From: Sulfuricurvum kujiense DSM 16994
GTDB lineage: Bacteria; Campylobacterota; Campylobacteria; Campylobacterales; Sulfurimonadaceae
NCBI RefSeq assembly: GCF_000183725.1
Contig: NC_014762.1
Location: 682,001 to 746,000 of the forward strand
Direction: 5' to 3'
Length of the DNA stretch: 64,000 nt
Shown: positions 1 to 64,000 of the stretch, one piece after another
Numbering within the stretch: position 1 is the stretch's first letter
Layout: each line of letters starts with the position of its first letter
Notes under the pieces: generated by a model
The model's input: only the letters and a program-made list of their open reading frames with translations
Databases searched by the model: none
Told to the model about the DNA's origin: nothing
Translations under genes and position numbers: made by a program

Positions 1-245
1 GCGCGGGCAAGCTTGAGGGTATCGAAGGGACACGCCTCGACACACAGCCCGCACCGTATGCAGTGGGATAAAAAATCCTCTTCCTTCAGTGCCGCCGGCG
101 GCCGTAATACAAGCGATGCGGCACTGGCCTCATCGATATAGGCACTCCACGTCAATGCACCAAGCGTCGCCAGTCCGATCCCCTGAAGGGTCTGGAGCAA
201 AAAGCGGCGACGTTCGTTTAACGGAGGGAGTTTATCTTTTGCCAT
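1..245 (-). CDS. napG: Ferredoxin-type protein NapG, partial (N-terminal part)
   Basis: The gene starts at ATG 245-243 and runs off the left edge, so only about 81 residues are visible. After a basic stretch (NERRRFL) comes a hydrophobic segment like the N-terminal signal/anchor of NapG. At residues 62-72 the motif CIRCGLCVEAC-P is a 4Fe-4S binding site. NapG is an iron-sulfur protein which with NapH passes electrons from menaquinol towards the periplasmic nitrate reductase NapA. It lies two bases downstream of the napA stop codon in the same direction, matching the napA-napG order usual in Campylobacterota. napH, napB and other nap genes should lie just beyond the window. Confidence 0.9.
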   Translation of the reverse strand, partial: MAKDKLPPLNERRRFLLQTLQGIGLATLGALTWSAYIDEASAASLVLRPPAALKEEDFLSHCIRCGLCVEACPFDTLKLAR

Positions 246-247
246 GA

Positions 248-3034
248 TTACGCCTTATAGACCTTGACCGCGCATTTTTTGAAATCGGTCTGTTTGCTGA
301 TCGGGCACGTTGCATCTAAGCACACTTTGTTGATGAATACTTTTTCATCAAACCACGGTACATAGACCAAGCTTTTCGGCGGGCGGTTTCGCCCCCGTGT
401 CTCTACCCGCGCTTTTACTTTTCCGCGTCGGCTCTCAACCCATACGAGCTGACCGTCTTTTACCTCCATATCTTTTGCCGTATCGGGGTGCATGTAACAG
501 AGTGCTTCGGGAACGGCGCGATAGAGTTCGGGAACCCGCATCGTCATTGTCCCCGAATGCCAGTGTTCTAACACACGTCCGGTACAGAGCCATAACGGAT
601 ACTCTTTACTCGGTATTTCCGGAGGATCCATATACGGGTGGATGAAAATTTTTGCTTTGTTGTGCAGATCGATTTTCGGTTTGGTAAGATCCGGACCCTC
701 TAGTCCCCCTTGCGGGATCACTTTGGAAAATTCTCCGTAGAAAGCGAAATCACGTCCTGTTTTTTTCGCATACGGATCGTATTTCGCATTGAAACGCCAT
801 TGGGTTTCTTTGCCGTTGACGACCGGCCATTTCAAACCGCGTACACGATGATAGGTATCGAAATCGGCCAAATCGTGTCCGTGTCCGAGGCCGAATTTAC
901 GGTACTCTTCCCAGATATATTTGTGGACGAAAAAGCCGTACCCTTTGAATGGCTTGCCGTCGCTTCCGAGGACGTTGCGTTTGTCGCCGCCCGATTCGGT
1001 GTTGTAAAACCCTTTTCCGATCGGATCGGGCCATTTGTAGCTGCGTGCCTCCGTATTGGCAAACAAGACCTCAAAGAGGGTATCGGTCGGTTTGTATCCC
1101 ATCGCTTTGGCGTGATCCAAAACATCGGGGAGTTCGGTGCCGTTAGGGAGTTTCCACCCTTTCCACACCTCAGCGAGGGTAAAGCGTTTGGAAAACTCCA
1201 TCGTTTGCCATAAATCTCCCATCGCTTGACCGACCGGAGTGACCTGCTGACGCCATTGCTGGGTTCGGCGCTCGGCATTGCCGTATCCGCCCCATTTTTC
1301 GTAGATCATCGCACTCGGCAGGATCAAGTCGCCCACTTTCGCGCTGATTCCCGGATAGGCATCGGAGACGACGATGAAGTTATCCATCTCGCGCGCCGCT
1401 TTGATCCAGTGGTTTGCGTTTGCCGTATCCTGCCACGGATTGTTGACCTGAACCCATGCCCATTTTATTTTGCCGTCTTCGAGATCACGCATGATCTGGA
1501 CAAAATGGCTTCCGGGGACACCGTTGAGCGTACCCTCAGGAAGTTTCCAGATTTTTTCCGTCACGTCACGGTGTTTCGGATTGGCAACGACCATGTCGGC
1601 CGGGAGACGGTGGCTGAACGTCCCCACCTCACGCGCCGTACCGCAGGCTGAGGGTTGACCTGTGAGGGAAAACGCACCTGAACCCGGTTTGGATTGTTTG
1701 CCCAGAAGCATATGGACCATGTAGGATTGGGAATTTACCCAGGTACCTCGGGTGTGCTGATTCATCCCCATTGTCCAGAAACTGACCACTTTACGATTTT
1801 TTTCGATGTAAAGATCGGCGAGGGCTTTGAGCTTCTTTTTAAAGGTTTCGATATCTTCGTCAGGGTTCCCTTTAGCAACCGATGCGACATAATCGAGGGT
1901 GTAGGGGGCGAGTCCCCGCTTGAACTCTTCGAAACTGATAACCCAGTTCTCGCCTGCTGTGGCGTTGTGGGTCATTTTCATCGTTTCACCCGTTTGGTAT
2001 CCGAACGGTGCCAGTGCCGGCGCTTCGAGACTGCTCACTTTTTTGGCGACCTCTTTGGCGACGGTATCTTTTTCCGATTCGCGGAATTTCGGATGGTTCG
2101 GATTGTTGCGCATTCCGTATCCCGTATCGACCCAGCTGGTGGCAAATACGGTGTTCTCTTTGACGTATTTCCAGTCGATGGATTCGGGAGCGTTGTAGAC
2201 GATTTCTCGGGCGATGTAGTTCCAAATCGCCAAGTCCGTGTTGGGACGGAAGATGATCTCGATATCGGCTAAATCGGACGTACGGTTTGTGTAGGTCGAG
2301 AGGTTGACGACTTTGACTTTGGCTTTATTGGTGAGTTTACGATCCGATACCCTCGACCAGAGTATCGGGTGCATTTCGGACATATTGGCCCCCCATGTCA
2401 CAATCGTATCGGTGAGTTCGATATCGTCATAACAGCCTGCTGGCTCATCGATGCCGAAGGTCTGCATGAACCCGGCAACCGCCGAAGCCATACAGTGACG
2501 TGCATTAGGATCGATGTTGTTAGAGCGAAATCCCCCTTTCATGAGTTTGAGTGACGCGTACCCCTCATGAATTGTATATTGCCCCGATCCGAAAATCCCA
2601 ACCGACGTAGGACCGTTTTTACCATAGGTCTCTTTGAATTTGTCACTCATAACGTCAAAAGCTCTCTCCCAGCTTACCGGCTGAAATTTTCCTTTTTTAT
2701 CAAACTCTCCGTTTGCATTGACCCGTAGTAACGGTTGCGTTAAACGATCGCTTCCGTACATAATTTTCGCTAGAAAATACCCTTTGATACAGTTGAGCCC
2801 TTTGTTCACCGGCGCTGCCGGATCCCCTTTGACGGCGATTATTTTATCATTTTGGGTCGCGACCATAACACCGCATCCCGTTCCGCAAAACCGGCATACC
2901 GCTTTATCCCAGCGCCAGCCGGACTCTCCCGTTTTGGAAGCGGCCTGGACTTCGCTCGGCAACACCATCCCTACTGCCGTTGCAGCAGCAGTTGCGGCAC
3001 TTGCTTTTAGAAACTCTCTACGACTCTCTTGCAT
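248..3034 (-). CDS. napA: Periplasmic nitrate reductase catalytic subunit NapA
   Basis: This 928-residue protein is the molybdenum (bis-MGD) catalytic subunit that reduces nitrate to nitrite in the periplasm. It begins with a twin-arginine signal (SRREFLK, then an alanine-rich hydrophobic core ending near VQA, residue 31). Cys47, Cys50, Cys54 and Cys82 form the 4Fe-4S site (CRFCGTGC ... NCIKG). Cys181 in RHCMASA fits the Mo-ligating cysteine. Length and motifs match epsilonproteobacterial NapA, which is longer than the enteric form. It is the first gene of the nap operon and has its own promoter with an FNR-type box upstream. Long open frames on the opposite strand are codon-bias shadows. Confidence 0.97.
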
Positions 3035-3131
3035 TATTGATCCTTTTTAGCGGATTTTGCAGGATGATTCTAAACAAGTATTTGTTCAAAACTTGTTAGA
3101 TTCATCTCGCAATTTTTAATATACGATAACC

Positions 3132-3173
3132 ATTATAATGTAAGAAGAAGATTTAAAAATTGATCTAAATCAA
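3132..3173 (-). promoter_or_regulatory. nap promoter with FNR/CRP-type operator
   Basis: On the minus strand a perfect -10 TATAAT lies at 3137-3132. A perfect 14-base palindrome TTGAT-N4-ATCAA (TTGATCTAAATCAA on the plus strand) lies at 3160-3173. The box centre is 32 bases from the -10 centre, which puts it near -41.5 from the expected start site, the classical class II activator position. This matches the consensus of FNR-type regulators and suggests that napA is induced at low oxygen or by nitrogen oxides. The 218-base gap from 3035 to 3252 holds nothing else I recognise. Confidence 0.75.
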
Positions 3174-3252
3174 GAGACGGAAGGGGGGCAAACAAAGTAT
3201 GTGAAAAAGTCGATGGCAGTAAGGGATGAGGAATTCATTCCTCATCGACATA

Positions 3253-3660
3253 TTATTTAAAGGCTACACCTTTATAGCGGTCTATAATCCACTCCGCAAC
3301 GGCTTGGCGTTCATTTTCACTCAGTTTTCCTTTTAACGACGGCATGATTCCGAATTTCTCGATTGCCATCGGATGGCACATGCTGTATTGGACACTCGGG
3401 TGCTCGATATAGTCTTTGATAAAGGCAATGGTGACACGACGTTTGACATCGTCATCATCGTCGGAAATAACGATGTTTTCTCTTAATCGGTTGGACACTT
3501 CGTTCATCGGAGGCGCTTTAAGGGTATGCATCACTTTTAGCACCTCTTTTTTTTCTATAAGTTCCGCATGGCATTTCATGCAGTGCTTTTGATATACGCT
3601 GTAACCCTCAGAGGCATAAAGTCCCGCTGCGGTAAAAAGGATACTCAATAGTTTGTTCAT
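3253..3660 (-). CDS. Small periplasmic c-type cytochrome (one CxxCH)
   Basis: The protein has 135 residues: a short signal peptide (cleavage likely near YA-S, residue 16-17), a haem attachment site C27-M-K-C30-H31, and a C-terminal half with IMPSLKGKLSENE followed by an amphipathic helix. A methionine in this kind of MPSLKG loop is the usual sixth ligand of class I cytochromes c. A role as an electron carrier is inferred; the partner is unknown. It lies 32 bases downstream of the CopD-like membrane gene in the same direction and probably shares its FNR-type promoter, so it may serve low-oxygen respiration. The motif MCHPMA in the middle is not a second CxxCH site. Confidence 0.8.
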   Translation of the reverse strand: MNKLLSILFTAAGLYASEGYSVYQKHCMKCHAELIEKKEVLKVMHTLKAPPMNEVSNRLRENIVISDDDDDVKRRVTIAFIKDYIEHPSVQYSMCHPMAIEKFGIMPSLKGKLSENERQAVAEWIIDRYKGVAFK

Positions 3661-3692
3661 TTGGTTGCTCCGTTATATGATTGATCTGTTTT

Positions 3693-4136
3693 TTAGAGAA
3701 ATGATCGGATATGGATTGCCGTCCATAATATCGCCAGATTCAAGATGAAAATAGCGAGAGATCCTCCTCGCGAAAGGAATTTTTGGATAAGAGTCCGATG
3801 TTGCTTATGGGTTGCAAAAGCAATATAAAGATGGAGTGCCGTCGCAATGCTGAGCGATAACACCAATGACACTTTAATCGTTATCCACTGTCCTAAATCG
3901 GTCTCGGTATTCCCGATCATCGACAAAAGATCATAATGGTCTGCCAAGATTAAACCTGTTGCAATCAGGATGATAAGCCATACGGTTTCAAAATAGCCGT
4001 AAAAAGGGCCGATGGCTCCGTAAACGGCATTTTGTACACCCTTGTCTCGGATGAATATTCCAAGGCCGAATAATACGATACTGCCGCCTATCCACGCACA
4101 CGCGGCGAGAATATGGATGTATAAGACCCATGTCAC
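3693..4136 (-). CDS. Four-helix membrane protein, CopD-like
   Basis: The 147-residue protein has about four membrane helices. It starts with HILAACAWIGGS, the motif seen at the first helix of CopD-type and related haem- or copper-binding membrane proteins. Further histidines sit at or near helix ends (DHYDLL, LHLYIAF, THKQH, AIHIRS) and could bind haem b or copper. It is followed by a c-type cytochrome gene, and the pair is preceded by an FNR-type box, so I infer a membrane redox role rather than copper resistance. Family assignment rests on the N-terminal motif and topology only. A good Shine-Dalgarno (AGGAGA) precedes ATG 4136. Confidence 0.6.
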   Translation of the reverse strand: MTWVLYIHILAACAWIGGSIVLFGLGIFIRDKGVQNAVYGAIGPFYGYFETVWLIILIATGLILADHYDLLSMIGNTETDLGQWITIKVSLVLSLSIATALHLYIAFATHKQHRTLIQKFLSRGGSLAIFILNLAILWTAIHIRSFL

Positions 4137-4159
4137 AGGTTCTCCTTTTGATTTGCGTG

Positions 4160-4201
4160 ATTATAAAGTCCATTCGGACAATAGAGATTGACATAAATCA
4201 A
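4160..4201 (-). promoter_or_regulatory. Promoter of the copD-like/cytochrome operon with FNR-type operator
   Basis: The minus strand carries TATAAT at 4165-4160. The plus strand shows TTGACATAAATCAA at 4188-4201, an FNR-type palindrome with one mismatch. The box centre to -10 centre distance is 32 bases, identical to the nap promoter. The shared geometry makes co-regulation of the two leftward operons likely. Confidence 0.65.
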
Positions 4202-4303
4202 GTCGTAATTGTTTTCGGCGCGGATTTTTATGTTTTGCAGGAGGTTAGTGTGCTAAAATACTTTTAAAAGTAAGAGCAAACTATTTTGTACAAGGTTAAC
4301 GTC

Positions 4304-4684
4304 GTGAAAGTAGCTATTCAGTGTGATTCTCCATTGTTGCAACGTTCCTTGGAACTTTTTTTGGAGGGGAACTTGAGCTCTCTTCGTCAGTGCGATATTT
4401 TGATCCGTGACAAAAACATTCGGGATGATCAGTATCCGACGTTTGTAGTAGGAACGGAAGAATCCTCCGATTTGATCAAGCCGTTTTCAAAAGCGCAATT
4501 GCTCCATGCGCTGAATCAAATGGTTGAATCCCAAAAATATGCTCCTAATGCTGCAGAGGACGAACAACCGGCTTCAGAGGAAGGGGGTGTCAGTTTTGAG
4601 ATTTTGGAACGCCATATCGACAAGCTGACACGCGAGTACCAAGCCAATATTCTCAAAGCTATACGGGCATTTTATGAAAAATAA
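4304..4684 (+). CDS. Conserved hypothetical protein upstream of rsmD
   Basis: I do not recognise a functional family. I place the start at GTG 4304 because AAGG at 4292-4295 gives an 8-base spacing, and the protein then begins VKVAIQCDSPLLQRSLELFL. It is about 126 residues long: an N-terminal part with alternating beta and alpha patterns like a receiver or small alpha/beta fold, an acidic linker (AAEDEQPASEEGG), and a C-terminal amphipathic helix ending in IRAFYEK. Its stop overlaps the rsmD start by 11 bases, so the two are translationally coupled. A -10-like TGCTAAAAT lies at about 4250-4258. Confidence 0.6.
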   Translation: MKVAIQCDSPLLQRSLELFLEGNLSSLRQCDILIRDKNIRDDQYPTFVVGTEESSDLIKPFSKAQLLHALNQMVESQKYAPNAAEDEQPASEEGGVSFEILERHIDKLTREYQANILKAIRAFYEK

Positions 4685-5261
4685 TCCAACTATTACCAAA
4701 AAAATCATTGCCGGAAAATTTAAAGGGAAAACCTTAAAACTACCCTCCAAAGAGACCACCCGCAGTTCAAAAGCGATCGTATTGGAATCGTTTTTCAATA
4801 CGCTTCAGTTTGATATAATCGATGCCGTTTTGGTTGAAGTTTTTTCCGGAAGCGGCTCGATCGGGCTTGAAGCCCTGAGCCGCGGAGCCAAAAAGATCAT
4901 TTTTATGGAAAAAGACCGCGATGCGATCCGAACGCTGCGTGAGAATATCGCACAAACCGACCCTTCGGCGTGCGAGGTGATCGAAGGGGACAGTTTCAGT
5001 AACATCGTCCATGTGAAAAAACGTCTTGCTGCGTCGGGTGAGAGCGCTTTTATCTATGTTGATCCACCGTTTGCTTACCGTGAAGGGATGGAAGAAATTT
5101 ATGACAAAACGATAGAGATGATTGCTTCATTGCCCCTTGAAATGGCGACTTTGATCATTATTGAGCATATGAGTACACTCGAACTTCCCGAGTCTATCGG
5201 CCACTTCAACCGGCTGAAATCGAAACGATTCGGAAAAACTTCGTTAACTTATTACGCTTAA
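4674..5261 (+). CDS. rsmD: 16S rRNA (guanine-N2)-methyltransferase RsmD
   Basis: The 195-residue protein is a Rossmann-fold methyltransferase. The SAM-binding motif I is VEVFSGSGSIGLEALSRGA (about residues 54-72), followed by FMEKD, and the catalytic motif is YVDPPF. N-terminal RIIAGKFKGK-like residues (KIIAGKFKGKTLKLPS) and the length match RsmD, which methylates G966 of 16S rRNA using assembled 30S subunits. It overlaps the preceding small gene and ends just before a sigma54 promoter, so the flagellar genes that follow are separately controlled. Confidence 0.92.
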   Translation: MKNNPTITKKIIAGKFKGKTLKLPSKETTRSSKAIVLESFFNTLQFDIIDAVLVEVFSGSGSIGLEALSRGAKKIIFMEKDRDAIRTLRENIAQTDPSACEVIEGDSFSNIVHVKKRLAASGESAFIYVDPPFAYREGMEEIYDKTIEMIASLPLEMATLIIIEHMSTLELPESIGHFNRLKSKRFGKTSLTYYA

Positions 5262-5269
5262 CACCATTA

Positions 5270-5287
5270 TTGGAATAAACATTGCTT
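5270..5287 (+). promoter_or_regulatory. Sigma54 (RpoN) promoter of flgI
   Basis: TTGGAA at 5270-5275 and TTGCTT at 5282-5287 have exactly ten bases between the GG and the GC, as a -24/-12 sigma54 promoter requires. They match the Campylobacter/Helicobacter form TTGGAA...TTGCTT. Transcription would start near 5297, just before flgI, a class II flagellar gene in this phylum. Confidence 0.75.
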
Positions 5288-5312
5288 AATCCTTTTATCA
5301 TAAAGGATGGGC

Positions 5313-6359
5313 ATGAGAATCTTCGTACTACTTTTTTGCTTACTAACCCTCGCCCAGGCGGCGCGCATCAGCGAAGTCGCTAATATCGTCGGTGTGCGTG
5401 ATAACCAGATTATCGGTTATTCGCTTGTCGTCGGTTTGAAAAAGACAGGTGACGGAACGACCTCTAAATTTACCCTCCAATCGATTGCCAATATGCTTAA
5501 AGCGATGAATATCGATATGAATCCGGTTGATATCAAATCTAAAAACGTTGCGGCGGTCGTCGTAACGGCAAGATTCGCCCCGTTCGCCCGACAAGGGGAT
5601 GCGTTTGATGTTACCGTTTCTTCTATCGGGGATGCGAAATCGCTCGAGGGGGGGACATTGCTGATGACCCCGCTTAAAGGGGTTGACGGAAAAATCTATG
5701 CATTAGCGCAAGGTTCGATCAGTATCGGCGGCAAAAATGAAAAAGGTGCCGGTGCCGAATCGCATCCGACGGTTGGGATGGTATACGGCGGCGGATTGGT
5801 GGAGCGTGAAATCACTCAAGACCTCTATCACCAAACCAATGCAACTTTGTCATTAAAAACAGCCAATTTTGAAAATGCTGTTAATATTCAAAATGCCATT
5901 AATGCCAAATACCGAGGAAGTGTCGCTTCTGCTGTCGATCCGCGAACTATCAGTTTGCAACTTCCAAAAAACAAATCGATGGTAGAGTTTTTAGCGGAAG
6001 TGCAAAACCTTAATATCGATTATGCGCAAGATCAAAAAATTATCATCAATGAGCGTACCGGTACTATTGTCGCCGGTGTTGATATTGAGGTAAAACCGGT
6101 AGTTGTTACCCAAGGGGATATGACGATTAAGATCCTTGCACAAAACGAGGTTTCAAAACCTGCCGGAAGTGTAGCCATGGACAAAAGTCTTGTAATAGGG
6201 CTGAATGAAAACGAAGTCTATACCGAAAAAGGGACGACGACGGTTGCCAATATCGCAAGGTCGCTTCAAAAACTAGGGGCTTCGCCAAAAGAGATGATTT
6301 CAATTTTCCAGGCGATGAAAAGTGCCGGAGCTATCTCAGTTGATTTGGATGTAATCTGA
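5313..6359 (+). CDS. flgI: Flagellar P-ring protein FlgI
   Basis: FlgI is secreted to the periplasm and builds the P ring around the flagellar rod in the peptidoglycan. I choose ATG 5313 (348 residues) because AAAGGA at 5302-5307 then has a 5-base spacing; the ATG at 5307 would overlap it. The signal peptide is MRIFVLLFCLLTLAQA-A. The family core RISEVANIVGVRDNQIIGYSL and the C-terminal block with VANIARSLQKLGASPKEMISIFQAMKSAGA are present. Its TGA overlaps the ATG of the flgJ-like gene by one base. Confidence 0.95.
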   Translation: MRIFVLLFCLLTLAQAARISEVANIVGVRDNQIIGYSLVVGLKKTGDGTTSKFTLQSIANMLKAMNIDMNPVDIKSKNVAAVVVTARFAPFARQGDAFDVTVSSIGDAKSLEGGTLLMTPLKGVDGKIYALAQGSISIGGKNEKGAGAESHPTVGMVYGGGLVEREITQDLYHQTNATLSLKTANFENAVNIQNAINAKYRGSVASAVDPRTISLQLPKNKSMVEFLAEVQNLNIDYAQDQKIIINERTGTIVAGVDIEVKPVVVTQGDMTIKILAQNEVSKPAGSVAMDKSLVIGLNENEVYTEKGTTTVANIARSLQKLGASPKEMISIFQAMKSAGAISVDLDVI

Positions 6360-6652
6360 TGGACATAGCAAACGTACAGTATCAAAAATCGCTTCCGACA
6401 ATAGGGACGAAAGACGGTGATAAAGCTTTGAGGGAGAAAACCGATCAATTCGAAGCCATCATTATCAAAATGATGCTCGATGAAGCGATGAAAGACGAGA
6501 AAAATGTCTTTACCAGTGCCAACGATCCCGGTGATAAAATTTTTAAATCGATGTACCGTGAAGAGTTATCCAACGCAAGTGCAGGGGGATTTGGGTTTTC
6601 TCAAATGCTTTTTGAAAACTTGAGTCAAAAGGGTGCAAAAACAGAGAAATAG
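6359..6652 (+). CDS. flgJ: FlgJ-like rod-binding protein (single domain)
   Basis: This 97-residue protein corresponds to the N-terminal rod-capping domain of FlgJ only: DQFEAIIIKMMLDEAMK, then GDKIFKSMYREELS and a glycine-rich GFGFSQMLFENL. The peptidoglycan-hydrolase domain of enteric FlgJ is absent, as is normal in Campylobacterota. It overlaps the flgI stop by one base (TGATG), indicating coupled translation. Its role is scaffolding of rod assembly in the periplasm. Confidence 0.88.
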   Translation: MDIANVQYQKSLPTIGTKDGDKALREKTDQFEAIIIKMMLDEAMKDEKNVFTSANDPGDKIFKSMYREELSNASAGGFGFSQMLFENLSQKGAKTEK

Positions 6653-6654
6653 AT

Positions 6655-6681
6655 TAAATTATTATTGGTTTTTGCCGATAT
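6655..6681 (+). promoter_or_regulatory. Sigma28 (FliA) promoter of flgM
   Basis: TAAA at 6655-6658, then 15 bases, then GCCGATAT at 6674-6681, almost identical to the FliA consensus TAAA-N15-GCCGATAA. It lies about 40 bases before flgM, which encodes the anti-sigma factor for FliA, so this closes a feedback loop. Confidence 0.85.
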
Positions 6682-6718
6682 GGTTGTATATACCATAAAT
6701 GGATAACAAGGATTCACC

Positions 6719-6925
6719 ATGATTTCAAGTGTGAACGGATCGCTGCGAAAAGCGACATATCAAGAACCGGCAGTAAAAAATAAAGAGCAGGAAAAACCGG
6801 CTCAATCTGTTACAAAACAAGGTGACACAAGCCGAATCGAAGAGTTGAAAGCCTCTATCGAGAAAGGGGAATACCGTGTCAATATCGAAGAGTTGGCGAA
6901 GCGTATCGCGCAAGAGCTGACCTAA
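6719..6925 (+). CDS. flgM: Anti-sigma28 factor FlgM
   Basis: The 68-residue protein has a disordered polar N-terminal half and the FlgM C-terminal signature SRIEELKASIEKGEYRVN followed by IEELAKRIAQEL, the helix that clamps FliA. FlgM holds sigma28 inactive until it is exported through the finished hook. It is small, like Campylobacter FlgM. It follows a sigma28 promoter, and flgN-like and flgK genes follow within one unit. Confidence 0.93.
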   Translation: MISSVNGSLRKATYQEPAVKNKEQEKPAQSVTKQGDTSRIEELKASIEKGEYRVNIEELAKRIAQELT

Positions 6926-6943
6926 CTAAAATAGGAGTTTATG

Positions 6944-7372
6944 ATGTTGTCTTATCAGTTGCAAAGTGCTATCAAAGATCTTGAAACTCTCATATCTTTG
7001 TCACTGGAAGATATTGACGATATCAAAGAAGCGAAGCACAATCCACAATTTGACCGCTTAGCAATCAAAGAAGAGAAGATCAAAAGCTTTGAACAAAAAA
7101 AAGCGATGATTGACCGCGAAATTTCAAAACTTATGACACAAAATCCGACTGCCCCTCTCTCTGAACTCTTAGACACCGAACAGCATCAACAGCTCGACGC
7201 ATTAAAAGAGAACCTCTCGCGCCTTCGCGAAGTCAATCAAAAATACGCAAAAATGGTTTTAAGCGTAGGTTCTTTTTATAATGCGCTGCTGGAACGGTTG
7301 GTTCCTACGCAGATGCAGGGTTATCAAAAAGTGGCTAGATCAGAAGCCTCATTTTTGGAAGTGCGGGCATAA
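6944..7372 (+). CDS. flgN: FlgN-like flagellar export chaperone
   Basis: About 142 residues, almost entirely helical with heptad-like leucine and charged residues (for example FEQKKAMIDREISKLM and LKENLSRLREVNQKY). Position between flgM and flgK is where FlgN, the export chaperone of the hook-associated proteins FlgK and FlgL, is found. Two ATGs stand in tandem; AGGAG at 6933-6937 is better spaced (6 bases) for the second, 6944. Primary sequence similarity to FlgN is weak, so the call depends on fold pattern and context. Confidence 0.7.
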   Translation: MLSYQLQSAIKDLETLISLSLEDIDDIKEAKHNPQFDRLAIKEEKIKSFEQKKAMIDREISKLMTQNPTAPLSELLDTEQHQQLDALKENLSRLREVNQKYAKMVLSVGSFYNALLERLVPTQMQGYQKVARSEASFLEVRA

Positions 7373-7373
7373 A

Positions 7374-9221
7374 ATGGCATCCATATTTAATGCGTTACAT
7401 ATCGGATACAGCGGGCTGAATGCGGCCCAAATCGGTATCGATACCACTGGGCATAATATCTCCAATGCCGAGACGGAAGGCTACACACGCCAACGTGTCG
7501 TTACGGCGGCTGCGGCACCGTTAGGGGTAGACCCGGGTCAGCGCGGCGGCGGAACTCAGGTCACGGATATCACACGTATTTTCGACAGTTTTGTTTATGC
7601 ACGATACACTACTGCTGCTCAAAATAAAGAATATTCCGATACGCTGAAAAAAAATCTGGAAGAACTTTCTACCTATTTTCCCGAAATCGATAAAGTCGGT
7701 ATCAAAGATGATTTGCAAAGCTATTATGATATGTGGCAGTCACTGGCCAATAATCCGAGTAATACATCGTTAAAAGTTGCTTTGGCACAGCAGACGCAAA
7801 CACTTACACAACATATTCAGCAGACGCGCAGTCAAATTTCTACGTTGCAAAACTCATTGAATGATCAAGTTAAAGTCAATGTCGATGATATCAATCGTAT
7901 CGGGCAACAAATTGCGGACTTAAATCTTGAAATAGACAAAGCAGAATCCGGAGGACTCAATCACGCAAATGATTTGCGCGACAAGCGGAATCAATTAGAG
8001 TTGTCCTTATCAAAACTAATTGACGCAAAAGTCTTTGTCGGCAACACAAAAACAAATAACGTCATTGATTCGAATATTGCCGAAAAAGAAGGCGGTTATG
8101 TTATTCAGGTAGCCGGATTTAACCTCGTCGACGGGGGCTCTTTTCATCCGATAGGCATTGACAGTACTTCGAATAAGAACGGATACAATGATTTATATTA
8201 TGAACGCCAAGACGGTGTAAGATTTCCGTTTGCTAATACTGTCACAGGGGGAAAACTCGGTGCTTTATTGGAATTGAGAGGTTCTACGATCGGAACAAAC
8301 GGAGAATTTGAAGACGGATTTTTGCAAGAGACGATTAATAATCTTGATTCTTTCGCCCAAGGCTTAATCGAATCGACAAACAATATTTATGCCCAAACCG
8401 CAACAACGTCAATGCAATCCAATATTCTGAATTTTTCAGATAATCAATCGATCCTGAGTACCGATGAAAATTTCAAAGCGGGAACTTTTGATTTAATTGT
8501 GTATGATATTGACGGCAATGAGGTCGGCCGTCGATCGATTTCAATCGATAACGGAACCTTAATAAACGATACTCCACAGACGAGCAACAGTATTGTCGGG
8601 CAGATTAACATATCCCAAGATGATAATAACGATAATAATTCGCTGAATGACATCGATGATATGCTTGTCGGGACATTTAACAATCAGCAGAATATTTTCC
8701 AAATTAATATTAAAGCAGCCTTTGAGGCACAAGGGTACAGTTTCGCTATTGAAGACCACGGGACAAATTTTGCCGGTGTGACAGGGGTAAATCGCTTTTT
8801 TGACGGGAATGATGCCAAAAGTATCGCGCTGAACGGTGACTTACAACATGATATGAGCAAGATCAAAGGGTTTAAATCTCCTGCAAACGGGGATAACCAA
8901 ACCGCTTTGGATATGGTACAGCAGCAATTCGCATCCGTCACCTTCGGTATCGGCAGATCCAAATCGACGGATACGATATACGGATATTTTGATAATCTGG
9001 TCACACGAGTAGGGACAAGAACAAATTCGGCCATAGTCTCAAATGATTCGATAACGGCGCAATTCAACTCAATAAAGCAAGAACAAGACTCAATAAGCAA
9101 AGTAAGTATCGATGAAGAGATGGCTAATCTGATCCGCTATCAGACCTCTTACGGTGCTGCGGCTAAAGTAATCACGACAATCGATCAAATGATGACTACC
9201 CTTTTGGGTATCAAGGCATAA
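7374..9221 (+). CDS. flgK: Flagellar hook-associated protein 1 FlgK
   Basis: Starts at ATG 7374 immediately after the flgN-like stop and encodes 615 residues. The N-terminal rod/hook-type motif SGLNAAQIGIDTTGHNISNA with GYTRQRV and the C-terminal helix SIDEEMANLIRYQTSYGAAA with VITTIDQMMTTLLG are diagnostic. FlgK forms the junction between hook and filament, and its termini form the coiled core. The central variable region is rich in Asn and Asp. The stop codon overlaps the start of an ABC permease gene. Confidence 0.95.
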   Translation: MASIFNALHIGYSGLNAAQIGIDTTGHNISNAETEGYTRQRVVTAAAAPLGVDPGQRGGGTQVTDITRIFDSFVYARYTTAAQNKEYSDTLKKNLEELSTYFPEIDKVGIKDDLQSYYDMWQSLANNPSNTSLKVALAQQTQTLTQHIQQTRSQISTLQNSLNDQVKVNVDDINRIGQQIADLNLEIDKAESGGLNHANDLRDKRNQLELSLSKLIDAKVFVGNTKTNNVIDSNIAEKEGGYVIQVAGFNLVDGGSFHPIGIDSTSNKNGYNDLYYERQDGVRFPFANTVTGGKLGALLELRGSTIGTNGEFEDGFLQETINNLDSFAQGLIESTNNIYAQTATTSMQSNILNFSDNQSILSTDENFKAGTFDLIVYDIDGNEVGRRSISIDNGTLINDTPQTSNSIVGQINISQDDNNDNNSLNDIDDMLVGTFNNQQNIFQINIKAAFEAQGYSFAIEDHGTNFAGVTGVNRFFDGNDAKSIALNGDLQHDMSKIKGFKSPANGDNQTALDMVQQQFASVTFGIGRSKSTDTIYGYFDNLVTRVGTRTNSAIVSNDSITAQFNSIKQEQDSISKVSIDEEMANLIRYQTSYGAAAKVITTIDQMMTTLLGIKA

Positions 9222-10015
9222 TGCCGTTAGTTAGTATATCCGTACTGATCGGAGTGATCCTTTTTTCATTTATCGGGCCGTATTTTTATCCGGCCGATCC
9301 GCTTTATTTAGATCCGAAATCCATACTGCTTCCTCCTTCGATAAGTCATTGGTTCGGTACCGACCGATTGGGGCGCGATTTATTGGCACGCTTGATGGAG
9401 GGGGGGCAGATATCACTTATTATCGGCTTTATGAGCGCTTTTATCTCAACGCTGATAGGGCTTATTTATGGTGTGAGTGCCGCATTTCTACGCGGAGGGT
9501 ATGACAAAGTTTTCATCGTTATGGTTGATTTGTTCTTGACGTTTCCTACGCTCTTTTTGCTATTAACATTAGTCAGTTATGTGAACGCATCTGTTTGGGT
9601 ACTGATTATGATTATTTCGGTGACGGGATGGATGGGAACCGCACGGTTGATCCGTTCTGAAAGTTTTGCGATTGAGACAAAGCCGTTTATTAGAATACTC
9701 ACTATCGGAAACGTGCATCCGCTTAAAATAATGTTCAAATATTATGCCCCATTATTGGCTCCGATCGTTTTGGTGAGCTTTACCTTCGGAGTAGGGGGGG
9801 CGATTTTGGCGGAATCGGGACTTTCTTTTTTGGGTCTGGGTATCGTTGCGCCGCAAATGAGTTGGGGAAGCATCCTCAGCGGCGGCAAAGAGGTAATCGA
9901 CATCGCATGGTGGGTTAGTTTCTTCCCCGGTTTGATGATCTTTATCGTTACCTTTGCATTGATGAATATATCAAATGCCTTGCAGTCTCGTATGAATCAG
10001 AAAGAGCTTAGATAA
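9221..10015 (+). CDS. Orphan DppC/OppC-type peptide or nickel ABC transporter permease
   Basis: The 264-residue membrane protein has an N-terminal helix and segment HWFGTDRLGRDLLARLMEGG, the conserved pre-helix motif of DppC/OppC permeases, then about five more helices. The EAA-like loop reads AESGLSFLGLGIVAPQMSWGSIL, also typical. Such permeases pair with a DppB partner, ATPases and a binding protein, none of which is nearby. Its ATG overlaps the flgK stop (TAATG), so it is translated with the flagellar genes. Substrate cannot be told. The gene overlaps by 8 bases with the convergent yfiR-like gene. Confidence 0.85.
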   Translation: MPLVSISVLIGVILFSFIGPYFYPADPLYLDPKSILLPPSISHWFGTDRLGRDLLARLMEGGQISLIIGFMSAFISTLIGLIYGVSAAFLRGGYDKVFIVMVDLFLTFPTLFLLLTLVSYVNASVWVLIMIISVTGWMGTARLIRSESFAIETKPFIRILTIGNVHPLKIMFKYYAPLLAPIVLVSFTFGVGGAILAESGLSFLGLGIVAPQMSWGSILSGGKEVIDIAWWVSFFPGLMIFIVTFALMNISNALQSRMNQKELR

Positions 10016-10541
10016 GCCGAGCCATTTCCAAAAGGCTGTCAGGAAATGAATATCGGTTTTCTCGAAGTGCTTTGGAATTGATCAAAATAACTGGCGCCCG
10101 TTCCATTTGAATAGAGAGTAAAAGACCGTCATCCCCTAGCTTATCCGCATCATAAAGGGCCGTGATCGCTCCCGATGATCCGACCGCATTGTGAACCTTT
10201 TTAAGCTGAGACAGGCTTGCTTTGAGCGCATAAATCAGATGATACGCGTTGGATGCATCGAGTTTATCGAACGGAAGAGTAGTTACTGTAATCGGATGTC
10301 CGTTTACCTTTCCGTTAAATTTAGTCATTAGGATTTTTGTACACGATTCTGCAGTATCTTCATCTCCCCGCTCATAGGCAATTAAAATTTTAAGGGGTGA
10401 TTTGCCATGAGAAACAAGCCCTTTTTCAAGCATAGCAATTTTCGGTAATAAAGATAGATGTGTATCGAGCAAAAACGGATCATACGTTGCACTCCAGCCG
10501 AGCGTGTTGAAAAAAAGTAATAGACTGGTAATGTATTTCAA
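10008..10541 (-). CDS. YfiR-like periplasmic protein
   Basis: The 177-residue protein has a signal peptide (cleaved near GWSA, residue 18) and an alpha/beta body. The C-terminal block PVILINSKALRENRYSFPDSLLEMARLI (split here only by reading) resembles the ending of the YfiR/DUF4154 family, in which a strand with Asn is followed by a helix ending LLxLAR. YfiR of Pseudomonas is a periplasmic repressor of the diguanylate cyclase YfiN. Here its start overlaps the stop of the TonB-dependent receptor gene by four bases, and a membrane GGDEF-EAL protein is encoded at the other end of the locus. I infer that it links receptor state to the c-di-GMP enzyme. Confidence 0.6.
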   Translation of the reverse strand: MKYITSLLLFFNTLGWSATYDPFLLDTHLSLLPKIAMLEKGLVSHGKSPLKILIAYERGDEDTAESCTKILMTKFNGKVNGHPITVTTLPFDKLDASNAYHLIYALKASLSQLKKVHNAVGSSGAITALYDADKLGDDGLLLSIQMERAPVILINSKALRENRYSFPDSLLEMARLI

Positions 10542-12601
10542 AATGTTCCCCTTACGGTCACTAAGTAGGTACGTCCGGTTGCTGGGTAATCATCATTAAA
10601 GGTTCCCTTTGGACTTGGATAAAGTTCAGTTTCATTGAACATATTTTTTAGTGTCAATTGGACTTCACTGTGAAAACGAGGGAGTTTATACCCGATAGAG
10701 GTATCGACGATACCGATGGCTTTCATATCGGCTCTCGAATCGCCTATTTCTCTTGGCGTTGCACTTTGCCATCGCCCGGAAAGGGATGTATACCAGGTTT
10801 CATTGAGAGTTTGAGTGATAAATCCTCGTGCCGTATCAGACGGTGCATTGGGAAGGGTCACCCCATTGCCGTCTTCTGCCCAAATATGGGTATAGGCAGC
10901 GTAAAAAGAGGTATCATCATAGCGTTTTCGCCACTCTGTTTCAAATCCCTTAATGAGACTTTTTGATCCGTTAATATATTCGTAACGTGTTGCCGGTGTA
11001 TTATATTGCAGATAGATCTGGTCCTTGTTATCGAGGCGGAATAGATTGAATGAGAGAGTATGTTCCGTTTCAAACTTATGGATGTATTGGGTCTCATACG
11101 CCATGACGGTTTCAGGGTGCAGGTCAGGGCTCCCCCAACGGGCTCTATTATTGAGGGTAAACATTTCCTGCCATGAGGGATTTCTATGGGCGCGTGAGAT
11201 GGAAAACTTAATCAGGTTATTCGGATCAAGTGTATAAACGGCCGCAAGACGCGGATCGATTTGTGTCGCCAATCCGTTACGGTGATCGAGCGTGAGGGAA
11301 GCATAGCCGATTAGATTCGTACTTAGAGGACGTTCATACGTGATGTATGCCGATTGGTTGTTGATAGAGCCATCGGGATTGAAAAATGGGAGTGTCGTTG
11401 AGTAATCACTCAAGCCGCTTCCGCTGTCTCTGTCGGTAGTGAGCGTTTTTTCTGAGGCAACACTGCTCCATGTAGCGTTGAGCCCGACAGTCATATCTCC
11501 TCCGTATACGGAACCGGTAAGGGTATTATTGAGCTGATAGGTTCGGATAAAGGCTTCATGAATACCGTAAAAACCGTCCAAATATGTGACAACAGTTGTT
11601 GGTGGAGTCAATGAGGGGAGTCGTAATCCTTCGGGTGCCAGAAGCTGGTGACTGGTAAAGCTGTCTTGTGTCATCGCTGCTTGAAACGTTCCCTCAAATT
11701 CTCCCGCACGGTAATGGGCACCGCTGCGAATGTGCCATTGATCAACGTTGTAGTGATCCCCATCAAAGGATAAGGCATAATTGATCCCTCCGCCTGAGCC
11801 GTGTCGATAGGTGGAGAACCGTCCGTCGGCAAAAAAAGCCCCTTTACTGATGCTGGCCGATACCATGGTTGCATCCGTTTCTGATGGGGCATTGCCTGAG
11901 CGAGATAGTGATGCGTTGGCTGCACCCAGAAGATTATTGGAAAGACCGTCTTTTCCATACGAGAGGGCAAGATTATCGTGTACGGTATAAATGTCCGCCG
12001 CAAATGTGAAATCGTTATCTCTCATGGCAAAAGAACCGCCGACTTTACCGGTACGGTTGTTTCCCGCAGAGGTAAACCAGCGACCGTTATCACCGGTAGA
12101 CATTTCCGCTTTATAGGTTGTGATGATGATCGATCCGGCATAGCCGTAATGACCGTTACTGTAACTTCCCGGACCTCTAACAACTTCAATCCGTTTTATC
12201 ATGTCGATCGGCATACTCAGATAGGCGGTATAGCCGTCAAAAAAAAGGTCATTGACTTCGACACCGTCAACGACGAGCTTGCTTTGACCGTAGGCTACCG
12301 GATTGGAACCGCGAAATACGGGGTTGAAGAGGGACAGGTTGTCACTGGCGATATTGACACCGGCGACCAAACTAAGAGCCTCTTTGAGGGAAGATGCTCC
12401 GGCACGGGAGAGCTCTTCACCGTCAAATACACTCATGACATAAGGGAGATAATCGATATTGGCACGTTGATCTTTTGCACTCTGTGCGATGGTATTGATC
12501 TCGTCGGTGAGATTCGATAAAAGGTTGGAATTCGTTTCTGCTTCAGCCGAAAGAAGCGAAAAAGGGAGTAATAATAAAGCGAGAGAAAATCGGGTTTTCA
12601 T
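10538..12601 (-). CDS. TonB-dependent outer membrane receptor
   Basis: The 687-residue protein has a signal peptide ending near LSAEA, an N-terminal extension, a plug domain (LPYVMSVFDGEELSRAGASS, VAGVNIAS, VFRGSNPVAY, VVDGVEVND, IKRIEVVRGPGSYSNG) and a beta-barrel rich in aromatic residues. It ends in VRGTF with the terminal Phe of outer membrane proteins. It would import a scarce ligand across the outer membrane with TonB/ExbBD energy. The substrate is unknown; lacking siderophore genes and lying between a LuxI-like synthase and a YfiR-like protein, a signal or its precursor is possible. Both ends overlap neighbours by four bases. Confidence 0.92.
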   Translation of the reverse strand: MKTRFSLALLLLPFSLLSAEAETNSNLLSNLTDEINTIAQSAKDQRANIDYLPYVMSVFDGEELSRAGASSLKEALSLVAGVNIASDNLSLFNPVFRGSNPVAYGQSKLVVDGVEVNDLFFDGYTAYLSMPIDMIKRIEVVRGPGSYSNGHYGYAGSIIITTYKAEMSTGDNGRWFTSAGNNRTGKVGGSFAMRDNDFTFAADIYTVHDNLALSYGKDGLSNNLLGAANASLSRSGNAPSETDATMVSASISKGAFFADGRFSTYRHGSGGGINYALSFDGDHYNVDQWHIRSGAHYRAGEFEGTFQAAMTQDSFTSHQLLAPEGLRLPSLTPPTTVVTYLDGFYGIHEAFIRTYQLNNTLTGSVYGGDMTVGLNATWSSVASEKTLTTDRDSGSGLSDYSTTLPFFNPDGSINNQSAYITYERPLSTNLIGYASLTLDHRNGLATQIDPRLAAVYTLDPNNLIKFSISRAHRNPSWQEMFTLNNRARWGSPDLHPETVMAYETQYIHKFETEHTLSFNLFRLDNKDQIYLQYNTPATRYEYINGSKSLIKGFETEWRKRYDDTSFYAAYTHIWAEDGNGVTLPNAPSDTARGFITQTLNETWYTSLSGRWQSATPREIGDSRADMKAIGIVDTSIGYKLPRFHSEVQLTLKNMFNETELYPSPKGTFNDDYPATGRTYLVTVRGTF

Positions 12602-13137
12602 TGTTGCTCTTTTAGGTTTAAAAGGACGGGAAGGCGTTCTGCACCAATTAGATATTGAATCGGACCTATCGGTCGGTATGGAAGAGATGCATAGTTGAGA
12701 AGACGCAAAAAACTAGGTTCAACTGCTCCAATGAGTTGAAGTATGTTATGCTCAGAGGCAATTTGATTGATCTTATGTTGCATGATTTGTAGAACCTCTA
12801 TGGTTTTTTTGAATGTTCTGTAGGTTGCGGCGACTGTAATCCGCGAAATTTCGGCAGTTCTTTCATTATGTACAAGTTTTTCTGAATCAATGCGCATAAC
12901 ATTAAGTGTCGGTAAACCTACCGTGTCATTTGGAAGAACAAGGCGGCATGAACCAACCAAAATATCTTCATTCCAAACACCTAACAAAAGCGAGTATTCA
13001 TCATAGTGGTCATACTCGATCTCTTTGCCATCATCTCTGGGAGCAAAAAATTTGAATTCATCTACAAAAATAGAATACCGTTGATGCAAAATAGCGTGAC
13101 GCTCTTCTTCTGTAAATGCTGTTTTACATTCTAACAA
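12598..13137 (-). CDS. LuxI/FeeM-superfamily acyltransferase (putative signal or N-acyl amino acid synthase)
   Basis: A 179-residue protein starting at TTG 13137-13135 with AAGGA five bases upstream. The residues conserved in LuxI acyl-homoserine-lactone synthases line up: Arg20 and Phe24 (RYSIFVDEF), Asp43 and Asp46 (EYDHYDEY), Arg65 in VGSCRLVLP, and Glu96/Arg99 in EISRITVA. The equivalent LuxI positions are R24, F28, D45, D48, R69, E97 and R100; the usual Trp34 is Phe here. The family also includes FeeM N-acyl amino acid synthases and exosortase-associated acyltransferases, so the product cannot be named. Its stop overlaps the start of the TonB-dependent receptor gene, so both are made together. 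Confidence 0.65.
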   Translation of the reverse strand: MLECKTAFTEEERHAILHQRYSIFVDEFKFFAPRDDGKEIEYDHYDEYSLLLGVWNEDILVGSCRLVLPNDTVGLPTLNVMRIDSEKLVHNERTAEISRITVAATYRTFKKTIEVLQIMQHKINQIASEHNILQLIGAVEPSFLRLLNYASLPYRPIGPIQYLIGAERLPVLLNLKEQQ

Positions 13138-13290
13138 TAATATCCTTTTTTAATACTTATCTAAAGATAGTCAATAAATAGTTAATGGGTGCTGAAAATA
13201 ATAAAAATACAGGCTAAATTCAATCTTTAATAGGATAAAATGACATAACGTATGAATATATATTCGAAATAGATTTAATAAGGCTTTTTA

Positions 13291-15204
13291 ATGATATTGC
13301 TTTCAAAATCACGTCTTTCCTATAAAATAGTAGGATCATTGATTTTGATTTTTCTACTGACTTTTATGACACTTGGAATGGTAGTCAGTATGGTATTTGA
13401 GAACACCATTTTGGTTTCGGAAAAGCAAAAAGCTGATTTGTTATTGCGAACCATTGAAAAACCGCTTCAAATCGCCCTCTATCTCAAATTTTATGATCAG
13501 ATTGAAGAGAAAGTGTCTCCTGTGGTTTCGGTACCGGATGTGACAGAGTTGGTTATTTCCGATCAGAATAAAAAACAATTATATAGCTATAAAAGCAAAG
13601 ATAATATGATATCCAGACACGAAGCGATAAGTATGATTCACGAGATCAAAGAACCGACGAGCGGGCAATTGATGGGAACAGTCACGTTACGTTACAGCGA
13701 TTTGGCGTATGATGAAACACGTCAATCCATTCACAAAATCGTTTACGGTGTCGGAGCAAGTATCTTTGTGATTTTTTTCGTAGCCGTATGGTGGGTCCGC
13801 TTTCTTCTCTCCCCGTTGACTAATATTGCTAAAAAGGTTCGCTATTACAAGCCCGGAGATCAAATGGTTTTTGAAGAAGATGGGAGTGTTGAGATCGAAC
13901 AGATTGTTACGGCGTTTAATGCGATGCAAAAAACAACTCAAACGTATCTTGAACAAATTGAGGCGATGAATGCTTCATTGGAAATTACCGTTCAAGAGAA
14001 AACCCATGAATTGGAAAACCAGTATTATCTTGATAGGCTCACGGGCTTGCCGAATCGATATCGATTGCAAGAGAGACTGGAACAGGGAGAGACGGTTGCC
14101 CTGGCGATTGTGAATGTGGATGATTTTAAAGAGGTTAACGATTTCTTTGGGATCTCTATCGGCGATGAAATGTTGATACAAATCGGAATATGGCTCCAAG
14201 AACTCTCCGGCAGTTGTTATCGTTTAGGGGGCGATGAGTTTGCATTGATTTTCAATGAGCTTTCTCAAAAAGAGCTGGAACACCGGCTAAACATGCTGAT
14301 AAAGTTTTTGGATGAAAAAACATTTATGGTCAAAGAGGAGAGTTTGAATATTCGTGTGACTATCGGTGTAGCGATCGGAAATGATAAAGTGCTAACACAG
14401 GCGGATATTGCTTTGCATCACGCTAAAGAGAACAAAAAACAGATCGCATTTTATAATGAAGACGAAGGGGTTGAAGAACATTACCGGACGAATTTGACAA
14501 TGGCCTCACATGTACGAAGAGCCTTGTTTGACCGTCGAATTATCTGCTACTATCAACCTATAGTCAATATTGAGACGGGAGATATCGTTAAGTATGAAAC
14601 GTTAGTGCGAATGATCGATGAAGAGGGAAATATCGTACCGCCGATGCAGTTTCTCCCTATTGCGAAACGAACCAAACTCTATCCGCAAATTACGTTGGAA
14701 GTGGTTTATCAGGCATGTACCCTTTTCGCTTCCCGCGATGAAGAGTTTTCGATCAATCTTTCAGACAGTGATATACGTAACCCTCATACGGTTAGTGAGA
14801 TCATCAAAACAATTATCGAAACGGGGACGGCATCTCGGATAGTATTTGAGATTCTAGAATCCGAGGGGATAGAAAACTACGATGAGGTGACACGCTTTAT
14901 TGCCCAGGTGAAAGCGCTGGGGGCAAAAATCGCTATTGATGATTTTGGGACAGGGTACTCCAATTTTGAAAACATATTGAAATTGGGGGTTGATTATATC
15001 AAGGTAGACGGATCATTGATCAGAGAGATTGCCGCTAATCCGCGTCATCGTATTATTGTTGAAACAATTATTGATTTTGCGAAGAAAATTGATGCTAAAA
15101 CGATTGCTGAGTTTGTTTCGGATGAGACAATTTACAACACTATCGAAGAGATGGGTGTCGATTACTCACAAGGTTATTTTACAGGTAAACCTGCTTTCCT
15201 ATAG
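13291..15204 (+). CDS. Membrane-anchored GGDEF-EAL c-di-GMP enzyme with periplasmic sensor
   Basis: 637 residues: membrane helix at about 12-36, a periplasmic segment of about 110 residues, second helix at about 150-172, a HAMP-like linker, a coiled coil (MNASLEITVQEKTHELEN), GGDEF at about 250-400 and EAL at about 405-637. The cyclase motif RLGGDEFAL is intact, and no RxxD inhibitory site is visible before it. In the phosphodiesterase part EAL reads ETL, but other metal or catalytic residues are present (NLSDSD, FEILESEG, AIDDFGTGYSNF, YIKVDG, IAEFV, SQGY). Both activities are possible. Layout resembles YfiN plus an EAL domain. It is divergent from the LuxI-like/TonB/YfiR operon across 153 bases. 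Confidence 0.93.
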   Translation: MILLSKSRLSYKIVGSLILIFLLTFMTLGMVVSMVFENTILVSEKQKADLLLRTIEKPLQIALYLKFYDQIEEKVSPVVSVPDVTELVISDQNKKQLYSYKSKDNMISRHEAISMIHEIKEPTSGQLMGTVTLRYSDLAYDETRQSIHKIVYGVGASIFVIFFVAVWWVRFLLSPLTNIAKKVRYYKPGDQMVFEEDGSVEIEQIVTAFNAMQKTTQTYLEQIEAMNASLEITVQEKTHELENQYYLDRLTGLPNRYRLQERLEQGETVALAIVNVDDFKEVNDFFGISIGDEMLIQIGIWLQELSGSCYRLGGDEFALIFNELSQKELEHRLNMLIKFLDEKTFMVKEESLNIRVTIGVAIGNDKVLTQADIALHHAKENKKQIAFYNEDEGVEEHYRTNLTMASHVRRALFDRRIICYYQPIVNIETGDIVKYETLVRMIDEEGNIVPPMQFLPIAKRTKLYPQITLEVVYQACTLFASRDEEFSINLSDSDIRNPHTVSEIIKTIIETGTASRIVFEILESEGIENYDEVTRFIAQVKALGAKIAIDDFGTGYSNFENILKLGVDYIKVDGSLIREIAANPRHRIIVETIIDFAKKIDAKTIAEFVSDETIYNTIEEMGVDYSQGYFTGKPAFL

Positions 15205-15217
15205 TTTATTTACATAA

Positions 15218-15240
15218 TGAGTATCGTGTGAACATACTCA
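15218..15240. terminator. Hairpin between convergent genes
   Basis: TGAGTAT (15218-15224) and ATACTCA (15234-15240) form a perfect 7-base stem with a 9-base loop, between the convergent GGDEF-EAL and EAL-HDOD genes. T-rich sequence follows on the plus side (ATGTTTTC). It probably ends transcription from the left. Confidence 0.45.
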
Positions 15241-15278
15241 AATGTTTTCTATTTATTTTATATTTGACTTTAAATTGA

Positions 15279-16502
15279 TTACAGTTTGTCATGATCGATA
15301 GGTATATGACTCAGCTCCAATGTATAAAGGATGAGGGTAATATCGATTTTTTCAAAGTTATTGCATAGAAGCCTTTTTAAATATTCTCTTTCGGAGTATT
15401 CTGCCTTTTTAAAACTGGACAAAAATTTTCCTTTGTTTGAAACGACAAGATCTGTGATATCTTTATCCATTTTGATATCTTTCATTACACTTTTGATGTC
15501 TGTTTCAAAAAGAGCTCCAAGCATAGAGAACATGCCGGCAAGGTATGCTTTATCTTTTTCACTGTGATGGGCTTCTTCTTCCATCCGTTCGGCTCTTCGG
15601 ATCGCAATATTCATGATGCTTTCGGATATCGGGTTTTTGGAAACTTCGGCATAGAGGTATAACAGAAGCCATCGTAGCAGTTTGTCTCTTCCAAGCAGTG
15701 TAATGATCTGTGTGATCGACTCGACTTTGGTGTCAAATTTTCCGTGGTTATTGATAAATTTGATCAATTTGTAGGACAAATCGGCTCTTTGCTTGATATA
15801 GGATTCTATCTCGTGGGTAGAGCCTTCGTTTTTAATCAATTTTATTAGATGCAGAATAATGATTTGGGTAGCATCTTTATATCGGTCCATCTCTACCACT
15901 TCAGGTTTGTGGAGATGGTATCCCTGAAAGAGGTCAAACCCCATTTCTTTATAATATTTATACTCTTCTTCCGTTTCAATTTTTTCAGCGAGTACTCTGA
16001 TTCCCATTTGTTTTATTTTGGACATAACGTTTTTTAAATTCTCATCGTCTGCGGCTAGAATATCCATTTTTAGAATATGGATATATTTTAAGATAGGGGT
16101 GAATTTTTTGATCATTTTCGCACTGCAGTCAAAATCGTCAATAGCGATTTTAAACCCTCGTTTGTGGTACTGTTTGATTTTGGCAATAACCGGCTCACTC
16201 AAATCCGTTGTTTCTAAAATCTCCAGTACAAACCGGTCTTTATCTAAAATATCGATAATTCCCGATGTAAAGATATGTTCGTCGAGATTGATGAATGCTA
16301 TTCCGTCTTTGCCTAAAAGCTCATCGATATTTATATTCGTCAGAGTATTTAAAAGAACTTGGGAAGTGGCACGAATATTCGTTGGAAATTCTTTGATTCC
16401 ATGTGCATGATCTCTAAAAAGCAGTTCATAGGCAAAAACTTTGCCGTTTCGGTTGAATATTTTTTGTTTTGCCAAATATACGGTATTCAAAAGGGATATC
16501 AC
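15279..16502 (-). CDS. EAL-HDOD signalling protein (YuxH family type)
   Basis: The 407-residue cytoplasmic protein has an N-terminal EAL-like domain (about 1-205) and a C-terminal HDOD domain (about 210-400). EAL reads ELL (YELLFR), and the signature loop is AIDDFDCSAK instead of DDFGTGYS. NLDE, LEILET, LAEKIE and FQGYHLHKP correspond to other EAL motifs. Proteins of this architecture usually act as c-di-GMP receptors or regulators rather than active phosphodiesterases; C. jejuni CheVAW-region CdpA-like or YuxH proteins are examples of the layout. Activity is uncertain. It is convergent with the preceding GGDEF-EAL gene, which groups c-di-GMP proteins in this area. Confidence 0.85.
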   Translation of the reverse strand: MISLLNTVYLAKQKIFNRNGKVFAYELLFRDHAHGIKEFPTNIRATSQVLLNTLTNINIDELLGKDGIAFINLDEHIFTSGIIDILDKDRFVLEILETTDLSEPVIAKIKQYHKRGFKIAIDDFDCSAKMIKKFTPILKYIHILKMDILAADDENLKNVMSKIKQMGIRVLAEKIETEEEYKYYKEMGFDLFQGYHLHKPEVVEMDRYKDATQIIILHLIKLIKNEGSTHEIESYIKQRADLSYKLIKFINNHGKFDTKVESITQIITLLGRDKLLRWLLLYLYAEVSKNPISESIMNIAIRRAERMEEEAHHSEKDKAYLAGMFSMLGALFETDIKSVMKDIKMDKDITDLVVSNKGKFLSSFKKAEYSEREYLKRLLCNNFEKIDITLILYTLELSHIPIDHDKL

Positions 16503-16656
16503 TTTATGTTTATTTTTTATTCTTAAGTATTATATCGGTAGTTATCAGTATAAAATGAAAGTATGTTCCATTTATCATTATTTCTAATGAATATTAAAGC
16601 TACTTACTGATTAATTTTTAAGTCTTTTGGGAGTTCGTTATGCAGGAATCTTACAG

Positions 16657-16746
16657 TGGCGGACGAAGAGAGATTTGAACTCTCGGTACCGTTGCCAGTA
16701 CGTCTCCTTAGCAGGGAGGTGGTTTCAGCCGCTCACCCATTCGTCC
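16657..16746 (-). tRNA. tRNA-Ser, anticodon GCU
   Basis: The 90-base minus-strand sequence folds as a class II tRNA. The acceptor stem GGACGAA pairs with TTCGTCC, discriminator G and an encoded CCA follow, the anticodon loop CTGCTAA carries GCT, the long variable arm has ACTGGCAACGGT, and the T arm is GAGAGTTCAAATCTCTC. It reads AGC/AGU serine codons. No mobile element is seen beside it. Confidence 0.95.
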
Positions 16747-16783
16747 ATTTTGTAAGAGGGCGTAATTATAATTACAGGTAGAT

Positions 16784-16810
16784 AACAAGCACCTTAAAGT
16801 GGTGCTTGTT
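16784..16810 (-). terminator. Strong hairpin after the pyrF operon
   Basis: AACAAGCACC (16784-16793) and GGTGCTTGTT (16801-16810) make a perfect 10-base stem with a 7-base loop. It begins five bases after the stop codon of the 48-residue gene, so it fits a terminator for the leftward pyrF unit, although the T run on that strand is short. Confidence 0.7.
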
Positions 16811-16814
16811 TGCA

Positions 16815-16961
16815 TTAAATTGCGGGAGAGTTTTGAGGATTAGCAATAATTTGATCCAAAAGGGCTTGTAATTGCAGTGCAAGAGCTTCATTCGTTGCTT
16901 TTGCTTCGGCAATTTTCTCTTTGAGTTTTACAACCAGCTCGATTTTATCCATAAATTTCAT
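16815..16961 (-). CDS. Small hypothetical protein (48 aa, coiled coil)
   Basis: ATG 16961-16959 is preceded by AAGGAG at good spacing, and the frame runs 48 residues to a stop just before a strong hairpin. The product is a charged amphipathic helix (MDKIELVVKLKEKIAEAKA, ALALQLQALLDQIIANP) with leucine heptads, so a short coiled coil. I do not recognise a family. It lies 49 bases downstream of pyrF on the same strand and likely shares its transcript. Confidence 0.6.
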   Translation of the reverse strand: MKFMDKIELVVKLKEKIAEAKATNEALALQLQALLDQIIANPQNSPAI

Positions 16962-17010
16962 GCAGACTCCTTGCAGGTATTTGAAAAAATAAAGCAAGGA
17001 ATATTCCAAT

Positions 17011-17694
17011 TTATAATCGAGCGAGAATTTTCTCCACCACGGCGGCAGGATCGACAGCTTTGTAGATAGGACGTCCGACGACGATAAAATCGACTTTTTC
17101 ATCCCGTGCAATTTCAATCGTAGCAACACGTTCCTGATCTCCGGCATCTTCTCCGAACGGACGGATTCCCGGAGTGAGGGTAACAAAAGAGTCGGATGTT
17201 ATAGATTTGATCGAAGCACTTTCATAGGCGCTGCAGACGACACCGTCTAACCCCGCATCATGAGCATCTTTTGCAAATTGGTCAGCTTTGGTGGCAATGG
17301 TTTTTCCGTATATGTGACTAAATTCACCCTCTTCAAAAGAGGTCAGTGCGGTGACAGCCAGGACGATTGGCCGTTTTTCATAGGCTGAGAGCCGTTTCAT
17401 CACTTCATGCATCGCTATGCGCCCTGCGGAGGCATGGACATTGAACATATCGACCCCCAGTCCCATGATCGATTCAGCGGCATCGGCCATCGTGTTGGGG
17501 ATATCGTAGAGTTTCAGGTCTAAAAAGATTTTAAATTCGGGATTGATCGTTTTAATCGCATCGATAAAAGGTTTTCCGTCCCGGATATAGGAGCGAAGGC
17601 CCACTTTGAGCCAAATCGGATATGCTTTCAGTTTCTCGACCAGGGCTAAATTCTCTTCCTGGCTCGGTAGATCAAGTGCGACGCATAATTGCAT
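17011..17694 (-). CDS. pyrF: Orotidine 5'-phosphate decarboxylase PyrF
   Basis: The 227-residue TIM-barrel enzyme catalyses the last step of UMP synthesis, decarboxylation of OMP. The N-terminal LCVALDLPS, the catalytic FLDLKLYDIPNTMADA (Lys and Asp of the active site) and the C-terminal phosphate-binding TPGIRPFG and FIVVGRPIYKA are all present. Length is typical for the bacterial class I enzyme. A 48-residue gene follows on the same strand before a hairpin. Confidence 0.96.
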   Translation of the reverse strand: MQLCVALDLPSQEENLALVEKLKAYPIWLKVGLRSYIRDGKPFIDAIKTINPEFKIFLDLKLYDIPNTMADAAESIMGLGVDMFNVHASAGRIAMHEVMKRLSAYEKRPIVLAVTALTSFEEGEFSHIYGKTIATKADQFAKDAHDAGLDGVVCSAYESASIKSITSDSFVTLTPGIRPFGEDAGDQERVATIEIARDEKVDFIVVGRPIYKAVDPAAVVEKILARL

Positions 17695-17864
17695 GATAAG
17701 CCTTTAGATAATGATGATAAAAGTATAGCCAAGTGAAGTTTTGAAAGGCTTTAGAAGTGTGTGCTGTAAAAAGTATTAAATAAATCGTCTATTCAGATAC
17801 GATTAATATTCCATTGACAAAAATAGCATACAATGTTCGCAGATTAACTCTAAAAGGATTCACA

Positions 17865-18431
17865 ATGAAGAAAGGTTTTTTTGCAAGCGTTTTGTGCGGG
17901 TTACTAATGAGTGCGAGTGTTGCTTCTGCTGCAGTCTATAAAGTAGATCCTTCCCATTCGACTGTGGGTTTTAAAGTCAAGCATATGATGATCAGTACGG
18001 TAACGGGAAAATTTAATAATTTCAGCGGAACCTACGATTTGGAAAAAGGGCAGTTTAAATCACTCAGCGGCAGTATAAAAGCCGATTCGGTCGATACGGG
18101 AATTGCAAAACGCGATGACCATCTTCGCAGTGCCGATTTCTTTGATGTGGCACATTTTGGGGATATTACGTTTGTAATGACCAGTGCCACAAAATCCAAA
18201 ATGACGGGGAATTTGACGATTCACGGAATTACCAAAAAAGTGGTTTTGGATGTTGATATGGGCGGTGTTGTTGAAGATCCGTGGGGTAATCAACGTTCCG
18301 GTTTCGTGTTGAACGGAAAAATCAACCGCAAGGATTACGGATTGAATTGGAATAAGGCGATTGAAGCGGGAGGCGTCGTTGTCGGCGATGAGGTGAAAAT
18401 TATCGTAGAAATCGAAGGGATTGCAGAATAA
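17865..18431 (+). CDS. YceI-family periplasmic lipocalin-like protein
   Basis: Start at ATG 17865, with AAGGA eight bases upstream, gives 188 residues with a signal peptide (MKKGFFASVLCGLLMSASVASA-A). The mature part begins YKVDPSHSTVGFKVKHMM, the YceI signature, and ends in VGDEVKIIVEIEGI. YceI proteins form a lipocalin-like barrel which binds isoprenoid or amphiphilic molecules; physiological roles vary. A -10-like TACAAT lies near 17830. Downstream at 18448-18470 there is a C-run/G-run hairpin (CCCCC ... GGGGG), which could be a weak terminator. Confidence 0.92.
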   Translation: MKKGFFASVLCGLLMSASVASAAVYKVDPSHSTVGFKVKHMMISTVTGKFNNFSGTYDLEKGQFKSLSGSIKADSVDTGIAKRDDHLRSADFFDVAHFGDITFVMTSATKSKMTGNLTIHGITKKVVLDVDMGGVVEDPWGNQRSGFVLNGKINRKDYGLNWNKAIEAGGVVVGDEVKIIVEIEGIAE

Positions 18432-18607
18432 TAAATACATTCATCCCCCCGCAATGGTGTGGGGGAGTCCGTGAAATTATCGAGTAAAACATTAAACTTC
18501 TCCGAATATACCCCATAATAAAACATCAGAAATTATAATTTGTTTGTTTATAATAAAAAGTAATATTTGTGATATATTTTTACAACGCACTTTGGCATAA
18601 TTATTGA

Positions 18608-18613
18608 TATAAT
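18608..18613 (+). promoter_or_regulatory. -10 element of the giant kinase gene
   Basis: A perfect TATAAT lies at 18608-18613, about 33 bases before ATG 18646. No -35 is evident, as is usual for Campylobacterota sigma70 promoters, and the upstream 60 bases are A/T-rich. Confidence 0.5.
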
Positions 18614-18645
18614 GCAGTAACTATGTAATCTTGGTCGTACATGTA

Positions 18646-21600
18646 ATGAAAATAAAAAATTATAATGTTCTCTCTACTCTCTACAATAACGGACGGACAA
18701 TTGTCTATCAAGCTATTTCGCCAAATGGCGACATAGTAGCAATCAAGACAGTCCTCGATGACAGTGACCAAAATTATGCCAATAAGTTATACCGCGAATT
18801 TTCCATTGCAAAAAATCTAAACAATAAATTTACGGATCATTATATTGAATTATTGGAAGAGGACAAGATATATTTGGTCAAGTCTTTCGAATCGGGTAAA
18901 AATTTATCAGACGTAATCCCCTCTGATGGGATGGACATAGATACTTTTATTGCGTATGCGATATCGATCACGGAAGCGATAGACTATATACATCAAAACA
19001 GCGTTCTCCACCTAGATTTGAATCCGGGAAATATCATTTGCAATGAAGTCCAAAAATCGATCAAATTGCTTGATTTCGGTGAAAGTATCTCCAATATTAA
19101 TATCAATAAATCTCCCCAAAAAAATATTCAAATAACGGGGGGTGCCGCATATTCTGCACCGGAACAAACCGGATTATCGAATCAAAATCTGGATGAACGA
19201 AGTGATCTCTACTCACTGGGTGTCGTTTTTTATGAAATGCTCAGCGGGAGACTGCCGTTTGAAGGGGAAAATACTATCCAAATGGCACATGCTCATTTAG
19301 CACAGATCGCTGAAGATTTGCATACAATAAAACCCTCTATTCCTATCGTTTTATCAAATATTGTTAAAAAACTGCTGGCAAAAGATAAGCATGAGCGATA
19401 TCAGCATGCATTTAGTCTAAAACACGATTTAATACAATTTTCCCAAGACCCTTCGGCCGATTTTCTCATCGATAGTCAAGATATATCGGATAAATTGATT
19501 TATCCTCAAAAATTATACGGCAGGGACCAAGAGTTAGCGTTAGTCAGCAACAAAATAATGTCGGTTATCGGCGACAAGCCTAAACTCATGATGATCAGCG
19601 GATATTCCGGTATCGGGAAGTCTTCATTTATTAGCGAATTAAGTCCGGTTGTGCTTAGAAAAAACGGTTATTTTGTAAAAGGGAAGTTTGATCAATACAA
19701 TCGTACGACTTCGTATGTTGCGTTTGTTCAAATTTTTATGAATTTAATCAATATCATAAATAGCATGCCGCCAGATTTAAAACAAAAGAAAATCAATGAA
19801 CTGATTGAATTTTTGGGCGAAAGTAAAAATGCGTTAATTAAAATTATCCCTGAATTAAAAGTATTTTTCAAAGTAGACCATACCCCTATTGTCGAGCAGG
19901 CACAGTTAAAAAATCAGCTATTTATTGCGGTTGAACGCTTTTTCGGCTTTTTTGCCTCACAAGAGCATCCCCTCGTCGTTTTTTTAGATGATATGCAATG
20001 GGCCGATTTGGCATCGCTTGAGATATTAGAATTGATCTATGCTTCAAGCAAACTGGAGAGTTTTTTAATTATCGGCGCATACAGAAGCAATGAAGTCTCA
20101 TTAACACATCCTATGAAGTTGTCGCTTGATAATATTGCCAAAAAAATAGGACATGTTGAAGATATCGAACTCCTGCCGCTGGATATAAGTGCCGTCAATC
20201 AGTTATTACGTGACATGTTGAAGAAAGAAGATGTTGAAGCACTCGGACAGTTACTGATTCAAAAAACAGAAGGCAATCCATTTTTTCTGAAACAATTTAT
20301 TTACACTATGGCAAAGCGTGATTTATTGCGATTCAATAACGATACGCGCTCTTGGGAATGGAATATTGAACAAATCAAACATGAAGATTTGACAAACAAT
20401 GTTATTGACCATCTTGTATCAAAAATCAGTACGATGTCCGAAGATGCCCAAAACTTTATTAAAACGGCATCGGTACTCGGAGATACATGTGATATGGAGG
20501 TGATCTCAACGTTAAGCCAAAGTGAGCCGGAGAGTATTGATCACATTGTCAGTGAAGTATTTTATGAAGGTATGATGGAAGTCTCTACCGATGAAAGCAT
20601 GATCGGCATCAAGATGGTTCAATATTGCCATTTTGTGCATGATAAAATCAGACAGGCTGCCTATTTAATGTTGAGCTTAGAAGAAAAGCAGCAGACCCAT
20701 CTAAAAGTTTTAAAATATTTTCTGATGCAAAAAGAACAGTCGCCAAAAGCGATTCTCGGGACGGCAAAACATATTATAGAAGTTGTAGATCTTATAAAAG
20801 AAGAGGAAGCCGAATTTGTTTTGAGCATCCTCAGTCAAGCCTCTCATCTCGCAAAAGAATCTTTGGCATACGAAGAGGCGATTAAGTACGCTCAAGCCGC
20901 GATTTCCCTTTTCCCTGAGAACAGTTGGCGTGAAAATTATGAGATCACCTGTTCGATTTATCTAAATCTCCTGGAATCATTAAGTCAAGCACGAAGATAT
21001 CAAGAGGCTTTAGTGCTTTTTGAACAATTGCTCTCTAATGGGCTTTTGAAAAAAATCGATATCGCAAAAATATACAATCTTCGTCTGACCTATCACTTTT
21101 CACAAGGGCTGCTCTCAGAAGCCATCGAGGATGGACGCCAAGCACTGCGGGTTCTCAATCAAGAGATTCCGAACGATACGTCAGAGTTACTGCTTTTGAA
21201 AAAGGATGAGATCGATTGGCTGAGCTCAAATATCAAATCGATTGAAGATCTTCAATACCTAAATGAGATGGAAGATGAGACTATTGAACTGTGCATGAAT
21301 ATTCTTGTCAATATGGGAATTCCCGCATTTGTCAGCAGACAAGATATGTTCGGTGTCGTAACGCTTAGAATGGTTCGTCTTTCTTTTCTATACGGAAATT
21401 GTGATGTTTCCCCATATGGATATATGCTCTGCGGAATGATTATCGGTGCGGGACTTAGACACTATGAAGAGGGATACCGATACGGGCAGGTTGCAATAGC
21501 GCTTCAGGAAAAGTTTGATAACAAAGCTATTGAATGCAAACTGCTGCGTGTATACGGAGCGTATGTCGCCTCATGGGTACAACCTCATGAACAAACATTG

Positions 21601-24234
21601 AAAATTCTGCATAAAGCTTACATGTCGGGTGTTGAAAACGGAGACTTTTCCTATTCGGCCTATTGTGTCAATCATATATTTACGCGGGAATTTTTATCAA
21701 GTATCTCATTGGATATTCTGGAGCAAAAGGCTGTCAGTTATGTTGACTTTATCACCGAGTCAAAAGAGCCCTATATCTTGGAGATACAATACCTTTTTAT
21801 CAATATCGTTAAATGTCTGCGCGGTAATACGTATGCCTTAAACTCGTTAAGCTCAGAGGCGTTCGATGAACATAAAGTCGTTGAAGATTTAATACGGATA
21901 AATTTTAAAACACTGTTGGCCTATTACTATATTTATAAATTGCAGATTTGCTATATCCATGAATATTACGGTGAGGCGGTAGAACACGCTATCAATGCAA
22001 AAGAGTATCTGGAAAATATAAAAGGAAATATCCTTGAAACGGAATGGACGTTTTATTATGCATTATCGGTGTTCAAACAATCGTCCGGTACAGTTGAACA
22101 GCAGGATATCGATTTATTGAGCGGTTTTGAAAAGAGTTTTGAACGGTGGGCTGAACTTTGTCCCCAAAACTTCCGGGCGAGATACCTTATCATTAAAGGG
22201 ATTAACGCCTATAGCCATACCTCTTTCGATGACGCGTTTAAAAACTTTGAAGAGGCACTCAGTTATCAAGATGAAAGTGCTCCGACCCTTTTAAAGGCGA
22301 TAACGTTAGAGTTAATGGGAACATGCTGGGAATCAAGAAGCAACTGGCGTATTGCCAAAATGTATCTGCAAGAGGCGTATACGATCTATTATAATCTGAA
22401 AGCTATTGCAAAAGCAAAACTATTGTTCAATACCCAAAGCGAATTGCTGCATCGTGAAGCTCAAATTCAGGTGAGTGTGACGCCGAGTCCTCAGAATACG
22501 AATGATTTAAATATTTTTGATGAAGATACCATTTTAAAAGCGACGCAATTGATTTCAGGAAAAGTCGATAGATCCGAGTTAATAGAGAAATTTACCTATA
22601 TCATTGCGCAAAGTTTCGGAATTCAGATCGGAGGATTGATCTTAAAAGAGAATGATGCGTTTTATTTGGAGGGATTGTTCAATATTAATGATAATCCGAA
22701 AATAATCATCGATCATCAACCGTTGGATGTATCCAATGCAATACCGAAGTCAATCGTAAATGAGGTACTAGCCAATAATAATGTTCTCATTGTTGATGAT
22801 GCGTTGAATGACGCAAGATTTGCCATGGATCAAATCGTCATAGAGAGAAAAATTATTTCCGTTATCTGTGCACCCATCTATTTGAAAGATAAACTCATTG
22901 GATTGGTTTATATGGAAAACAACCTTATAAAAGGTTTTTTCGATAATACACGTGAAAAAGTTCTCAATATTTTGTTAACGCAAACGGCAGTCACGTTGGA
23001 ACTTGAAAGTTTATACTCCCACGATAAACTCACAGGGTGCCTCAGTCGGCAAAAATTGGATGAGGTGTTGATGAAAAATGATTTTTCCGCCCTTTTACTG
23101 ATAAATATCAATAATCTGGATTCGGTCAATTCCACCTACGGATATGCAATCGGAGATGAAATTCTAAAATCGTTTGTAAATTTTTTATATCGTTTATTAG
23201 AAGATACCAAGTCTTTATTCAGGCTATCAAGCGATGAGTTTGTTGTTATAGTCGATAAAAACTCTTCGACCGATAAGGAAATGTTAGCGGCTACTATTAT
23301 TAAATCGTTGCAAGACTACAAATTTATAATCGAAGATTTCTTAATCATTTTATCCTGTACGATCGGGATAACGGCTAACACTGTTGAAGACTCAGATGAA
23401 AGCCCTTTGGTTCGTGCGCATGCCGCTATGAAAGAAGCCCGACAATCAGGGACTAATAAGTTTCTGACCTATACTTCTGATTCTCTGTTTATCAGGCATC
23501 AGAAAAACAATATTGAGTGGATGCTAAAAGTAAAAGACGCGATAGCAAATAATGTAATCGTCCCTTTCTTTCAACCCATTATTGACAATGAAACCAATCA
23601 GATCGTGAAATACGAATGTTTGGCGCGATTGGTCGAGAACAGCAATATTATAGCCCCTATCCATTTTATTGAACCGGCCAGACTTGCGGGGCTATTACCT
23701 AAAATTACCGAAATCATATTTGCAAAATCGTTTCAATACTTTCAAGATAAGAGTTACGACTTTACGATCAATATTTCAGAGGAAGATCTAAAAGAAAAAT
23801 ATCTCCTTGATCTGCTTAAAACATTGACGCAAAAACATAATATTGCTCCGAATCGGGTAACATTGGAGATTTTAGAAAACATTTCGGCATACGAAAGCGA
23901 AGCGGCGATAGAACAGCTGTTGGAACTTAAAATGAACGGTTATAAAATTGCTTTGGATGATTTCGGCAGTGAAAAATCCAATTTTTTAAGACTTCAAAAA
24001 ATGAATGTCGATTATATTAAAATTGACGGTTCGTTCATCAAAGATATTCATGAAAACAAAAATAATCTCAATATTTGCAAAACGATTGTCCATTTGGCGC
24101 AAGCCCTAAAATGTGAGGTTATCGCCGAATTTGTTCACTCGAGCGATGTCCATGAAGTCGTCAAACAAATAGGGATAAAATATTCCCAAGGATACTATTT
24201 CGGAATGCCGAAAGAGGGGATAGTCGACGTTTAG
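18646..24234 (+). CDS. Giant Ser/Thr kinase - AAA-type ATPase - helical repeat - GAF - GGDEF(degenerate) - EAL protein
   Basis: About 1862 residues from ATG 18646. A Hanks-type kinase domain (about 5-265) has VAIK, HLDLNPGN (HRD variant with catalytic Asp), LDFGES and DLYSLGVVFYEM. A MalT-like ATPase follows with Walker A GYSGIGKSS (about 319) and Walker B LVVFLDDMQWAD (about 443). A long helical TPR-like region (about 690-1280), a GAF domain (about 1290-1455), a GGDEF domain reading LSSDEF instead of GGDEF (about 1528), and an EAL domain complete it. EAL reads ECL, but NISEED, LEILEN, LDDFGSEKS, YIKIDG, IAEFV and SQGYY remain, so phosphodiesterase activity is plausible while cyclase activity is not. 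Kinase-ATPase-GAF proteins usually end in a histidine kinase. No membrane segment is seen, and no clear Shine-Dalgarno precedes the start. Confidence 0.92.
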   Translation: MKIKNYNVLSTLYNNGRTIVYQAISPNGDIVAIKTVLDDSDQNYANKLYREFSIAKNLNNKFTDHYIELLEEDKIYLVKSFESGKNLSDVIPSDGMDIDTFIAYAISITEAIDYIHQNSVLHLDLNPGNIICNEVQKSIKLLDFGESISNININKSPQKNIQITGGAAYSAPEQTGLSNQNLDERSDLYSLGVVFYEMLSGRLPFEGENTIQMAHAHLAQIAEDLHTIKPSIPIVLSNIVKKLLAKDKHERYQHAFSLKHDLIQFSQDPSADFLIDSQDISDKLIYPQKLYGRDQELALVSNKIMSVIGDKPKLMMISGYSGIGKSSFISELSPVVLRKNGYFVKGKFDQYNRTTSYVAFVQIFMNLINIINSMPPDLKQKKINELIEFLGESKNALIKIIPELKVFFKVDHTPIVEQAQLKNQLFIAVERFFGFFASQEHPLVVFLDDMQWADLASLEILELIYASSKLESFLIIGAYRSNEVSLTHPMKLSLDNIAKKIGHVEDIELLPLDISAVNQLLRDMLKKEDVEALGQLLIQKTEGNPFFLKQFIYTMAKRDLLRFNNDTRSWEWNIEQIKHEDLTNNVIDHLVSKISTMSEDAQNFIKTASVLGDTCDMEVISTLSQSEPESIDHIVSEVFYEGMMEVSTDESMIGIKMVQYCHFVHDKIRQAAYLMLSLEEKQQTHLKVLKYFLMQKEQSPKAILGTAKHIIEVVDLIKEEEAEFVLSILSQASHLAKESLAYEEAIKYAQAAISLFPENSWRENYEITCSIYLNLLESLSQARRYQEALVLFEQLLSNGLLKKIDIAKIYNLRLTYHFSQGLLSEAIEDGRQALRVLNQEIPNDTSELLLLKKDEIDWLSSNIKSIEDLQYLNEMEDETIELCMNILVNMGIPAFVSRQDMFGVVTLRMVRLSFLYGNCDVSPYGYMLCGMIIGAGLRHYEEGYRYGQVAIALQEKFDNKAIECKLLRVYGAYVASWVQPHEQTLKILHKAYMSGVENGDFSYSAYCVNHIFTREFLSSISLDILEQKAVSYVDFITESKEPYILEIQYLFINIVKCLRGNTYALNSLSSEAFDEHKVVEDLIRINFKTLLAYYYIYKLQICYIHEYYGEAVEHAINAKEYLENIKGNILETEWTFYYALSVFKQSSGTVEQQDIDLLSGFEKSFERWAELCPQNFRARYLIIKGINAYSHTSFDDAFKNFEEALSYQDESAPTLLKAITLELMGTCWESRSNWRIAKMYLQEAYTIYYNLKAIAKAKLLFNTQSELLHREAQIQVSVTPSPQNTNDLNIFDEDTILKATQLISGKVDRSELIEKFTYIIAQSFGIQIGGLILKENDAFYLEGLFNINDNPKIIIDHQPLDVSNAIPKSIVNEVLANNNVLIVDDALNDARFAMDQIVIERKIISVICAPIYLKDKLIGLVYMENNLIKGFFDNTREKVLNILLTQTAVTLELESLYSHDKLTGCLSRQKLDEVLMKNDFSALLLININNLDSVNSTYGYAIGDEILKSFVNFLYRLLEDTKSLFRLSSDEFVVIVDKNSSTDKEMLAATIIKSLQDYKFIIEDFLIILSCTIGITANTVEDSDESPLVRAHAAMKEARQSGTNKFLTYTSDSLFIRHQKNNIEWMLKVKDAIANNVIVPFFQPIIDNETNQIVKYECLARLVENSNIIAPIHFIEPARLAGLLPKITEIIFAKSFQYFQDKSYDFTINISEEDLKEKYLLDLLKTLTQKHNIAPNRVTLEILENISAYESEAAIEQLLELKMNGYKIALDDFGSEKSNFLRLQKMNVDYIKIDGSFIKDIHENKNNLNICKTIVHLAQALKCEVIAEFVHSSDVHEVVKQIGIKYSQGYYFGMPKEGIVDV

Positions 24235-24245
24235 CCGAGCATTTT

Positions 24246-24650
24246 TTACGATAGGAGTTTGATAAACCCGTCCCGTTTGGGGCGGAATCCATTCAGATCA
24301 GTAAATGAGAGTCCCCGTTGTTTTCCCCAGACTAAAACACTTTGGCATTTGTGCATTTTGGCATAATCACACAGATAATCGATCATTTCATTACTCAAGT
24401 GCTCACATCCGTTGTACGTGACAAAATCATCCACGATCAAATGCCGCCCGAGTTCCAAATTTTCCCGTATACTTACCCCGGCATAAATTTGCAATTCACC
24501 TCGCTGATAGGCGCCGATTGGGCGGTAATCTTTGGGATACTGGGAGGTAATGAACGCATCAAATGCTTCGGAGGTGAGTTCCGTGCGCAGGGTTGTGAGG
24601 AGGGCAAACCCCTCAACCAACTCTGATGCGGAGAGTTCCCGAAATTGCAA
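24246..24650 (-). CDS. GNAT-family N-acetyltransferase
   Basis: The 134-residue protein has the GNAT order of motifs: LSASELVEGFALLTTLRTELT helix, a beta hairpin with GELQIYAGVSIRENL, then LIVDDFVTYNGCEHLSNEMIDYLCDYAKMHKCQSV corresponding to the acetyl-CoA loop and helix, and a final FTDLNGFRPKRDGFIKLL. The pyrophosphate loop Q/RxxGxG/A is not canonical. Substrate unknown. It starts two bases after the valS stop and is probably cotranscribed with it. It is convergent with the giant kinase gene, whose stop is only 11 bases away. Confidence 0.78.
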   Translation of the reverse strand: MQFRELSASELVEGFALLTTLRTELTSEAFDAFITSQYPKDYRPIGAYQRGELQIYAGVSIRENLELGRHLIVDDFVTYNGCEHLSNEMIDYLCDYAKMHKCQSVLVWGKQRGLSFTDLNGFRPKRDGFIKLLS

Positions 24651-24651
24651 A

Positions 24652-27270
24652 TTAGTTGCCTAACGAGCTGAGTTGGGCATCAATTTTACCGATTTTATCT
24701 TCGGCATCGGCAAGTCCGTTGCGGTTTTCAGCAATGACGGATTCCGGAGCATTAGCGACAAAGCGTTCATTGGAGAGCATACCGCGCAGTTTATCGGCCT
24801 CTTTTTGAAGTTTTTCGCGCTGTTTGGTGAGGCGCTCGATGATCGGGCTGAGATCAATCGCATCGGTCGGGAGGTAGACTTCGACGGCGTCACCGATATC
24901 ACTGATGGCATTGTCGATTTTTGATTCGGTAAAGTGTAGGGTTTCCACTTTTGCCAGACGAGAGATAAACGGATCCATCATTGCTTGATCCCCGCCGCAT
25001 TTGAGATAGGCGAGGTCGATTTTTTGGTTTCCGAGATCGACAAGGGTTTTGGCACGGCGGATCGTGACGATGGCATCCATAATGATCGCAAATTCCGCTT
25101 CGATAGCTTCATCCGTCTGGGTGTTGTCAGGGTACGCCATAATCATGATGGAGTTCCCCTCTTCGAGGGATGTTCCTGAGAGCTCATGGTAGAGGTACTC
25201 GGTGATGAACGGCATAAACGGATGGAGGAGTTTCATCGACTCTTTAAAGATGCTTCCCAACTCATTGACACTCTCTTTGGACGCTTTGCCAAGCTCGATA
25301 CCCCAGTCGCAGAACTCATTCCACAAGAAGCGGTAAAGGACCGTTGCCGCATCGTTAAAGCGGTATTCGTCCAAGAACGCTCTCGTCTCTGCCGTCGCGC
25401 GGTGGAAACGGCTGAGCATATAGCGACCCAGCGGTGTCGTAATCTCTTGATCTGCCAAATCTTTGAACGTCGGGACATTCATTTGGAGGAATTTGGAAGC
25501 ATTGAAGAGTTTGTTCGTAAAGTTACGGCTTTGCTCAAGACGATCGTTACTAAGACGGATATCACGCCCCTGCACGGCAAGGACGGCTAACGTGAAACGA
25601 AGCGCATCGGCGCTGTATTTTTCAACCATATCGAGAGGATCGATGACGTTCCCTTTGGATTTGGACATTTTTTGACCGTGCTCATCGCGTACCAAAGCGT
25701 GGAGGTAGATGTGGTTAAACGGCAGCTCTCCCGTAAAACTTTCTCCCATCATCATCATACGGGCAACCCAGAAGAAGAGGATATCAAACCCGGTGATAAG
25801 GAGGGTATTCGGATAAAAACGGGCCATATCTTCACTTTGGAAGAGTTGATCGCCTGCCGTGTCACCGTTCCCCCATCCCAGCGTTGAGAACGGCCAGAGG
25901 GCAGAGCTGAACCATGTGTCGAGAACATCGGGGTCTTGGGCAAACGATTTGCTCGAACAATGCGGACATGATGACGGATGCTCTTCCAGACTTGCCCATT
26001 CATGGCCGCAGTCGTCGCAGTAAAATACCGGAATACGGTGTCCCCACCAGAGTTGGCGGGAGATACACCAGTCACGCAGATCGCCCATCCATGCGTTATA
26101 GCTGTTGATCCAGTGCGGCGGGAAGAATTGGGTCAGTCCCGCATTTGTTTTATCGATCGAGCCGCGTGCCACTTCGCTGCGGACGAACCACTGTTTCGAG
26201 ATGTAGGGTTCGACGATATTTTTACAGCGGTAGCAATGTCCTACTTGATGGGTATGCTCTTCGATTTTTTCAATAAATCCCGCCTCTTCGAGACGTTTGA
26301 CGATAACGGCGCGCGCTTCGAGCCGCTCTAACCCCTCAAACTCGCCGGCATGGTGGTTCAAAATCCCTTTTTCATCGAATACGGTGATGAATTCCAGATC
26401 GTGACGTTTGCCTACTTCGTAGTCGTTTGTGTCATGTGCCGGGGTGACTTTAACGACACCCGTTCCGAACTCGCGGTCAACGTGGCTGTCCGCGATGATC
26501 TTGATGTCGCGGTTGATGAGCGGCAGGGTGACGCTTTTGCCGATGAGATGGAGGTAGCGCTCATCATCAGGGTGAACCATAATCGCCGTATCGCCGAAAT
26601 AGGTTTCCGGACGGGTCGTTGCGACCACGATATGACCGCTGCCGTCACTGAACGGGTAGCGCATATGGTAGAAGTTGCCTTGGTGCTCTTCGTGTTCCAC
26701 TTCGATGTCGCTGAGTGCACCGTCGTGGGTACACCAGTTAACCATGTAGTTGCCGCGGACGATCAGGTTTTGGTTATAGAGATGGACAAACGCCTCTTTG
26801 ACGGACGATTTCAGCCCCTCGTCCATCGTAAAGCGTTCACGGCTCCATGCGGGAGATACTCCGAGTTTGCGGAGTTGTCCAACCATGATTCCGCCGCTTT
26901 CCTCTTTCCACGCCCAAACGCGCTCCAAAAACGCTTCGCGTCCGAGTTCCTCTTTGGTTTTTCCCTCGGCAAGGAGCTGTTTTTCAACGACGTTTTGGGT
27001 CGCGATCCCCGCATGGTCGGTTCCCGGCTGCCAGAGGGTCATGTATCCGTCCATCCGTTTGTAGCGGACGATGATGTCTTGGAGGGTAAAGGTGAGGGAG
27101 TGTCCGATGTGCAGACGTCCGGTGACGTTCGGCGGAGGCATCATGATAGCGAAATGTTTATCCGGCTTTGCGATAGATCGATTCCCGTCGATTTCAAAAT
27201 AGCCTCGGTTCTCCCAAATGGGATAATAAGTCTCTTCAATATTTTTGGGATCGTAGTGGGTAGTTGACAT
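24652..27270 (-). CDS. valS: Valine-tRNA ligase ValS
   Basis: About 872 residues from ATG 27270-27268. The class I signatures are PPPNVTGRLHIGHSL (HIGH) near the N-terminus and GQKMSKSKGN (KMSKS) in the second half, with the editing domain between them. A zinc-ribbon-like CDDCGHEW and CPHCSSK pair is present, and the C-terminus is the ValS coiled coil (IIERLTKQREKLQKEADKLRG). It charges tRNA-Val with valine and edits Thr mischarging. The upstream in-frame extension lacks a good start, and an extended -10 promoter lies there. Confidence 0.97.
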   Translation of the reverse strand: MSTTHYDPKNIEETYYPIWENRGYFEIDGNRSIAKPDKHFAIMMPPPNVTGRLHIGHSLTFTLQDIIVRYKRMDGYMTLWQPGTDHAGIATQNVVEKQLLAEGKTKEELGREAFLERVWAWKEESGGIMVGQLRKLGVSPAWSRERFTMDEGLKSSVKEAFVHLYNQNLIVRGNYMVNWCTHDGALSDIEVEHEEHQGNFYHMRYPFSDGSGHIVVATTRPETYFGDTAIMVHPDDERYLHLIGKSVTLPLINRDIKIIADSHVDREFGTGVVKVTPAHDTNDYEVGKRHDLEFITVFDEKGILNHHAGEFEGLERLEARAVIVKRLEEAGFIEKIEEHTHQVGHCYRCKNIVEPYISKQWFVRSEVARGSIDKTNAGLTQFFPPHWINSYNAWMGDLRDWCISRQLWWGHRIPVFYCDDCGHEWASLEEHPSSCPHCSSKSFAQDPDVLDTWFSSALWPFSTLGWGNGDTAGDQLFQSEDMARFYPNTLLITGFDILFFWVARMMMMGESFTGELPFNHIYLHALVRDEHGQKMSKSKGNVIDPLDMVEKYSADALRFTLAVLAVQGRDIRLSNDRLEQSRNFTNKLFNASKFLQMNVPTFKDLADQEITTPLGRYMLSRFHRATAETRAFLDEYRFNDAATVLYRFLWNEFCDWGIELGKASKESVNELGSIFKESMKLLHPFMPFITEYLYHELSGTSLEEGNSIMIMAYPDNTQTDEAIEAEFAIIMDAIVTIRRAKTLVDLGNQKIDLAYLKCGGDQAMMDPFISRLAKVETLHFTESKIDNAISDIGDAVEVYLPTDAIDLSPIIERLTKQREKLQKEADKLRGMLSNERFVANAPESVIAENRNGLADAEDKIGKIDAQLSSLGN

Positions 27271-27301
27271 AACAAGGCCTTGGGTACAAAAAATATCGCG
27301 A

Positions 27302-27310
27302 ATTATACCA
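27302..27310 (-). promoter_or_regulatory. Extended -10 promoter of valS
   Basis: On the minus strand TGGTATAAT (27310-27302) is a perfect extended -10, about 30 bases before the valS start. It is back to back with the fliW sigma54 promoter within 10 bases. Confidence 0.65.
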
Positions 27311-27317
27311 AAATTCA

Positions 27318-27336
27318 GAGGAACACAATTTGCTTT
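27318..27336 (+). promoter_or_regulatory. Sigma54 promoter of fliW
   Basis: GGAAC starts at 27320 and TTGCTTT at 27330, with ten bases between GG (27320-27321) and GC (27332-27333). This matches the Campylobacter-type sigma54 consensus and would place fliW among the RpoN-dependent flagellar genes. Confidence 0.65.
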
Positions 27337-27369
27337 GTGTTTATTAATGATTAGTCTAAAAGGATAGTA

Positions 27370-27750
27370 ATGCAATATCAAGTAAAATCGACGATATTAG
27401 GGTTTGAGAGCGTTGAGTGTGTCGAGTTGAATGAAATTGATGAATTATTTTCAACGCTTAGAAGTTGTGACGGTTCGGTCAGTTTTACGTTGGTAAACCC
27501 GTATGCTTTGCGTGAGTATTCGTTTAATTTACCGATAGCTGTTCGCGTATTACTCGACATTAACGAAGATTCAAAGGTCATGGTATATAATATCGCAGTT
27601 ATTCAAGACCCGCTCGATGAATCGTGCATTAACTTCCTAGCTCCGCTTATTTTTAATCAAGACAACGCGACTATGGCGCAAGCGGTATTGGATGTGAAAA
27701 ATCATCCCGGTTTAGGTTTAGCCGAACCGATCAAAAAATTTAAAGCATAA
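27370..27750 (+). CDS. fliW: Flagellar assembly factor FliW
   Basis: 126 residues with the FliW pattern: FxSxILGFE at the start (VKSTILGFESVE), SFTLVNPYALR, VYNIAVIQDPLDESCINFLAPLIFN and a C-terminal proline-containing helix. FliW binds flagellin and relieves or antagonises CsrA, tying flagellin translation to assembly. AAAAGGAT gives a strong ribosome binding site. A sigma54 promoter lies upstream. csrA is not next to it here, unlike in Firmicutes, which is usual for Campylobacterota. Confidence 0.93.
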   Translation: MQYQVKSTILGFESVECVELNEIDELFSTLRSCDGSVSFTLVNPYALREYSFNLPIAVRVLLDINEDSKVMVYNIAVIQDPLDESCINFLAPLIFNQDNATMAQAVLDVKNHPGLGLAEPIKKFKA

Positions 27751-27754
27751 TTTA

Positions 27755-27782
27755 GCTCCTTTTTACAGGGGCTTCAAGGAGC
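27755..27782 (+). other. Hairpin that would cover the helicase ribosome binding site
   Basis: GCTCCTT (27755-27761) can pair with AAGGAGC (27776-27782), 14-base loop. The 3' arm contains the AAGGAG Shine-Dalgarno of the TTG-started helicase gene (27786). It may reduce translation or act as a weak terminator after fliW; there is no T run. Confidence 0.45.
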
Positions 27783-27785
27783 CTC

Positions 27786-29864
27786 TTGCCACTTTCCCGC
27801 CTCAATGACCAGCAATATACGGCCGCAACCGCTCCCTATGGACACAATCTTATTATCGCGTCCGCAGGTACGGGTAAAACCTCTACGATTGTAGGGCGTA
27901 TAGCCTATCTCATCTCCCAAAACGTGAAACCCGAAGAGATATTGCTTCTGACATTTACCAATAAAGCGGCACAGGAGATGGTAGAGCGGGTAGCGGCATT
28001 TTTCGGTCGGGAGATCGCCTCAAAAATCGATGCGGGGACATTTCATGCGGTAAGCTACCGATGGCTCAAACGTAAAGAAGGAAAAGTGGTTCTCAAGCAG
28101 CCGCGTGAGCTCAAAACCCTTTTTCGCAGTGTGTATGAAAAACGGACGTTCAGCCATATCGATTGCGCAACTTCAGCGTACGGCGCCAATTATCTCTACG
28201 ATGTTTACTCTTTTTATCAAAATACCGAACTAGAGACCAATTTTGAAGAGTGGATTTTGACTCGACAGGATGAACATGCCGTCTATGCCGCTATCTATGC
28301 CGATATTATCGATGAATTTGAAGCGCTTAAAAAAGAGTACGGCTTTGTCAATTTTAATGATTTATTGCTGCATATGCGTGATTTGGCTAAACAAAGCGAT
28401 CTGGGATACAAAGAGGTGTTGATTGACGAGTACCAAGATACCAACGCCCTTCAGGGAACGCTGATCAATGCAATGCGCCCCCCTTCGCTGTTTTGTGTCG
28501 GGGATTACGATCAGAGTATTTATGCGTTCAATGGTGCCGACATTTCGATAATCGGCTCTTTTACGACCAATTTTCCCGATGCAAAGGTTTATACCCTTAA
28601 TAAAAACTACCGCTCGACCGTTCCGATCCTCTCGTTGGCCAATACCGTCATCGCCTATAATGAGCGGATCTACCCCAAAGCACTCGAAGTAACGCGTACC
28701 CAAGAGGCACAAAGCCCCTCTCTGCTCATTTACGATGAACTGTTCGATCAGTATCACGGCATTGCTCAGAAAATCGGGGATTCCTCTACACCGCGAGAAG
28801 AGATAGCGGTCATTTTTAGAAACAACGCTTCGGCAGACGGGATCGAAGCGACGCTGCGCGAGATGGGAATACCGTGTCGTCGCCGCGGAGGGACCAGTTT
28901 CTTTGACTCCAAAGAGATTAAAGCGCTTCTGGATATGTATACGTTGCTGGTCAATGAATCGGATATGATGGCTTTTATCCATCTGTTCGATTATGCCAAA
29001 GGGGTAGGGAGCGCTATCGCCAAAGAGCTGTTTGTCGCCTTGCAAAAGCTTGGAAAAGGCTCTTTTTTGCGAGGATTATATTCGCCTGACTCAGAAATCA
29101 CCAATCCGTTTGAAAAGCGGCGTCTTAATCATCAATTGGGATTGTTTGACGATTATGCGGAACTCGGCAGTGCAGGTCGATTTGCAAAGCTCGGGCTGGA
29201 TCCGAACTTTATGGGAAATCCGATTTTAAAGCATGCGAAACTCTCTAAAGATTCGGCCACTTTTTTGCATGATCTGTTTATCCTTTTCCGTCAATTACGG
29301 GACATTAAAGAGCCTAAAGCTGCGGTTCAAAAAATTGCCCTCTCAAGCTTGTACGGCCATGTGATCGAGATGCTTTCAACAAGGCGGGCAACAACGGAGA
29401 ACGGCTCCATCGATGAGCGTGCCAAGAGCGAATCCCAAGAGAGAATTCGCCGCAAGTGTACACTGCTTTTTGAACTTTCACGCCCTTATAAAGACCATGA
29501 ACGTTTTTTAAACGCGATGGTTTTGGGTTCTCAGGATCTGACACAGGGTGAGGGAGTGCATTTGCTCAGCATACATGCTTCCAAAGGGCTGGAATATAAG
29601 GAAGTATACGTCATTGATTTGATGGACGGGCGGTTCCCGAACCGTAAACTGATGTCCCGTAGCGGAAGTATCGAAGAAGAGCGCCGGCTCTTTTATGTTT
29701 CGGTAACTCGGGCAAAAGACCGATTATTTTTGAGCTATGCGAAGTATGACAAAATCAAAAAAACGAATTTCGTCCCTTCCCAATTTTTATTTGAAGCGGG
29801 ATTGATTCCCAAAGACGAAATGTATGCCGCGTTAGTCGCCAAAGGGTCAAACGAGGAGGCTTAG
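27786..29864 (+). CDS. UvrD/Rep-family ATP-dependent DNA helicase
   Basis: 692 residues beginning at TTG 27786. This start is needed to include the Q motif LNDQQYTAA, and AAGGAG lies four bases upstream. Superfamily 1A motifs are present: Walker A IASAGTGKTST, Ia LLLTFTNKAAQEM, II VLIDEYQDTNALQ, III VGDYDQSIYAF, IV LNKNYRS, V LLSIHASKGLEYKEVYVIDL, VI RRLFYVSVTRAKDRLF. It unwinds DNA 3' to 5' in repair or replication restart. Gene name (uvrD, pcrA or rep) cannot be fixed from sequence alone. It ends 9 bases before the convergent mshG-like gene. Confidence 0.93.
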   Translation: MPLSRLNDQQYTAATAPYGHNLIIASAGTGKTSTIVGRIAYLISQNVKPEEILLLTFTNKAAQEMVERVAAFFGREIASKIDAGTFHAVSYRWLKRKEGKVVLKQPRELKTLFRSVYEKRTFSHIDCATSAYGANYLYDVYSFYQNTELETNFEEWILTRQDEHAVYAAIYADIIDEFEALKKEYGFVNFNDLLLHMRDLAKQSDLGYKEVLIDEYQDTNALQGTLINAMRPPSLFCVGDYDQSIYAFNGADISIIGSFTTNFPDAKVYTLNKNYRSTVPILSLANTVIAYNERIYPKALEVTRTQEAQSPSLLIYDELFDQYHGIAQKIGDSSTPREEIAVIFRNNASADGIEATLREMGIPCRRRGGTSFFDSKEIKALLDMYTLLVNESDMMAFIHLFDYAKGVGSAIAKELFVALQKLGKGSFLRGLYSPDSEITNPFEKRRLNHQLGLFDDYAELGSAGRFAKLGLDPNFMGNPILKHAKLSKDSATFLHDLFILFRQLRDIKEPKAAVQKIALSSLYGHVIEMLSTRRATTENGSIDERAKSESQERIRRKCTLLFELSRPYKDHERFLNAMVLGSQDLTQGEGVHLLSIHASKGLEYKEVYVIDLMDGRFPNRKLMSRSGSIEEERRLFYVSVTRAKDRLFLSYAKYDKIKKTNFVPSQFLFEAGLIPKDEMYAALVAKGSNEEA

Positions 29865-29873
29865 CCCCTCTTC

Positions 29874-31121
29874 TTAGCGTCGTCCCTGTACGGCATTCCC
29901 CATTTCCCACATCGGCAAGAAAATTCCTAATGCCAGCAAAACAACCATACAGGCAATCAGTAAAAGCATAATCGGTTCAATCGCTTCGGAGAGACCGTCA
30001 ATGATAGCATCAAACTTCATTTTGTAATACTCCATAACCTTTTGCAGCATGGCATCGAGTTGACCGCTCGATTCTCCGGCAGAGATCATTTGGATAATCA
30101 TGTTTTCAAACAGTTTGGTTTCTGCAAGGCCGTTGTGGAGAGAACCCCCTTTCTCTACGGTTTGGCGGACGGTTAATAATTTTTCCTGGAGAGGAAGCGA
30201 ATCGATCATTGCAATGGAAGTTTCGAGCGCTTCTGCAATGGGGATACCGGCACGGACCAATTCTGAAAATACAAGAGTAAAACGGTTTAGCGTAGCATAC
30301 ATGATGATATTTTTGATGAGGTAGGTTCTGAGCAAAAATTGGTGCCACTTGAATCGGAATTCTCGATTATGATTCAGTGTATATCGAAAAACAACAATGA
30401 AAAGAAAAATTGCTGCTAACACGTACAATCCATAAGTATTAAACAAATGTTCTAAAAAAAGAAGAATTTTTGTCGGCATAGGAAGCGTGGCTCCGAGCTG
30501 TTCAAATATTGTTTTAAATTGAGGAACAACATACGAGATAAGGACGGTAAATGCGATGGCCATAGCGATCATAACGTTTCGGGGATAGGCCATCGCTTTT
30601 TTAAATTTGATGATATTGCGTCGGATCTCTTCGAGCATGTCTGCAAGTTTATGCAGCGCTTCAGCCATATTTCCGGTCTTTTCCCCCAGTTCAATCATAG
30701 CCAAGGAGAGGTTGCCGAGTTCATAGTGAAAATTATGAGCCGATTGAGAGAGACTTCGCCCGGCATTGATATCCTCCGCCATGGTTCCCAATACCGTTTG
30801 CAACGTTTTATCGGTTGTTGCTTCGGCAATCTCTTTTAGTGAATCGTGGATCGAAATTCCGGCATTGGCCATGACGGCAAGTTGTCTAATAGCTGCGATC
30901 AAATTGTCTTGTTTGAGTTTCTTTTTTCGTATATTGCTAAAAAGAGACTCTTTGAACCGTCGTAGCTGATCTTCGAGGGGAGGGGAAGATTCGATTACTT
31001 TTAAAACCATCCCCGAATATTTTATTTTTGCTAAGTAATGGGCCTCTTTTTTACTTTCGGCATAAAAACCTTGCTCGACCTTTTTCCCTTTCGTAAGGAT
31101 TGTTGCTGTAAAGTATTTCAT
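29874..31121 (-). CDS. mshG: GspF/PilC-family inner membrane protein (MshG/CtsF-like)
   Basis: 415 residues. It carries two copies of the T2SF domain, the first around LAVMANAGISIHDSLKEIAE, the second around FSELVRAGIPIAEALETSI, each followed by GxSLxxxL-type helices and IGEKTGNM or SAGESSGQLD. Three membrane helices are visible, the last ending in the typical PMWEMGNAV. GspF proteins form the inner-membrane platform for type II secretion and type IV pili. Its start overlaps the mshE stop. Order in this cluster matches MSHA I-J-K-L-M-N-E-G and the C. jejuni competence genes ending in ctsE-ctsX-ctsF. Confidence 0.9.
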   Translation of the reverse strand: MKYFTATILTKGKKVEQGFYAESKKEAHYLAKIKYSGMVLKVIESSPPLEDQLRRFKESLFSNIRKKKLKQDNLIAAIRQLAVMANAGISIHDSLKEIAEATTDKTLQTVLGTMAEDINAGRSLSQSAHNFHYELGNLSLAMIELGEKTGNMAEALHKLADMLEEIRRNIIKFKKAMAYPRNVMIAMAIAFTVLISYVVPQFKTIFEQLGATLPMPTKILLFLEHLFNTYGLYVLAAIFLFIVVFRYTLNHNREFRFKWHQFLLRTYLIKNIIMYATLNRFTLVFSELVRAGIPIAEALETSIAMIDSLPLQEKLLTVRQTVEKGGSLHNGLAETKLFENMIIQMISAGESSGQLDAMLQKVMEYYKMKFDAIIDGLSEAIEPIMLLLIACMVVLLALGIFLPMWEMGNAVQGRR

Positions 31122-32854
31122 CCTTTTGCCACCCTTAATATTTCATCAAACGTTGTTATTCCGTGAACGGCTTTGGTCATTCCGTTTTCAAACATCCCAA
31201 TAAATCCTTCACGCTTAGCTTCTTTCAAAAGGTCGTCTTTGGAAGCACCGCGAGCGATCATACTGGAAAGCTCTTCCGTAATTGGGAGCACTTCACAAAT
31301 CATTTCGCGTCCCATATATCCTGAACCGTTGCACTCTTTGCATCCGGCACCTTCATAGAAAACAGTGTTGGGCGGGATGAGGGAACTGTAGTCTTGAAGC
31401 AGCGCTTGGGGAATATCGGCCTCTTTTTTACAATGAACACAAATTCGACGTATCAACCGTTGCGCCTGAATCGCAACGAGGGCGCCACTGATAAGATAGG
31501 GTTCTATGCCCATATCCGACATACGGGGAATGGCGCTGATGGCATCGTTGGTGTGAAGGGTAGAAATAACCAAGTGTCCTGTAAGGGCTGCTTTGATAGC
31601 TATTTCAAGCGTTTCATGGTCTCGAATCTCCCCGATCATGATTTTATCGGGGTCTTGGCGTAGGATGGAACGGAGCGCATCGGCAAAGGAGAGCCCCACT
31701 TTGGGATTGACTTGCACCTGTTGGATCAGGTTCATACGGTATTCAACCGGGTCTTCTACGGTAATAACTTTGTCTTCAACATTACGGAGTTCGTTCAATG
31801 CCCCATATAGTGTGGTTGTTTTACCGCTTCCGGTCGGACCGGTAACCAAAATAATTCCGAATGGGGATTGCAATCCTTTAATCAGTTTCTGGTAACTTTC
31901 TGAGTCCATACCTGAATCTTCGAGTTTTACCAGTGCTTTGGTTTTATCCAAAATACGCATGACGATCGATTCTCCGTAAATAATCGGAAGGGTAGAAAGT
32001 CGAAAGTCGAATTCGGCATCCATAACCATTGCCGAGAAGCGGCCGTCTTGGGGTTTACGGCGTTCTGCAATATCTAGATTTGCCAAAAGTTTGATACGCG
32101 AAGCCAGCGGGGGATAAATATCCCGGTCAAAAATAAAGATTTCAGCCAATTTCCCGTCGATACGTCCGCGAACCACACAGTTTCTCTCTGTCGGTTCGAT
32201 ATGTATATCACTTGCACGTCCTTTGATACACGCTTTAAGGATGACGTCAATCAGCTGCAAAATAGAAGAGGCTTCCTGCTGCTCTTCAATGGTTCCGATA
32301 TTACGCAACTCGTTACGGATATTGGTAACGAGCTCTTTGACGCTGTCTTTTAGCTCCATTTTAAACAGATAGGCTTGAATCTGTTTTTCGGTAGCAACGG
32401 CTATTTTAAGCGATTTTCGGGGGAAAAGACGTTGGATGGATTCTTGTGCCTCAATATTGAGAGGATCGGCGAATGCGACGACGACATACATATCATCTTG
32501 GGAGATGGGGAGGGCATTGTAGCGTTTTAGCTGGAGAGTCGGTATCTTTTCGACAAGGCGGTAATCCATGTCTATGGAATCAAGATCGATAAAGGGGACT
32601 TCAATGACTTCTGCCAAATGAGATAGAATTGAAATTTCGTCTAAGAAATGGTAGTTTTTAATAATGGAGAGTTCATATCGCCCAAGGCGGATTTGTTCGA
32701 CGACGAAACGTTTGATAAAATTAAGGGAGATGGCACCTACCTTGGTGAGTGTTTCCAAAATAGTGTCATCTTTGACTCCTCTGGAAGTGAGGCGATCAAT
32801 TTGCTGTTGCGAGATATGGCGCTTTTCTAATAAATCATGCGTAATGCGGTCCAT
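31118..32854 (-). CDS. mshE: GspE/PilB-family assembly ATPase (MshE/CtsE-like)
   Basis: 578 residues. It has an N-terminal GspE N1 domain, a RxDG-type N2 region (RIDGKLAEIF), Walker A GPTGSGKTTTLYGAL, Asp box ITVEDPVEY, Walker B ILRQDPDKIMIGEIRDHET, His box LVISTLHTNDA, and the zinc site CVHCKK ... CKECNGSGY. This hexameric ATPase powers assembly of pilus or pseudopilus fibres. In C. jejuni the homologous CtsE is required for natural transformation. It starts 17 bases after the preceding gene and overlaps mshG by four bases. Confidence 0.94.
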   Translation of the reverse strand: MDRITHDLLEKRHISQQQIDRLTSRGVKDDTILETLTKVGAISLNFIKRFVVEQIRLGRYELSIIKNYHFLDEISILSHLAEVIEVPFIDLDSIDMDYRLVEKIPTLQLKRYNALPISQDDMYVVVAFADPLNIEAQESIQRLFPRKSLKIAVATEKQIQAYLFKMELKDSVKELVTNIRNELRNIGTIEEQQEASSILQLIDVILKACIKGRASDIHIEPTERNCVVRGRIDGKLAEIFIFDRDIYPPLASRIKLLANLDIAERRKPQDGRFSAMVMDAEFDFRLSTLPIIYGESIVMRILDKTKALVKLEDSGMDSESYQKLIKGLQSPFGIILVTGPTGSGKTTTLYGALNELRNVEDKVITVEDPVEYRMNLIQQVQVNPKVGLSFADALRSILRQDPDKIMIGEIRDHETLEIAIKAALTGHLVISTLHTNDAISAIPRMSDMGIEPYLISGALVAIQAQRLIRRICVHCKKEADIPQALLQDYSSLIPPNTVFYEGAGCKECNGSGYMGREMICEVLPITEELSSMIARGASKDDLLKEAKREGFIGMFENGMTKAVHGITTFDEILRVAKG

Positions 32855-32871
32855 AACCTCTTTATCCTTTT

Positions 32872-33414
32872 CTAATATACATGATGAAGTGTCAATATTT
32901 TATCATAGTATTCATCTATCGCTATGCTTTTGTGCCCGTTTGAGACCGATGTGTAGAGTTTATAACTTGATCGGGCATTGGCCGGGTCTCTATACTCTTT
33001 AATTAATTGGTTCGGCTGCGGGTCTTTAACATAAAAATCGAATACTCTTGAGAGCAAATAGGAACTGGTCGGAAATTTGACGTTTTTGATTTGTTTATTG
33101 TCATAAAGCGCTTGCATAAGAAGTTTTTTCTGCATGAGTATTACCGAAAAATAAGAAGCATTACTGCGGGCCTCTTTTGTCTGATTGAGTTTAATGATCG
33201 GTACGGCCAAACGATCGATGAAATCCGCTTTGAGACATGAAAAAGCATACAGCGAAATATAAACTTCATCGTCCGGATAGTTTGCAAGTCCCTGAACTCC
33301 GAGGTTACAGGCTTTTAGATAGTTGCCCTGCTGATAAAGGTCGAATAGTTTTTGTTTGGTATCCGCCGATAATGATACGGACAATAATAGGGGTAATAAA
33401 ACCAGCCATTTCAT
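32872..33414 (-). CDS. Secreted hypothetical protein of the MSHA/Cts cluster
   Basis: 180 residues with a signal peptide (MKWLVLLPLLLSVSLSA-D). The mature part starts KQKLFDLYQQGNYLKACNLGVQGLANYPDDEVYISLYAFSC, a TPR-like helix pair, and ends without a recognisable domain. I do not recognise it beyond this. Position between mshN- and mshE-like genes corresponds to ctsX in C. jejuni, but the sequence type differs (CtsX is described as membrane-anchored). Four bases overlap with the upstream gene. Confidence 0.7.
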   Translation of the reverse strand: MKWLVLLPLLLSVSLSADTKQKLFDLYQQGNYLKACNLGVQGLANYPDDEVYISLYAFSCLKADFIDRLAVPIIKLNQTKEARSNASYFSVILMQKKLLMQALYDNKQIKNVKFPTSSYLLSRVFDFYVKDPQPNQLIKEYRDPANARSSYKLYTSVSNGHKSIAIDEYYDKILTLHHVY

Positions 33415-34151
33415 TTGAAGGTTCCCTGCTCAATGGAATCAAGCAATGAACGAGCCGTGTCGGAGTTGGATTCAGCGATGTAAAGTTTCAACGTTTTTTT
33501 AGCTTGATCCATTTTGCCTAGTTTAACTAACGATTTTGAAAAAATGATCCAACTCTCATCCATTTTATTGTTGATATTATTAGTTTTTAAAGCAAAATTG
33601 TAGGCATCGTTGTAATTACCCTGAGCATAATAGTAACGGGCTATAAATAACCCGAGATTAGGATCGGATGTCTCTTTGAAACGGCGTATAACGCTCTCAA
33701 TATCCATTTTTGTCTCATTATACTTAAGCGAAGCGGGTTTATCGTTTTTTGTCGATGAAGAAACCGCTATAGCCTGGATCTGGCCGGAGTCCGGGACATT
33801 AAGGACTTTCGGAATCGGTATGGAATTCTGAGTCAATTGTGTTTGTTTAGGAGCGACGGCAACAGGGGCCGAGATTTCAGGTTCAGATGGTTGAAAGGAT
33901 TGAACGAATTCCATAGAGGGCTCAAGAAGATTGGATGATTCCGAATCATCTGTTTTTTCTAGAGATGAATGTGCTTTTTCTGATGAACTGTTTTGATCCT
34001 TGGTTACGAAAGACTCAGATTCTTTTCCATTCAACAAGCTAAGAGCAGTGATGCTTAGTACCAAAAGGAGCAATGCGCTGATGATATAAGGGGCATAACT
34101 TTTGATTTTATATTTTAGCCAGCGACGCTCTAATGTGTGAATATCAAGCAC
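33411..34151 (-). CDS. MshN-like membrane-anchored TPR protein
   Basis: I place the start at GTG 34151-34149, overlapping the ATPase stop, which gives 246 residues. A single membrane helix (YIISALLLLVLSITALSLL) follows a basic cytoplasmic stub, then a long Ser/Glu/Pro-rich linker, then TPR-like repeats (NLGLFIARYYYAQGNYNDAY, SWIIFSKSLVKLGKMDQAKK). MshN of MSHA clusters has the same plan and position next to mshM. Its periplasmic role is unclear. A longer upstream start exists but would overlap most of the ATPase C-terminus. Confidence 0.72.
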   Translation of the reverse strand: MLDIHTLERRWLKYKIKSYAPYIISALLLLVLSITALSLLNGKESESFVTKDQNSSSEKAHSSLEKTDDSESSNLLEPSMEFVQSFQPSEPEISAPVAVAPKQTQLTQNSIPIPKVLNVPDSGQIQAIAVSSSTKNDKPASLKYNETKMDIESVIRRFKETSDPNLGLFIARYYYAQGNYNDAYNFALKTNNINNKMDESWIIFSKSLVKLGKMDQAKKTLKLYIAESNSDTARSLLDSIEQGTFK

Positions 34152-34953
34152 GGATAAGTCCTGTATGAATTGCTGCCATTTCGATCCATTTCGGTTTGAG
34201 CGTATTGTATTTGACAAGGGTAGGATGGTTCTCTTCATACCAGCAGTAGAGGCTAAAGAGGGCAAATAATAATTTATTGGTCTCTCTGTAGTTTCCTTTG
34301 GTCAGAGACGTGATTAAATTCATGTTTTTGTCGTTGAACATATTGGCAACGTCAAAACAGTTTGCTTTTAGCAGCTTTTTCTGTATGTATACTTTCAGCT
34401 CTTCGGAGGTTGCGTTTTGGAGTTCGATACTTTCCCAAATACGCGTTTGGAAATGTTCTTTGGCTATGACATCCTCTTTGTCGGTTTTGTGAAGGGTTAT
34501 GACAAATTTGATAGCCCGCGCATCGGAAATAAGACGGATCTTTTCCATCAATGAGGCACTGTAAAGCTGTGCTTCATCCAGGAGGACGATGGGAACATCC
34601 GAGTACGATACCGCTTCGGCAATTTCTAAAAAGCGGGTTAAGGTCATCACTTCGCGCGGTGAGTGTCCGAAAATTCTTTGTGCCAAGACCCGGAGAAAAT
34701 CGTCTTCATCGACAATCGGAATGTCAAACATCAACACTTTTTGATGTTTGGAGAGATCGTGGTGAAGTTTGTGCAGGAGCATACTTTTACCGGTCCCGGG
34801 TTTGCCGAACAAAAGGATCATTTTTAGCGGTTTCTGCACCGAATTCTTAAGCGATTGGTACATATGAGAAACACTATCGATTTGGACGTAGTCTTTAGGG
34901 TTGACCACGTCTAAAAACAGATCCCTCGGTTTTGAGAAAAGCGAATTCTCCAT
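34144..34953 (-). CDS. mshM: ExeA/MshM-type ATPase (CtsP-like)
   Basis: 269 residues: an AAA ATPase with Walker A LFGKPGTGKSML near residue 45 and Walker B VPIVLLDEAQLY, with a sensor-like FVITLHKTD. ExeA and MshM proteins help secretin assembly in type II secretion or MSHA pili; C. jejuni CtsP, also an NTP-binding protein of the competence cluster, sits at the same place next to the secretin gene. Unlike ExeA it has no C-terminal peptidoglycan-binding domain. It starts four bases after the secretin stop. Confidence 0.82.
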   Translation of the reverse strand: MENSLFSKPRDLFLDVVNPKDYVQIDSVSHMYQSLKNSVQKPLKMILLFGKPGTGKSMLLHKLHHDLSKHQKVLMFDIPIVDEDDFLRVLAQRIFGHSPREVMTLTRFLEIAEAVSYSDVPIVLLDEAQLYSASLMEKIRLISDARAIKFVITLHKTDKEDVIAKEHFQTRIWESIELQNATSEELKVYIQKKLLKANCFDVANMFNDKNMNLITSLTKGNYRETNKLLFALFSLYCWYEENHPTLVKYNTLKPKWIEMAAIHTGLIRA

Positions 34954-34956
34954 CCG

Positions 34957-36558
34957 TTACTTGCTTTCAGGCTTTGTATCTTCTTCGATTTGTTTTCCGA
35001 TATGTGTATAGCCTAAATCTCCCAAACTGAGAGAATTCTGCTCTTTTTTAATGATATGCGGTTCGATAATAATGACAATTTCTTCTGTTTTTTTATTTAG
35101 CCCTTCTTTTTTAAAAAGGTAGCCCAAAACGGGGATATCCCCCAACAGAGGAACTTTATTGGTATCATTTACGTTTTTGGTATTGATAAGCCCACCCAGA
35201 ATAACCCGGCTTCCGTCTTGTACGCTGATAACGGATGACATTTGTCGGCGGCTTAAATCGGGCGGCATCGAACGCTGTTCATTGCTTGAATTGATGACAC
35301 TGGCTGTTTCGGAAATAGAAGGGTTAATTCTAAGGGTAATGCTTCCGTCTTTAGAAATTTCAGGGGTGATATCCAGAAGAACACCGGAAAAAACGGAGCT
35401 GACGATTTCATTCTCGGACGTGGTTGTGGATGCGGCGGTCGTCGAAGTTGAGCTTTTGGTTTTATAAAAAAGTTCCGTTCCGGCCGTAATAAGAGCCGGT
35501 TGATTGTTGAGCGTTAAGATTTTAGGGTTCGATATGGAGTAAACATCTCCCTGAGTTTTGAGAAATTTAATAACTTCATTTAAGCTGCCTTTTGCACCTA
35601 ATCTGAAAACACTTGCACCTGTCCGACCTACAGAATCCGTTCCGTATTCGTCGAATGAAGTGCCTGTATTTAAATTTGTTGAAGTAAATTTACCGACATC
35701 TTTTGAATTTACATAATCAAAGGTTAAATCAATATTTTGTAAAGCGTAGAGTTGTGACCAATCAATACCGGTTGATGAAGCGTCCGAAAAAATAACACTG
35801 TACATTTTAACATCGATCAGTACTTGCGTCTGCATTTTCTTTTGCAGATCATCAAGATAAGTATCCAGCCGTTTCATTTGAGAATTAGTGGCGGTTACGG
35901 TAATCAAACCGGCATTTTTATTGATCATCGGAATCGTGGCTTTATAGGTATCTTCCGGTCGGTTAAGGACACTTTCTAGCTCTTTGTCCAATGTTTCCCA
36001 GAACTGAACTTCATCGCTGGAGGTAATTTTTATTCCTGATTCGGAAGAAGCTTTTCCACCGGAACCGCTTGCACTACCGGAACCGCTTGCACTACCGGAA
36101 CCGCTTGCGCTACCGGAACCGGACGACGTGGATGTGGTCGTATTTGAACTGAGTGTGATATTGGCGCTTCCCGTCCCGATTCGTTGAGAAATAATGTAGT
36201 CGATGTTGTATGTTTTAGTCGTAAGATAAGATATTTTAAGAACGTTGTTTTGCAACGTATATTGGAGATTGTTTTCTTTGATAATCAGATCAAGAACTTC
36301 ATTAATCGTTAAATTTTTTAAAAATGTTTTATTCATTTGTTTTGAAAGTATTTTTTCTGCTTCAGAATCAGCGACGATAACACTCATTCCGCATTCATCG
36401 CTGAGTTGGTCGATAAAATCGCCGACACTTGTCCCTTTTGCGGAAGAAATATTGAAAAGCTCATAGGTACAATCTGCCTGCAGGGCAGGTGATAGAAGGG
36501 CAGCCGTGGCAACGGATAATATAAACGTTCGTGCATGGTGTTTAATAGCAGATGTCAT
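34957..36558 (-). CDS. mshL: Secretin of the MSHA/Cts system (MshL/CtsD-like)
   Basis: 533 residues with a signal peptide (cut near LQA-D). An N-terminal STN/N0 domain (SVGDFIDQLSDECGMSVIVADS, INEVLDLIIKENNLQY), an N1-like domain, and a C-terminal secretin core (GLINTKNVNDTNKVPLLGDIPVLGYLF, IIIEPHII) are visible. Between residues about 140 and 165 it has a Gly/Ser/Ala repeat coded by 18-base tandem repeats. Secretins form the outer membrane pore. The MshL and CtsD families both fit; gene order supports this. It overlaps no neighbour but lies within 10 bases on both sides. Confidence 0.92.
   Translation of the reverse strand: MTSAIKHHARTFILSVATAALLSPALQADCTYELFNISSAKGTSVGDFIDQLSDECGMSVIVADSEAEKILSKQMNKTFLKNLTINEVLDLIIKENNLQYTLQNNVLKISYLTTKTYNIDYIISQRIGTGSANITLSSNTTTSTSSGSGSASGSGSASGSGSASGSGGKASSESGIKITSSDEVQFWETLDKELESVLNRPEDTYKATIPMINKNAGLITVTATNSQMKRLDTYLDDLQKKMQTQVLIDVKMYSVIFSDASSTGIDWSQLYALQNIDLTFDYVNSKDVGKFTSTNLNTGTSFDEYGTDSVGRTGASVFRLGAKGSLNEVIKFLKTQGDVYSISNPKILTLNNQPALITAGTELFYKTKSSTSTTAASTTTSENEIVSSVFSGVLLDITPEISKDGSITLRINPSISETASVINSSNEQRSMPPDLSRRQMSSVISVQDGSRVILGGLINTKNVNDTNKVPLLGDIPVLGYLFKKEGLNKKTEEIVIIIEPHIIKKEQNSLSLGDLGYTHIGKQIEEDTKPESK
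36058..36122 (-). repeat. 18-base in-frame tandem repeat inside the secretin gene
   Basis: The unit ACCGGAACCGCTTGCACT (plus strand) occurs at 36058-36075 and 36076-36093, with one change at 36094-36111 (GCGCT for GCACT), then a partial copy. It encodes repeating Ser-Ala-Ser-Gly-Ser-Gly. Copy number changes would keep the frame and alter linker length. Confidence 0.9.
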
Positions 36559-36567
36559 GATACTTTC

Positions 36568-37077
36568 CTATTGTGTGATGATTTTAATATTGTTATTTTG
36601 TTTTGTTAAAAACAAGACGAGCTTCTTATCTTTTTTCCCCGTTAATAAAACAGAATTTGTTTTGATTTCGGCGAGGGTAAAATTGCGTACACTATCCCCG
36701 CTCTTATACCATTTTCCGTTTATCAGGACAGATTTATTCATTATAGCCAGGAGTCGTAACGGTTCTTCAACGACTGGAGGTTGGAGTATACTTCCTAGCT
36801 TTGGAGGTGCAAGTAGTTTTGAACCGGGCAGTATGATAGGCGTAGTTTTTTTCATTTTCATCGGATCACGCAGCGAATTTATAAATCCTTCCGCTATACC
36901 GATGCGGGCAGGTAAAATAGCAAGTACCTGCTCATTGACCCATGCTACTTCCTTATCATCATTCGGCTGAGGAACAACACTCACGGGCGGTGACTCTACT
37001 ATTACGGAAGCATGGAGGGAGAATATGCTTAAAAACCCTATAAACAAATATTTTTTCATTGTTTTACGATCCCCCAT
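36568..37077 (-). CDS. MshK/PilP-like periplasmic protein (CtsR-like position)
   Basis: 169 residues. A signal peptide (FIGFLSIFSLHASVI) leads to a low-complexity linker and a C-terminal beta domain with LLAIMNKSVLINGKWYKSGDSV and LAEIKTNSVLLTGKKDKKLV, the pattern of MshK/PilP/GspC homology-region proteins which contact the secretin. It lies 10 bases upstream of the secretin gene, as mshK and C. jejuni ctsR do. It overlaps the mshJ-like gene by 22 bases. Confidence 0.7.
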   Translation of the reverse strand: MGDRKTMKKYLFIGFLSIFSLHASVIVESPPVSVVPQPNDDKEVAWVNEQVLAILPARIGIAEGFINSLRDPMKMKKTTPIILPGSKLLAPPKLGSILQPPVVEEPLRLLAIMNKSVLINGKWYKSGDSVRNFTLAEIKTNSVLLTGKKDKKLVLFLTKQNNNIKIITQ

Positions 37078-37691
37078 ACTGAGATGTTAAGATCAGTTTT
37101 TAGCTTTTCATCGGCATTTATTTGAAAAGTATGCAAATCAACGACCAGATAGCTTTGCTCCAGTGCGTTAATAAACTTCAAGGTATTTTTATAAGGTCCC
37201 TCAGATGAAATGGAAATATCCAATACATGTCCGAATGAGCTGTTATCGGTTTGAAGCATATTGCCGAATTTGGTTAATTTAACTTTATAATTACGTGCAT
37301 ATCGGGAAACGGAGTCGAGGTAAGCCCCCCAAACTTTTTCGTCATAATACAACGAAGAAATTTGCTCCAACTTCTCTTTAATATAGGCGTTATATTGGAC
37401 ATAAAGCCCGTGCTGGCGTTCGATTTCGACCGTTTCTTGTTCGATTTGAGTGATTTTTTCGGGCGGATTGGCGGATAGGTACTGTTTATCTGCATTGAGA
37501 TTGTTTTCTACGGCAAGTGCTTTTTCATGCGATACTTTGAAGCTTGCTTCAGAACTTTCCCACAGCAGCAAATAAGAAAAAGCAACTAAAGAAGCAAAAA
37601 TCATAATAAACAGCATCATTTTATCGCGGTCGCTTTTAGTGGCTAACGATTGGTCTAGAGCATAAAGGGTGTTTTCAACTTGAAATTTCAT
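37056..37691 (-). CDS. MshJ/PilO-like inner membrane protein
   Basis: 211 residues. A short cytoplasmic N-terminus, one membrane helix (MMLFIMIFASLVAFSYLLLW), a long coiled coil (about 45-110) and a C-terminal ferredoxin-like domain (LDISISSEGPYKNTLKFINALEQSYLVVDLHTFQI) are the PilO/MshJ layout. Such proteins form the inner membrane alignment complex of type IV pili. It overlaps the mshI-like stop by four bases. Confidence 0.75.
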   Translation of the reverse strand: MKFQVENTLYALDQSLATKSDRDKMMLFIMIFASLVAFSYLLLWESSEASFKVSHEKALAVENNLNADKQYLSANPPEKITQIEQETVEIERQHGLYVQYNAYIKEKLEQISSLYYDEKVWGAYLDSVSRYARNYKVKLTKFGNMLQTDNSSFGHVLDISISSEGPYKNTLKFINALEQSYLVVDLHTFQINADEKLKTDLNISVWGIVKQ

Positions 37692-39226
37692 TTGATGACC
37701 GCCTTAAGTTCACTAAGGTAAGACTTTTGCTCTTCATTATAGGAGATAAGTTCCAGATGAAAATTGTATTGGTTCTGTTTGGTATCGGTCAAATGCTTGA
37801 GCAAAGCTGTAATGTCCTGGGTATTGGAGGATGTTAATCCAAAAGTGAATGTTTTACTTGCATTAATATCTTCCGAAAATGCGATGGTTTGAAGCTGCAC
37901 CCGATATTGATTGAAACTTCGGGTAAAGTCGGCCATTATTTTGGCCTTCATCGGATAATTTACTTTTTTGTCATGTATTTTGACTAAAGTGTCTTGCTTT
38001 TGTTTATAGGCTGTTTTTTGCTCATCCAATAATACTTGTGCCGCACTTTTATTGGCTAATTTAAGATTTATGAGAGATTCACGATTCGTTTTTTCACTGT
38101 GTACCTGCTCATATTCTTTGCTCAAAAGTGCATGGCGGAATTCTTCTATATACGATAATCCCCAGTATACACCGGGATAGAGAATAGCAGCTACCAAAGA
38201 ACTGGCAGCAACGAGAATGAGTTTGCCGCTGTCTCGCTGAACAAAAGGGGGAGGACGATGAAATATGGTAAAGTTGCACTCATACCGTTCATTGGTTTCG
38301 AGCCGCCCGTATAAGTGCATAAGTTGATGTATTTGATCTACTTTTTCACCGTTGGTATTAAAGCCGTAATTAAAATCAAAAGGGGTCGCTTTAATGCCCA
38401 AATATGTTTGCGCATATTCATCCAACCCTACAACTTTCCCCGCCCCGGTACCGATATAAATTTCATCAAATTTTTTGATTTCATAGGCTCTTTTGGCATA
38501 CGTAATGACATCGCTGATATGGAGGAAAATTTCACCGAAGAGTTTAATGAGATTTTTTTGATACTCGGGATTTGACGTATTTAGTCCCTCTTCCGAGAGC
38601 ATTCTTTCAAATGAGGAGAGATCGATCTGTTCACCTAAAAGTTCACAGAAACGTTCATGTGTCTGTTTTAGTGAAAACTTAAGTGATTTGGCATAAACAA
38701 ACTCTTGTTCGTTATAGATACACAAAAATGCGTCATTTTCTTGAAAATAGATAAAGCAGTGTACATCTGAAGAATTGATATACTCTTTTACATAAAGAGA
38801 TTTGAGTAAAAGCGGAATAGGGACAAGTTGGTCGATGTACTTTATCGTGTCAACGACTTTTGTAAACTCTTGCTCGAGCGTCAACGGATCAACAACAAAG
38901 ACATGAAAGAATCGGTCGCCTTCCGTACTTCTGTGTGTTGCTTCAACATACTTAATGTGGTACTCAACAGCCATATCCAGCGCAAGTTCTTCGTATACTT
39001 TATTTTCTAATACGTCATAGATGTCTGTTTCGGGAATATTTTTACTGATGCCGATGAGGGTAGAGATAAATCCTTTGGTATTTAAAAAAGAGAGTGCATA
39101 TTGCTCTTTAGAAAACGAAGGAGAAGGGGCGCAGCTTATTGTATTAAGGGCACTGATGTAATAATCGCCTTTATACGGATTTGCCGATATGATGGTTGAA
39201 TAAGTCTGTTGTTTGCTTTTACTCAT
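37688..39226 (-). CDS. MshI-like PilM/PilN fusion protein
   Basis: 512 residues. The N-terminal two thirds are cytoplasmic and resemble a PilM-like actin fold (SFSKEQYALSF, FDEIYIGTGAGKVVGLDEYAQ). A single membrane helix (LILVAASSLVAAILYPGVYWGL, about 350) precedes a PilN-like periplasmic coiled coil and small domain (YRVQLQTIAFSED, LLKHLTDTKQNQYNFHLELI). MshI of the MSHA system has this arrangement. It is the first gene of the cluster and starts 8 bases after the csd4-like stop. Confidence 0.7.
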   Translation of the reverse strand: MSKSKQQTYSTIISANPYKGDYYISALNTISCAPSPSFSKEQYALSFLNTKGFISTLIGISKNIPETDIYDVLENKVYEELALDMAVEYHIKYVEATHRSTEGDRFFHVFVVDPLTLEQEFTKVVDTIKYIDQLVPIPLLLKSLYVKEYINSSDVHCFIYFQENDAFLCIYNEQEFVYAKSLKFSLKQTHERFCELLGEQIDLSSFERMLSEEGLNTSNPEYQKNLIKLFGEIFLHISDVITYAKRAYEIKKFDEIYIGTGAGKVVGLDEYAQTYLGIKATPFDFNYGFNTNGEKVDQIHQLMHLYGRLETNERYECNFTIFHRPPPFVQRDSGKLILVAASSLVAAILYPGVYWGLSYIEEFRHALLSKEYEQVHSEKTNRESLINLKLANKSAAQVLLDEQKTAYKQKQDTLVKIHDKKVNYPMKAKIMADFTRSFNQYRVQLQTIAFSEDINASKTFTFGLTSSNTQDITALLKHLTDTKQNQYNFHLELISYNEEQKSYLSELKAVIK

Positions 39227-39234
39227 CCTCTATC

Positions 39235-40527
39235 CTAATTAAAATGTACAAGAACCATCCCGCAAAAGCGGTTTTTCTGGTAAAACTCTATACGATAACT
39301 CTTGTTGGTATTATCAATAGCGTATTTTGAATCTAAATCTTTCAATCCTACCGTCACGTTACTTTCATCCTTTATCCCTTTTTGGGTAAAGCCGATAATA
39401 TTAACCCGTGTATTAGAATCTTTGTTAATGACCTTAAAATCGGCAGTTGCAAAAAAATCTGTAGCAAACGGCATGTAGTTCGTTTTTCCATCGACTACGA
39501 TAGAAATCGGCTCTGAACAAATTTCTTTTGTGTGATAACTCGGTATCAGAGTACTTATTTTCTGATTGCCGATAAAAAGATCGTATTGCTCTTTGCTTTT
39601 TTGAATGCTCCCTAATGGATGGCTAAACTTAAACTCATTCCCGTCTGATTGTAGCGGAATAAAACTTAAACTGTTTTTTAAATTTTGCAAATCTAAATAT
39701 ATATTATTATTTATTGTTAAGTGTTCATTGTTTTGAAGTAAATGTTGAATTGAAACTATGTTTAAATCAAAAGAGCGCTCATACTCTATACCCATAAGTC
39801 TCATATAACATTCAATAGCACGAAGCTGGTAAAAAACTTTATGGTGCAAGGTCGGCAAGTTTTTACTGGTTTCGATGGCAAAGGCGGGCTTGTTGTGTGA
39901 AACGGCAAAATAGGTCAACGACTGTCTCATCGCTTCATCGTCAAAACGGGTATTGGTATTGCGCACGTCAAACAGATGATGGTCTTCAATCAAACCGTGA
40001 TTTAGCTCCTTGCTGACTTTGGATGCTATGTCGTTTAAATTACCGAAAGGGTGATCTTCTTCAAGAGAAACCTGATCGATCACACAGGTCTGTCCCCATG
40101 CGTTAGGATTGAAAATAGTATTGAGATGTTCTTTCCGGTAAAAACCGTGTCCGTCGTGAAGATTTAAAATGAGACCGACCTGTTTTTCCGTCATAATTTT
40201 TTGGATATCCTGTACGGTTTCAAAATCGGCATCTTTCGGATCGATATCCGAAAACTTTCGATTCATGTCACCGTTGATACCGCGGCTGTTTTGCTGGATA
40301 CTGGGACGATTGAGATCAGGGACAACCCATAGATTTCCCTGTTTTATTTGATAATATTGCGATAGTATTGCAGCCGCAAAATAGCTGCCCGGTTCATTAC
40401 CGTGAATCCCTCCGATGACCAGCAATGTCGGAGAATTGAGCGTATCAGTTTCTTTTTTTATGAGTGAAAAAGGGGCAGAATATAGGGAAGCTGCCATTAA
40501 AAACAAAAAAATGAAAGAAAAACGCAT
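39235..40527 (-). CDS. csd4: M14-type peptidoglycan carboxypeptidase (Csd4/Pgp1-like)
   Basis: 430 residues with a signal peptide (cut near LYSA-P). The zinc site is H42-G-N-E45 with His124 in LNLHDGHGF. The M14 core also has ND-like DLNRP and DMNRKF. Csd4 of H. pylori and Pgp1 of C. jejuni cleave the D,L bond of tripeptide stems to leave dipeptides, and are needed for helical shape. In H. pylori Csd4, as I recall, the first ligand is Gln46 and the third His128, the same 3- and 82-residue spacing as here, but this protein has the canonical His. The C-terminal beta domains match the family's length (about 430-440). Confidence 0.85.
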   Translation of the reverse strand: MRFSFIFLFLMAASLYSAPFSLIKKETDTLNSPTLLVIGGIHGNEPGSYFAAAILSQYYQIKQGNLWVVPDLNRPSIQQNSRGINGDMNRKFSDIDPKDADFETVQDIQKIMTEKQVGLILNLHDGHGFYRKEHLNTIFNPNAWGQTCVIDQVSLEEDHPFGNLNDIASKVSKELNHGLIEDHHLFDVRNTNTRFDDEAMRQSLTYFAVSHNKPAFAIETSKNLPTLHHKVFYQLRAIECYMRLMGIEYERSFDLNIVSIQHLLQNNEHLTINNNIYLDLQNLKNSLSFIPLQSDGNEFKFSHPLGSIQKSKEQYDLFIGNQKISTLIPSYHTKEICSEPISIVVDGKTNYMPFATDFFATADFKVINKDSNTRVNIIGFTQKGIKDESNVTVGLKDLDSKYAIDNTNKSYRIEFYQKNRFCGMVLVHFN

Positions 40528-40530
40528 GGA

Positions 40531-41484
40531 TTATTCTTCCGTTAGAATCGAGATCGTTTGATTGGCATTCAATCGGACTAAAAGCGATTTTTCTCCTTCA
40601 GATTTATGACTGTCACTGATGTAGAGCTGATTAAACGTCACCCAAAAAAGATTACGCTTATCACCGGGATAAGGGATAATATTTAAATGATCCATGGCGA
40701 TGGTTTTGGTCTCTTCTTTGTTGAAAATTCGCTCTTTATAGGCTTTGAATTGGGAAAACCCCATGCCGTCAGAGCGCTTGAAAGAGGGGTCATAGGTTGA
40801 TAAGTAGGTTTCAATGTCGTTATACGTCCATGCATATTTCCATTGATACAATCCGGCCAAAATAGCTGAATAAGCGGTCGGCTGAATCCCTTGTTTTAAG
40901 GACGAATCGATTATTAATAATGTATTGGAAGGATTGATCGTTTGATCAAGCTGAATTAAATCGTTATTATTGATGGCGATACACCCCTTGGTAAAAGGGT
41001 CACGTGTGCCGCTTAAAGGGACACCGTGAACCCATATGCCTGTTCCGTTTTTACCGCGGACACGATCATACAAGTTGGGATAAGAGGTGACAAATGCCAT
41101 CGGCCCGTAAAATGGATCTACCCGTTTTTTTTTCTCGACGAGGGTATAAATACCGATAGGAGTTTTAAGATCTCCGGCAACGCTTTTATCTCCGGCATTT
41201 TTTCCGGTGAAAGCACTGTAGCGCTTTTTGAGATAAAACCGTTTTTGAGCATCGGGTGTATAAAGTTCCAATACCCCTTTTTCTTTGCTGCACGCCAATA
41301 GCGAAAATGCCCGTTCAAAATAACCGAAACGGAGATCTTTGTTAAAAAGAGACCCTGCCCAATAGGTAGGAGTGTTCATTTGCCGATCCAGCAATTTTTT
41401 TCCGCCGCTTTTGTACAGCATAAGAACATCTGATCCTAAAAGGGTTGTCAATGACAGTAAAGAAATAAGGAAAATTTTTACCAT
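40531..41484 (-). CDS. csd6: L,D-carboxypeptidase/transpeptidase-type peptidoglycan enzyme (Csd6/Pgp2-like)
   Basis: 317 residues with a signal peptide (MVKIFLISLLSLTTLLGS). The YkuD-type catalytic segment GIWVHGVPLSG ... FTKGCIAI supplies His at about 152 and Cys at about 168. The C-terminal 110 residues look like an NTF2-type domain (YNDIETYLSTYDPSFKRSDG, WVTFNQLYISDSHKSEGEKS), as in H. pylori Csd6 and C. jejuni Pgp2. Those enzymes trim tetrapeptides to tripeptides and supply Csd4/Pgp1. Immediate neighbourhood with csd4 strengthens the call. Its start overlaps the era stop by seven bases. Confidence 0.87.
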   Translation of the reverse strand: MVKIFLISLLSLTTLLGSDVLMLYKSGGKKLLDRQMNTPTYWAGSLFNKDLRFGYFERAFSLLACSKEKGVLELYTPDAQKRFYLKKRYSAFTGKNAGDKSVAGDLKTPIGIYTLVEKKKRVDPFYGPMAFVTSYPNLYDRVRGKNGTGIWVHGVPLSGTRDPFTKGCIAINNNDLIQLDQTINPSNTLLIIDSSLKQGIQPTAYSAILAGLYQWKYAWTYNDIETYLSTYDPSFKRSDGMGFSQFKAYKERIFNKEETKTIAMDHLNIIPYPGDKRNLFWVTFNQLYISDSHKSEGEKSLLVRLNANQTISILTEE

Positions 41485-42356
41485 TCGTATCCCAAATCAC
41501 TCAGAAATTTTTTGTCGGTAGTCCACCCTTTTTTGACCGAGACAAATAACTCTAGGTAGACCGGTTTGGAAGCTAAGCGTTCGATTTTTTCACGGGCGTT
41601 TTGTCCGATCCGTTTGATCGCCGCTCCCCCTTTACCGATAATTATCCCCTTTTGAGAATCTTTTTCGACTATTATCGTAGCACGTATATGCTCAACGGGC
41701 GCATCTTCATCGATTTTATCGATAATGACATCCGATTCATAAGGAATTTCATCGCTGATATTATCAAAAATTGCTTCTCGTATAAACTCTTTATAGATAT
41801 CGCGCACCATTTCGGTTGTAATGTTTTCGGGGTCATAAAGATAGGGGGACTCATCGAGATGTTTGACGATAGTATCGAGCAAATCTTTTTTTCCGACGTT
41901 TTTATTGACAGACATCGGAATGAGTGCCAGAAAGTGGTCACTGAAACGGTTATATTCACCGATTTTTTTGAGTAAATCAGCTTGAGAAATTTGATCAATT
42001 TTACTTAAAACGATAATATGTTTGCGTTTATCGGCGTTGATTTCCAAAAATTTCTCATAATGGATTGTTTTGTCCGATGCGGGAGCGAGATAAACGACAA
42101 GGTCACAATCTCCGATCGCTTTTAGCGCCTCTTCGAGCATATATTGATTCAGTAATTTTTCGGCCTGGTGTAATCCGGGGGTATCGACAAAGATGATTTG
42201 ATCATCATTATGCATGACGATCGCATTGGAACGCTTTCGGGTCGCATTGGCTTTCTGGCTGACAAGGGCGATTTTTTCACCCAGTATCCAGTTCATAAGG
42301 GTACTTTTCCCTGCATTTGGCCGTCCGACGAGAGCGACAAATCCTGCTTTATTCAT
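41478..42356 (-). CDS. era: GTPase Era
   Basis: 292 residues. G1 GRPNAGKST, G3 DTPGLHQ, G4 SKID and the C-terminal KH domain with IGKGGAAIKRIGQNAREKIE are present. Era binds the 3' end of 16S rRNA and supports 30S maturation. It follows hslU at 12 bases. This order rplI-hslV-hslU-era is familiar from Campylobacter. Confidence 0.96.
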   Translation of the reverse strand: MNKAGFVALVGRPNAGKSTLMNWILGEKIALVSQKANATRKRSNAIVMHNDDQIIFVDTPGLHQAEKLLNQYMLEEALKAIGDCDLVVYLAPASDKTIHYEKFLEINADKRKHIIVLSKIDQISQADLLKKIGEYNRFSDHFLALIPMSVNKNVGKKDLLDTIVKHLDESPYLYDPENITTEMVRDIYKEFIREAIFDNISDEIPYESDVIIDKIDEDAPVEHIRATIIVEKDSQKGIIIGKGGAAIKRIGQNAREKIERLASKPVYLELFVSVKKGWTTDKKFLSDLGYEW

Positions 42357-42368
42357 AATTAATTGCCT

Positions 42369-43697
42369 TTAGAGGATATAACGTGCGAGGTCTTCATCCT
42401 CAACAAGTGGTAGAAGGATGGTATTTACCATCGCTTCGGTGACCGTAACGGCACTATTTTTGTGTAAATGGGCGTTAAAACTGATATCTTCCAATACTTT
42501 TTCAACAACGGTATGAAGCCGTCTGGCTCCTATATCTTCCGTTTTTTCGTTGGCTCTTTGGGCGTAGCGCGCCATAGCGCGTATAGCGGCTTCATCGAAA
42601 GATAGCTGCATCTCTTCTGTTGCCAGCAATGCTTTGTATTGTTCCAGAAGCGAGTTTTTTGGTTTGGTGAGAATCAAATAGAGGGCATCTTCGTTAAGTG
42701 GTTCGAGTTCGACACGAAGCGGAAAACGCCCTTGCAATTCCGGGATAAGATCGCTCGGCTTGGTCAGATGAAAGGCACCTGCGGCGATGAAGAGGATATG
42801 ATCGGTTTTGATAGAGCCGAATTTTGTTGAGACGATACTCCCCTCGACAATCGGAAGCAAATCTCGTTGAACCCCCTCTTTGCTAGGGTCATTTCGTCCG
42901 TCACTTCGTGAATTAACCGCAATCTTATCGATTTCGTCAAGGAATATGATTCCTCCCTCTTCGGTACGTTTCAGCGCTTCACGTTTTATCTGGTCATGGT
43001 TGAGCAGCTTTTCAGAAGCTTCTTGACGAAGAATCTCTTTTGCTTCTGCAACAGAGACCTCTTTTTTATTCTCCTCTTTTCCTATGACAGAAAACATTTT
43101 GGAAAATGATTCTTGTACACGGGCAATTTCGGGGGGCATGTTGGTATCATTAAATTCAATCCCTCCCGTGGAAAGTTCGATTTCAACTAGTCGATCATCC
43201 ATCCCGCCGTTACGGATTTTTTTGCTCAGCTCCGACTTTGAAATTTCATGTCTGGCTTTTTCTTCTTCTGTTGGAAAATGAGGAACTTCCGGATGTAGTT
43301 TATGGGTTAGAATATCGACAATATAGTGTTCAATCGCCTCTTTATTGTTTTCATTATGTTCGGCTTTCACCATAGAATACGAGGTCATGACCAAATCCCG
43401 AACCATCGATTCGACATCCCGGCCGACAAAACCTACTTCGGTATACTTGCTCGCTTCTACCTTAATAAACGGCAATTGCATTAATTTTGCAAGGCGGCGG
43501 GCGATTTCCGTTTTACCCACACCGGTAGAACCGATCATCAAAATATTTTTCGGCATAATTTCATCTTGCAAGGGCGGATCAAGGCGAAGACGCCGATAGC
43601 GGGTACGCAGAGCTAATGCTATTGTTTTTTTGGCATTGTTTTGCCCGATGATATGTTGATCCAAATAATCGACAATCTCTTGTGGTATCATATTCAT
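42369..43697 (-). CDS. hslU: HslU, ATPase subunit of the HslUV protease
   Basis: 442 residues. It opens with IVDYLDQHIIGQNNAKK, has Walker A GSTGVGKTEIARR, Walker B GIIFLDEIDKIA, the HslU signature GVQRDLLPIVEGS, and C-terminal DIGARRLHTVVEKVLEDISF, ending in RYIL, the tail that docks into HslV. It unfolds substrates for HslV in the cytoplasm. The gene follows hslV at 4 bases. Confidence 0.97.
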   Translation of the reverse strand: MNMIPQEIVDYLDQHIIGQNNAKKTIALALRTRYRRLRLDPPLQDEIMPKNILMIGSTGVGKTEIARRLAKLMQLPFIKVEASKYTEVGFVGRDVESMVRDLVMTSYSMVKAEHNENNKEAIEHYIVDILTHKLHPEVPHFPTEEEKARHEISKSELSKKIRNGGMDDRLVEIELSTGGIEFNDTNMPPEIARVQESFSKMFSVIGKEENKKEVSVAEAKEILRQEASEKLLNHDQIKREALKRTEEGGIIFLDEIDKIAVNSRSDGRNDPSKEGVQRDLLPIVEGSIVSTKFGSIKTDHILFIAAGAFHLTKPSDLIPELQGRFPLRVELEPLNEDALYLILTKPKNSLLEQYKALLATEEMQLSFDEAAIRAMARYAQRANEKTEDIGARRLHTVVEKVLEDISFNAHLHKNSAVTVTEAMVNTILLPLVEDEDLARYIL

Positions 43698-43701
43698 CCG
43701 T

Positions 43702-44235
43702 TTATCCGAGGCTTAGTGTTTTGATATTGTGATTCGTGTAGATACATAAATCTGCGGCAACGGCAAGGCTCTCTTTGACCAGCGTCTCTTCATCCAAAGT
43801 TGTATGTTTTTTGAGTGCTCGTGCGGCGGAAATTGCATAGCTTCCGCCACTTCCGATAGCGGCGATTTCACCGTCTTCCGGTTCGACGACATCCCCGTTT
43901 CCGGTAAGGATAAAAATATGTTTTTGATTGAGAACAATCATCATCGCTTCCAAACGGCGCAGGACTTTGTCTTTTCGCCATGCTTTTGAAAAATCGATAA
44001 CCGCTTTGATAAGTTCGCCTTTGCGTTGAGTCAAATGCTCTTCGAACATATCAAAAAGGTTAAATGCATCGGCTGTTGAACCTGCGAAACCGGCCAAGAC
44101 CTCTCCGTTATAGAGAGTTCTGATTTTGGTTGCGTTGTTTTTGAGAACGGTTTGCCCGAATGTTACCTGACCATCTCCACCGATAACGGCTTTATTCTTC
44201 CCTTTGAAAGCGAGTATGGTCGTAGCATCGAACAT
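43702..44235 (-). CDS. hslV: HslV, peptidase subunit of the HslUV protease
   Basis: 177 residues. The catalytic Thr is Thr5 after a four-residue leader ([10 protein letters not shown]), then [26 protein letters not shown] and [16 protein letters not shown], all family signatures. HslV is the proteasome-like peptidase partner of HslU. It starts one base after the rplI gene ends. Confidence 0.97.
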
Positions 44236-44682
44236 TTATTCCCCTTTAATTTCTAAATGGAGAGTGGCGTGGATACCGTGGCCGAGTTTAAGATCAAGAT
44301 CATGCATACCGGTCGTTTTGATACCGTGTTTCGCATCGAGCTCTTTCTTATCGATTTCAATATTATGCTGTGCTTTTAACGCATCGGCAATCTCGTCTTT
44401 GGTTACGGCACCGAAAAGATGACCTGTATTTCCGAGTTTTTTGGTAATAACGACTTTAATATCGGCAAGCTGTGCTTTGATCGCATTAAGCCGCTCTATT
44501 TCAGCAGCTTCGTTGGCCGCTTTTTTCTTTTGTTCCGACTCGTATTTCTTTAAAACTTCGTTGGTTGCGGCAAGGGCAAGCCCCTTACCGATCAAAAAGT
44601 TTTTACCGTATCCGTCGGCGACGTCTTTGATTTCACCGGCTTTGCCGACACCTTTGACATCTTTTGTCAATAATACTTTCAT
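44236..44682 (-). CDS. rplI: 50S ribosomal protein L9
   Basis: 148 residues: N-terminal [18 protein letters not shown] with [12 protein letters not shown], a long charged connecting helix, and the C-terminal rRNA-binding domain with [20 protein letters not shown]. This is the usual length for L9. It lies 12 bases downstream of the FTR-rhodanese gene. Confidence 0.97.
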
Positions 44683-44694
44683 TTCAATCCTTGA

Positions 44695-45435
44695 TTATCC
44701 GCGAACAATTTGGCCGCTGTAGCCGACAATACCGTGTGCAAGATTGGAAACTTTGGTGTATCCCATATCGTGCAAAATACGTTGACAGTGTGCACTTCGG
44801 CTTCCGACATGACAGTAGACGATAATGTGCTCATCTTTTTCCAATTTAGATTCATTCAACGTTTGGAAGAAACTGCTGGTCGGAACAAGTACGTCGGCAC
44901 CGGCGATACGTCCCATTTTCCACTCCATCCATTCACGAACGTCGACCACTTTGAATTTAACCATACCGAGTTCACGCGCTTCAAACAAAGATGTAAGTTC
45001 GTCGCTGTCGATATCGCTTTTGGTCAAGAGCATTTCGCACTCTTCTTTTGTCAAGCCGCGAGAATGCTGATGGGTGACTTCTTCGATTCCCATTTCCATA
45101 CGTTTGGCTGATGCAAATTCCGGTGTACAGAAAATTTGACAATGGCATACACCTTCTTCGGGTATCTCTTTTTCAATAGCCGTTGTACACGGACAAAGTC
45201 TGTTGTCGGTACTTTGATATTTGCCGTCTACTTCCTCAACCATATAACAAGGGCAAAAACGTTTGCCGTACATCATTTTATTGCGGGCAAGTCCGAGTTG
45301 TACACCCTCATTAATTTCCTCTTGAGGATTATAGGCCCAATTGAACTGGCTGATGACTTTATCGGTAAACTTTACAGTTTTTTCGAGTTCCGCTTGGAAC
45401 TCCTCGGAATTCATATCGATTTTAATGATGCTCAT
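44695..45435 (-). CDS. Ferredoxin:thioredoxin reductase catalytic domain fused to rhodanese
   Basis: 246 residues. The N-terminal half has the FTR catalytic signature: C61-P-C63, C81-P-C83, C97-H-C99 with CHCQIFCTPE close to the plant/cyanobacterial CHCMLFLTPD. These cysteines hold a 4Fe-4S cluster and redox disulfide. The C-terminal half is a rhodanese domain (VVDVREWMEW, IIVYCHVGSRSAHC) with an active-site cysteine near 213. It probably reduces a thioredoxin or handles sulfane sulfur using ferredoxin electrons. Spacing between the motifs (17 and 13) differs from the classical 16 and 8. It lies between argG and rplI. Confidence 0.85.
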   Translation of the reverse strand: MSIIKIDMNSEEFQAELEKTVKFTDKVISQFNWAYNPQEEINEGVQLGLARNKMMYGKRFCPCYMVEEVDGKYQSTDNRLCPCTTAIEKEIPEEGVCHCQIFCTPEFASAKRMEMGIEEVTHQHSRGLTKEECEMLLTKSDIDSDELTSLFEARELGMVKFKVVDVREWMEWKMGRIAGADVLVPTSSFFQTLNESKLEKDEHIIVYCHVGSRSAHCQRILHDMGYTKVSNLAHGIVGYSGQIVRG

Positions 45436-45444
45436 TCTGCTTCC

Positions 45445-46662
45445 TTATTTATTTTTTCGTGCTTTTCCGGCAATGATAAAGCGAAGAGCGTTCAGTTTGA
45501 TAAATCCGCCGGCATCTTTTTGGTCGTAAACAGAATCTTCTTCAAAAGTGCAGTATTCAGGATTGAAGAGTGAAAGATCGGAGCTTCGTCCGACAACCAT
45601 TACATTCCCTTTATAGAGTTTCAATCGTACGGTACCGCGAACATTCTGCTGGGTCTTATCGATAGCCGCTTGAAGCATTTCACGTTCCGGTGCAAACCAA
45701 AATCCGTTGTAGATAAGTTTTGCGTAGCGCGGCATCAACTCATCTTTTAGGTGTGCTTCTTCACGGTCGAGCGTCAATGATTCGATCGCACGGTGCGCTT
45801 TAATCATGATAGTTCCGCCCGGAGTTTCGTAACAGCCGCGGCTTTTCATTCCGACAAAGCGGTTTTCAACGATATCGGCACGGCCGATTCCATGGCGTCC
45901 TGCAATGATATTGAGTTGCTCTAGCATAACAGCCGGTGAGAGGGCTTTTCCGTTCAGGCTGACAGGGTCCCCTTTTTCATACCCGATTTCGATGTATTCA
46001 GGCTCATCGGGTGCATTTTGAGGGGATACCGTCCAACGCCACATGCTCTCTTCAGGCTCAGCGGCAGGATCTTCTAAAATCCCTCCTTCATACGAGATAT
46101 GAAGCAGGTTTGCATCCATCGAGTACGGTGATTTCTTTCCGCTCATTTCAATTTTAATGCCGTGTTCCGCAGCGTAAGCAAGGAGCTTTTCACGGGAGTT
46201 TAGATCCCATTCGCGCCATGGAGCGATGATGGTTAGGGCGCTGTTTTGACCAAGGTATCCCATTTCAAAACGTACTTGGTCGTTCCCTTTTCCGGTAGCA
46301 CCGTGACTGACGGCATCGGCACCGGTGATACGGGCGATTTCTGCTTGACGTTTTGCGATCAAAGGACGGGCAATCGATGTACCTAGCAGATACTCCCCTT
46401 CATAAATCGCATTGGCACGGAACATCGGGAAGACATAGTCACGCACAAATTCTTCACGAAGATCTTCAATATAGATGTTTTCAGGTTTGATTCCGAGACT
46501 GATTGCTTTGGCACGAGCCGGTTCTACCTCTTCACCTTGACCGATATCCGCGGTAAAAGTAACAACTTCACAGTTGTATTCATCTTGGAGCCATTTTAAA
46601 ATAACACTCGTATCCAATCCGCCGGAATAGGCGAGAACAACTTTTTTAACCTCTTTTTTCAT
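45445..46662 (-). CDS. argG: Argininosuccinate synthase ArgG
   Basis: 405 residues. The N-type ATP pyrophosphatase motif [29 protein letters not shown], and [18 protein letters not shown] identify ArgG, which joins citrulline and aspartate in arginine synthesis. It is the first of 17 closely packed leftward genes and has its own extended -10 promoter. AAGGAT precedes the ATG. Confidence 0.97.
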
Positions 46663-46689
46663 AACTGCATCCTTATCGTTGATACCCTG

Positions 46690-46731
46690 ACTCCAATGAG
46701 TGATTATGGAGTGAATGTCGCGATTTTATCA
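46690..46731 (-). promoter_or_regulatory. Promoter and leader hairpin of argG
   Basis: On the minus strand TGATAAAAT (46731-46723) is an extended -10 behind a T-rich tract. Between it and the start codon, ACTCCA (46690-46695) and TGGAGT (46707-46712) can form a 6-base stem in the leader. This is the only clear promoter I see for the 17-gene run to 29874. Confidence 0.5.
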
Positions 46732-46751
46732 AAAAAATAGTGAGAAAAGGG

Positions 46752-47006
46752 TTAAAGTTTCAGATTTAAAGAAGAGGGGGGGTCTATTTGGGTAGATTTG
46801 AGGAAATTAATGTTATTTGTAAGTTGTTGCATAATATGGGCAATTTGAGATTTGTTTTTCTCAATGGATGTTTTTGTCTGGGCTAAAAGATAAAAAGCTT
46901 CCTCCATTTGTTGGTGAGTATCAAATTGAGGCATTTCATCCAGCAATGCGGCAATAGACTCGAAATCTTCGAGCACTAAAGCTGTTTTAAAGCTGGTTAG
47001 CCACAT
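46752..47006 (-). CDS. Putative flagellar chaperone (FliT-like)
   Basis: About 84 residues from ATG 47006 (an earlier ATG at 47027 is possible). The product is helical: WLTSFKTALVLEDFESIAALLDEMPQFDTHQQMEEAFYLLAQTKTSIEKNKSQIAHIMQQL. It overlaps the fliS 3' end by 20 bases. Small helical genes after fliS are usually fliT-type chaperones for FliD, but sequence similarity cannot be judged by eye. Confidence 0.6.
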   Translation of the reverse strand: MWLTSFKTALVLEDFESIAALLDEMPQFDTHQQMEEAFYLLAQTKTSIEKNKSQIAHIMQQLTNNINFLKSTQIDPPSSLNLKL

Positions 47007-47367
47007 CGGTACTCTCTTTCCATGCATCTAATAAGCCTTTGAATACTTGGCTTACTTCATCGATTTTGGTTGAGTCATTGTAGATATTTGCCTCTACAAG
47101 CAGACGTAGCTGGTAAGTGTACAGTCCTGAAAGATAATGGGATATATCCCCTTGATTATAGTCTAAAATATTGATAAGTTCACTGATAACGGCGTTGGAA
47201 CGATTGATCCAGTACGTTTTTTTTTCAATATCATGATCAATGATAGAACGTTTTGCCTGCATATTAAAGCGTAAAATCCCCTCATACATCATTTGAATCA
47301 ATTTTTCCGGTGATTCCACACCGATATTATTTTGGGCATAAGTGTTATAAGCTAAATTCGAGTACAT
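46987..47367 (-). CDS. fliS: Flagellin export chaperone FliS
   Basis: 126 residues with the FliS pattern: AYNTYAQNNIGVESPEKLIQMMYEGILRFN near the start, INRSNAVISELINILD and YLSGLYTYQLRLLVEAN. FliS binds the C-terminus of flagellin in the cytoplasm and stops early polymerisation. It lies 58 bases after flaG; fliD, which normally sits between them in Campylobacterota, is absent here. Confidence 0.94.
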   Translation of the reverse strand: MYSNLAYNTYAQNNIGVESPEKLIQMMYEGILRFNMQAKRSIIDHDIEKKTYWINRSNAVISELINILDYNQGDISHYLSGLYTYQLRLLVEANIYNDSTKIDEVSQVFKGLLDAWKESTDVANQL

Positions 47368-47425
47368 AAAATTCCTTTGATTTATTCGATTAAAATAATT
47401 AAATCTTTAAGATCATTATTGGTCG

Positions 47426-47809
47426 TTATCCCTTTTGATCGAAAAGGAGTCCGTTTACCTCTTGCATTTTCGGTAAAAGCTGTTCGGCTTGCTCAACAGG
47501 AAAGCGTCTTAGCATTCGGTTGCTCTTGGTTTCAATGACAGAGACATAAAAATCATCCGATGTGTTGTCAAAACCAAATTTTAATGTGGTATTAAAAGGA
47601 TTTAGGGATTGATTAAGCTGGTCGATCAATTTTTCCATCTCATCTTGAGATTGCACTTTAGCCGATTTTTGCGCAGTGTCGTTTTGAGCCATTTTATCTT
47701 GGTTGATTTGAGCTTTTTGCATCTGCTGGACACTTTGAACATCAACATTTTGTTTTGGAGCAACAGTTTGACTTTGTTGCATCTTTGCTGTTGTTTGGAA
47801 GATTTCCAT
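47426..47809 (-). CDS. flaG: FlaG family protein
   Basis: 127 residues from ATG 47809, with GAGGAG seven bases upstream. The N-terminal half is Gln-rich and probably disordered; the C-terminal FlaG domain reads LNQSLNPFNTTLKFGFDNTSDDFYVSVIE and LRRFPVEQAEQLLPKMQEV. FlaG proteins affect filament length. A sigma28-type promoter is visible about 50-70 bases upstream on this strand. Confidence 0.88.
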   Translation of the reverse strand: MEIFQTTAKMQQSQTVAPKQNVDVQSVQQMQKAQINQDKMAQNDTAQKSAKVQSQDEMEKLIDQLNQSLNPFNTTLKFGFDNTSDDFYVSVIETKSNRMLRRFPVEQAEQLLPKMQEVNGLLFDQKG

Positions 47810-47852
47810 TGTAATTCTCCTCATTCTATGTATTGAGACAGTTTCTAAGCCT

Positions 47853-47879
47853 AAATCGTCCATGCAAATAAAAACTTTA
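47853..47879 (-). promoter_or_regulatory. Sigma28-type promoter of flaG-fliS-fliT-like
   Basis: On the minus strand TAAAGTTT (47879-47872) matches the FliA -35 exactly, and after 11 bases GACGATTT (47860-47853) matches the -10 GCCGATAA at five of eight positions. It lies 44 bases from the flaG start. Confidence 0.6.
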
Positions 47880-47905
47880 AGCACACGCATGATAATTTTC
47901 CGCTT

Positions 47906-49111
47906 ATGAAACGTTATGTAACTCTTTTACGCGCTCAGCCGCTTCTGCGCCGTCTCTCTTTGATTCAACTGCTTGCTTATTTCGGGGCATGGTTCAGCAA
48001 TGTGGGTATTTATACTCTTTTAATCCAAATGGGGGCAGAAGCAACAACTATCGCTCTGGTTGCAGCGCTCCATTTTTTGCCGGGGGTATTTCAAGCCCCA
48101 TTGAGCGGAGTTTTACTAGACCGCATTCATCCTAAACGACTGATGCTACTGCTGACACTGATCGAGATAATTTGCACCCTATCGTTGATTAGTATCGATA
48201 ATATAGGAATGTTGTGGTTTTTGTATCTGCTGGTGTTTGTCAGAATGGGGGCGTCAAGTTTTCATTTTACGGTAGAGATGTCGCTGCTTCCAAGAATTTT
48301 GGAGGGCAAAGCGCTGCAAGCGGCGAATGAAATCCATTCGATGATTTGGTCGCTGTCGTATACGCTGGGAATGGCATTGAGCGGGTTGGTCGTTTATTGG
48401 ATAGGGGTAAAAGCGGCATTTTTACTCGATGCCGGGTTGTTTGTAATAGTTTGGATGTTGGTTTTTTCATTGAAAATAGAGATTGAGATGTCACAGAATC
48501 GGACTAAGTTTACGACTATGATGAAAGAGGCATTTTCGTACATCCGTCAAAACCCCATTGTCTATCATCTGATGATTCTCCATGCGATTTTAGGTTTTAC
48601 GGCGTTTGATGCATTGGTTGCATTGGCCGCAAAACACTACTATTCCCAAATTATTGCCGTCTCTTTGGGTATAGGGTTGTTAAATGCCGCGCGGGCTCTA
48701 GGATTGGTTATCGGTCCGATGGTATTGGGGCATTGGATCAATAATGCCAGGTTGGGATGGTTATTTGTCGCGGAAGCATTGAGTATAGTATTATGGGCGG
48801 CAGTCGTCGATAATTTTTACGGATCTTTGATTGCTTCGGTCGCGGTCGGTTTTGTGACGACGACGTTGTGGTCGTATACGTATACGCTTTTACAACATCA
48901 TACCCATAGCGATTTTTATGGCCGCGTCATTGCATATAATGATATGATCTTTTTAGGGGTAGGGGCATTTGTTTCATTATTGATCGGATATTTGGCGGCA
49001 TCAGGTATGTCATTGGCGATGATAACATTAATTTTAGGGGCTGTTTTTGCCGTTGCGGCTTTATATTACGGATGGGTACGGCGAACGTATGAACTGGAGG
49101 AGATCGGATGA
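47906..49111 (+). CDS. MFS transporter
   Basis: 401 residues with 12 predicted membrane helices. The loop 2-3 motif reads GVLLDRIHPKRLMLL, the usual GxxxDRxGRR-like signature. N-terminal basic residues (LLRAQPLLRRLSLIQLLAYFGAW) are common in the enterobactin-exporter-like subgroup. Substrate unknown. The stop overlaps the start of the next gene by four bases (ATGA). Confidence 0.9.
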   Translation: MKRYVTLLRAQPLLRRLSLIQLLAYFGAWFSNVGIYTLLIQMGAEATTIALVAALHFLPGVFQAPLSGVLLDRIHPKRLMLLLTLIEIICTLSLISIDNIGMLWFLYLLVFVRMGASSFHFTVEMSLLPRILEGKALQAANEIHSMIWSLSYTLGMALSGLVVYWIGVKAAFLLDAGLFVIVWMLVFSLKIEIEMSQNRTKFTTMMKEAFSYIRQNPIVYHLMILHAILGFTAFDALVALAAKHYYSQIIAVSLGIGLLNAARALGLVIGPMVLGHWINNARLGWLFVAEALSIVLWAAVVDNFYGSLIASVAVGFVTTTLWSYTYTLLQHHTHSDFYGRVIAYNDMIFLGVGAFVSLLIGYLAASGMSLAMITLILGAVFAVAALYYGWVRRTYELEEIG

Positions 49112-49392
49112 AAAATGAGATGATATACAGTGCGGACGGAAAAGAGATCGATTTAACGAAAATCACCCGGCTCTATCCGGCCGCATTGATTCACGCCGGA
49201 GGAGAAAGCGCATCGGTATCATTGGAATGGGCGGAGATGAAGGCAGAACAGATCACCCTCGAAGCGTATGTTCTGATTTGCGATTTTGATCCGGTCGGAG
49301 AGGTTCCGATCAATCGAATCGAGCTTCGCTATGGGACAAAAGAGGAACTGTTTGACGCGATGCAAGAGATTGCACAGAAACTACATAATTGA
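49108..49392 (+). CDS. Conserved hypothetical protein (94 aa)
   Basis: 94 residues, acidic, no membrane segment: MKNEMIYSADGKEIDLTKI, YPAALIHAGGESASVSLEW, LRYGTKEELFDAMQEIAQKL. I do not recognise a family. It overlaps the MFS gene by four bases and meets the MATE gene within a few bases, so all three are probably translated together. Confidence 0.75.
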   Translation: MKNEMIYSADGKEIDLTKITRLYPAALIHAGGESASVSLEWAEMKAEQITLEAYVLICDFDPVGEVPINRIELRYGTKEELFDAMQEIAQKLHN

Positions 49393-49400
49393 ACAAAACT

Positions 49401-50708
49401 ATGCTGAAACATCGGGTACTGCATTTAGCAATTCCTGCCGCACTAAAACATTTTTTGGACATTGTCCAGATACTCATCGATATGCTGATGGTGGGTGTTT
49501 TGGGTGTCGCGGCATTGGCAGCGGTAGGATTGTCGATGCAATTCATGATGGTCATTCAAGCATTCATGAGTGTCTACGCGATCGGTTCGAGTGCGTTGAT
49601 TTCACGCTATATTGGAAGTGGCAGACGTCATCGCGCGTCTTCCGTGGTTTTTGTCGGATTGTGGGTCGCACTGGGCGGTGCACTGATTGTCGGTATTGCC
49701 GGATGGAGCTTTTCGAGCGATTTTTTTCGATGGATGGGGTCTTCCGCTGAAGTAACAAAACTTGGAAGCGGATATTTCGGAATCCTCTCTTTGGGGATGG
49801 GTCTAATTTTTCTCGACACATTGGCTTACAATGCTCTTTCTGCCGCAGGGGACACACGCACTTCACTGTTTATAAAAATCGCTTCGGCATTTTTAAATGC
49901 GGGGCTAAACTATCTTTTTATCTTCGGGCACGGCGGATTTGAACCGATGGGAGTGGAAGGGGCAGCATATGCGACCGTATCGGCATACGGATTTACGGTG
50001 TTGATCTATAGTTGGCTGTTAATAAAAAAAGGGGGAATATTAGACATCTATCCGATATTTGTCCGATCCGATTTTAAAAAAATGATTGCTATCGGGACTC
50101 CTGCAGCCGTCGAGAGGGTTATCGGCGTAGCATCGTTTTTATTATTCGTTATGATGATCGCATCACAGGGAACAGTAGCTTTAGCAGGATATCAGATCGG
50201 TCTGAGGATAGAAGCATTAGCTTTTATGCCGGGATTTGGTTTTTCTGTTGCGGCGATGGTGCTCGCCGGACAGTTTATCGGGTCTAAACAATACGATTAC
50301 GCTTACGAATCGGGAATATTGAGTGCCAAAATAGCGACACTATTTATGGGGAGCGTCGGGATTATTTTGGTTTCTATTCCTGAAGTGCTGATCCGATTTT
50401 TTACACAGGATTCGGTGACAATAGATCAGGCAGCGCTCTATTTACGGCTTGTGGGAATCGCTCAAATCCCCTTGGCGTTGACGTTTGTCCTTAGCGGTGC
50501 TTTGAGAGGTGCCGGGGCGACAAATCTAAGCATGCGGATATCTATCGGTTCATTGTGGCTTTTTCGTATTATCCCCGCTTATGTGGTGATGAAGCTCGGG
50601 GGAGGAATCCTGGGGATTTATATAGCGATGACGGTGGAAACCTTTATCAAAGGGTGGTTGTTTTGGCAGGTTTATCGACAAAAAGAGTGGATCACTAGAA
50701 CAATTTAA
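49401..50708 (+). CDS. MATE-family efflux transporter
   Basis: About 435 residues with 12 membrane helices in two MATE repeats. Typical segments are AIPAALKHFLDIVQILIDMLMVG, ALSAAGDTRTSLFIKI and LSGALRGAGATNLSMRI. MATE proteins export cationic drugs or metabolites using Na+ or H+. ATG 49401 is my choice; a TTG at 49389 overlapping the previous stop is the alternative, and neither has a clear ribosome site. The stop overlaps the convergent PAS gene. Confidence 0.9.
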   Translation: MLKHRVLHLAIPAALKHFLDIVQILIDMLMVGVLGVAALAAVGLSMQFMMVIQAFMSVYAIGSSALISRYIGSGRRHRASSVVFVGLWVALGGALIVGIAGWSFSSDFFRWMGSSAEVTKLGSGYFGILSLGMGLIFLDTLAYNALSAAGDTRTSLFIKIASAFLNAGLNYLFIFGHGGFEPMGVEGAAYATVSAYGFTVLIYSWLLIKKGGILDIYPIFVRSDFKKMIAIGTPAAVERVIGVASFLLFVMMIASQGTVALAGYQIGLRIEALAFMPGFGFSVAAMVLAGQFIGSKQYDYAYESGILSAKIATLFMGSVGIILVSIPEVLIRFFTQDSVTIDQAALYLRLVGIAQIPLALTFVLSGALRGAGATNLSMRISIGSLWLFRIIPAYVVMKLGGGILGIYIAMTVETFIKGWLFWQVYRQKEWITRTI

Positions 50709-51118
50709 TGTTCTTGCGCAAGCAGCTCTTTGTATTGTTCTTCGACAATTTTCAGACGGTCGCGATCGGGCATTTTGCGTGAAGCGATATAACCGATAAT
50801 TTTTCCGCTTTCATCCAGTTTCGGAACGATATGGACAACTACCCAGTAAAATTTGCCATCTTTTCGAAGATTTTTGACATACCCTTCCCAAATTTTACCG
50901 CTTTCGATGACTTTCCACATTTGTTCAAATCCCGCTTTTGGCATATCGGGATGGCGTAGCAGACTATGGGGTTGTCCAACCGCTTCAGCGGCTGTATAGC
51001 CTGTCATTTCAGTAAATTTTCGGTTTACATAGGTGATGATACCTTTCGTATCGGTTTCGGAAATCAAACTTCGTCCGTCAAATAAAACTTCTTCGTTCAC
51101 CGGTGTGGGGCGTTTCAT
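50705..51118 (-). CDS. Single PAS-domain protein (Aer/CetB-like)
   Basis: About 137 residues, essentially one PAS domain: SETDTKGIITYVNRKFTEMTGYTAAEAVGQ, SLLRHPDMPKAGFEQMWKVIESGKIWEGYVKNLRKDG, YWVVVHIVPKLDESGKIIGY. This is the FAD-type PAS pattern of Aer. In C. jejuni such a lone PAS protein (CetB) works with a separate receptor CetA in energy taxis. No receptor gene is adjacent. ATG 51118 follows a GTG. A TATAAT -10 lies on the minus strand at 51163-51158. Confidence 0.85.
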   Translation of the reverse strand: MKRPTPVNEEVLFDGRSLISETDTKGIITYVNRKFTEMTGYTAAEAVGQPHSLLRHPDMPKAGFEQMWKVIESGKIWEGYVKNLRKDGKFYWVVVHIVPKLDESGKIIGYIASRKMPDRDRLKIVEEQYKELLAQEH

Positions 51119-51157
51119 CACGTATGTCCTAAACTTAGATAAAAATATAAGAATGTG

Positions 51158-51163
51158 ATTATA
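51158..51163 (-). promoter_or_regulatory. -10 of the PAS gene
   Basis: Minus-strand TATAAT at 51163-51158, 40 bases before the PAS start, in an A/T-rich stretch shared with the divergent mutS7 promoter. Confidence 0.5.
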
Positions 51164-51207
51164 ACTTGATTATTACTAAAATAAAAGTTAAACGGTATTC
51201 ATTTTTG

Positions 51208-51213
51208 TATAAT
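51208..51213 (+). promoter_or_regulatory. -10 of the mutS7 gene
   Basis: TATAAT at 51208-51213 preceded by a T run, 44 bases before ATG 51257. Confidence 0.5.
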
Positions 51214-51256
51214 TGTCTTTACGAATCGTTATAAATAAAAAAGGGTGGTATCCTCA

Positions 51257-53281
51257 ATGCATGAGTCTCAAGCGGCCATATATATAGATCGCAATCGCAG
51301 CGGCTATGCGATAGGTTTGGCTATGTTCGAGCCGTACGGATTAAAAGGGTGGCTGTGTGAGGTTGATGCCGATTCTACCCATCCATACAGCGCGATCGAT
51401 CGGATACTTCATTTATTGTTTGTCACATCTTGTCGCCGCTTGATTATCGGAGCTACATCTCGGGCGATATTTGATGAAATTGAAAATAATTTTTCAATGT
51501 TTGATTATCATTATGATGCTCGATCGTTTGATACGCTCACGCAAAACACTCTCATAAAAAAAGTTTTTTCGCTCAATTCTTTACTGAGCCCGCTAGAGCA
51601 TCTTAGCCTGGAAAATAGGCCTTTATCTGCTCAGGCATTAGCACTCTTTTCGGATAACCTCGATAATGGTGAGACCAACACGTTTGCGCAACCGATGGTT
51701 TTGGAAACGTCGCAGTTAATGGAACTCGGCAACAATGCCCTTGAACAACTCGAAATGACAGCCGTCGATTCACGCCTTCCCAGTATTGCACGCCTTTTTT
51801 TAAATATGTCGACCCCTATGGGAAAACGGCTCGGACGGTTTCGGCTGTTTTTGCCGATTAGAGATATGAGAGAACTTAACAGACGCTACGACTGGATAGA
51901 AGCATTAAACCCTCACAGTATTTGGTTGAATGAGCGTCTGGGATTGATCGGAGACGTTGAACTGTTATGGTGGAAGCTTCAAAATCGGCACATAAGCGAT
52001 ATAGAATTGTTTTTGGGGTTAATGACCCAAATTATTGAGATCCAAAATTATTTCATAAAACATAAATTGGTCCGTATCCTCCCCTCTGAGACGTTGCTCG
52101 AGGGTTGGGATATCGAGCTGCGCAACCACCATGGTGAAAGCCAATGGCTGCAGAGCCAAATGCATTTTATGCAAATGACCATTGACTGGGTGGCACAAGT
52201 CGATGTCGCCGTTGCCTCCGCACAGGCCGCACAAAAATATGCATTGATCCGTCCGAGTATCGTGGAAACGAAAGATCAAAACTTTTTGCAGATGACTCAG
52301 CTGCGTCATTTATTGGTGGAAGAACAAAAAATTGCGTATATCCCTAATGATATTGTCATGGGGGATCGAGATTTCCTGGATCTGCCCTATCCTGAGACGG
52401 TCATGTTGGATTCGAGGGTACATGACGGTGCCAATATCCGCGGTGTATTGCTTTATGGAATCAATTCCAGCGGGAAATCGTCGTTAATGAAGAGTATCGG
52501 TATCGCCGTGACACTCGCACAAGCCGGTTTTTTTGTCCCCGCCAAGGCGATGAAATTTTCACTGTTTGACGGAGTCTATACCCGTATCCAATCGCGCGAT
52601 AATGTCGCCAAATCGCTCTCCACCTTCGGGGTTGAGATGCTGGAACTTAATACCATATTCAGCCGTTCTACACCGCGTTCGCTTGTATTGGGAGATGAGA
52701 TCAGCCACGGTACCGAAACCCTATCCGCGGTATCGATCGTAGCGAGTACGATCATGGAACTGAGTTCAAAAGGGTGTCTGTTTTTAATGACGACCCATCT
52801 GCATCAGCTCTCCATGATCAGCGAACTGAGCCGCTTGCGGGAGGTTGTTCATCTGCATCTAAGTGTCCGCTATGACGAAGAGAGTGATCGCCTCATCTAT
52901 GATCGGATTCTAAAATCGGGGCGGGGGAGCAGCGTATACGGTTTGGAGTTTGCCGAATCGCTTCATATGAATCCGAACTTTTTGCAAAATGCGAAGCGGT
53001 TACGAGAAAATCTGGCCAAAGAGTATGATGTCCTCGAGTTGGGTAATCAAAAAGAGTATATAAAACGGTACCGTGAAGTGGTTGCATGTGAATGTGTTAT
53101 CTGCGGCGCATTAGTGCGAAATATGCAGAAAAGTCCTGTTTCAAAAGAGCACCATCATCTTATAGCTTTGTGTGAAACCCATTCTCGTGCGATTTCACAA
53201 GGCAAAATCAAACTGCAAGGTTTTATAATGACCGCACAAGGTTTGCGTCTGGAGTATGAGACGCAGTTAAAAGAGGACTAA
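51257..53281 (+). CDS. MutS7-type protein: MutS ATPase with C-terminal HNH-like motif
   Basis: About 674 residues from ATG 51257. Residues 150-390 read as MutS lever and core (STPMGKRLGRFRLFLPIRD, LNRRYDWIEAL), with the ATPase at 395-600: Walker A GINSSGKSSLMK, Walker B SLVLGDEISHGTET, and LMTTHLHQL. The last 65 residues have C-x2-C-x-V-x-C-style CECVICGA followed by SKEHHHLIALCETH, like a compact HNH nuclease core. MutS with C-terminal HNH defines MutS7, known from octocoral mitochondria, giant viruses and some epsilonproteobacteria. The family is thought to combine mismatch recognition and nicking. No mutL is near. Confidence 0.8.
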   Translation: MHESQAAIYIDRNRSGYAIGLAMFEPYGLKGWLCEVDADSTHPYSAIDRILHLLFVTSCRRLIIGATSRAIFDEIENNFSMFDYHYDARSFDTLTQNTLIKKVFSLNSLLSPLEHLSLENRPLSAQALALFSDNLDNGETNTFAQPMVLETSQLMELGNNALEQLEMTAVDSRLPSIARLFLNMSTPMGKRLGRFRLFLPIRDMRELNRRYDWIEALNPHSIWLNERLGLIGDVELLWWKLQNRHISDIELFLGLMTQIIEIQNYFIKHKLVRILPSETLLEGWDIELRNHHGESQWLQSQMHFMQMTIDWVAQVDVAVASAQAAQKYALIRPSIVETKDQNFLQMTQLRHLLVEEQKIAYIPNDIVMGDRDFLDLPYPETVMLDSRVHDGANIRGVLLYGINSSGKSSLMKSIGIAVTLAQAGFFVPAKAMKFSLFDGVYTRIQSRDNVAKSLSTFGVEMLELNTIFSRSTPRSLVLGDEISHGTETLSAVSIVASTIMELSSKGCLFLMTTHLHQLSMISELSRLREVVHLHLSVRYDEESDRLIYDRILKSGRGSSVYGLEFAESLHMNPNFLQNAKRLRENLAKEYDVLELGNQKEYIKRYREVVACECVICGALVRNMQKSPVSKEHHHLIALCETHSRAISQGKIKLQGFIMTAQGLRLEYETQLKED

Positions 53282-53283
53282 AG

Positions 53284-54381
53284 TTGAACGTTATTGAATT
53301 ATTTAAAAAGCTTTTGGAATCGCCGAGCGTTACTCCTGAAGACGGCGGTATTTTTGAATTTCTGGAAGAGTATTTGGAAGGATTTACGACTATTCGAATC
53401 GATCGCGAAGGGGTAAAAAATCTTTTTGCCTATCGTACGTTTGGTGAGGGAAAACATCTTTGTTTCGCCGGGCATGTCGATGTCGTTCCCGCAGGGGAGG
53501 GGTGGGAGAGTGATCCGTTTATCGCAACCGAAAAAGACGGATACATCTACGCCCGCGGCGCACAGGATATGAAAAGCGGCGTTGCCGCTTTCGTCCAAGC
53601 ATTGAAAGAGACAGATACATTTGAGGGGACCTTGTCGGTTTTGCTCACCTCTGACGAGGAGGGACCGGCCAAATTCGGTACGGTAGAAGTATTGGCGTAT
53701 CTCAAAGAACATAATCTCCTCCCCGACGCCGTTATCGTAGCCGAACCGACGTGCGAAGTGCAATTCGGGGATGCGATCAAAGTCGGTCGTCGCGGATCGA
53801 TCAACGGAATCATCGAGATGATCGGGAAACAGGGACACGCGGCTTATCCGGAAAAAGCGATCAACCCGGTACATCAGATTGCCTCCGTGTTATCAAAAAT
53901 CGCGGGTGCTTTTTTGGATAACGGGGATGAATATTTCGCTCCGAGCCAAATCGTCATTACCGATATCCGTGCGGGGATCGAGACGACTAACGTCTCTCCC
54001 GGAAAACTGAAAATGATGTTTAACGTCCGCAATTCGACCCGTACCGATCAGGAGAAGATAAAATCCTTTATTGCGGAACAGATGGGAGAATTGGAGTATA
54101 CGTTGGCATTGGATCAGTCGGCCTATCCGTTTGTGACCGATGCCGATACGGAGATTGTACGAACTCTTTCAAACGCTATTGCCGATGTGTGCGGAAGGGT
54201 TCCGAAAAATTCTACGGCCGGAGGAACATCAGACGCGAGATTCATTGCGGCATACGAGATAGATGTTATTGAATTCGGCGTTATTAACGATACGATACAT
54301 GCCCCCAATGAGCGGACATCGATTGCGGAAGTGGAAAATCTTTATGCTGTTTTTACAAAGTTAATTAATAATTTTCGGTAA
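53284..54381 (+). CDS. dapE: Succinyl-diaminopimelate desuccinylase DapE
   Basis: 365 residues from TTG 53284, with AGAGGA upstream. Metal-binding motifs are CFAGHVDVVPAGEGW (His and Asp), ARGAQDMKSG, LTSDEEGPA (catalytic and metal Glu) and HAPNERTS. DapE cleaves N-succinyl-LL-diaminopimelate in lysine and peptidoglycan precursor synthesis. The start is three bases after the mutS7 stop, so they are probably one transcript. Confidence 0.95.
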   Translation: MNVIELFKKLLESPSVTPEDGGIFEFLEEYLEGFTTIRIDREGVKNLFAYRTFGEGKHLCFAGHVDVVPAGEGWESDPFIATEKDGYIYARGAQDMKSGVAAFVQALKETDTFEGTLSVLLTSDEEGPAKFGTVEVLAYLKEHNLLPDAVIVAEPTCEVQFGDAIKVGRRGSINGIIEMIGKQGHAAYPEKAINPVHQIASVLSKIAGAFLDNGDEYFAPSQIVITDIRAGIETTNVSPGKLKMMFNVRNSTRTDQEKIKSFIAEQMGELEYTLALDQSAYPFVTDADTEIVRTLSNAIADVCGRVPKNSTAGGTSDARFIAAYEIDVIEFGVINDTIHAPNERTSIAEVENLYAVFTKLINNFR

Positions 54382-54410
54382 AATTCCCCTTTACCAAAAA
54401 AAGGTCAAAA

Positions 54411-54806
54411 ATGAAAAAATTAGCTTTGTTAGCTTTTTTGGCGATAAATCTTTTTGCTGCGGAAGTTGCATGGAACGACACGTATGAGCAGGCTCAGGCC
54501 AAAGCAAAAAAAGAGTCTAAACCGCTTATGGTTTTAATAACGAGCGAACAGTGCCGATGGTGCCGAAAATTTGAAGCGACAACCCTTCAGGATGAGGATG
54601 TCATCACTAAACTGAATACAAAATTTGTGAGCGTTCATGTGACCCGCGATAAAAGTAATTATCCGAAAAATTTGACGGCTAAAATGGTTCCGATGCACTA
54701 CTTTTTGAACGGAGAAGGGAAAGTGATCTATTCTATTCCGGGGTACTGGCCTGCGGACGACTATCAATCCATTCTTGATGACGCATTGCGAAAAACTAAA
54801 AAATAA
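54411..54806 (+). CDS. Periplasmic thioredoxin-like protein
   Basis: 131 residues with a signal peptide (cut near LFAA-E). The thioredoxin-like fold has SEQCRWCRKFEATTL with a CxxC active site at about residues 43-46, and MVPMHYFLNGEGK for the cis-Pro strand. It belongs to the DUF255/thioredoxin_7 type of secreted proteins. Its disulfide partner is unknown. Weak Shine-Dalgarno (AAAGG) precedes the ATG. Confidence 0.85.
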   Translation: MKKLALLAFLAINLFAAEVAWNDTYEQAQAKAKKESKPLMVLITSEQCRWCRKFEATTLQDEDVITKLNTKFVSVHVTRDKSNYPKNLTAKMVPMHYFLNGEGKVIYSIPGYWPADDYQSILDDALRKTKK

Positions 54807-54815
54807 AGGAAAAAT

Positions 54816-55187
54816 ATGAAAAGTATACAAACCCCTAACGCTCCTGCGGCTATCGGACCTTATTCTCAGGCGATAATCGCAAACGGCATGGTATTTACCT
54901 CCGGACAGATTGCCCTTAAACCTTCCGGTGAAATGCTTGAAGGGGATGTAAAAGAGCAATGTGCTCAAGTGCTTTCAAATTTGAAAGCGGTTTTGGAAGC
55001 ATCGGGAAGTTCTTTGGATAAAGTTGTTAAAACAACCATCTTTTTGGCGGATATGGATGATTTCTCAGCCGTAAATGCTATTTATGCGGATGCGTTCAGA
55101 GATCATAAGCCTGTGCGCTCTACGGTTGCCGTAAAAACGTTACCTAAAAATGCACTTGTTGAGATTGATGCGATTGCATTAATCTAA
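54816..55187 (+). CDS. ridA: RidA-family 2-iminobutanoate/2-iminopropanoate deaminase
   Basis: 123 residues with the RidA signatures [20 protein letters not shown] and [22 protein letters not shown], including the Arg near residue 104. RidA removes reactive enamine/imine intermediates made by PLP enzymes. It follows the thioredoxin-like gene by nine bases. Terminal hairpin CAGGGACA-AG-TGTCCCTG lies 40 bases further on. Confidence 0.95.
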
Positions 55188-55226
55188 CCGATATTACGCA
55201 CTTCCCGGGTCTAGCCGGCAAAGTAA

Positions 55227-55244
55227 CAGGGACAAGTGTCCCTG
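55227..55244. repeat. Perfect palindrome CAGGGACA-AG-TGTCCCTG
   Basis: An 8-base inverted repeat with a two-base spacer lies in the 207 bases after ridA. It has no T tract on either side, so it may be a dispersed repeat unit or a weak terminator; copies elsewhere cannot be seen in this window. Confidence 0.5.
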
Positions 55245-55277
55245 CCTCCTCAAAAAACATCAGATACTAACATTTTT

Positions 55278-55311
55278 TTGCAACATACTTGCAACACTAA
55301 CGCGACATAAT
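55278..55311 (+). promoter_or_regulatory. Tandem 8-base repeats before a -10 (OmpR/PhoB-like operator)
   Basis: TTGCAACA occurs at 55278-55285 and again at 55289-55296, an 11-base period (one helical turn). A -10-like CATAAT follows at 55306-55311. Tandem sites overlapping the -35 region are the usual arrangement for OmpR/PhoB-family activators. Confidence 0.5.
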
Positions 55312-55334
55312 ACATCCACAACGATATTTACTAC

Positions 55335-55363
55335 TTTATTCTTCCTTCCCAAGGCAGAATAAA
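55335..55363 (+). other. Leader hairpin before the sensor remnant
   Basis: TTTATTC (55335-55341) and GAATAAA (55357-55363) pair, with an inner CCTT/AAGG stem and CCC loop. It lies between the putative promoter and the 51-residue ORF. A T run (ATTTTTTA) follows within ten bases, so it could be an attenuator. Confidence 0.4.
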
Positions 55364-55394
55364 TATTAATTTTTTAAATGTTTGGATAAAAAAA

Positions 55395-55550
55395 ATGGAA
55401 GAAAAAAAATTAATCACGAACAAAAAATTATTTTTGCGAGTGCTATTTATCTATTTTTTTATTGCGCTTGTAGTCGGATATTCGACTAGCCTTTACCTAA
55501 AAAAGGAAGTGCTGAACAAGCTGATTGAAGACAATGCAAATTATAAATAG
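55395..55550 (+). pseudogene. Truncated N-terminus of a haem-sensor paralogue
   Basis: An ORF of 51 residues, MEEKKLITNKKLF then a hydrophobic membrane helix and LKKEVLNKLIEDNANYK, then TAG. It aligns with the first 50 residues of the sensor at 57705 (MEERKLITNKRLF ... MALNNLAEDDAEK), including the start context. The sensing and PAS parts are missing. It overlaps the propeller gene by 17 bases. It is probably a remnant of a duplicated sensor gene, but a small membrane peptide with its own role is possible. Confidence 0.7.
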
Positions 55551-57654
55551 ATTAAAAATAGAATCTTCAGTTCTAAATATCTATAGAAGTTCTGATACGT
55601 TACTCGTTTTGGATCAGAACGGAAATTTGCACACTTTTCAAGACAGTTGTTCCTATATCGGTACAACCAGATTGTTTGAACGGGATATTGAATTACATAG
55701 ACATGCAAAAGCAACATCATTTTCAAATGGCGATTTATTTTTTTATCCTGAACCTGATTCCTATTCAGGAAGTGTTTTTAGCACGATGGATTCTCCTCCT
55801 TTCATTCAATCCACAATTGCAGAGCATAGTGCTCCTGTCGAAGTGAGTACTTTTAGCGAAGATGTCGGCCTTTTTGCTACCGGTGCGGCAGATGGTAGAG
55901 CTTATATTTATGATGCCGATACAATGAAATATATTATTGCATTGCCTCCTAAACCCGATTATATATCCAATTTAACTTTTTCAAATGTGAACAAATATTT
56001 GCTAAGCAGCTCATTTGATCATACAAATACTCTTTATAATATCCAGATGGCGGTAGTTCAAAGTTCATTTATAACCACTGATGTTTTAGAAGCAGCCTTA
56101 TTTATACGAAATGAAAAATACATTTATTATATTCTTCGAAACGGTGCATCCTGTATCTATGATATACAAGCACAAAAAGTCGAGAGTGAAAACAATTTGT
56201 TTCCGTCATGGCCGACAACTTTAGTTGCCATAAATGAGTCGCCGTATGTTATCGTTGGAACAAAATCCAATAAAATTTATGTTGTAAATCATGATACGAA
56301 TTCAATAGAATTTTCAATAACACTTTCATTCAAAGAGGTTTCAGCACTTAAGATATATAACAATTTACTGTACATCGGGTCATGTGACGGTGATATACAA
56401 GTTGTCGATTTGGATGCTTATAAAGACCAGTTTATTCTTGCTACAAAGTTAAAAAACTTTGCCAATGCAAACAAATATATAGAAAAAAATATATTTTTGC
56501 AGTTGAATCCGCTGTATGCGAAAACGCTTTTGCAAAATTGGGACCAAGTAGTCGTTAAAATAATTGATGTTATTGCACAAAAAGAAAATGTAAAGGTAGA
56601 AGAACTAGTGCAGCCTTATTTGCAATTTGATGAGTGTAAAAAATTATATGATGCGATACTGTTAAACGAAACGTATATATTTTTATTATACGACGCTATT
56701 GAAAATAGAAATTTTGCACAAGCTTATTCAATAGTACAAAAATTACCGTTTTTAAACGTTGCTACGCCGTTTATGCAATTAGAAAAACATTGGAATAATA
56801 CCTATATAAAGGTCAAAGAAAATGTGAGAAAGGATCCTATCCGGGCGCAAAAATCGGCAGAAATGTTATTGTTGCCATTCTTTAAAGTCCCATCCAAAAA
56901 AGAAATGATAATGTTTCTTCTAAAATCCCCTCAACTTGTATTTGAATCCGAACTGGCTGTAAAAGAAAAAAAATTCGAACATTACTTCAATCTATGCAGA
57001 ACCTATCCTGTTTTAGCCGAAACGTCATTATATGAAAAAGTGATCAAATTCGGAAAAAATGTAGTCGTACAACTCGAGATGGCCATAAAAGAGTTCGATA
57101 TACAAAAGACAACGGAGCTGTCGGAATTTTTAGAAGATTTTCCTATGTATAGAAGAGATGCGAAAAAAGCAAAAACATTTTTATCGGATTTTAAAGAATA
57201 TGAAGACTATTTAAACGAAAAAGATTTTATAAAAGCGTGCGAGATGACTTTCATAAATCCGAGCTTATCCGAACATCCAAAATATAAAACCATAGAAAAC
57301 AGCTTTTTGTCTGTTGCCAATAAAGCACAAGTTTATGCGATTTCCGGTGATGCGAAGGAGGCTTTGGAATTGCTAGGTAAATTTTGGCAAATAGATCATT
57401 TTAAATCAAAAATAGCAAATATTGCCAAACTTGCCTATATAAATGAGATGTACAAATATAAAAACGTTACTACGGTAGACTGGTCGAAAAGTATTAGCGC
57501 TTATTTGATCCGATACGGCAGTGACGATTATATGAAAAAAAGGTTAGAAGAGATGGGACTGATATCAATTTATGAGGAATGCAAATTAAAAGTAGAAAAA
57601 AAAGGTTATAAAAATTTCAAACTCTCCGGAAGTTTGCTCATAAAAAAAGTGTGA
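55534..57654 (+). CDS. WD40-like beta-propeller protein with helical C-terminus
   Basis: About 706 residues from ATG 55534 (a TTG at 55525 is possible). The first 300 residues show propeller-like repeats, with blade fragments such as SSDTLLVLDQNGNLHTF, EDVGLFATGAADGRAYIYDADT, KYLLSSSFDHTNTLYNI, SPYVIVGTKSNKIYVVNHDT and NNLLYIGSCDGDIQVVDLD. The rest is helical and unrecognised. No signal peptide or membrane helix is seen, so it should be cytoplasmic. Base composition looks AT-richer than flanking genes. It overlaps the sensor remnant and is followed by a full-length sensor, which suggests a sensor/propeller pair. Confidence 0.8.
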   Translation: MQIINRLKIESSVLNIYRSSDTLLVLDQNGNLHTFQDSCSYIGTTRLFERDIELHRHAKATSFSNGDLFFYPEPDSYSGSVFSTMDSPPFIQSTIAEHSAPVEVSTFSEDVGLFATGAADGRAYIYDADTMKYIIALPPKPDYISNLTFSNVNKYLLSSSFDHTNTLYNIQMAVVQSSFITTDVLEAALFIRNEKYIYYILRNGASCIYDIQAQKVESENNLFPSWPTTLVAINESPYVIVGTKSNKIYVVNHDTNSIEFSITLSFKEVSALKIYNNLLYIGSCDGDIQVVDLDAYKDQFILATKLKNFANANKYIEKNIFLQLNPLYAKTLLQNWDQVVVKIIDVIAQKENVKVEELVQPYLQFDECKKLYDAILLNETYIFLLYDAIENRNFAQAYSIVQKLPFLNVATPFMQLEKHWNNTYIKVKENVRKDPIRAQKSAEMLLLPFFKVPSKKEMIMFLLKSPQLVFESELAVKEKKFEHYFNLCRTYPVLAETSLYEKVIKFGKNVVVQLEMAIKEFDIQKTTELSEFLEDFPMYRRDAKKAKTFLSDFKEYEDYLNEKDFIKACEMTFINPSLSEHPKYKTIENSFLSVANKAQVYAISGDAKEALELLGKFWQIDHFKSKIANIAKLAYINEMYKYKNVTTVDWSKSISAYLIRYGSDDYMKKRLEEMGLISIYEECKLKVEKKGYKNFKLSGSLLIKKV

Positions 57655-57704
57655 TACACGGATCAGAATGATATTGAATTTAAAAAGATTGCAAAGGGAT
57701 AAAA

Positions 57705-59249
57705 ATGGAAGAAAGAAAGTTGATCACTAATAAAAGATTATTTTTTAAAATTATCTTTGTGATGCTTGCTATCGGTGTGGTATTCGCATACTTTTCAAGC
57801 AGCTATATGAGAGAAATGGCACTCAATAATTTAGCTGAAGACGATGCTGAAAAGACAAGTGAATTAGCATTTGAAGTTCTGTATACGAAAATGCAGGAAG
57901 GATGGTCTCGAGAAGACTTATACAAGATCACAAATCGCTTGAACCGATTGAAACCCGGTCTTGAAATCAAAACGTACCGAAGCCCTTTGGTAGAAGCACT
58001 TTTCGGTAAAGTTGAATCGGAGCAGGCTAAGCTGCATGATCCTCTGATACAAAAAGCGTTAAAAGGGGAGACCCTTTTTATTACAACCGATGATAAAAAA
58101 ATTCGGTATTTGCGCCCTATGATAGTAAAAGAGGAGTGTATTACCTGTCACTATAATACAAAAGTAGGGGATGTAAATGGGATTATAGACATGACGTTTT
58201 TGCCGAACGACATAAAAATCCCGTTGGATAGCATCATTACGTACTTTTTGATTTTCACGATCGTAGCAATTATTGCGACATTTTTTATCTTTCAATTTTT
58301 AATGACGCGAATATTTATAAATCCTATAGCCATTTTTGTACAGGCTATTAAAAATGTAAAAGAGAAACAAAATTTTGCAGAGGGGATTACGTGCGCCCCA
58401 AAAACATATGAAATCCATATATTGGAGAAAACATTTAATGAACTGTTATCAAAAATAAACGAAACGCTTGAAGAATTACGTGCTAAAAACAGAATGCTTG
58501 AAGAGCATAAAAAAGCGATAGACAAATCGACGATTGTGTCAAAGGCGGATTTAAAAGGGATAATAACGTATGTGAACGATAAGTTTTGTGAGATATCGGG
58601 ATATACAAGAGAAGAACTGGTAGGGAAGAATCATAATATTGTTCGATCGCCGAATGTGCCGAAAGAGGTGTTCAAAGAGCTATGGGAGACGATTTCGCAT
58701 AAAAATACATGGAGAGGAGTAGTAGAAAACAGAGCTAAAAACGGAGAGAGTTATTTCGTACAGGCGACGATAATGCCTATTTTAGACGAGAATGACGAGA
58801 TAGTGGAGTACATAGGGATACGACAGGATATCACGGAACTGCAAAAACTTCAGTTTAAAGAGATAAACGATAGCGTCGATCAGGCACTTGACATTCACTT
58901 TCAAGAGATAGTGGAGTTTATTCCGGTGAGTGCCGTTATTGTCGATCAAAATTCTATTATACGCTTTTCCAATACAATTTTTAACGGTCGATTTTCGTAT
59001 TTGAGCCATGAAGAGATTGCCTTGGACTCACTCTTTTTACAGAAAGAGGGCTATGTATCGAACAACTCGGTTTTAGACTGGAAAGATATTAGCTCGGATT
59101 TTCAAGATAGCTGCAGACAAAAAGTTTTAGTCAATATTTTGGATAAAGAGAACGAATTTTATATTTATATAAACAAGTTGAATGTAGATGATTATTATTT
59201 GATTTTGCTTGTTGACATAGATAGTAATGAATATATCTTCGTACAGTAA
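57705..59249 (+). CDS. Membrane PAS sensor with periplasmic haem-c (DUF3365-like) domain
   Basis: 514 residues. A membrane helix (about 14-32) precedes a periplasmic domain with KEECITCHYNTKVGDVNGII, a CxxCH haem c site in a DUF3365/Tll0287-like context. A second helix (about 176-200) and HAMP-like linker lead to a PAS domain (SKADLKGIITYVNDKFCEISGYTREELVGK, PMPILDENDEIVEYIGIRQD-like ending) and a second PAS-like part. No histidine kinase, GGDEF or methyl-accepting domain follows, so the output is unknown. It probably senses redox state or a gas. A shortened copy of its N-terminus lies at 55395, and the propeller gene directly precedes it by 50 bases. Confidence 0.85.
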   Translation: MEERKLITNKRLFFKIIFVMLAIGVVFAYFSSSYMREMALNNLAEDDAEKTSELAFEVLYTKMQEGWSREDLYKITNRLNRLKPGLEIKTYRSPLVEALFGKVESEQAKLHDPLIQKALKGETLFITTDDKKIRYLRPMIVKEECITCHYNTKVGDVNGIIDMTFLPNDIKIPLDSIITYFLIFTIVAIIATFFIFQFLMTRIFINPIAIFVQAIKNVKEKQNFAEGITCAPKTYEIHILEKTFNELLSKINETLEELRAKNRMLEEHKKAIDKSTIVSKADLKGIITYVNDKFCEISGYTREELVGKNHNIVRSPNVPKEVFKELWETISHKNTWRGVVENRAKNGESYFVQATIMPILDENDEIVEYIGIRQDITELQKLQFKEINDSVDQALDIHFQEIVEFIPVSAVIVDQNSIIRFSNTIFNGRFSYLSHEEIALDSLFLQKEGYVSNNSVLDWKDISSDFQDSCRQKVLVNILDKENEFYIYINKLNVDDYYLILLVDIDSNEYIFVQ

Positions 59250-59390
59250 AGATACGGTAGAATTAAAATATTTAAATCGGTAGATGGATAAAATAAGTGA
59301 TTTTCTTGTGTCTTGAAGAGGATTCGTAGTGAAATTAAAGCGCAATTGTACCGATAGTACATCTACGCATGCATCAAATACTGCATTTTA

Positions 59391-59420
59391 ATTTAAGCTT
59401 AAATAAACGTTGGCTATAAT
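59391..59420 (+). promoter_or_regulatory. rplU promoter with upstream palindrome
   Basis: TATAAT at 59415-59420, in TTGGCTATAAT, lies about 40 bases before rplU. The perfect 14-base palindrome ATTTAAGCTTAAAT spans 59391-59404, just where a -35 would be. It may be only A/T-rich DNA. The remaining 59250-59390 stretch shows no gene. Confidence 0.6.
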
Positions 59421-59457
59421 TCGCCACTTTTTGTAGACTTGTAAGTAAGGAACGCTA

Positions 59458-59766
59458 ATGTACGCAATTATCAAAAACGGCGGAAAACAGTATAAAGTTC
59501 AAGAGGGTGATATCCTTTTGTTCGATAAAATGGGACTTGAGCCTAAAACCACCGTCGAAATCAAAGAAGTTCTTGCCGTGAATAACGGTGAACTTAAAAC
59601 CGGTACCCCATTTGTAAGCGGTGCTGTTGTTACTGCTGAGGTTATCAATGAAGGTCGTGACCGTAAAGTCGTGATCTACAAAAAACGTCGTCGTAAAGAC
59701 AGTAAATTGAAACGTGGTTTCAGAAGAGATCACACACGCGTTCGCATCGTTAAGATCGCTGCGTAA
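59458..59766 (+). CDS. rplU: 50S ribosomal protein L21
   Basis: 102 residues. [18 protein letters not shown] at the start and [13 protein letters not shown] at the end are L21 signatures, with [18 protein letters not shown] as the basic tail. AAGGAA lies eight bases before the ATG. It is followed by rpmA, as in almost all bacteria. Confidence 0.97.
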
Positions 59767-59789
59767 TTATTTTAAAGTAGGAGGACAGC

Positions 59790-60047
59790 ATGGCTCATAA
59801 GAAAGGTCAGGGTAGTACACAGAATAACCGCGACTCAGCGGGACGTAGACTCGGTGTCAAAAAATACGGTGGTGAATTCGTAAGAGCGGGTAATATCGTT
59901 ATCCGTCAACGCGGAACAAAAGTTCACCCGGGTAAAAACATGGGTATGGGTAAAGACCACACATTGTATGCGTTGGTTGACGGTGTCGTTGCGTTCGAAC
60001 GTAAAGACAAAACACGCAAGCAAGTTTCTATCATCCCTGCCGCTTAA
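59790..60047 (+). CDS. rpmA: 50S ribosomal protein L27
   Basis: 85 residues starting [22 protein letters not shown] with [25 protein letters not shown], all canonical L27. There is no cleavable N-terminal extension of the Firmicutes type. A hairpin terminator follows 18 bases after the stop. Confidence 0.97.
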
Positions 60048-60065
60048 TTTTCTCAAAAGACTTAC

Positions 60066-60086
60066 ATCGGGCTTTCGCCCGATTTT
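60066..60086 (+). terminator. Rho-independent terminator after rpmA
   Basis: ATCGGGC (60066-60072), loop TTTC, GCCCGAT (60077-60083), then a T-run. This 7-base GC-rich stem separates rplU-rpmA from the obgE unit. Confidence 0.85.
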
Positions 60087-60203
60087 GAACCCATTTCCAA
60101 AATTATCTTTTTAATTGTGTACTTTTATTAGGAAGTATAGTATTAAGCAAATAATAGTTGTCTTGTTACGAGGCAAATATTTAAAACAACTTGAAGGACA
60201 TCC

Positions 60204-61301
60204 ATGTTTAGTGATAGTGTAGAAATTACCGTCTCATCCGGAAAAGGGGGAGCAGGGTGTGTTGCTTTCAGACGGGAGAAATATGTCCTTCAAGGGGGAC
60301 CGAACGGCGGCGACGGCGGTAAAGGGGGAGATGTTTATTTTAAAGTCGACAACAATACCCATACGTTAGCCCATTTCCAAGGGAACAAAAACCTAAAGGC
60401 TGAAAAAGGGCAACCCGGCATGGGCTCCAATATGGCGGGCAAAGCAGGGAAACGGCTCGTTGTCGTTGTCCCTCCGGGAACTCAGGTCGTTGATGTCGAA
60501 ACAGGCGAAGTGTTGCTCGATTTATTGCAAGACGGGCAAGAAGTACGCTTTTTAGAAGGTGGCCGCGGCGGTCTTGGAAACGTCCATTTCAAATCCTCTA
60601 CCAACCAAAAACCGATGTACGCACAGCCGGGTGAGCCGGCGGTTACCCGTGTTGTTAGACTCGATCTTAAACTCATTGCCGATGTCGGTCTTGTAGGATT
60701 TCCGAATGTCGGAAAATCGACATTGATCTCCACCGTTTCCAATGCCCGTCCGGAAGTGGCAAACTATGAATTTACGACGTTGACTCCGAAGCTCGGTCAG
60801 ATCAATATCGGTGAATTCGACTCCTATATTATGGCGGATATTCCGGGTATCATCGGCGGTGCCGCTGAGGGGAAAGGGCTAGGTCTGAAGTTTTTGCGTC
60901 ATATCGAGAGAACAAAAACCCTTTTGTTTATGATCGATCTCGCGTCGTATCATGAACTCGAATATCAGTATGAAACGCTTAAACAGGAACTCGAAAAATT
61001 TTCACCTCTTTTGGCGAAGCGAAATTATGCGATTGCATTGACACGTGCCGATGCAATGACTCCCGAAGAGGCAGTAGAAAAAACGAATTCGTTTTTGAAG
61101 CTGGTTAATCTTGAACCGGTAAAAAAGAGCCGATTCGCATTTAGTGAAGAGTATCCGGTGTATGAACAGGAAGATTTTGACAAAGCGTTTTACGATCCGT
61201 TAAAGCCGGCATTCATCGCGCCGATCTCTTCGGCAATCAACCTTAATATCAAACCATTGACGTATGCACTTTATCAAATGGTCGTAACGGAGCGTAAATG
61301 A
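60204..61301 (+). CDS. obgE: GTPase ObgE/CgtA
   Basis: 365 residues. The glycine-rich N-terminal Obg fold ([30 protein letters not shown]) precedes the GTPase with [25 protein letters not shown] and TRADAM (G4 variant). ObgE is needed for 50S maturation and stress control. The C-terminal region is shorter and differs from the E. coli Obg tail. A four-base overlap with proB indicates coupling. Confidence 0.95.
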
Positions 61302-62068
61302 AGCGGATCGTCGTTAAAGTCGGCAGTGCGGTTTTAAGCGAACAAAACAGAATCGCAAAAGACCGTATGCAAAATTTGGTCGATTTTATTGCGGAACTAA
61401 AAAAACAGTATGAAGTTATTTTAGTTTCATCGGGTGCAGTAGCTGCAGGCTATACCGAGCTCAAACTCGATAAAAAAGTGTTGGCGAACAAGCAGGCACT
61501 CGCATCGATCGGACAGCCGATTTTAATGAACAAATACCGCAAGATGTTTGAACACTACAATATACTCCCTTCCCAAATATTGGTAACGGCAGCAAACTTT
61601 AATACGGACGAAGAGTCTCAAAAAGCAAAAGATACGATTGAGACTCTCTTAAAGCATAATGTTGTCCCTATTATTAATGAAAACGATGCCACGGCAACGG
61701 AAGAGTTGGTATTGGGTGACAATGATCAGCTCTCCGCCTATGCGGCTCACCATTTCGGAGCCGATTTGTTGGTGATTCTTTCCGATATCGATGCCTATTA
61801 TGATAAAGACCCGCGTACCTACAGCGATGCGAAAGTACGTTCGCGTATTGAGTCGATAACTTCCGATGAACTCTCCATGCAGGTTTCTCCGAACCATAAT
61901 TTTGCGACCGGCGGTATTGTGACGAAACTCAAAGCAGCCGATTTTCTCCTTAAGCGCGGCGGTGCAATGTTCTTAGCCAGCGGTTTTGATTTGAGTGATG
62001 CCAAAAGCTTTTTGATCGCGTGTGAGCATCGCGGAGGCAGTCTGTTTAAAGCAACAGAGGAGATTTAA
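61298..62068 (+). CDS. proB: Glutamate 5-kinase ProB (without PUA domain)
   Basis: 256 residues of amino-acid kinase fold: [51 protein letters not shown] and [13 protein letters not shown]. It phosphorylates glutamate, the first step of proline synthesis. The PUA domain found in E. coli ProB is absent, as in other Campylobacterota, so it is not truncated. It ends one base into the fmt start. Confidence 0.94.
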
Positions 62069-62979
62069 TGACTCGTGTCATTTTTATGGGGACACCCGAT
62101 TATGCGGAATCTATCTTAGAAGCTTTGATTACGGCAGACGATATTGAGGTCGTAGCCGTTTATACACAGCCCGATAAACCGGTAGGGCGAAAAGCGGTTT
62201 TGACCCCTCCTGTCGTTAAAGTTTTAGCCGAAAAAGCGAATATCCCGGTTAAACAACCTACACGATTACGGGATGAAGAGGTTGTAACCGATTTACGCTC
62301 CATCCCTTGTGACTTGATTATAGTGGCGGCGTACGGCCAGATTTTACCGAAAGCGGTTTTGGAGCATGCACCCTGCATTAATCTTCATGCGTCTATTCTT
62401 CCGCAATACCGCGGTGCCAGTCCGATCCAGCAAAGTCTGTTGAACAACGATTCTCAAAGCGGCGTAACCGCTATGTGGATGGACGAAGGGCTTGATACCG
62501 GGGCAATTATCAAAATTGAAACACTTGAGATTGGCGCGGATGAAATGGTAGAATCGTTGTATAAACGGTTGACCGATAGTGCAGTGCGTCTGACCCTCGA
62601 TGTCATCCGCCATTGGGATCGCCGAAGCGCGATTAAACAAAATGATGCCGAAGCAACGTATTGCAAGAAAATTTTGAAATCCGACGGTTTGATCGATTTT
62701 TCGGATGCATGCGAAATTTACAATCGATACCGCGCTTTTACGCCGTGGCCGGGGATCTTTACCGAATCGGGGCTCAAAATCAAAGAGATGCGTTTAGAAG
62801 ATGAGAGCAGTTCCGGTGAGGCGGGAGTAATTAGTCGGATTGATAAAGAGGGCGTCGTTGTTCAATGTAAAAAAGGCTCTCTAAAGATCACGAGAGTTCA
62901 AGCCCCCTCAAAGCAGGAGACTTCAGTCGTTGATTATCTCAACGGAAAACGGATAGGGTGTGGATATCCATTGGTTTGA
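62068..62979 (+). CDS. fmt: Methionyl-tRNA formyltransferase Fmt
   Basis: 303 residues. FMGTPDYAESILEAL, the catalytic-site region INLHASILPQYRGASPIQ, and a C-terminal OB-like domain (RAFTPWPGIFT) are present. It formylates initiator Met-tRNA. It overlaps the birA start by 20 bases and the end of proB by one. Confidence 0.96.
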   Translation: MTRVIFMGTPDYAESILEALITADDIEVVAVYTQPDKPVGRKAVLTPPVVKVLAEKANIPVKQPTRLRDEEVVTDLRSIPCDLIIVAAYGQILPKAVLEHAPCINLHASILPQYRGASPIQQSLLNNDSQSGVTAMWMDEGLDTGAIIKIETLEIGADEMVESLYKRLTDSAVRLTLDVIRHWDRRSAIKQNDAEATYCKKILKSDGLIDFSDACEIYNRYRAFTPWPGIFTESGLKIKEMRLEDESSSGEAGVISRIDKEGVVVQCKKGSLKITRVQAPSKQETSVVDYLNGKRIGCGYPLV

Positions 62980-63595
62980 GTCGCTTGAATCGACTCAAAG
63001 CTTTCTCCTTGCAGAACTTAAAGCATCACGTCTAAAAGCCCCCGTATGTGTCGGAGCCGTATCTCAGACAGAAGGAAAAGGTTCACGGGGGAACAGCTGG
63101 ATCGGAAAAGAAGGAAATCTTTTTCTTTCAGTCGCTATTGAACGTTCAAGCTTGCCGGAAGATTTGAAACTGGAATCTTCATCGATCTATATGGCATTTT
63201 TAATGAAAGAGCTGTTGTCAACTTTCGGGTCGAATGTCTGGCTGAAATGGCCGAATGATTTTTATCTCGGAGAGAAAAAAATCGGTGGTGTCATCACAAA
63301 TTTGACCGGAAATACGCTGGTATGCGGAATCGGAATTAATCTCGTTTCAGCACCGGAGAATTTTGGAAAAATAGATATTCCCATTTCTGCATACGATTTA
63401 ACGAAAAGTTATAGTAAATTGTTTAAAAATTTACCATCGTGGAAGCTGATTTTTAGTAATTACCAGATAGAATTTGAGAATAGTAGAGTTTTTTTTACCC
63501 ACAACAATAATGAAAAAGTCGCATTAGAAAATGCCGTTTTGCTTGAAGACGGATCTCTGCAATGCGATGGCCAAAGGATATTTAGTTTACGATGA
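62960..63595 (+). CDS. birA: Biotin-protein ligase BirA (catalytic domain only)
   Basis: 211 residues. Typical motifs are [26 protein letters not shown] (biotin/ATP loop, RGRxGR-like), [19 protein letters not shown] and CGIGINL. It lacks the N-terminal helix-turn-helix of the repressor-type BirA, so it only attaches biotin to acceptor proteins. The parA start overlaps its stop (ATGA). Confidence 0.93.
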
Positions 63596-64000
63596 GTGAA
63601 GTTATTGTTATCGCCAATCAAAAAGGGGGAGTGGGTAAAACCACAACCGCCGTCAATCTAGCCGCATCCCTTGCGGTTGCAGAAAAAAAAGTATTGCTGA
63701 TCGATGCCGATCCGCAGGCCAATGCAACCACTTCGTTAGGGTATCATCGCAACAACTATGAGTTTAATATCTATCATGTATTAATCGGTGCCAAAAAACT
63801 TCGAGAAATTATTTTAAAAACATCATTGCAGAAACTTTTTTTAGCTCCATCCAATATCGGTCTTGTCGGAGTTGAAAAAGAGTATTACGATGCCGATAAC
63901 GCAACGGGGCGTGAACTCATTTTAAAACGGGCTATCGCTCAGGTTAAAGATGAATACGATTATGTCATCATTGACTCTCCACCTGCGCTCGGGCCGATGA
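63592..64000 (+). CDS. parA: Chromosome partitioning ATPase ParA/Soj, partial
   Basis: The first 136 residues are in the window; the gene runs off the right edge. [22 protein letters not shown] is the deviant Walker A motif, then [13 protein letters not shown] and [12 protein letters not shown]. ParA works with ParB in chromosome segregation; parB is expected next. It overlaps birA by four bases. Confidence 0.93.

Follow-up and report, generated by a model that had tools for sequence, protein, structure and literature searches.

A conserved four-gene locus of Campylobacterota pairs a LuxI/FeeM-like acyltransferase with a putative receptor, YfiR-like and c-di-GMP relay

The locus described here raises the question of whether a putative signal synthase, an outer-membrane receptor, a YfiR-like protein and a c-di-GMP enzyme that are encoded side by side in Sulfuricurvum kujiense DSM 16994 act as one unit. 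A preliminary description of the window (the whole 64,000-nucleotide stretch of DNA that was analysed) had placed three overlapping genes beside a divergent one, and the ORF calls and the DNA confirmed both the positions and the two four-base overlaps; gene starts are those given by the ORF tool. On the reverse strand lie a LuxI/FeeM-like GNAT acyltransferase and putative signal synthase assigned with Pfam and TIGRFAM profiles (12598..13137, 179 aa, TTG start), a TonB-dependent outer-membrane receptor with plug and barrel (10538..12601, 687 aa; PF07715 and PF00593, both over the Pfam cut-off), and a YfiR/HmsC-like (DUF4154) protein (10008..10541, 177 aa, TTG start) that is probably periplasmic, judging by eye from its leader. 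On the same strand, the acyltransferase and receptor genes overlap at 12598..12601 (ATGA) and the receptor and YfiR-like genes at 10538..10541 (TTGA). Divergent from this operon, the forward strand encodes a membrane-bound sensor GGDEF-EAL protein (13291..15204, 637 aa). The region between the two transcription units, bounded by the two ORFs (13138..13290), held no strongly conserved block or clear site in an alignment of seven loci. On balance, we favour the reading that the four genes are one conserved unit, in which a self-made acyl compound would act through the receptor and a YfiR-like relay on c-di-GMP.

The first step in weighing this reading is the identity of the acyltransferase. The window protein exceeds the cut-off of PF13444 (43.6 bits, cut-off 22.4, E 5e-11), and misses those of all three families with which the preliminary description had proposed to compare it: LuxI (PF00765: 13.0 bits, cut-off 24, E 0.077), FeeM (PF21926: 20.2 bits, cut-off 27, E 5.5e-4) and the PEP-CTERM/exosortase-associated acyltransferases (TIGR03694: 68.2 bits, cut-off 111.95, E 7e-19). 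Among 27 family members, all match TIGR03694 and 18 match FeeM at E<=0.01. Ten relatives were scanned singly, four of them passing the LuxI cut-off and one the FeeM cut-off; L043 is over the latter with 29.4 bits. The best solved relatives by profile are AHL synthases (3p2f, E 4e-5). Nine residues (R20, E41, D43, D46, E96, S98, R99, R107, and F143) are invariant in the 27 aligned acyltransferases, the window protein included. All seven residues previously listed as a LuxI core (Arg20, Phe24, Asp43, Asp46, Arg65, Glu96, and Arg99) are present in the window synthase; the Arg, Asp, Asp, Glu, and Arg that we take to be the LuxI core residues (R20, D43, D46, E96, and R99) hold throughout the family, but Phe24 is a phenylalanine in only 8/27. 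Arginine occupies the column of Arg65 in 7/27, and by eye it is one column off in most other members because of a one-residue indel.

Structure models for the acyltransferase and the YfiR-like protein were built with only the window protein and L031 as input, and both are poor. With the low-confidence acyltransferase model (mean pLDDT 48.9), Foldseek returned ordinary GNAT acetyltransferases with the best E-values, FeeM (2g0b) first at rank 24 (E 4.7e-4) amid other GNAT folds, and no LuxI-type synthase within the best 50 rows. Taken together, profiles and core residues support placing the synthase near LuxI and FeeM within the GNAT superfamily, and this is the part of the earlier label “LuxI-like” that stands; formally the protein is not LuxI, being under the PF00765 cut-off and from a genus in which no LuxR domain (PF03472) was found by profile search in any of 31 genomes, its own included (an E. 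coli control was positive). A LuxR partner was therefore rejected, as was an exosortase-associated role: no exosortase (PF09721) was over cut-off in the same 31 genomes, with no match in the window's own genome and one below-cut-off match in G411. Campylobacterota also have FeeM-domain proteins of different types, and an AHL-like compound, “cjA”, has reportedly been found in Campylobacter jejuni, so the earlier remark that no acyl signal system is described in the phylum may not hold.

The general GNAT likeness of the low-confidence model leaves some room for an acyltransferase that modifies a cell component, such as an ornithine lipid of the membrane or a protein of the relay, while the other three genes sense an unrelated external compound. 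Weak matches of the window protein to L-ornithine N-alpha-acyltransferases, far below cut-off, and matches of 5/27 and 4/27 members to two such models point the same way. We consider such an activity quite improbable given the invariant LuxI/FeeM-like core, the relatives that pass the LuxI and FeeM cut-offs, and a cluster that has no second acyltransferase.

If the four genes do form a unit, they should be kept together, a test that had been set beforehand. Across a sample of 397 genomes of the phylum, the acyltransferase was found in 30, and in 26 of these, spanning eight genera and three families, the receptor gene directly adjoins it. Sixteen further loci from the family hold all four genes in 15 cases and an adjacent acyltransferase and receptor in 14. 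At nine loci of five other genera, the neighbours that the unit has in the window's genus were not found, and on these grounds a chance neighbourhood was rejected and the claim that the genes travel together was borne out. The locus of G471, split over two contigs, and some weak matches were left out of the loci examined. A search of titles and abstract openings in the open-licence literature gave no description of the four-gene set among the best matches.

The same association is seen from the side of the partners. A score of at least 160 bits assigns 32 YfiR-like genes to the subfamily. An intact acyltransferase shares the cluster with 24 of them, and two more are split by contig ends; for the rest, the acyltransferase is a remnant (two), on another contig (two) or not nearby (two). 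The linked receptors and YfiR-like proteins largely make up a subfamily of their own, the main exception being paralogues in the genus that have no acyltransferase, and the window receptor's clade of 48 includes 39 with an acyltransferase in the cluster. Pairwise distances of acyltransferases and receptors correlate (r 0.949), which may reflect shared ancestry alone. The receptor tree has 57 rows, leaving out L047 (a fragment), L164 (at a contig end), L168 and L169, and the acyltransferase tree has 45, leaving out the last two; L168, whose contig is as long as that of L031, is probably the same locus. In two genomes, the acyltransferase stands on another contig beside a gene of the leucine-carboxyl-methyltransferase family, a neighbour that fits a putative synthase product with a free carboxylate. 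Both G074 and G295 hold an acyltransferase of the family, and a profile search found no YfiR-like gene in either. A scan of genome contigs gave a single relative. Distant relatives occur in one and five plasmid records, and the annotation of the Alteromonas plasmid region that holds one shows none of the other three genes; a Rhizobium record with a relative carries no annotation.

The receptor, YfiR-like protein and GGDEF-EAL enzyme are less unusual as a set. DUF4154 was found in 46 places, two of them in linked loci (G389 C90 and G176 C20), and 24 other loci were examined. A TonB receptor lies within three genes of the DUF4154 gene in 23 of these (the exception being L108), and the acyltransferase in none. 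The preliminary description had noted the receptor in place of the lipoprotein YfiB; since receptor and YfiR-like protein recur together at 23/24 loci that have no synthase, the view that this is peculiar to the locus was rejected, and the special element is, from the gene content, the synthase. Twelve partner enzymes scanned from the other loci comprise eight with GGDEF only, two with GGDEF-EAL and two histidine kinases, and eight of the 12 carry CHASE8. A trio or a receptor and YfiR-like pair also stands without a synthase in G378 (L212); G186 has such a set as an additional copy (L214), and the window's own genome has an acyltransferase-free paralogue (L216).

These synthase-free loci, one in the same genome, and the receptor-rich, acyltransferase-free DUF4154 loci are what one would expect if the trio sensed the environment independently and the acyltransferase were a hitchhiker, co-located mainly through shared ancestry or convenience. 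We regard this as improbable, because the linkage extends over eight genera and three families, without the flanking genes of the window's genus at nine loci of five other genera, and because the linked receptors and YfiR-like proteins stand largely apart as a subfamily, again excepting the paralogues of the genus.

In two genomes, the acyltransferase has decayed and the receptor trio remains open. There, dN/dS is 0.07 and 0.10 for the receptor, 0.07 and 0.23 for the YfiR-like protein, and 0.08 and 0.13 for the GGDEF-EAL enzyme, resembling three pairs with intact synthases (0.08–0.11, 0.10–0.28 and 0.06–0.12, respectively); the ratios are rough because synonymous distances range from about 0.2 to 2.4, many of them above 1. 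This looks like a receive-only pattern. It also speaks against the modification of a cell component, as an enzyme on which its own relay depended would be expected to survive wherever that relay persists.

The receptor's best family match, below cut-off, is the TonB-dependent siderophore receptors, and its solved relatives by sequence are colicin I receptors, whose matches span residues 33–165 and 41–165 only. The window's genome has five TonB_C matches over cut-off. Such relatives would suit an N-acyl surface-active or metal-binding compound made for nutrition or surface life, which the receptor retrieves while the relay reports its uptake and so controls scavenging or attachment in place of communication between cells; FeeM-like enzymes are described as making N-acyltyrosines, which are biosurfactants (PMC4897644). 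We think this unlikely: a single biosynthetic gene is present, the trios stay open and constrained in the two genomes with a decayed synthase, and a tightly linked c-di-GMP enzyme exceeds the needs of uptake. A self-made signal remains the reading that we prefer.

For the small protein, a likeness to YfiR is supported, chiefly by comparison of profiles. The window protein is below the PF13689 cut-off (19.9 bits, cut-off 24.9, E 8.6e-4), six of 25 aligned YfiR-like proteins match that family at E<=0.01, and one linked gene (G389 C90) exceeds the cut-off. A profile–profile comparison with DUF4154 proteins reached 94.6% (E 7e-8), against 0.1% for a control with the same query, and the top Foldseek match was YfiR, albeit weak (E 0.016) and on a poor model; a search by sequence with the profile of these proteins found no solved structure for them. 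After residue 22, cysteine is absent from 16 of the 25 proteins, single in seven and present twice in two. Pseudomonas YfiR is described as having a disulfide with a role in the protein and as binding L-Trp and vitamin B6 at its YfiB-binding pocket, very weakly (Kd 35–77 mM; PMC4887326).

The GGDEF-EAL protein, over cut-off for both Pfam profiles, has an exact GGDEF motif in the window (forward strand, 14227..14241, residues 313–317) and ETL in place of EAL (forward strand, 14596..14604, residues 436–438); the other catalytic residues follow further along the protein. Among 23 such proteins, the first motif reads SGDEF in 12, GGDEF in four, GSDEF in three, SADEY in two, and SSDEF and AGDEF in one each. 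In all 23, E-x-L, N489, E520, D550, D551, K571, E607 and Q627 are kept, which we take to be the catalytic set of the EAL domain. With that set intact and the GGDEF motif drifting, the likelier output is breakdown of c-di-GMP rather than synthesis. The N-terminal input region aligns at 97.5% with those of seven CHASE8 proteins, over a stretch that takes in membrane and HAMP-like segments; no member of the set matches CHASE8 among the 25 Pfam families listed, and one matches CHASE5. The comparison with YfiN made in the preliminary description may hold for the input region, but the enzyme is no plain YfiN-like cyclase.

Joined together, these proteins suggest the following course. The acyltransferase would draw on an acyl carrier to make a small acylated molecule, the likeliest candidates being N-acyl amino acids and compounds like an acyl-homoserine lactone. 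Once outside the cell, the molecule would bind to the dedicated TonB receptor, which would probably also import it. Either the receptor in its bound state or the ligand taken up would alter the YfiR-like periplasmic protein, which may then release or engage the YfiN-like periplasmic domain of the GGDEF-EAL protein. This enzyme would shift c-di-GMP, more likely via hydrolysis. It is possible, and we propose this tentatively, that the locus represents a new quorum-sensing architecture, with a signal made by a LuxI/FeeM-like enzyme, reception by a dedicated TonB receptor at the outer membrane instead of by cytoplasmic LuxR, a YfiR-like relay and a membrane GGDEF-EAL protein, in which the self-made signal sets c-di-GMP directly.

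If so, the two genomes whose synthase has decayed would act as listeners in nature, this branch of Campylobacterota would have a defined acyl signal, and the separate fields of acyl-signal quorum sensing and YfiR-type c-di-GMP control would become joined. The purpose of TonB receptors beside YfiR-like genes would be hinted at, and confirmation would add a new way of sensing between bacteria. Synthases of this kind, which are described as still having no clear physiological function (PMC4897644), would also gain a job.

Several known systems share parts of this arrangement. LuxI/LuxR is alike in synthase superfamily and core residues, and differs in the profile score and missing LuxR domain given above, as well as in the outer-membrane and periplasmic reception and c-di-GMP output predicted here. 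In YfiBNR, YfiR is a periplasmic repressor in which a disulfide plays a role, YfiN a cyclase and YfiB an outer-membrane lipoprotein; common to both are a putative outer-membrane input, a YfiR-like protein and a membrane c-di-GMP enzyme with an input region that may resemble CHASE8. The window operon differs in having a TonB receptor and no OmpA-like YfiB lipoprotein, in a conserved EAL rather than GGDEF site, in the cysteines that most of its YfiR-like proteins lack, and in its linked acyltransferase. The clusters of TonB receptor, DUF4154 protein and cyclase or kinase have the same type of trio without the acyltransferase. NspS-MbaA consists of a periplasmic binding protein, not known to be related to the YfiR-like one, and a membrane GGDEF-EAL enzyme, with no linked TonB receptor known. 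It too turns a small molecule into a c-di-GMP change through a receptor pair, which in Vibrio cholerae makes or breaks c-di-GMP (PMC8967002), the ligand being a polyamine instead of a putative acyl compound. The FeeM-type N-acyl amino acid synthases, for which a tie to c-di-GMP was suggested earlier, include Nas343 and Nas354 with a C-terminal PilZ domain (PMC4897644). They belong to the same superfamily, and the conserved catalytic Glu described for them (PMC4897644) may correspond to the invariant Glu96; the window synthase is below the FeeM cut-off and has no PilZ domain, and its link to c-di-GMP would instead run through a separate receptor relay.

ORF calling placed all four genes where the preliminary description had them. 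The genes for the acyltransferase (putative synthase; 12598-13137), the TonB receptor (10538-12601) and the YfiR-like protein (10008-10541) all lie on the minus strand, and 153 bases separate them from the start of the GGDEF-EAL gene (13291-15204) on the opposite strand. With start codons as assigned by ORF calling, the DNA shows overlaps of exactly four bases at 12598-12601 and 10538-10541. The genome comprises 2.82 Mb in 5 contigs, with the window on contig 4 (682001-746000). Flagellar genes (FlgI and FlgK by Pfam; 5307-9221) are found upstream of the operon. An EAL protein with an HDOD match slightly below cut-off (15279-16502) adjoins the GGDEF-EAL gene, and a 1867-residue protein at 18631-24234 matches protein kinase, AAA ATPase, TPR, GAF, GGDEF and EAL families.

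Genome comparison gives good support to the proposal that these genes form a single signalling locus. The observation is confirmed, and is stronger than could be known from the window. The acyltransferase was found by sequence search in 30 of the 397 genomes of the phylum sample (9 of 68 genera); for the 29 matches outside the window, 8-17.5 kb of surrounding sequence was retrieved. The four genes are conserved together: the receptor is directly adjacent to the acyltransferase in 26 of the 30 genomes, window counted, across eight genera and three families. One of these loci, L040, was counted by hand reading, ORF calling having missed it. Contig ends truncate the cluster in L032, L045 and L047, the acyltransferase start is truncated in L057, and the GGDEF-EAL gene of L039 occupies two ORFs. 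In the remaining four loci (L042, L051 at a contig end, L053 and L056) no receptor adjoins the acyltransferase. A profile search of the same sample matched 42/397 genomes; the 12 added comprise ten weaker matches and two remnants (genomes G254 and G129). Of the weaker ones, those in G369 and G210 were scanned and proved to be FeeM-domain proteins of a different kind. In the G210 protein (L145:7318-8250) a cyclic-nucleotide-binding domain accompanies a FeeM domain that exceeds its cut-off; a cAMP-activated synthase, NasP, is mentioned in PMC4897644. At family level the same profile matched 42 of 151 genomes, and 15 of 16 further loci hold all four genes (GGDEF-EAL split into two ORFs in two), the other ending at a contig edge.

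In the window's genus the GGDEF-EAL gene points away from the other three; in other genera, loci with all four genes visible have it co-directional and at the end of the cluster, and in G404 (L175) it stands between acyltransferase and receptor. The flanks of the window's genus were compared with those of other genera. All nine same-genus loci have an ABC permease gene beside the unit, with flgK next to it in eight, and a search of nine loci from five other genera found neither this permease nor FlgI or FlgK; the linkage is thus not merely one genus's frozen gene order.

The YfiR-like alignment, searched against the 397 genomes, returned 32 places at 160 bits or more. Twenty-four have an intact acyltransferase in the cluster, two (G386, G374) are interrupted by contig ends, two (G254, G129) have a decayed acyltransferase upstream of an open trio of receptor, YfiR-like and c-di-GMP enzyme genes, two (G367, G292) have the acyltransferase on a different contig, and two (G378 and a second copy in G186) have none nearby. 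A receptor tree, from a quick search with some long branches at which joins may be false, recovered a single clade of 48 receptors (SH-aLRT 99). An acyltransferase lies in the cluster for 39 of them; of the other nine, three are genus paralogues and six come from the loci where the acyltransferase is decayed, relocated or missing (two each). Over 39 loci, distances between acyltransferases track those between receptors (r 0.949, a value reached in 0 of 2000 permutations); common descent by itself could account for this.

In G254 and G129 the acyltransferase remnants (L142:7900-8650 and L143:7900-8400) lie upstream of receptor, YfiR-like and GGDEF-EAL genes that are all open. Against relatives with an intact synthase, dN/dS was 0.07 and 0.10 for the receptor, 0.07 and 0.23 for the YfiR-like gene and 0.08 and 0.13 for the GGDEF-EAL gene, compared with 0.08-0.11, 0.10-0.28 and 0.06-0.12 in three pairs with intact synthases; the comparison is only rough, since synonymous distances above 1 are frequent and each path includes a stretch older than the loss. 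The retained relay argues against an enzyme that solely modifies its own relay, and the pattern may be likened to quorum-sensing listeners.

The trio itself is not rare, and the acyltransferase is its unusual component. The DUF4154 family (PF13689) occurs in 33/397 genomes at 46 places. A TonB receptor, by our own profile or Pfam, lies within three genes in 23 of 24 retrieved regions (exception L108), and a six-frame search that detected the positive control L040 found no acyltransferase in any of the 24. Twelve partner enzymes were scanned (eight GGDEF only, two GGDEF-EAL, two histidine kinases), eight of which carry CHASE8, the YfiN-type domain. The window's own genome holds an acyltransferase-free paralogous trio with a GGDEF-EAL gene (L216:5151-9606, equal to C4:1498150-1502605), with relatives in G338 and G133. 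G186, besides its full set, carries on contig C7 another receptor gene paired with a YfiR-like gene, both from the same subfamily (L214:7560-11824), where a divergent 492-codon gene weakly matches the GGDEF-EAL profile.

The 179-residue acyltransferase exceeded the PF13444 cut-off. As a single protein it fell below those for LuxI (13.0 vs 24 bits), FeeM (20.2 vs 27) and TIGR03694, a subfamily of exosortase-associated acyltransferases (68.2 vs 111.95), but matches were clearer for the family: at E<=0.01, all 27 aligned acyltransferases matched PF13444 and TIGR03694, 20 matched LuxI and 18 FeeM. Among ten relatives scanned singly, L037, L041, L043 and L049 passed the LuxI cut-off and L043 that of FeeM. 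The best solved structures by profile were AHL synthases (3p2f, E 4e-5; LasI, E 1e-3); plain GNAT acetyltransferases were among those ranking next (E 0.005). R20, E41, D43, D46, E96, S98, R99, R107 and F143 are invariant in the 27 proteins; of the LuxI core proposed earlier, these include R20, D43, D46, E96 and R99, and Phe24 is variable. Foldseek searches with a poor AlphaFold model (mean pLDDT 48.9) returned GNAT folds, with the best E-values to ordinary acetyltransferases, and FeeM (2g0b) at ranks 24, 29, 31 and 43; the 50 rows listed contained no LuxI-type synthase. No unrelated fold was seen, in a model too weak to count as proof. An acyltransferase from a Campylobacterales metagenome bin is 67% identical to the window protein.

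The YfiR-like protein has a leader, judged by eye, and a weak DUF4154 match (E<=0.01 in 6 of 25 aligned proteins). Compared by profile with ten proteins that pass the DUF4154 cut-off, it reached 94.6% over 168 columns, against controls of 0.1% with the same query and 0.3% and 0.5% with another. The top Foldseek match of a poor model (mean pLDDT 44.6) was YfiR at E 0.016, with no match at E<=0.001. No cysteine occurs past residue 22 in 16/25 proteins, which means that the set does not share a disulfide switch. L-Trp and vitamin B6 bind to the YfiR of Pseudomonas in its YfiB-binding pocket (Kd 77 and 35 mM), and the authors question whether such binding is enough to disturb the YfiB contact (PMC4887326); this shows no more than a pocket of ligand size in the fold. 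In the GGDEF-EAL proteins the input region matches that of seven YfiR-linked CHASE8 proteins at 97.5%, membrane and HAMP-like segments included; among the Pfam families listed for the 23 GGDEF-EAL proteins there was no CHASE8 match and one CHASE5 match. The inspected EAL residues are intact in 23/23 and the GGDEF motif drifts (SGDEF 12, GGDEF 4, GSDEF 3, SADEY 2, SSDEF 1, AGDEF 1), so c-di-GMP hydrolysis appears the more likely output from these motifs, with cyclase activity uncertain.

Neither an exosortase over cut-off (a single weak match, in G411) nor a LuxR domain was found as partner in 31 genomes of the genus. TonB is present in the genome. In G367 and G292, whose trios lie on a separate contig, the gene beside the acyltransferase belongs to the leucine carboxyl methyltransferase family (PF04072; pairs at L053:6957-8424 and L056:7755-9283), a neighbour that may offer a clue to the acyltransferase product. 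We infer, leaning slightly this way, both that an acylated molecule is made by the acyltransferase and that it is the receptor's ligand. We regard the locus as a relay of the known YfiR type that adds a LuxI/FeeM-like synthase of its own.
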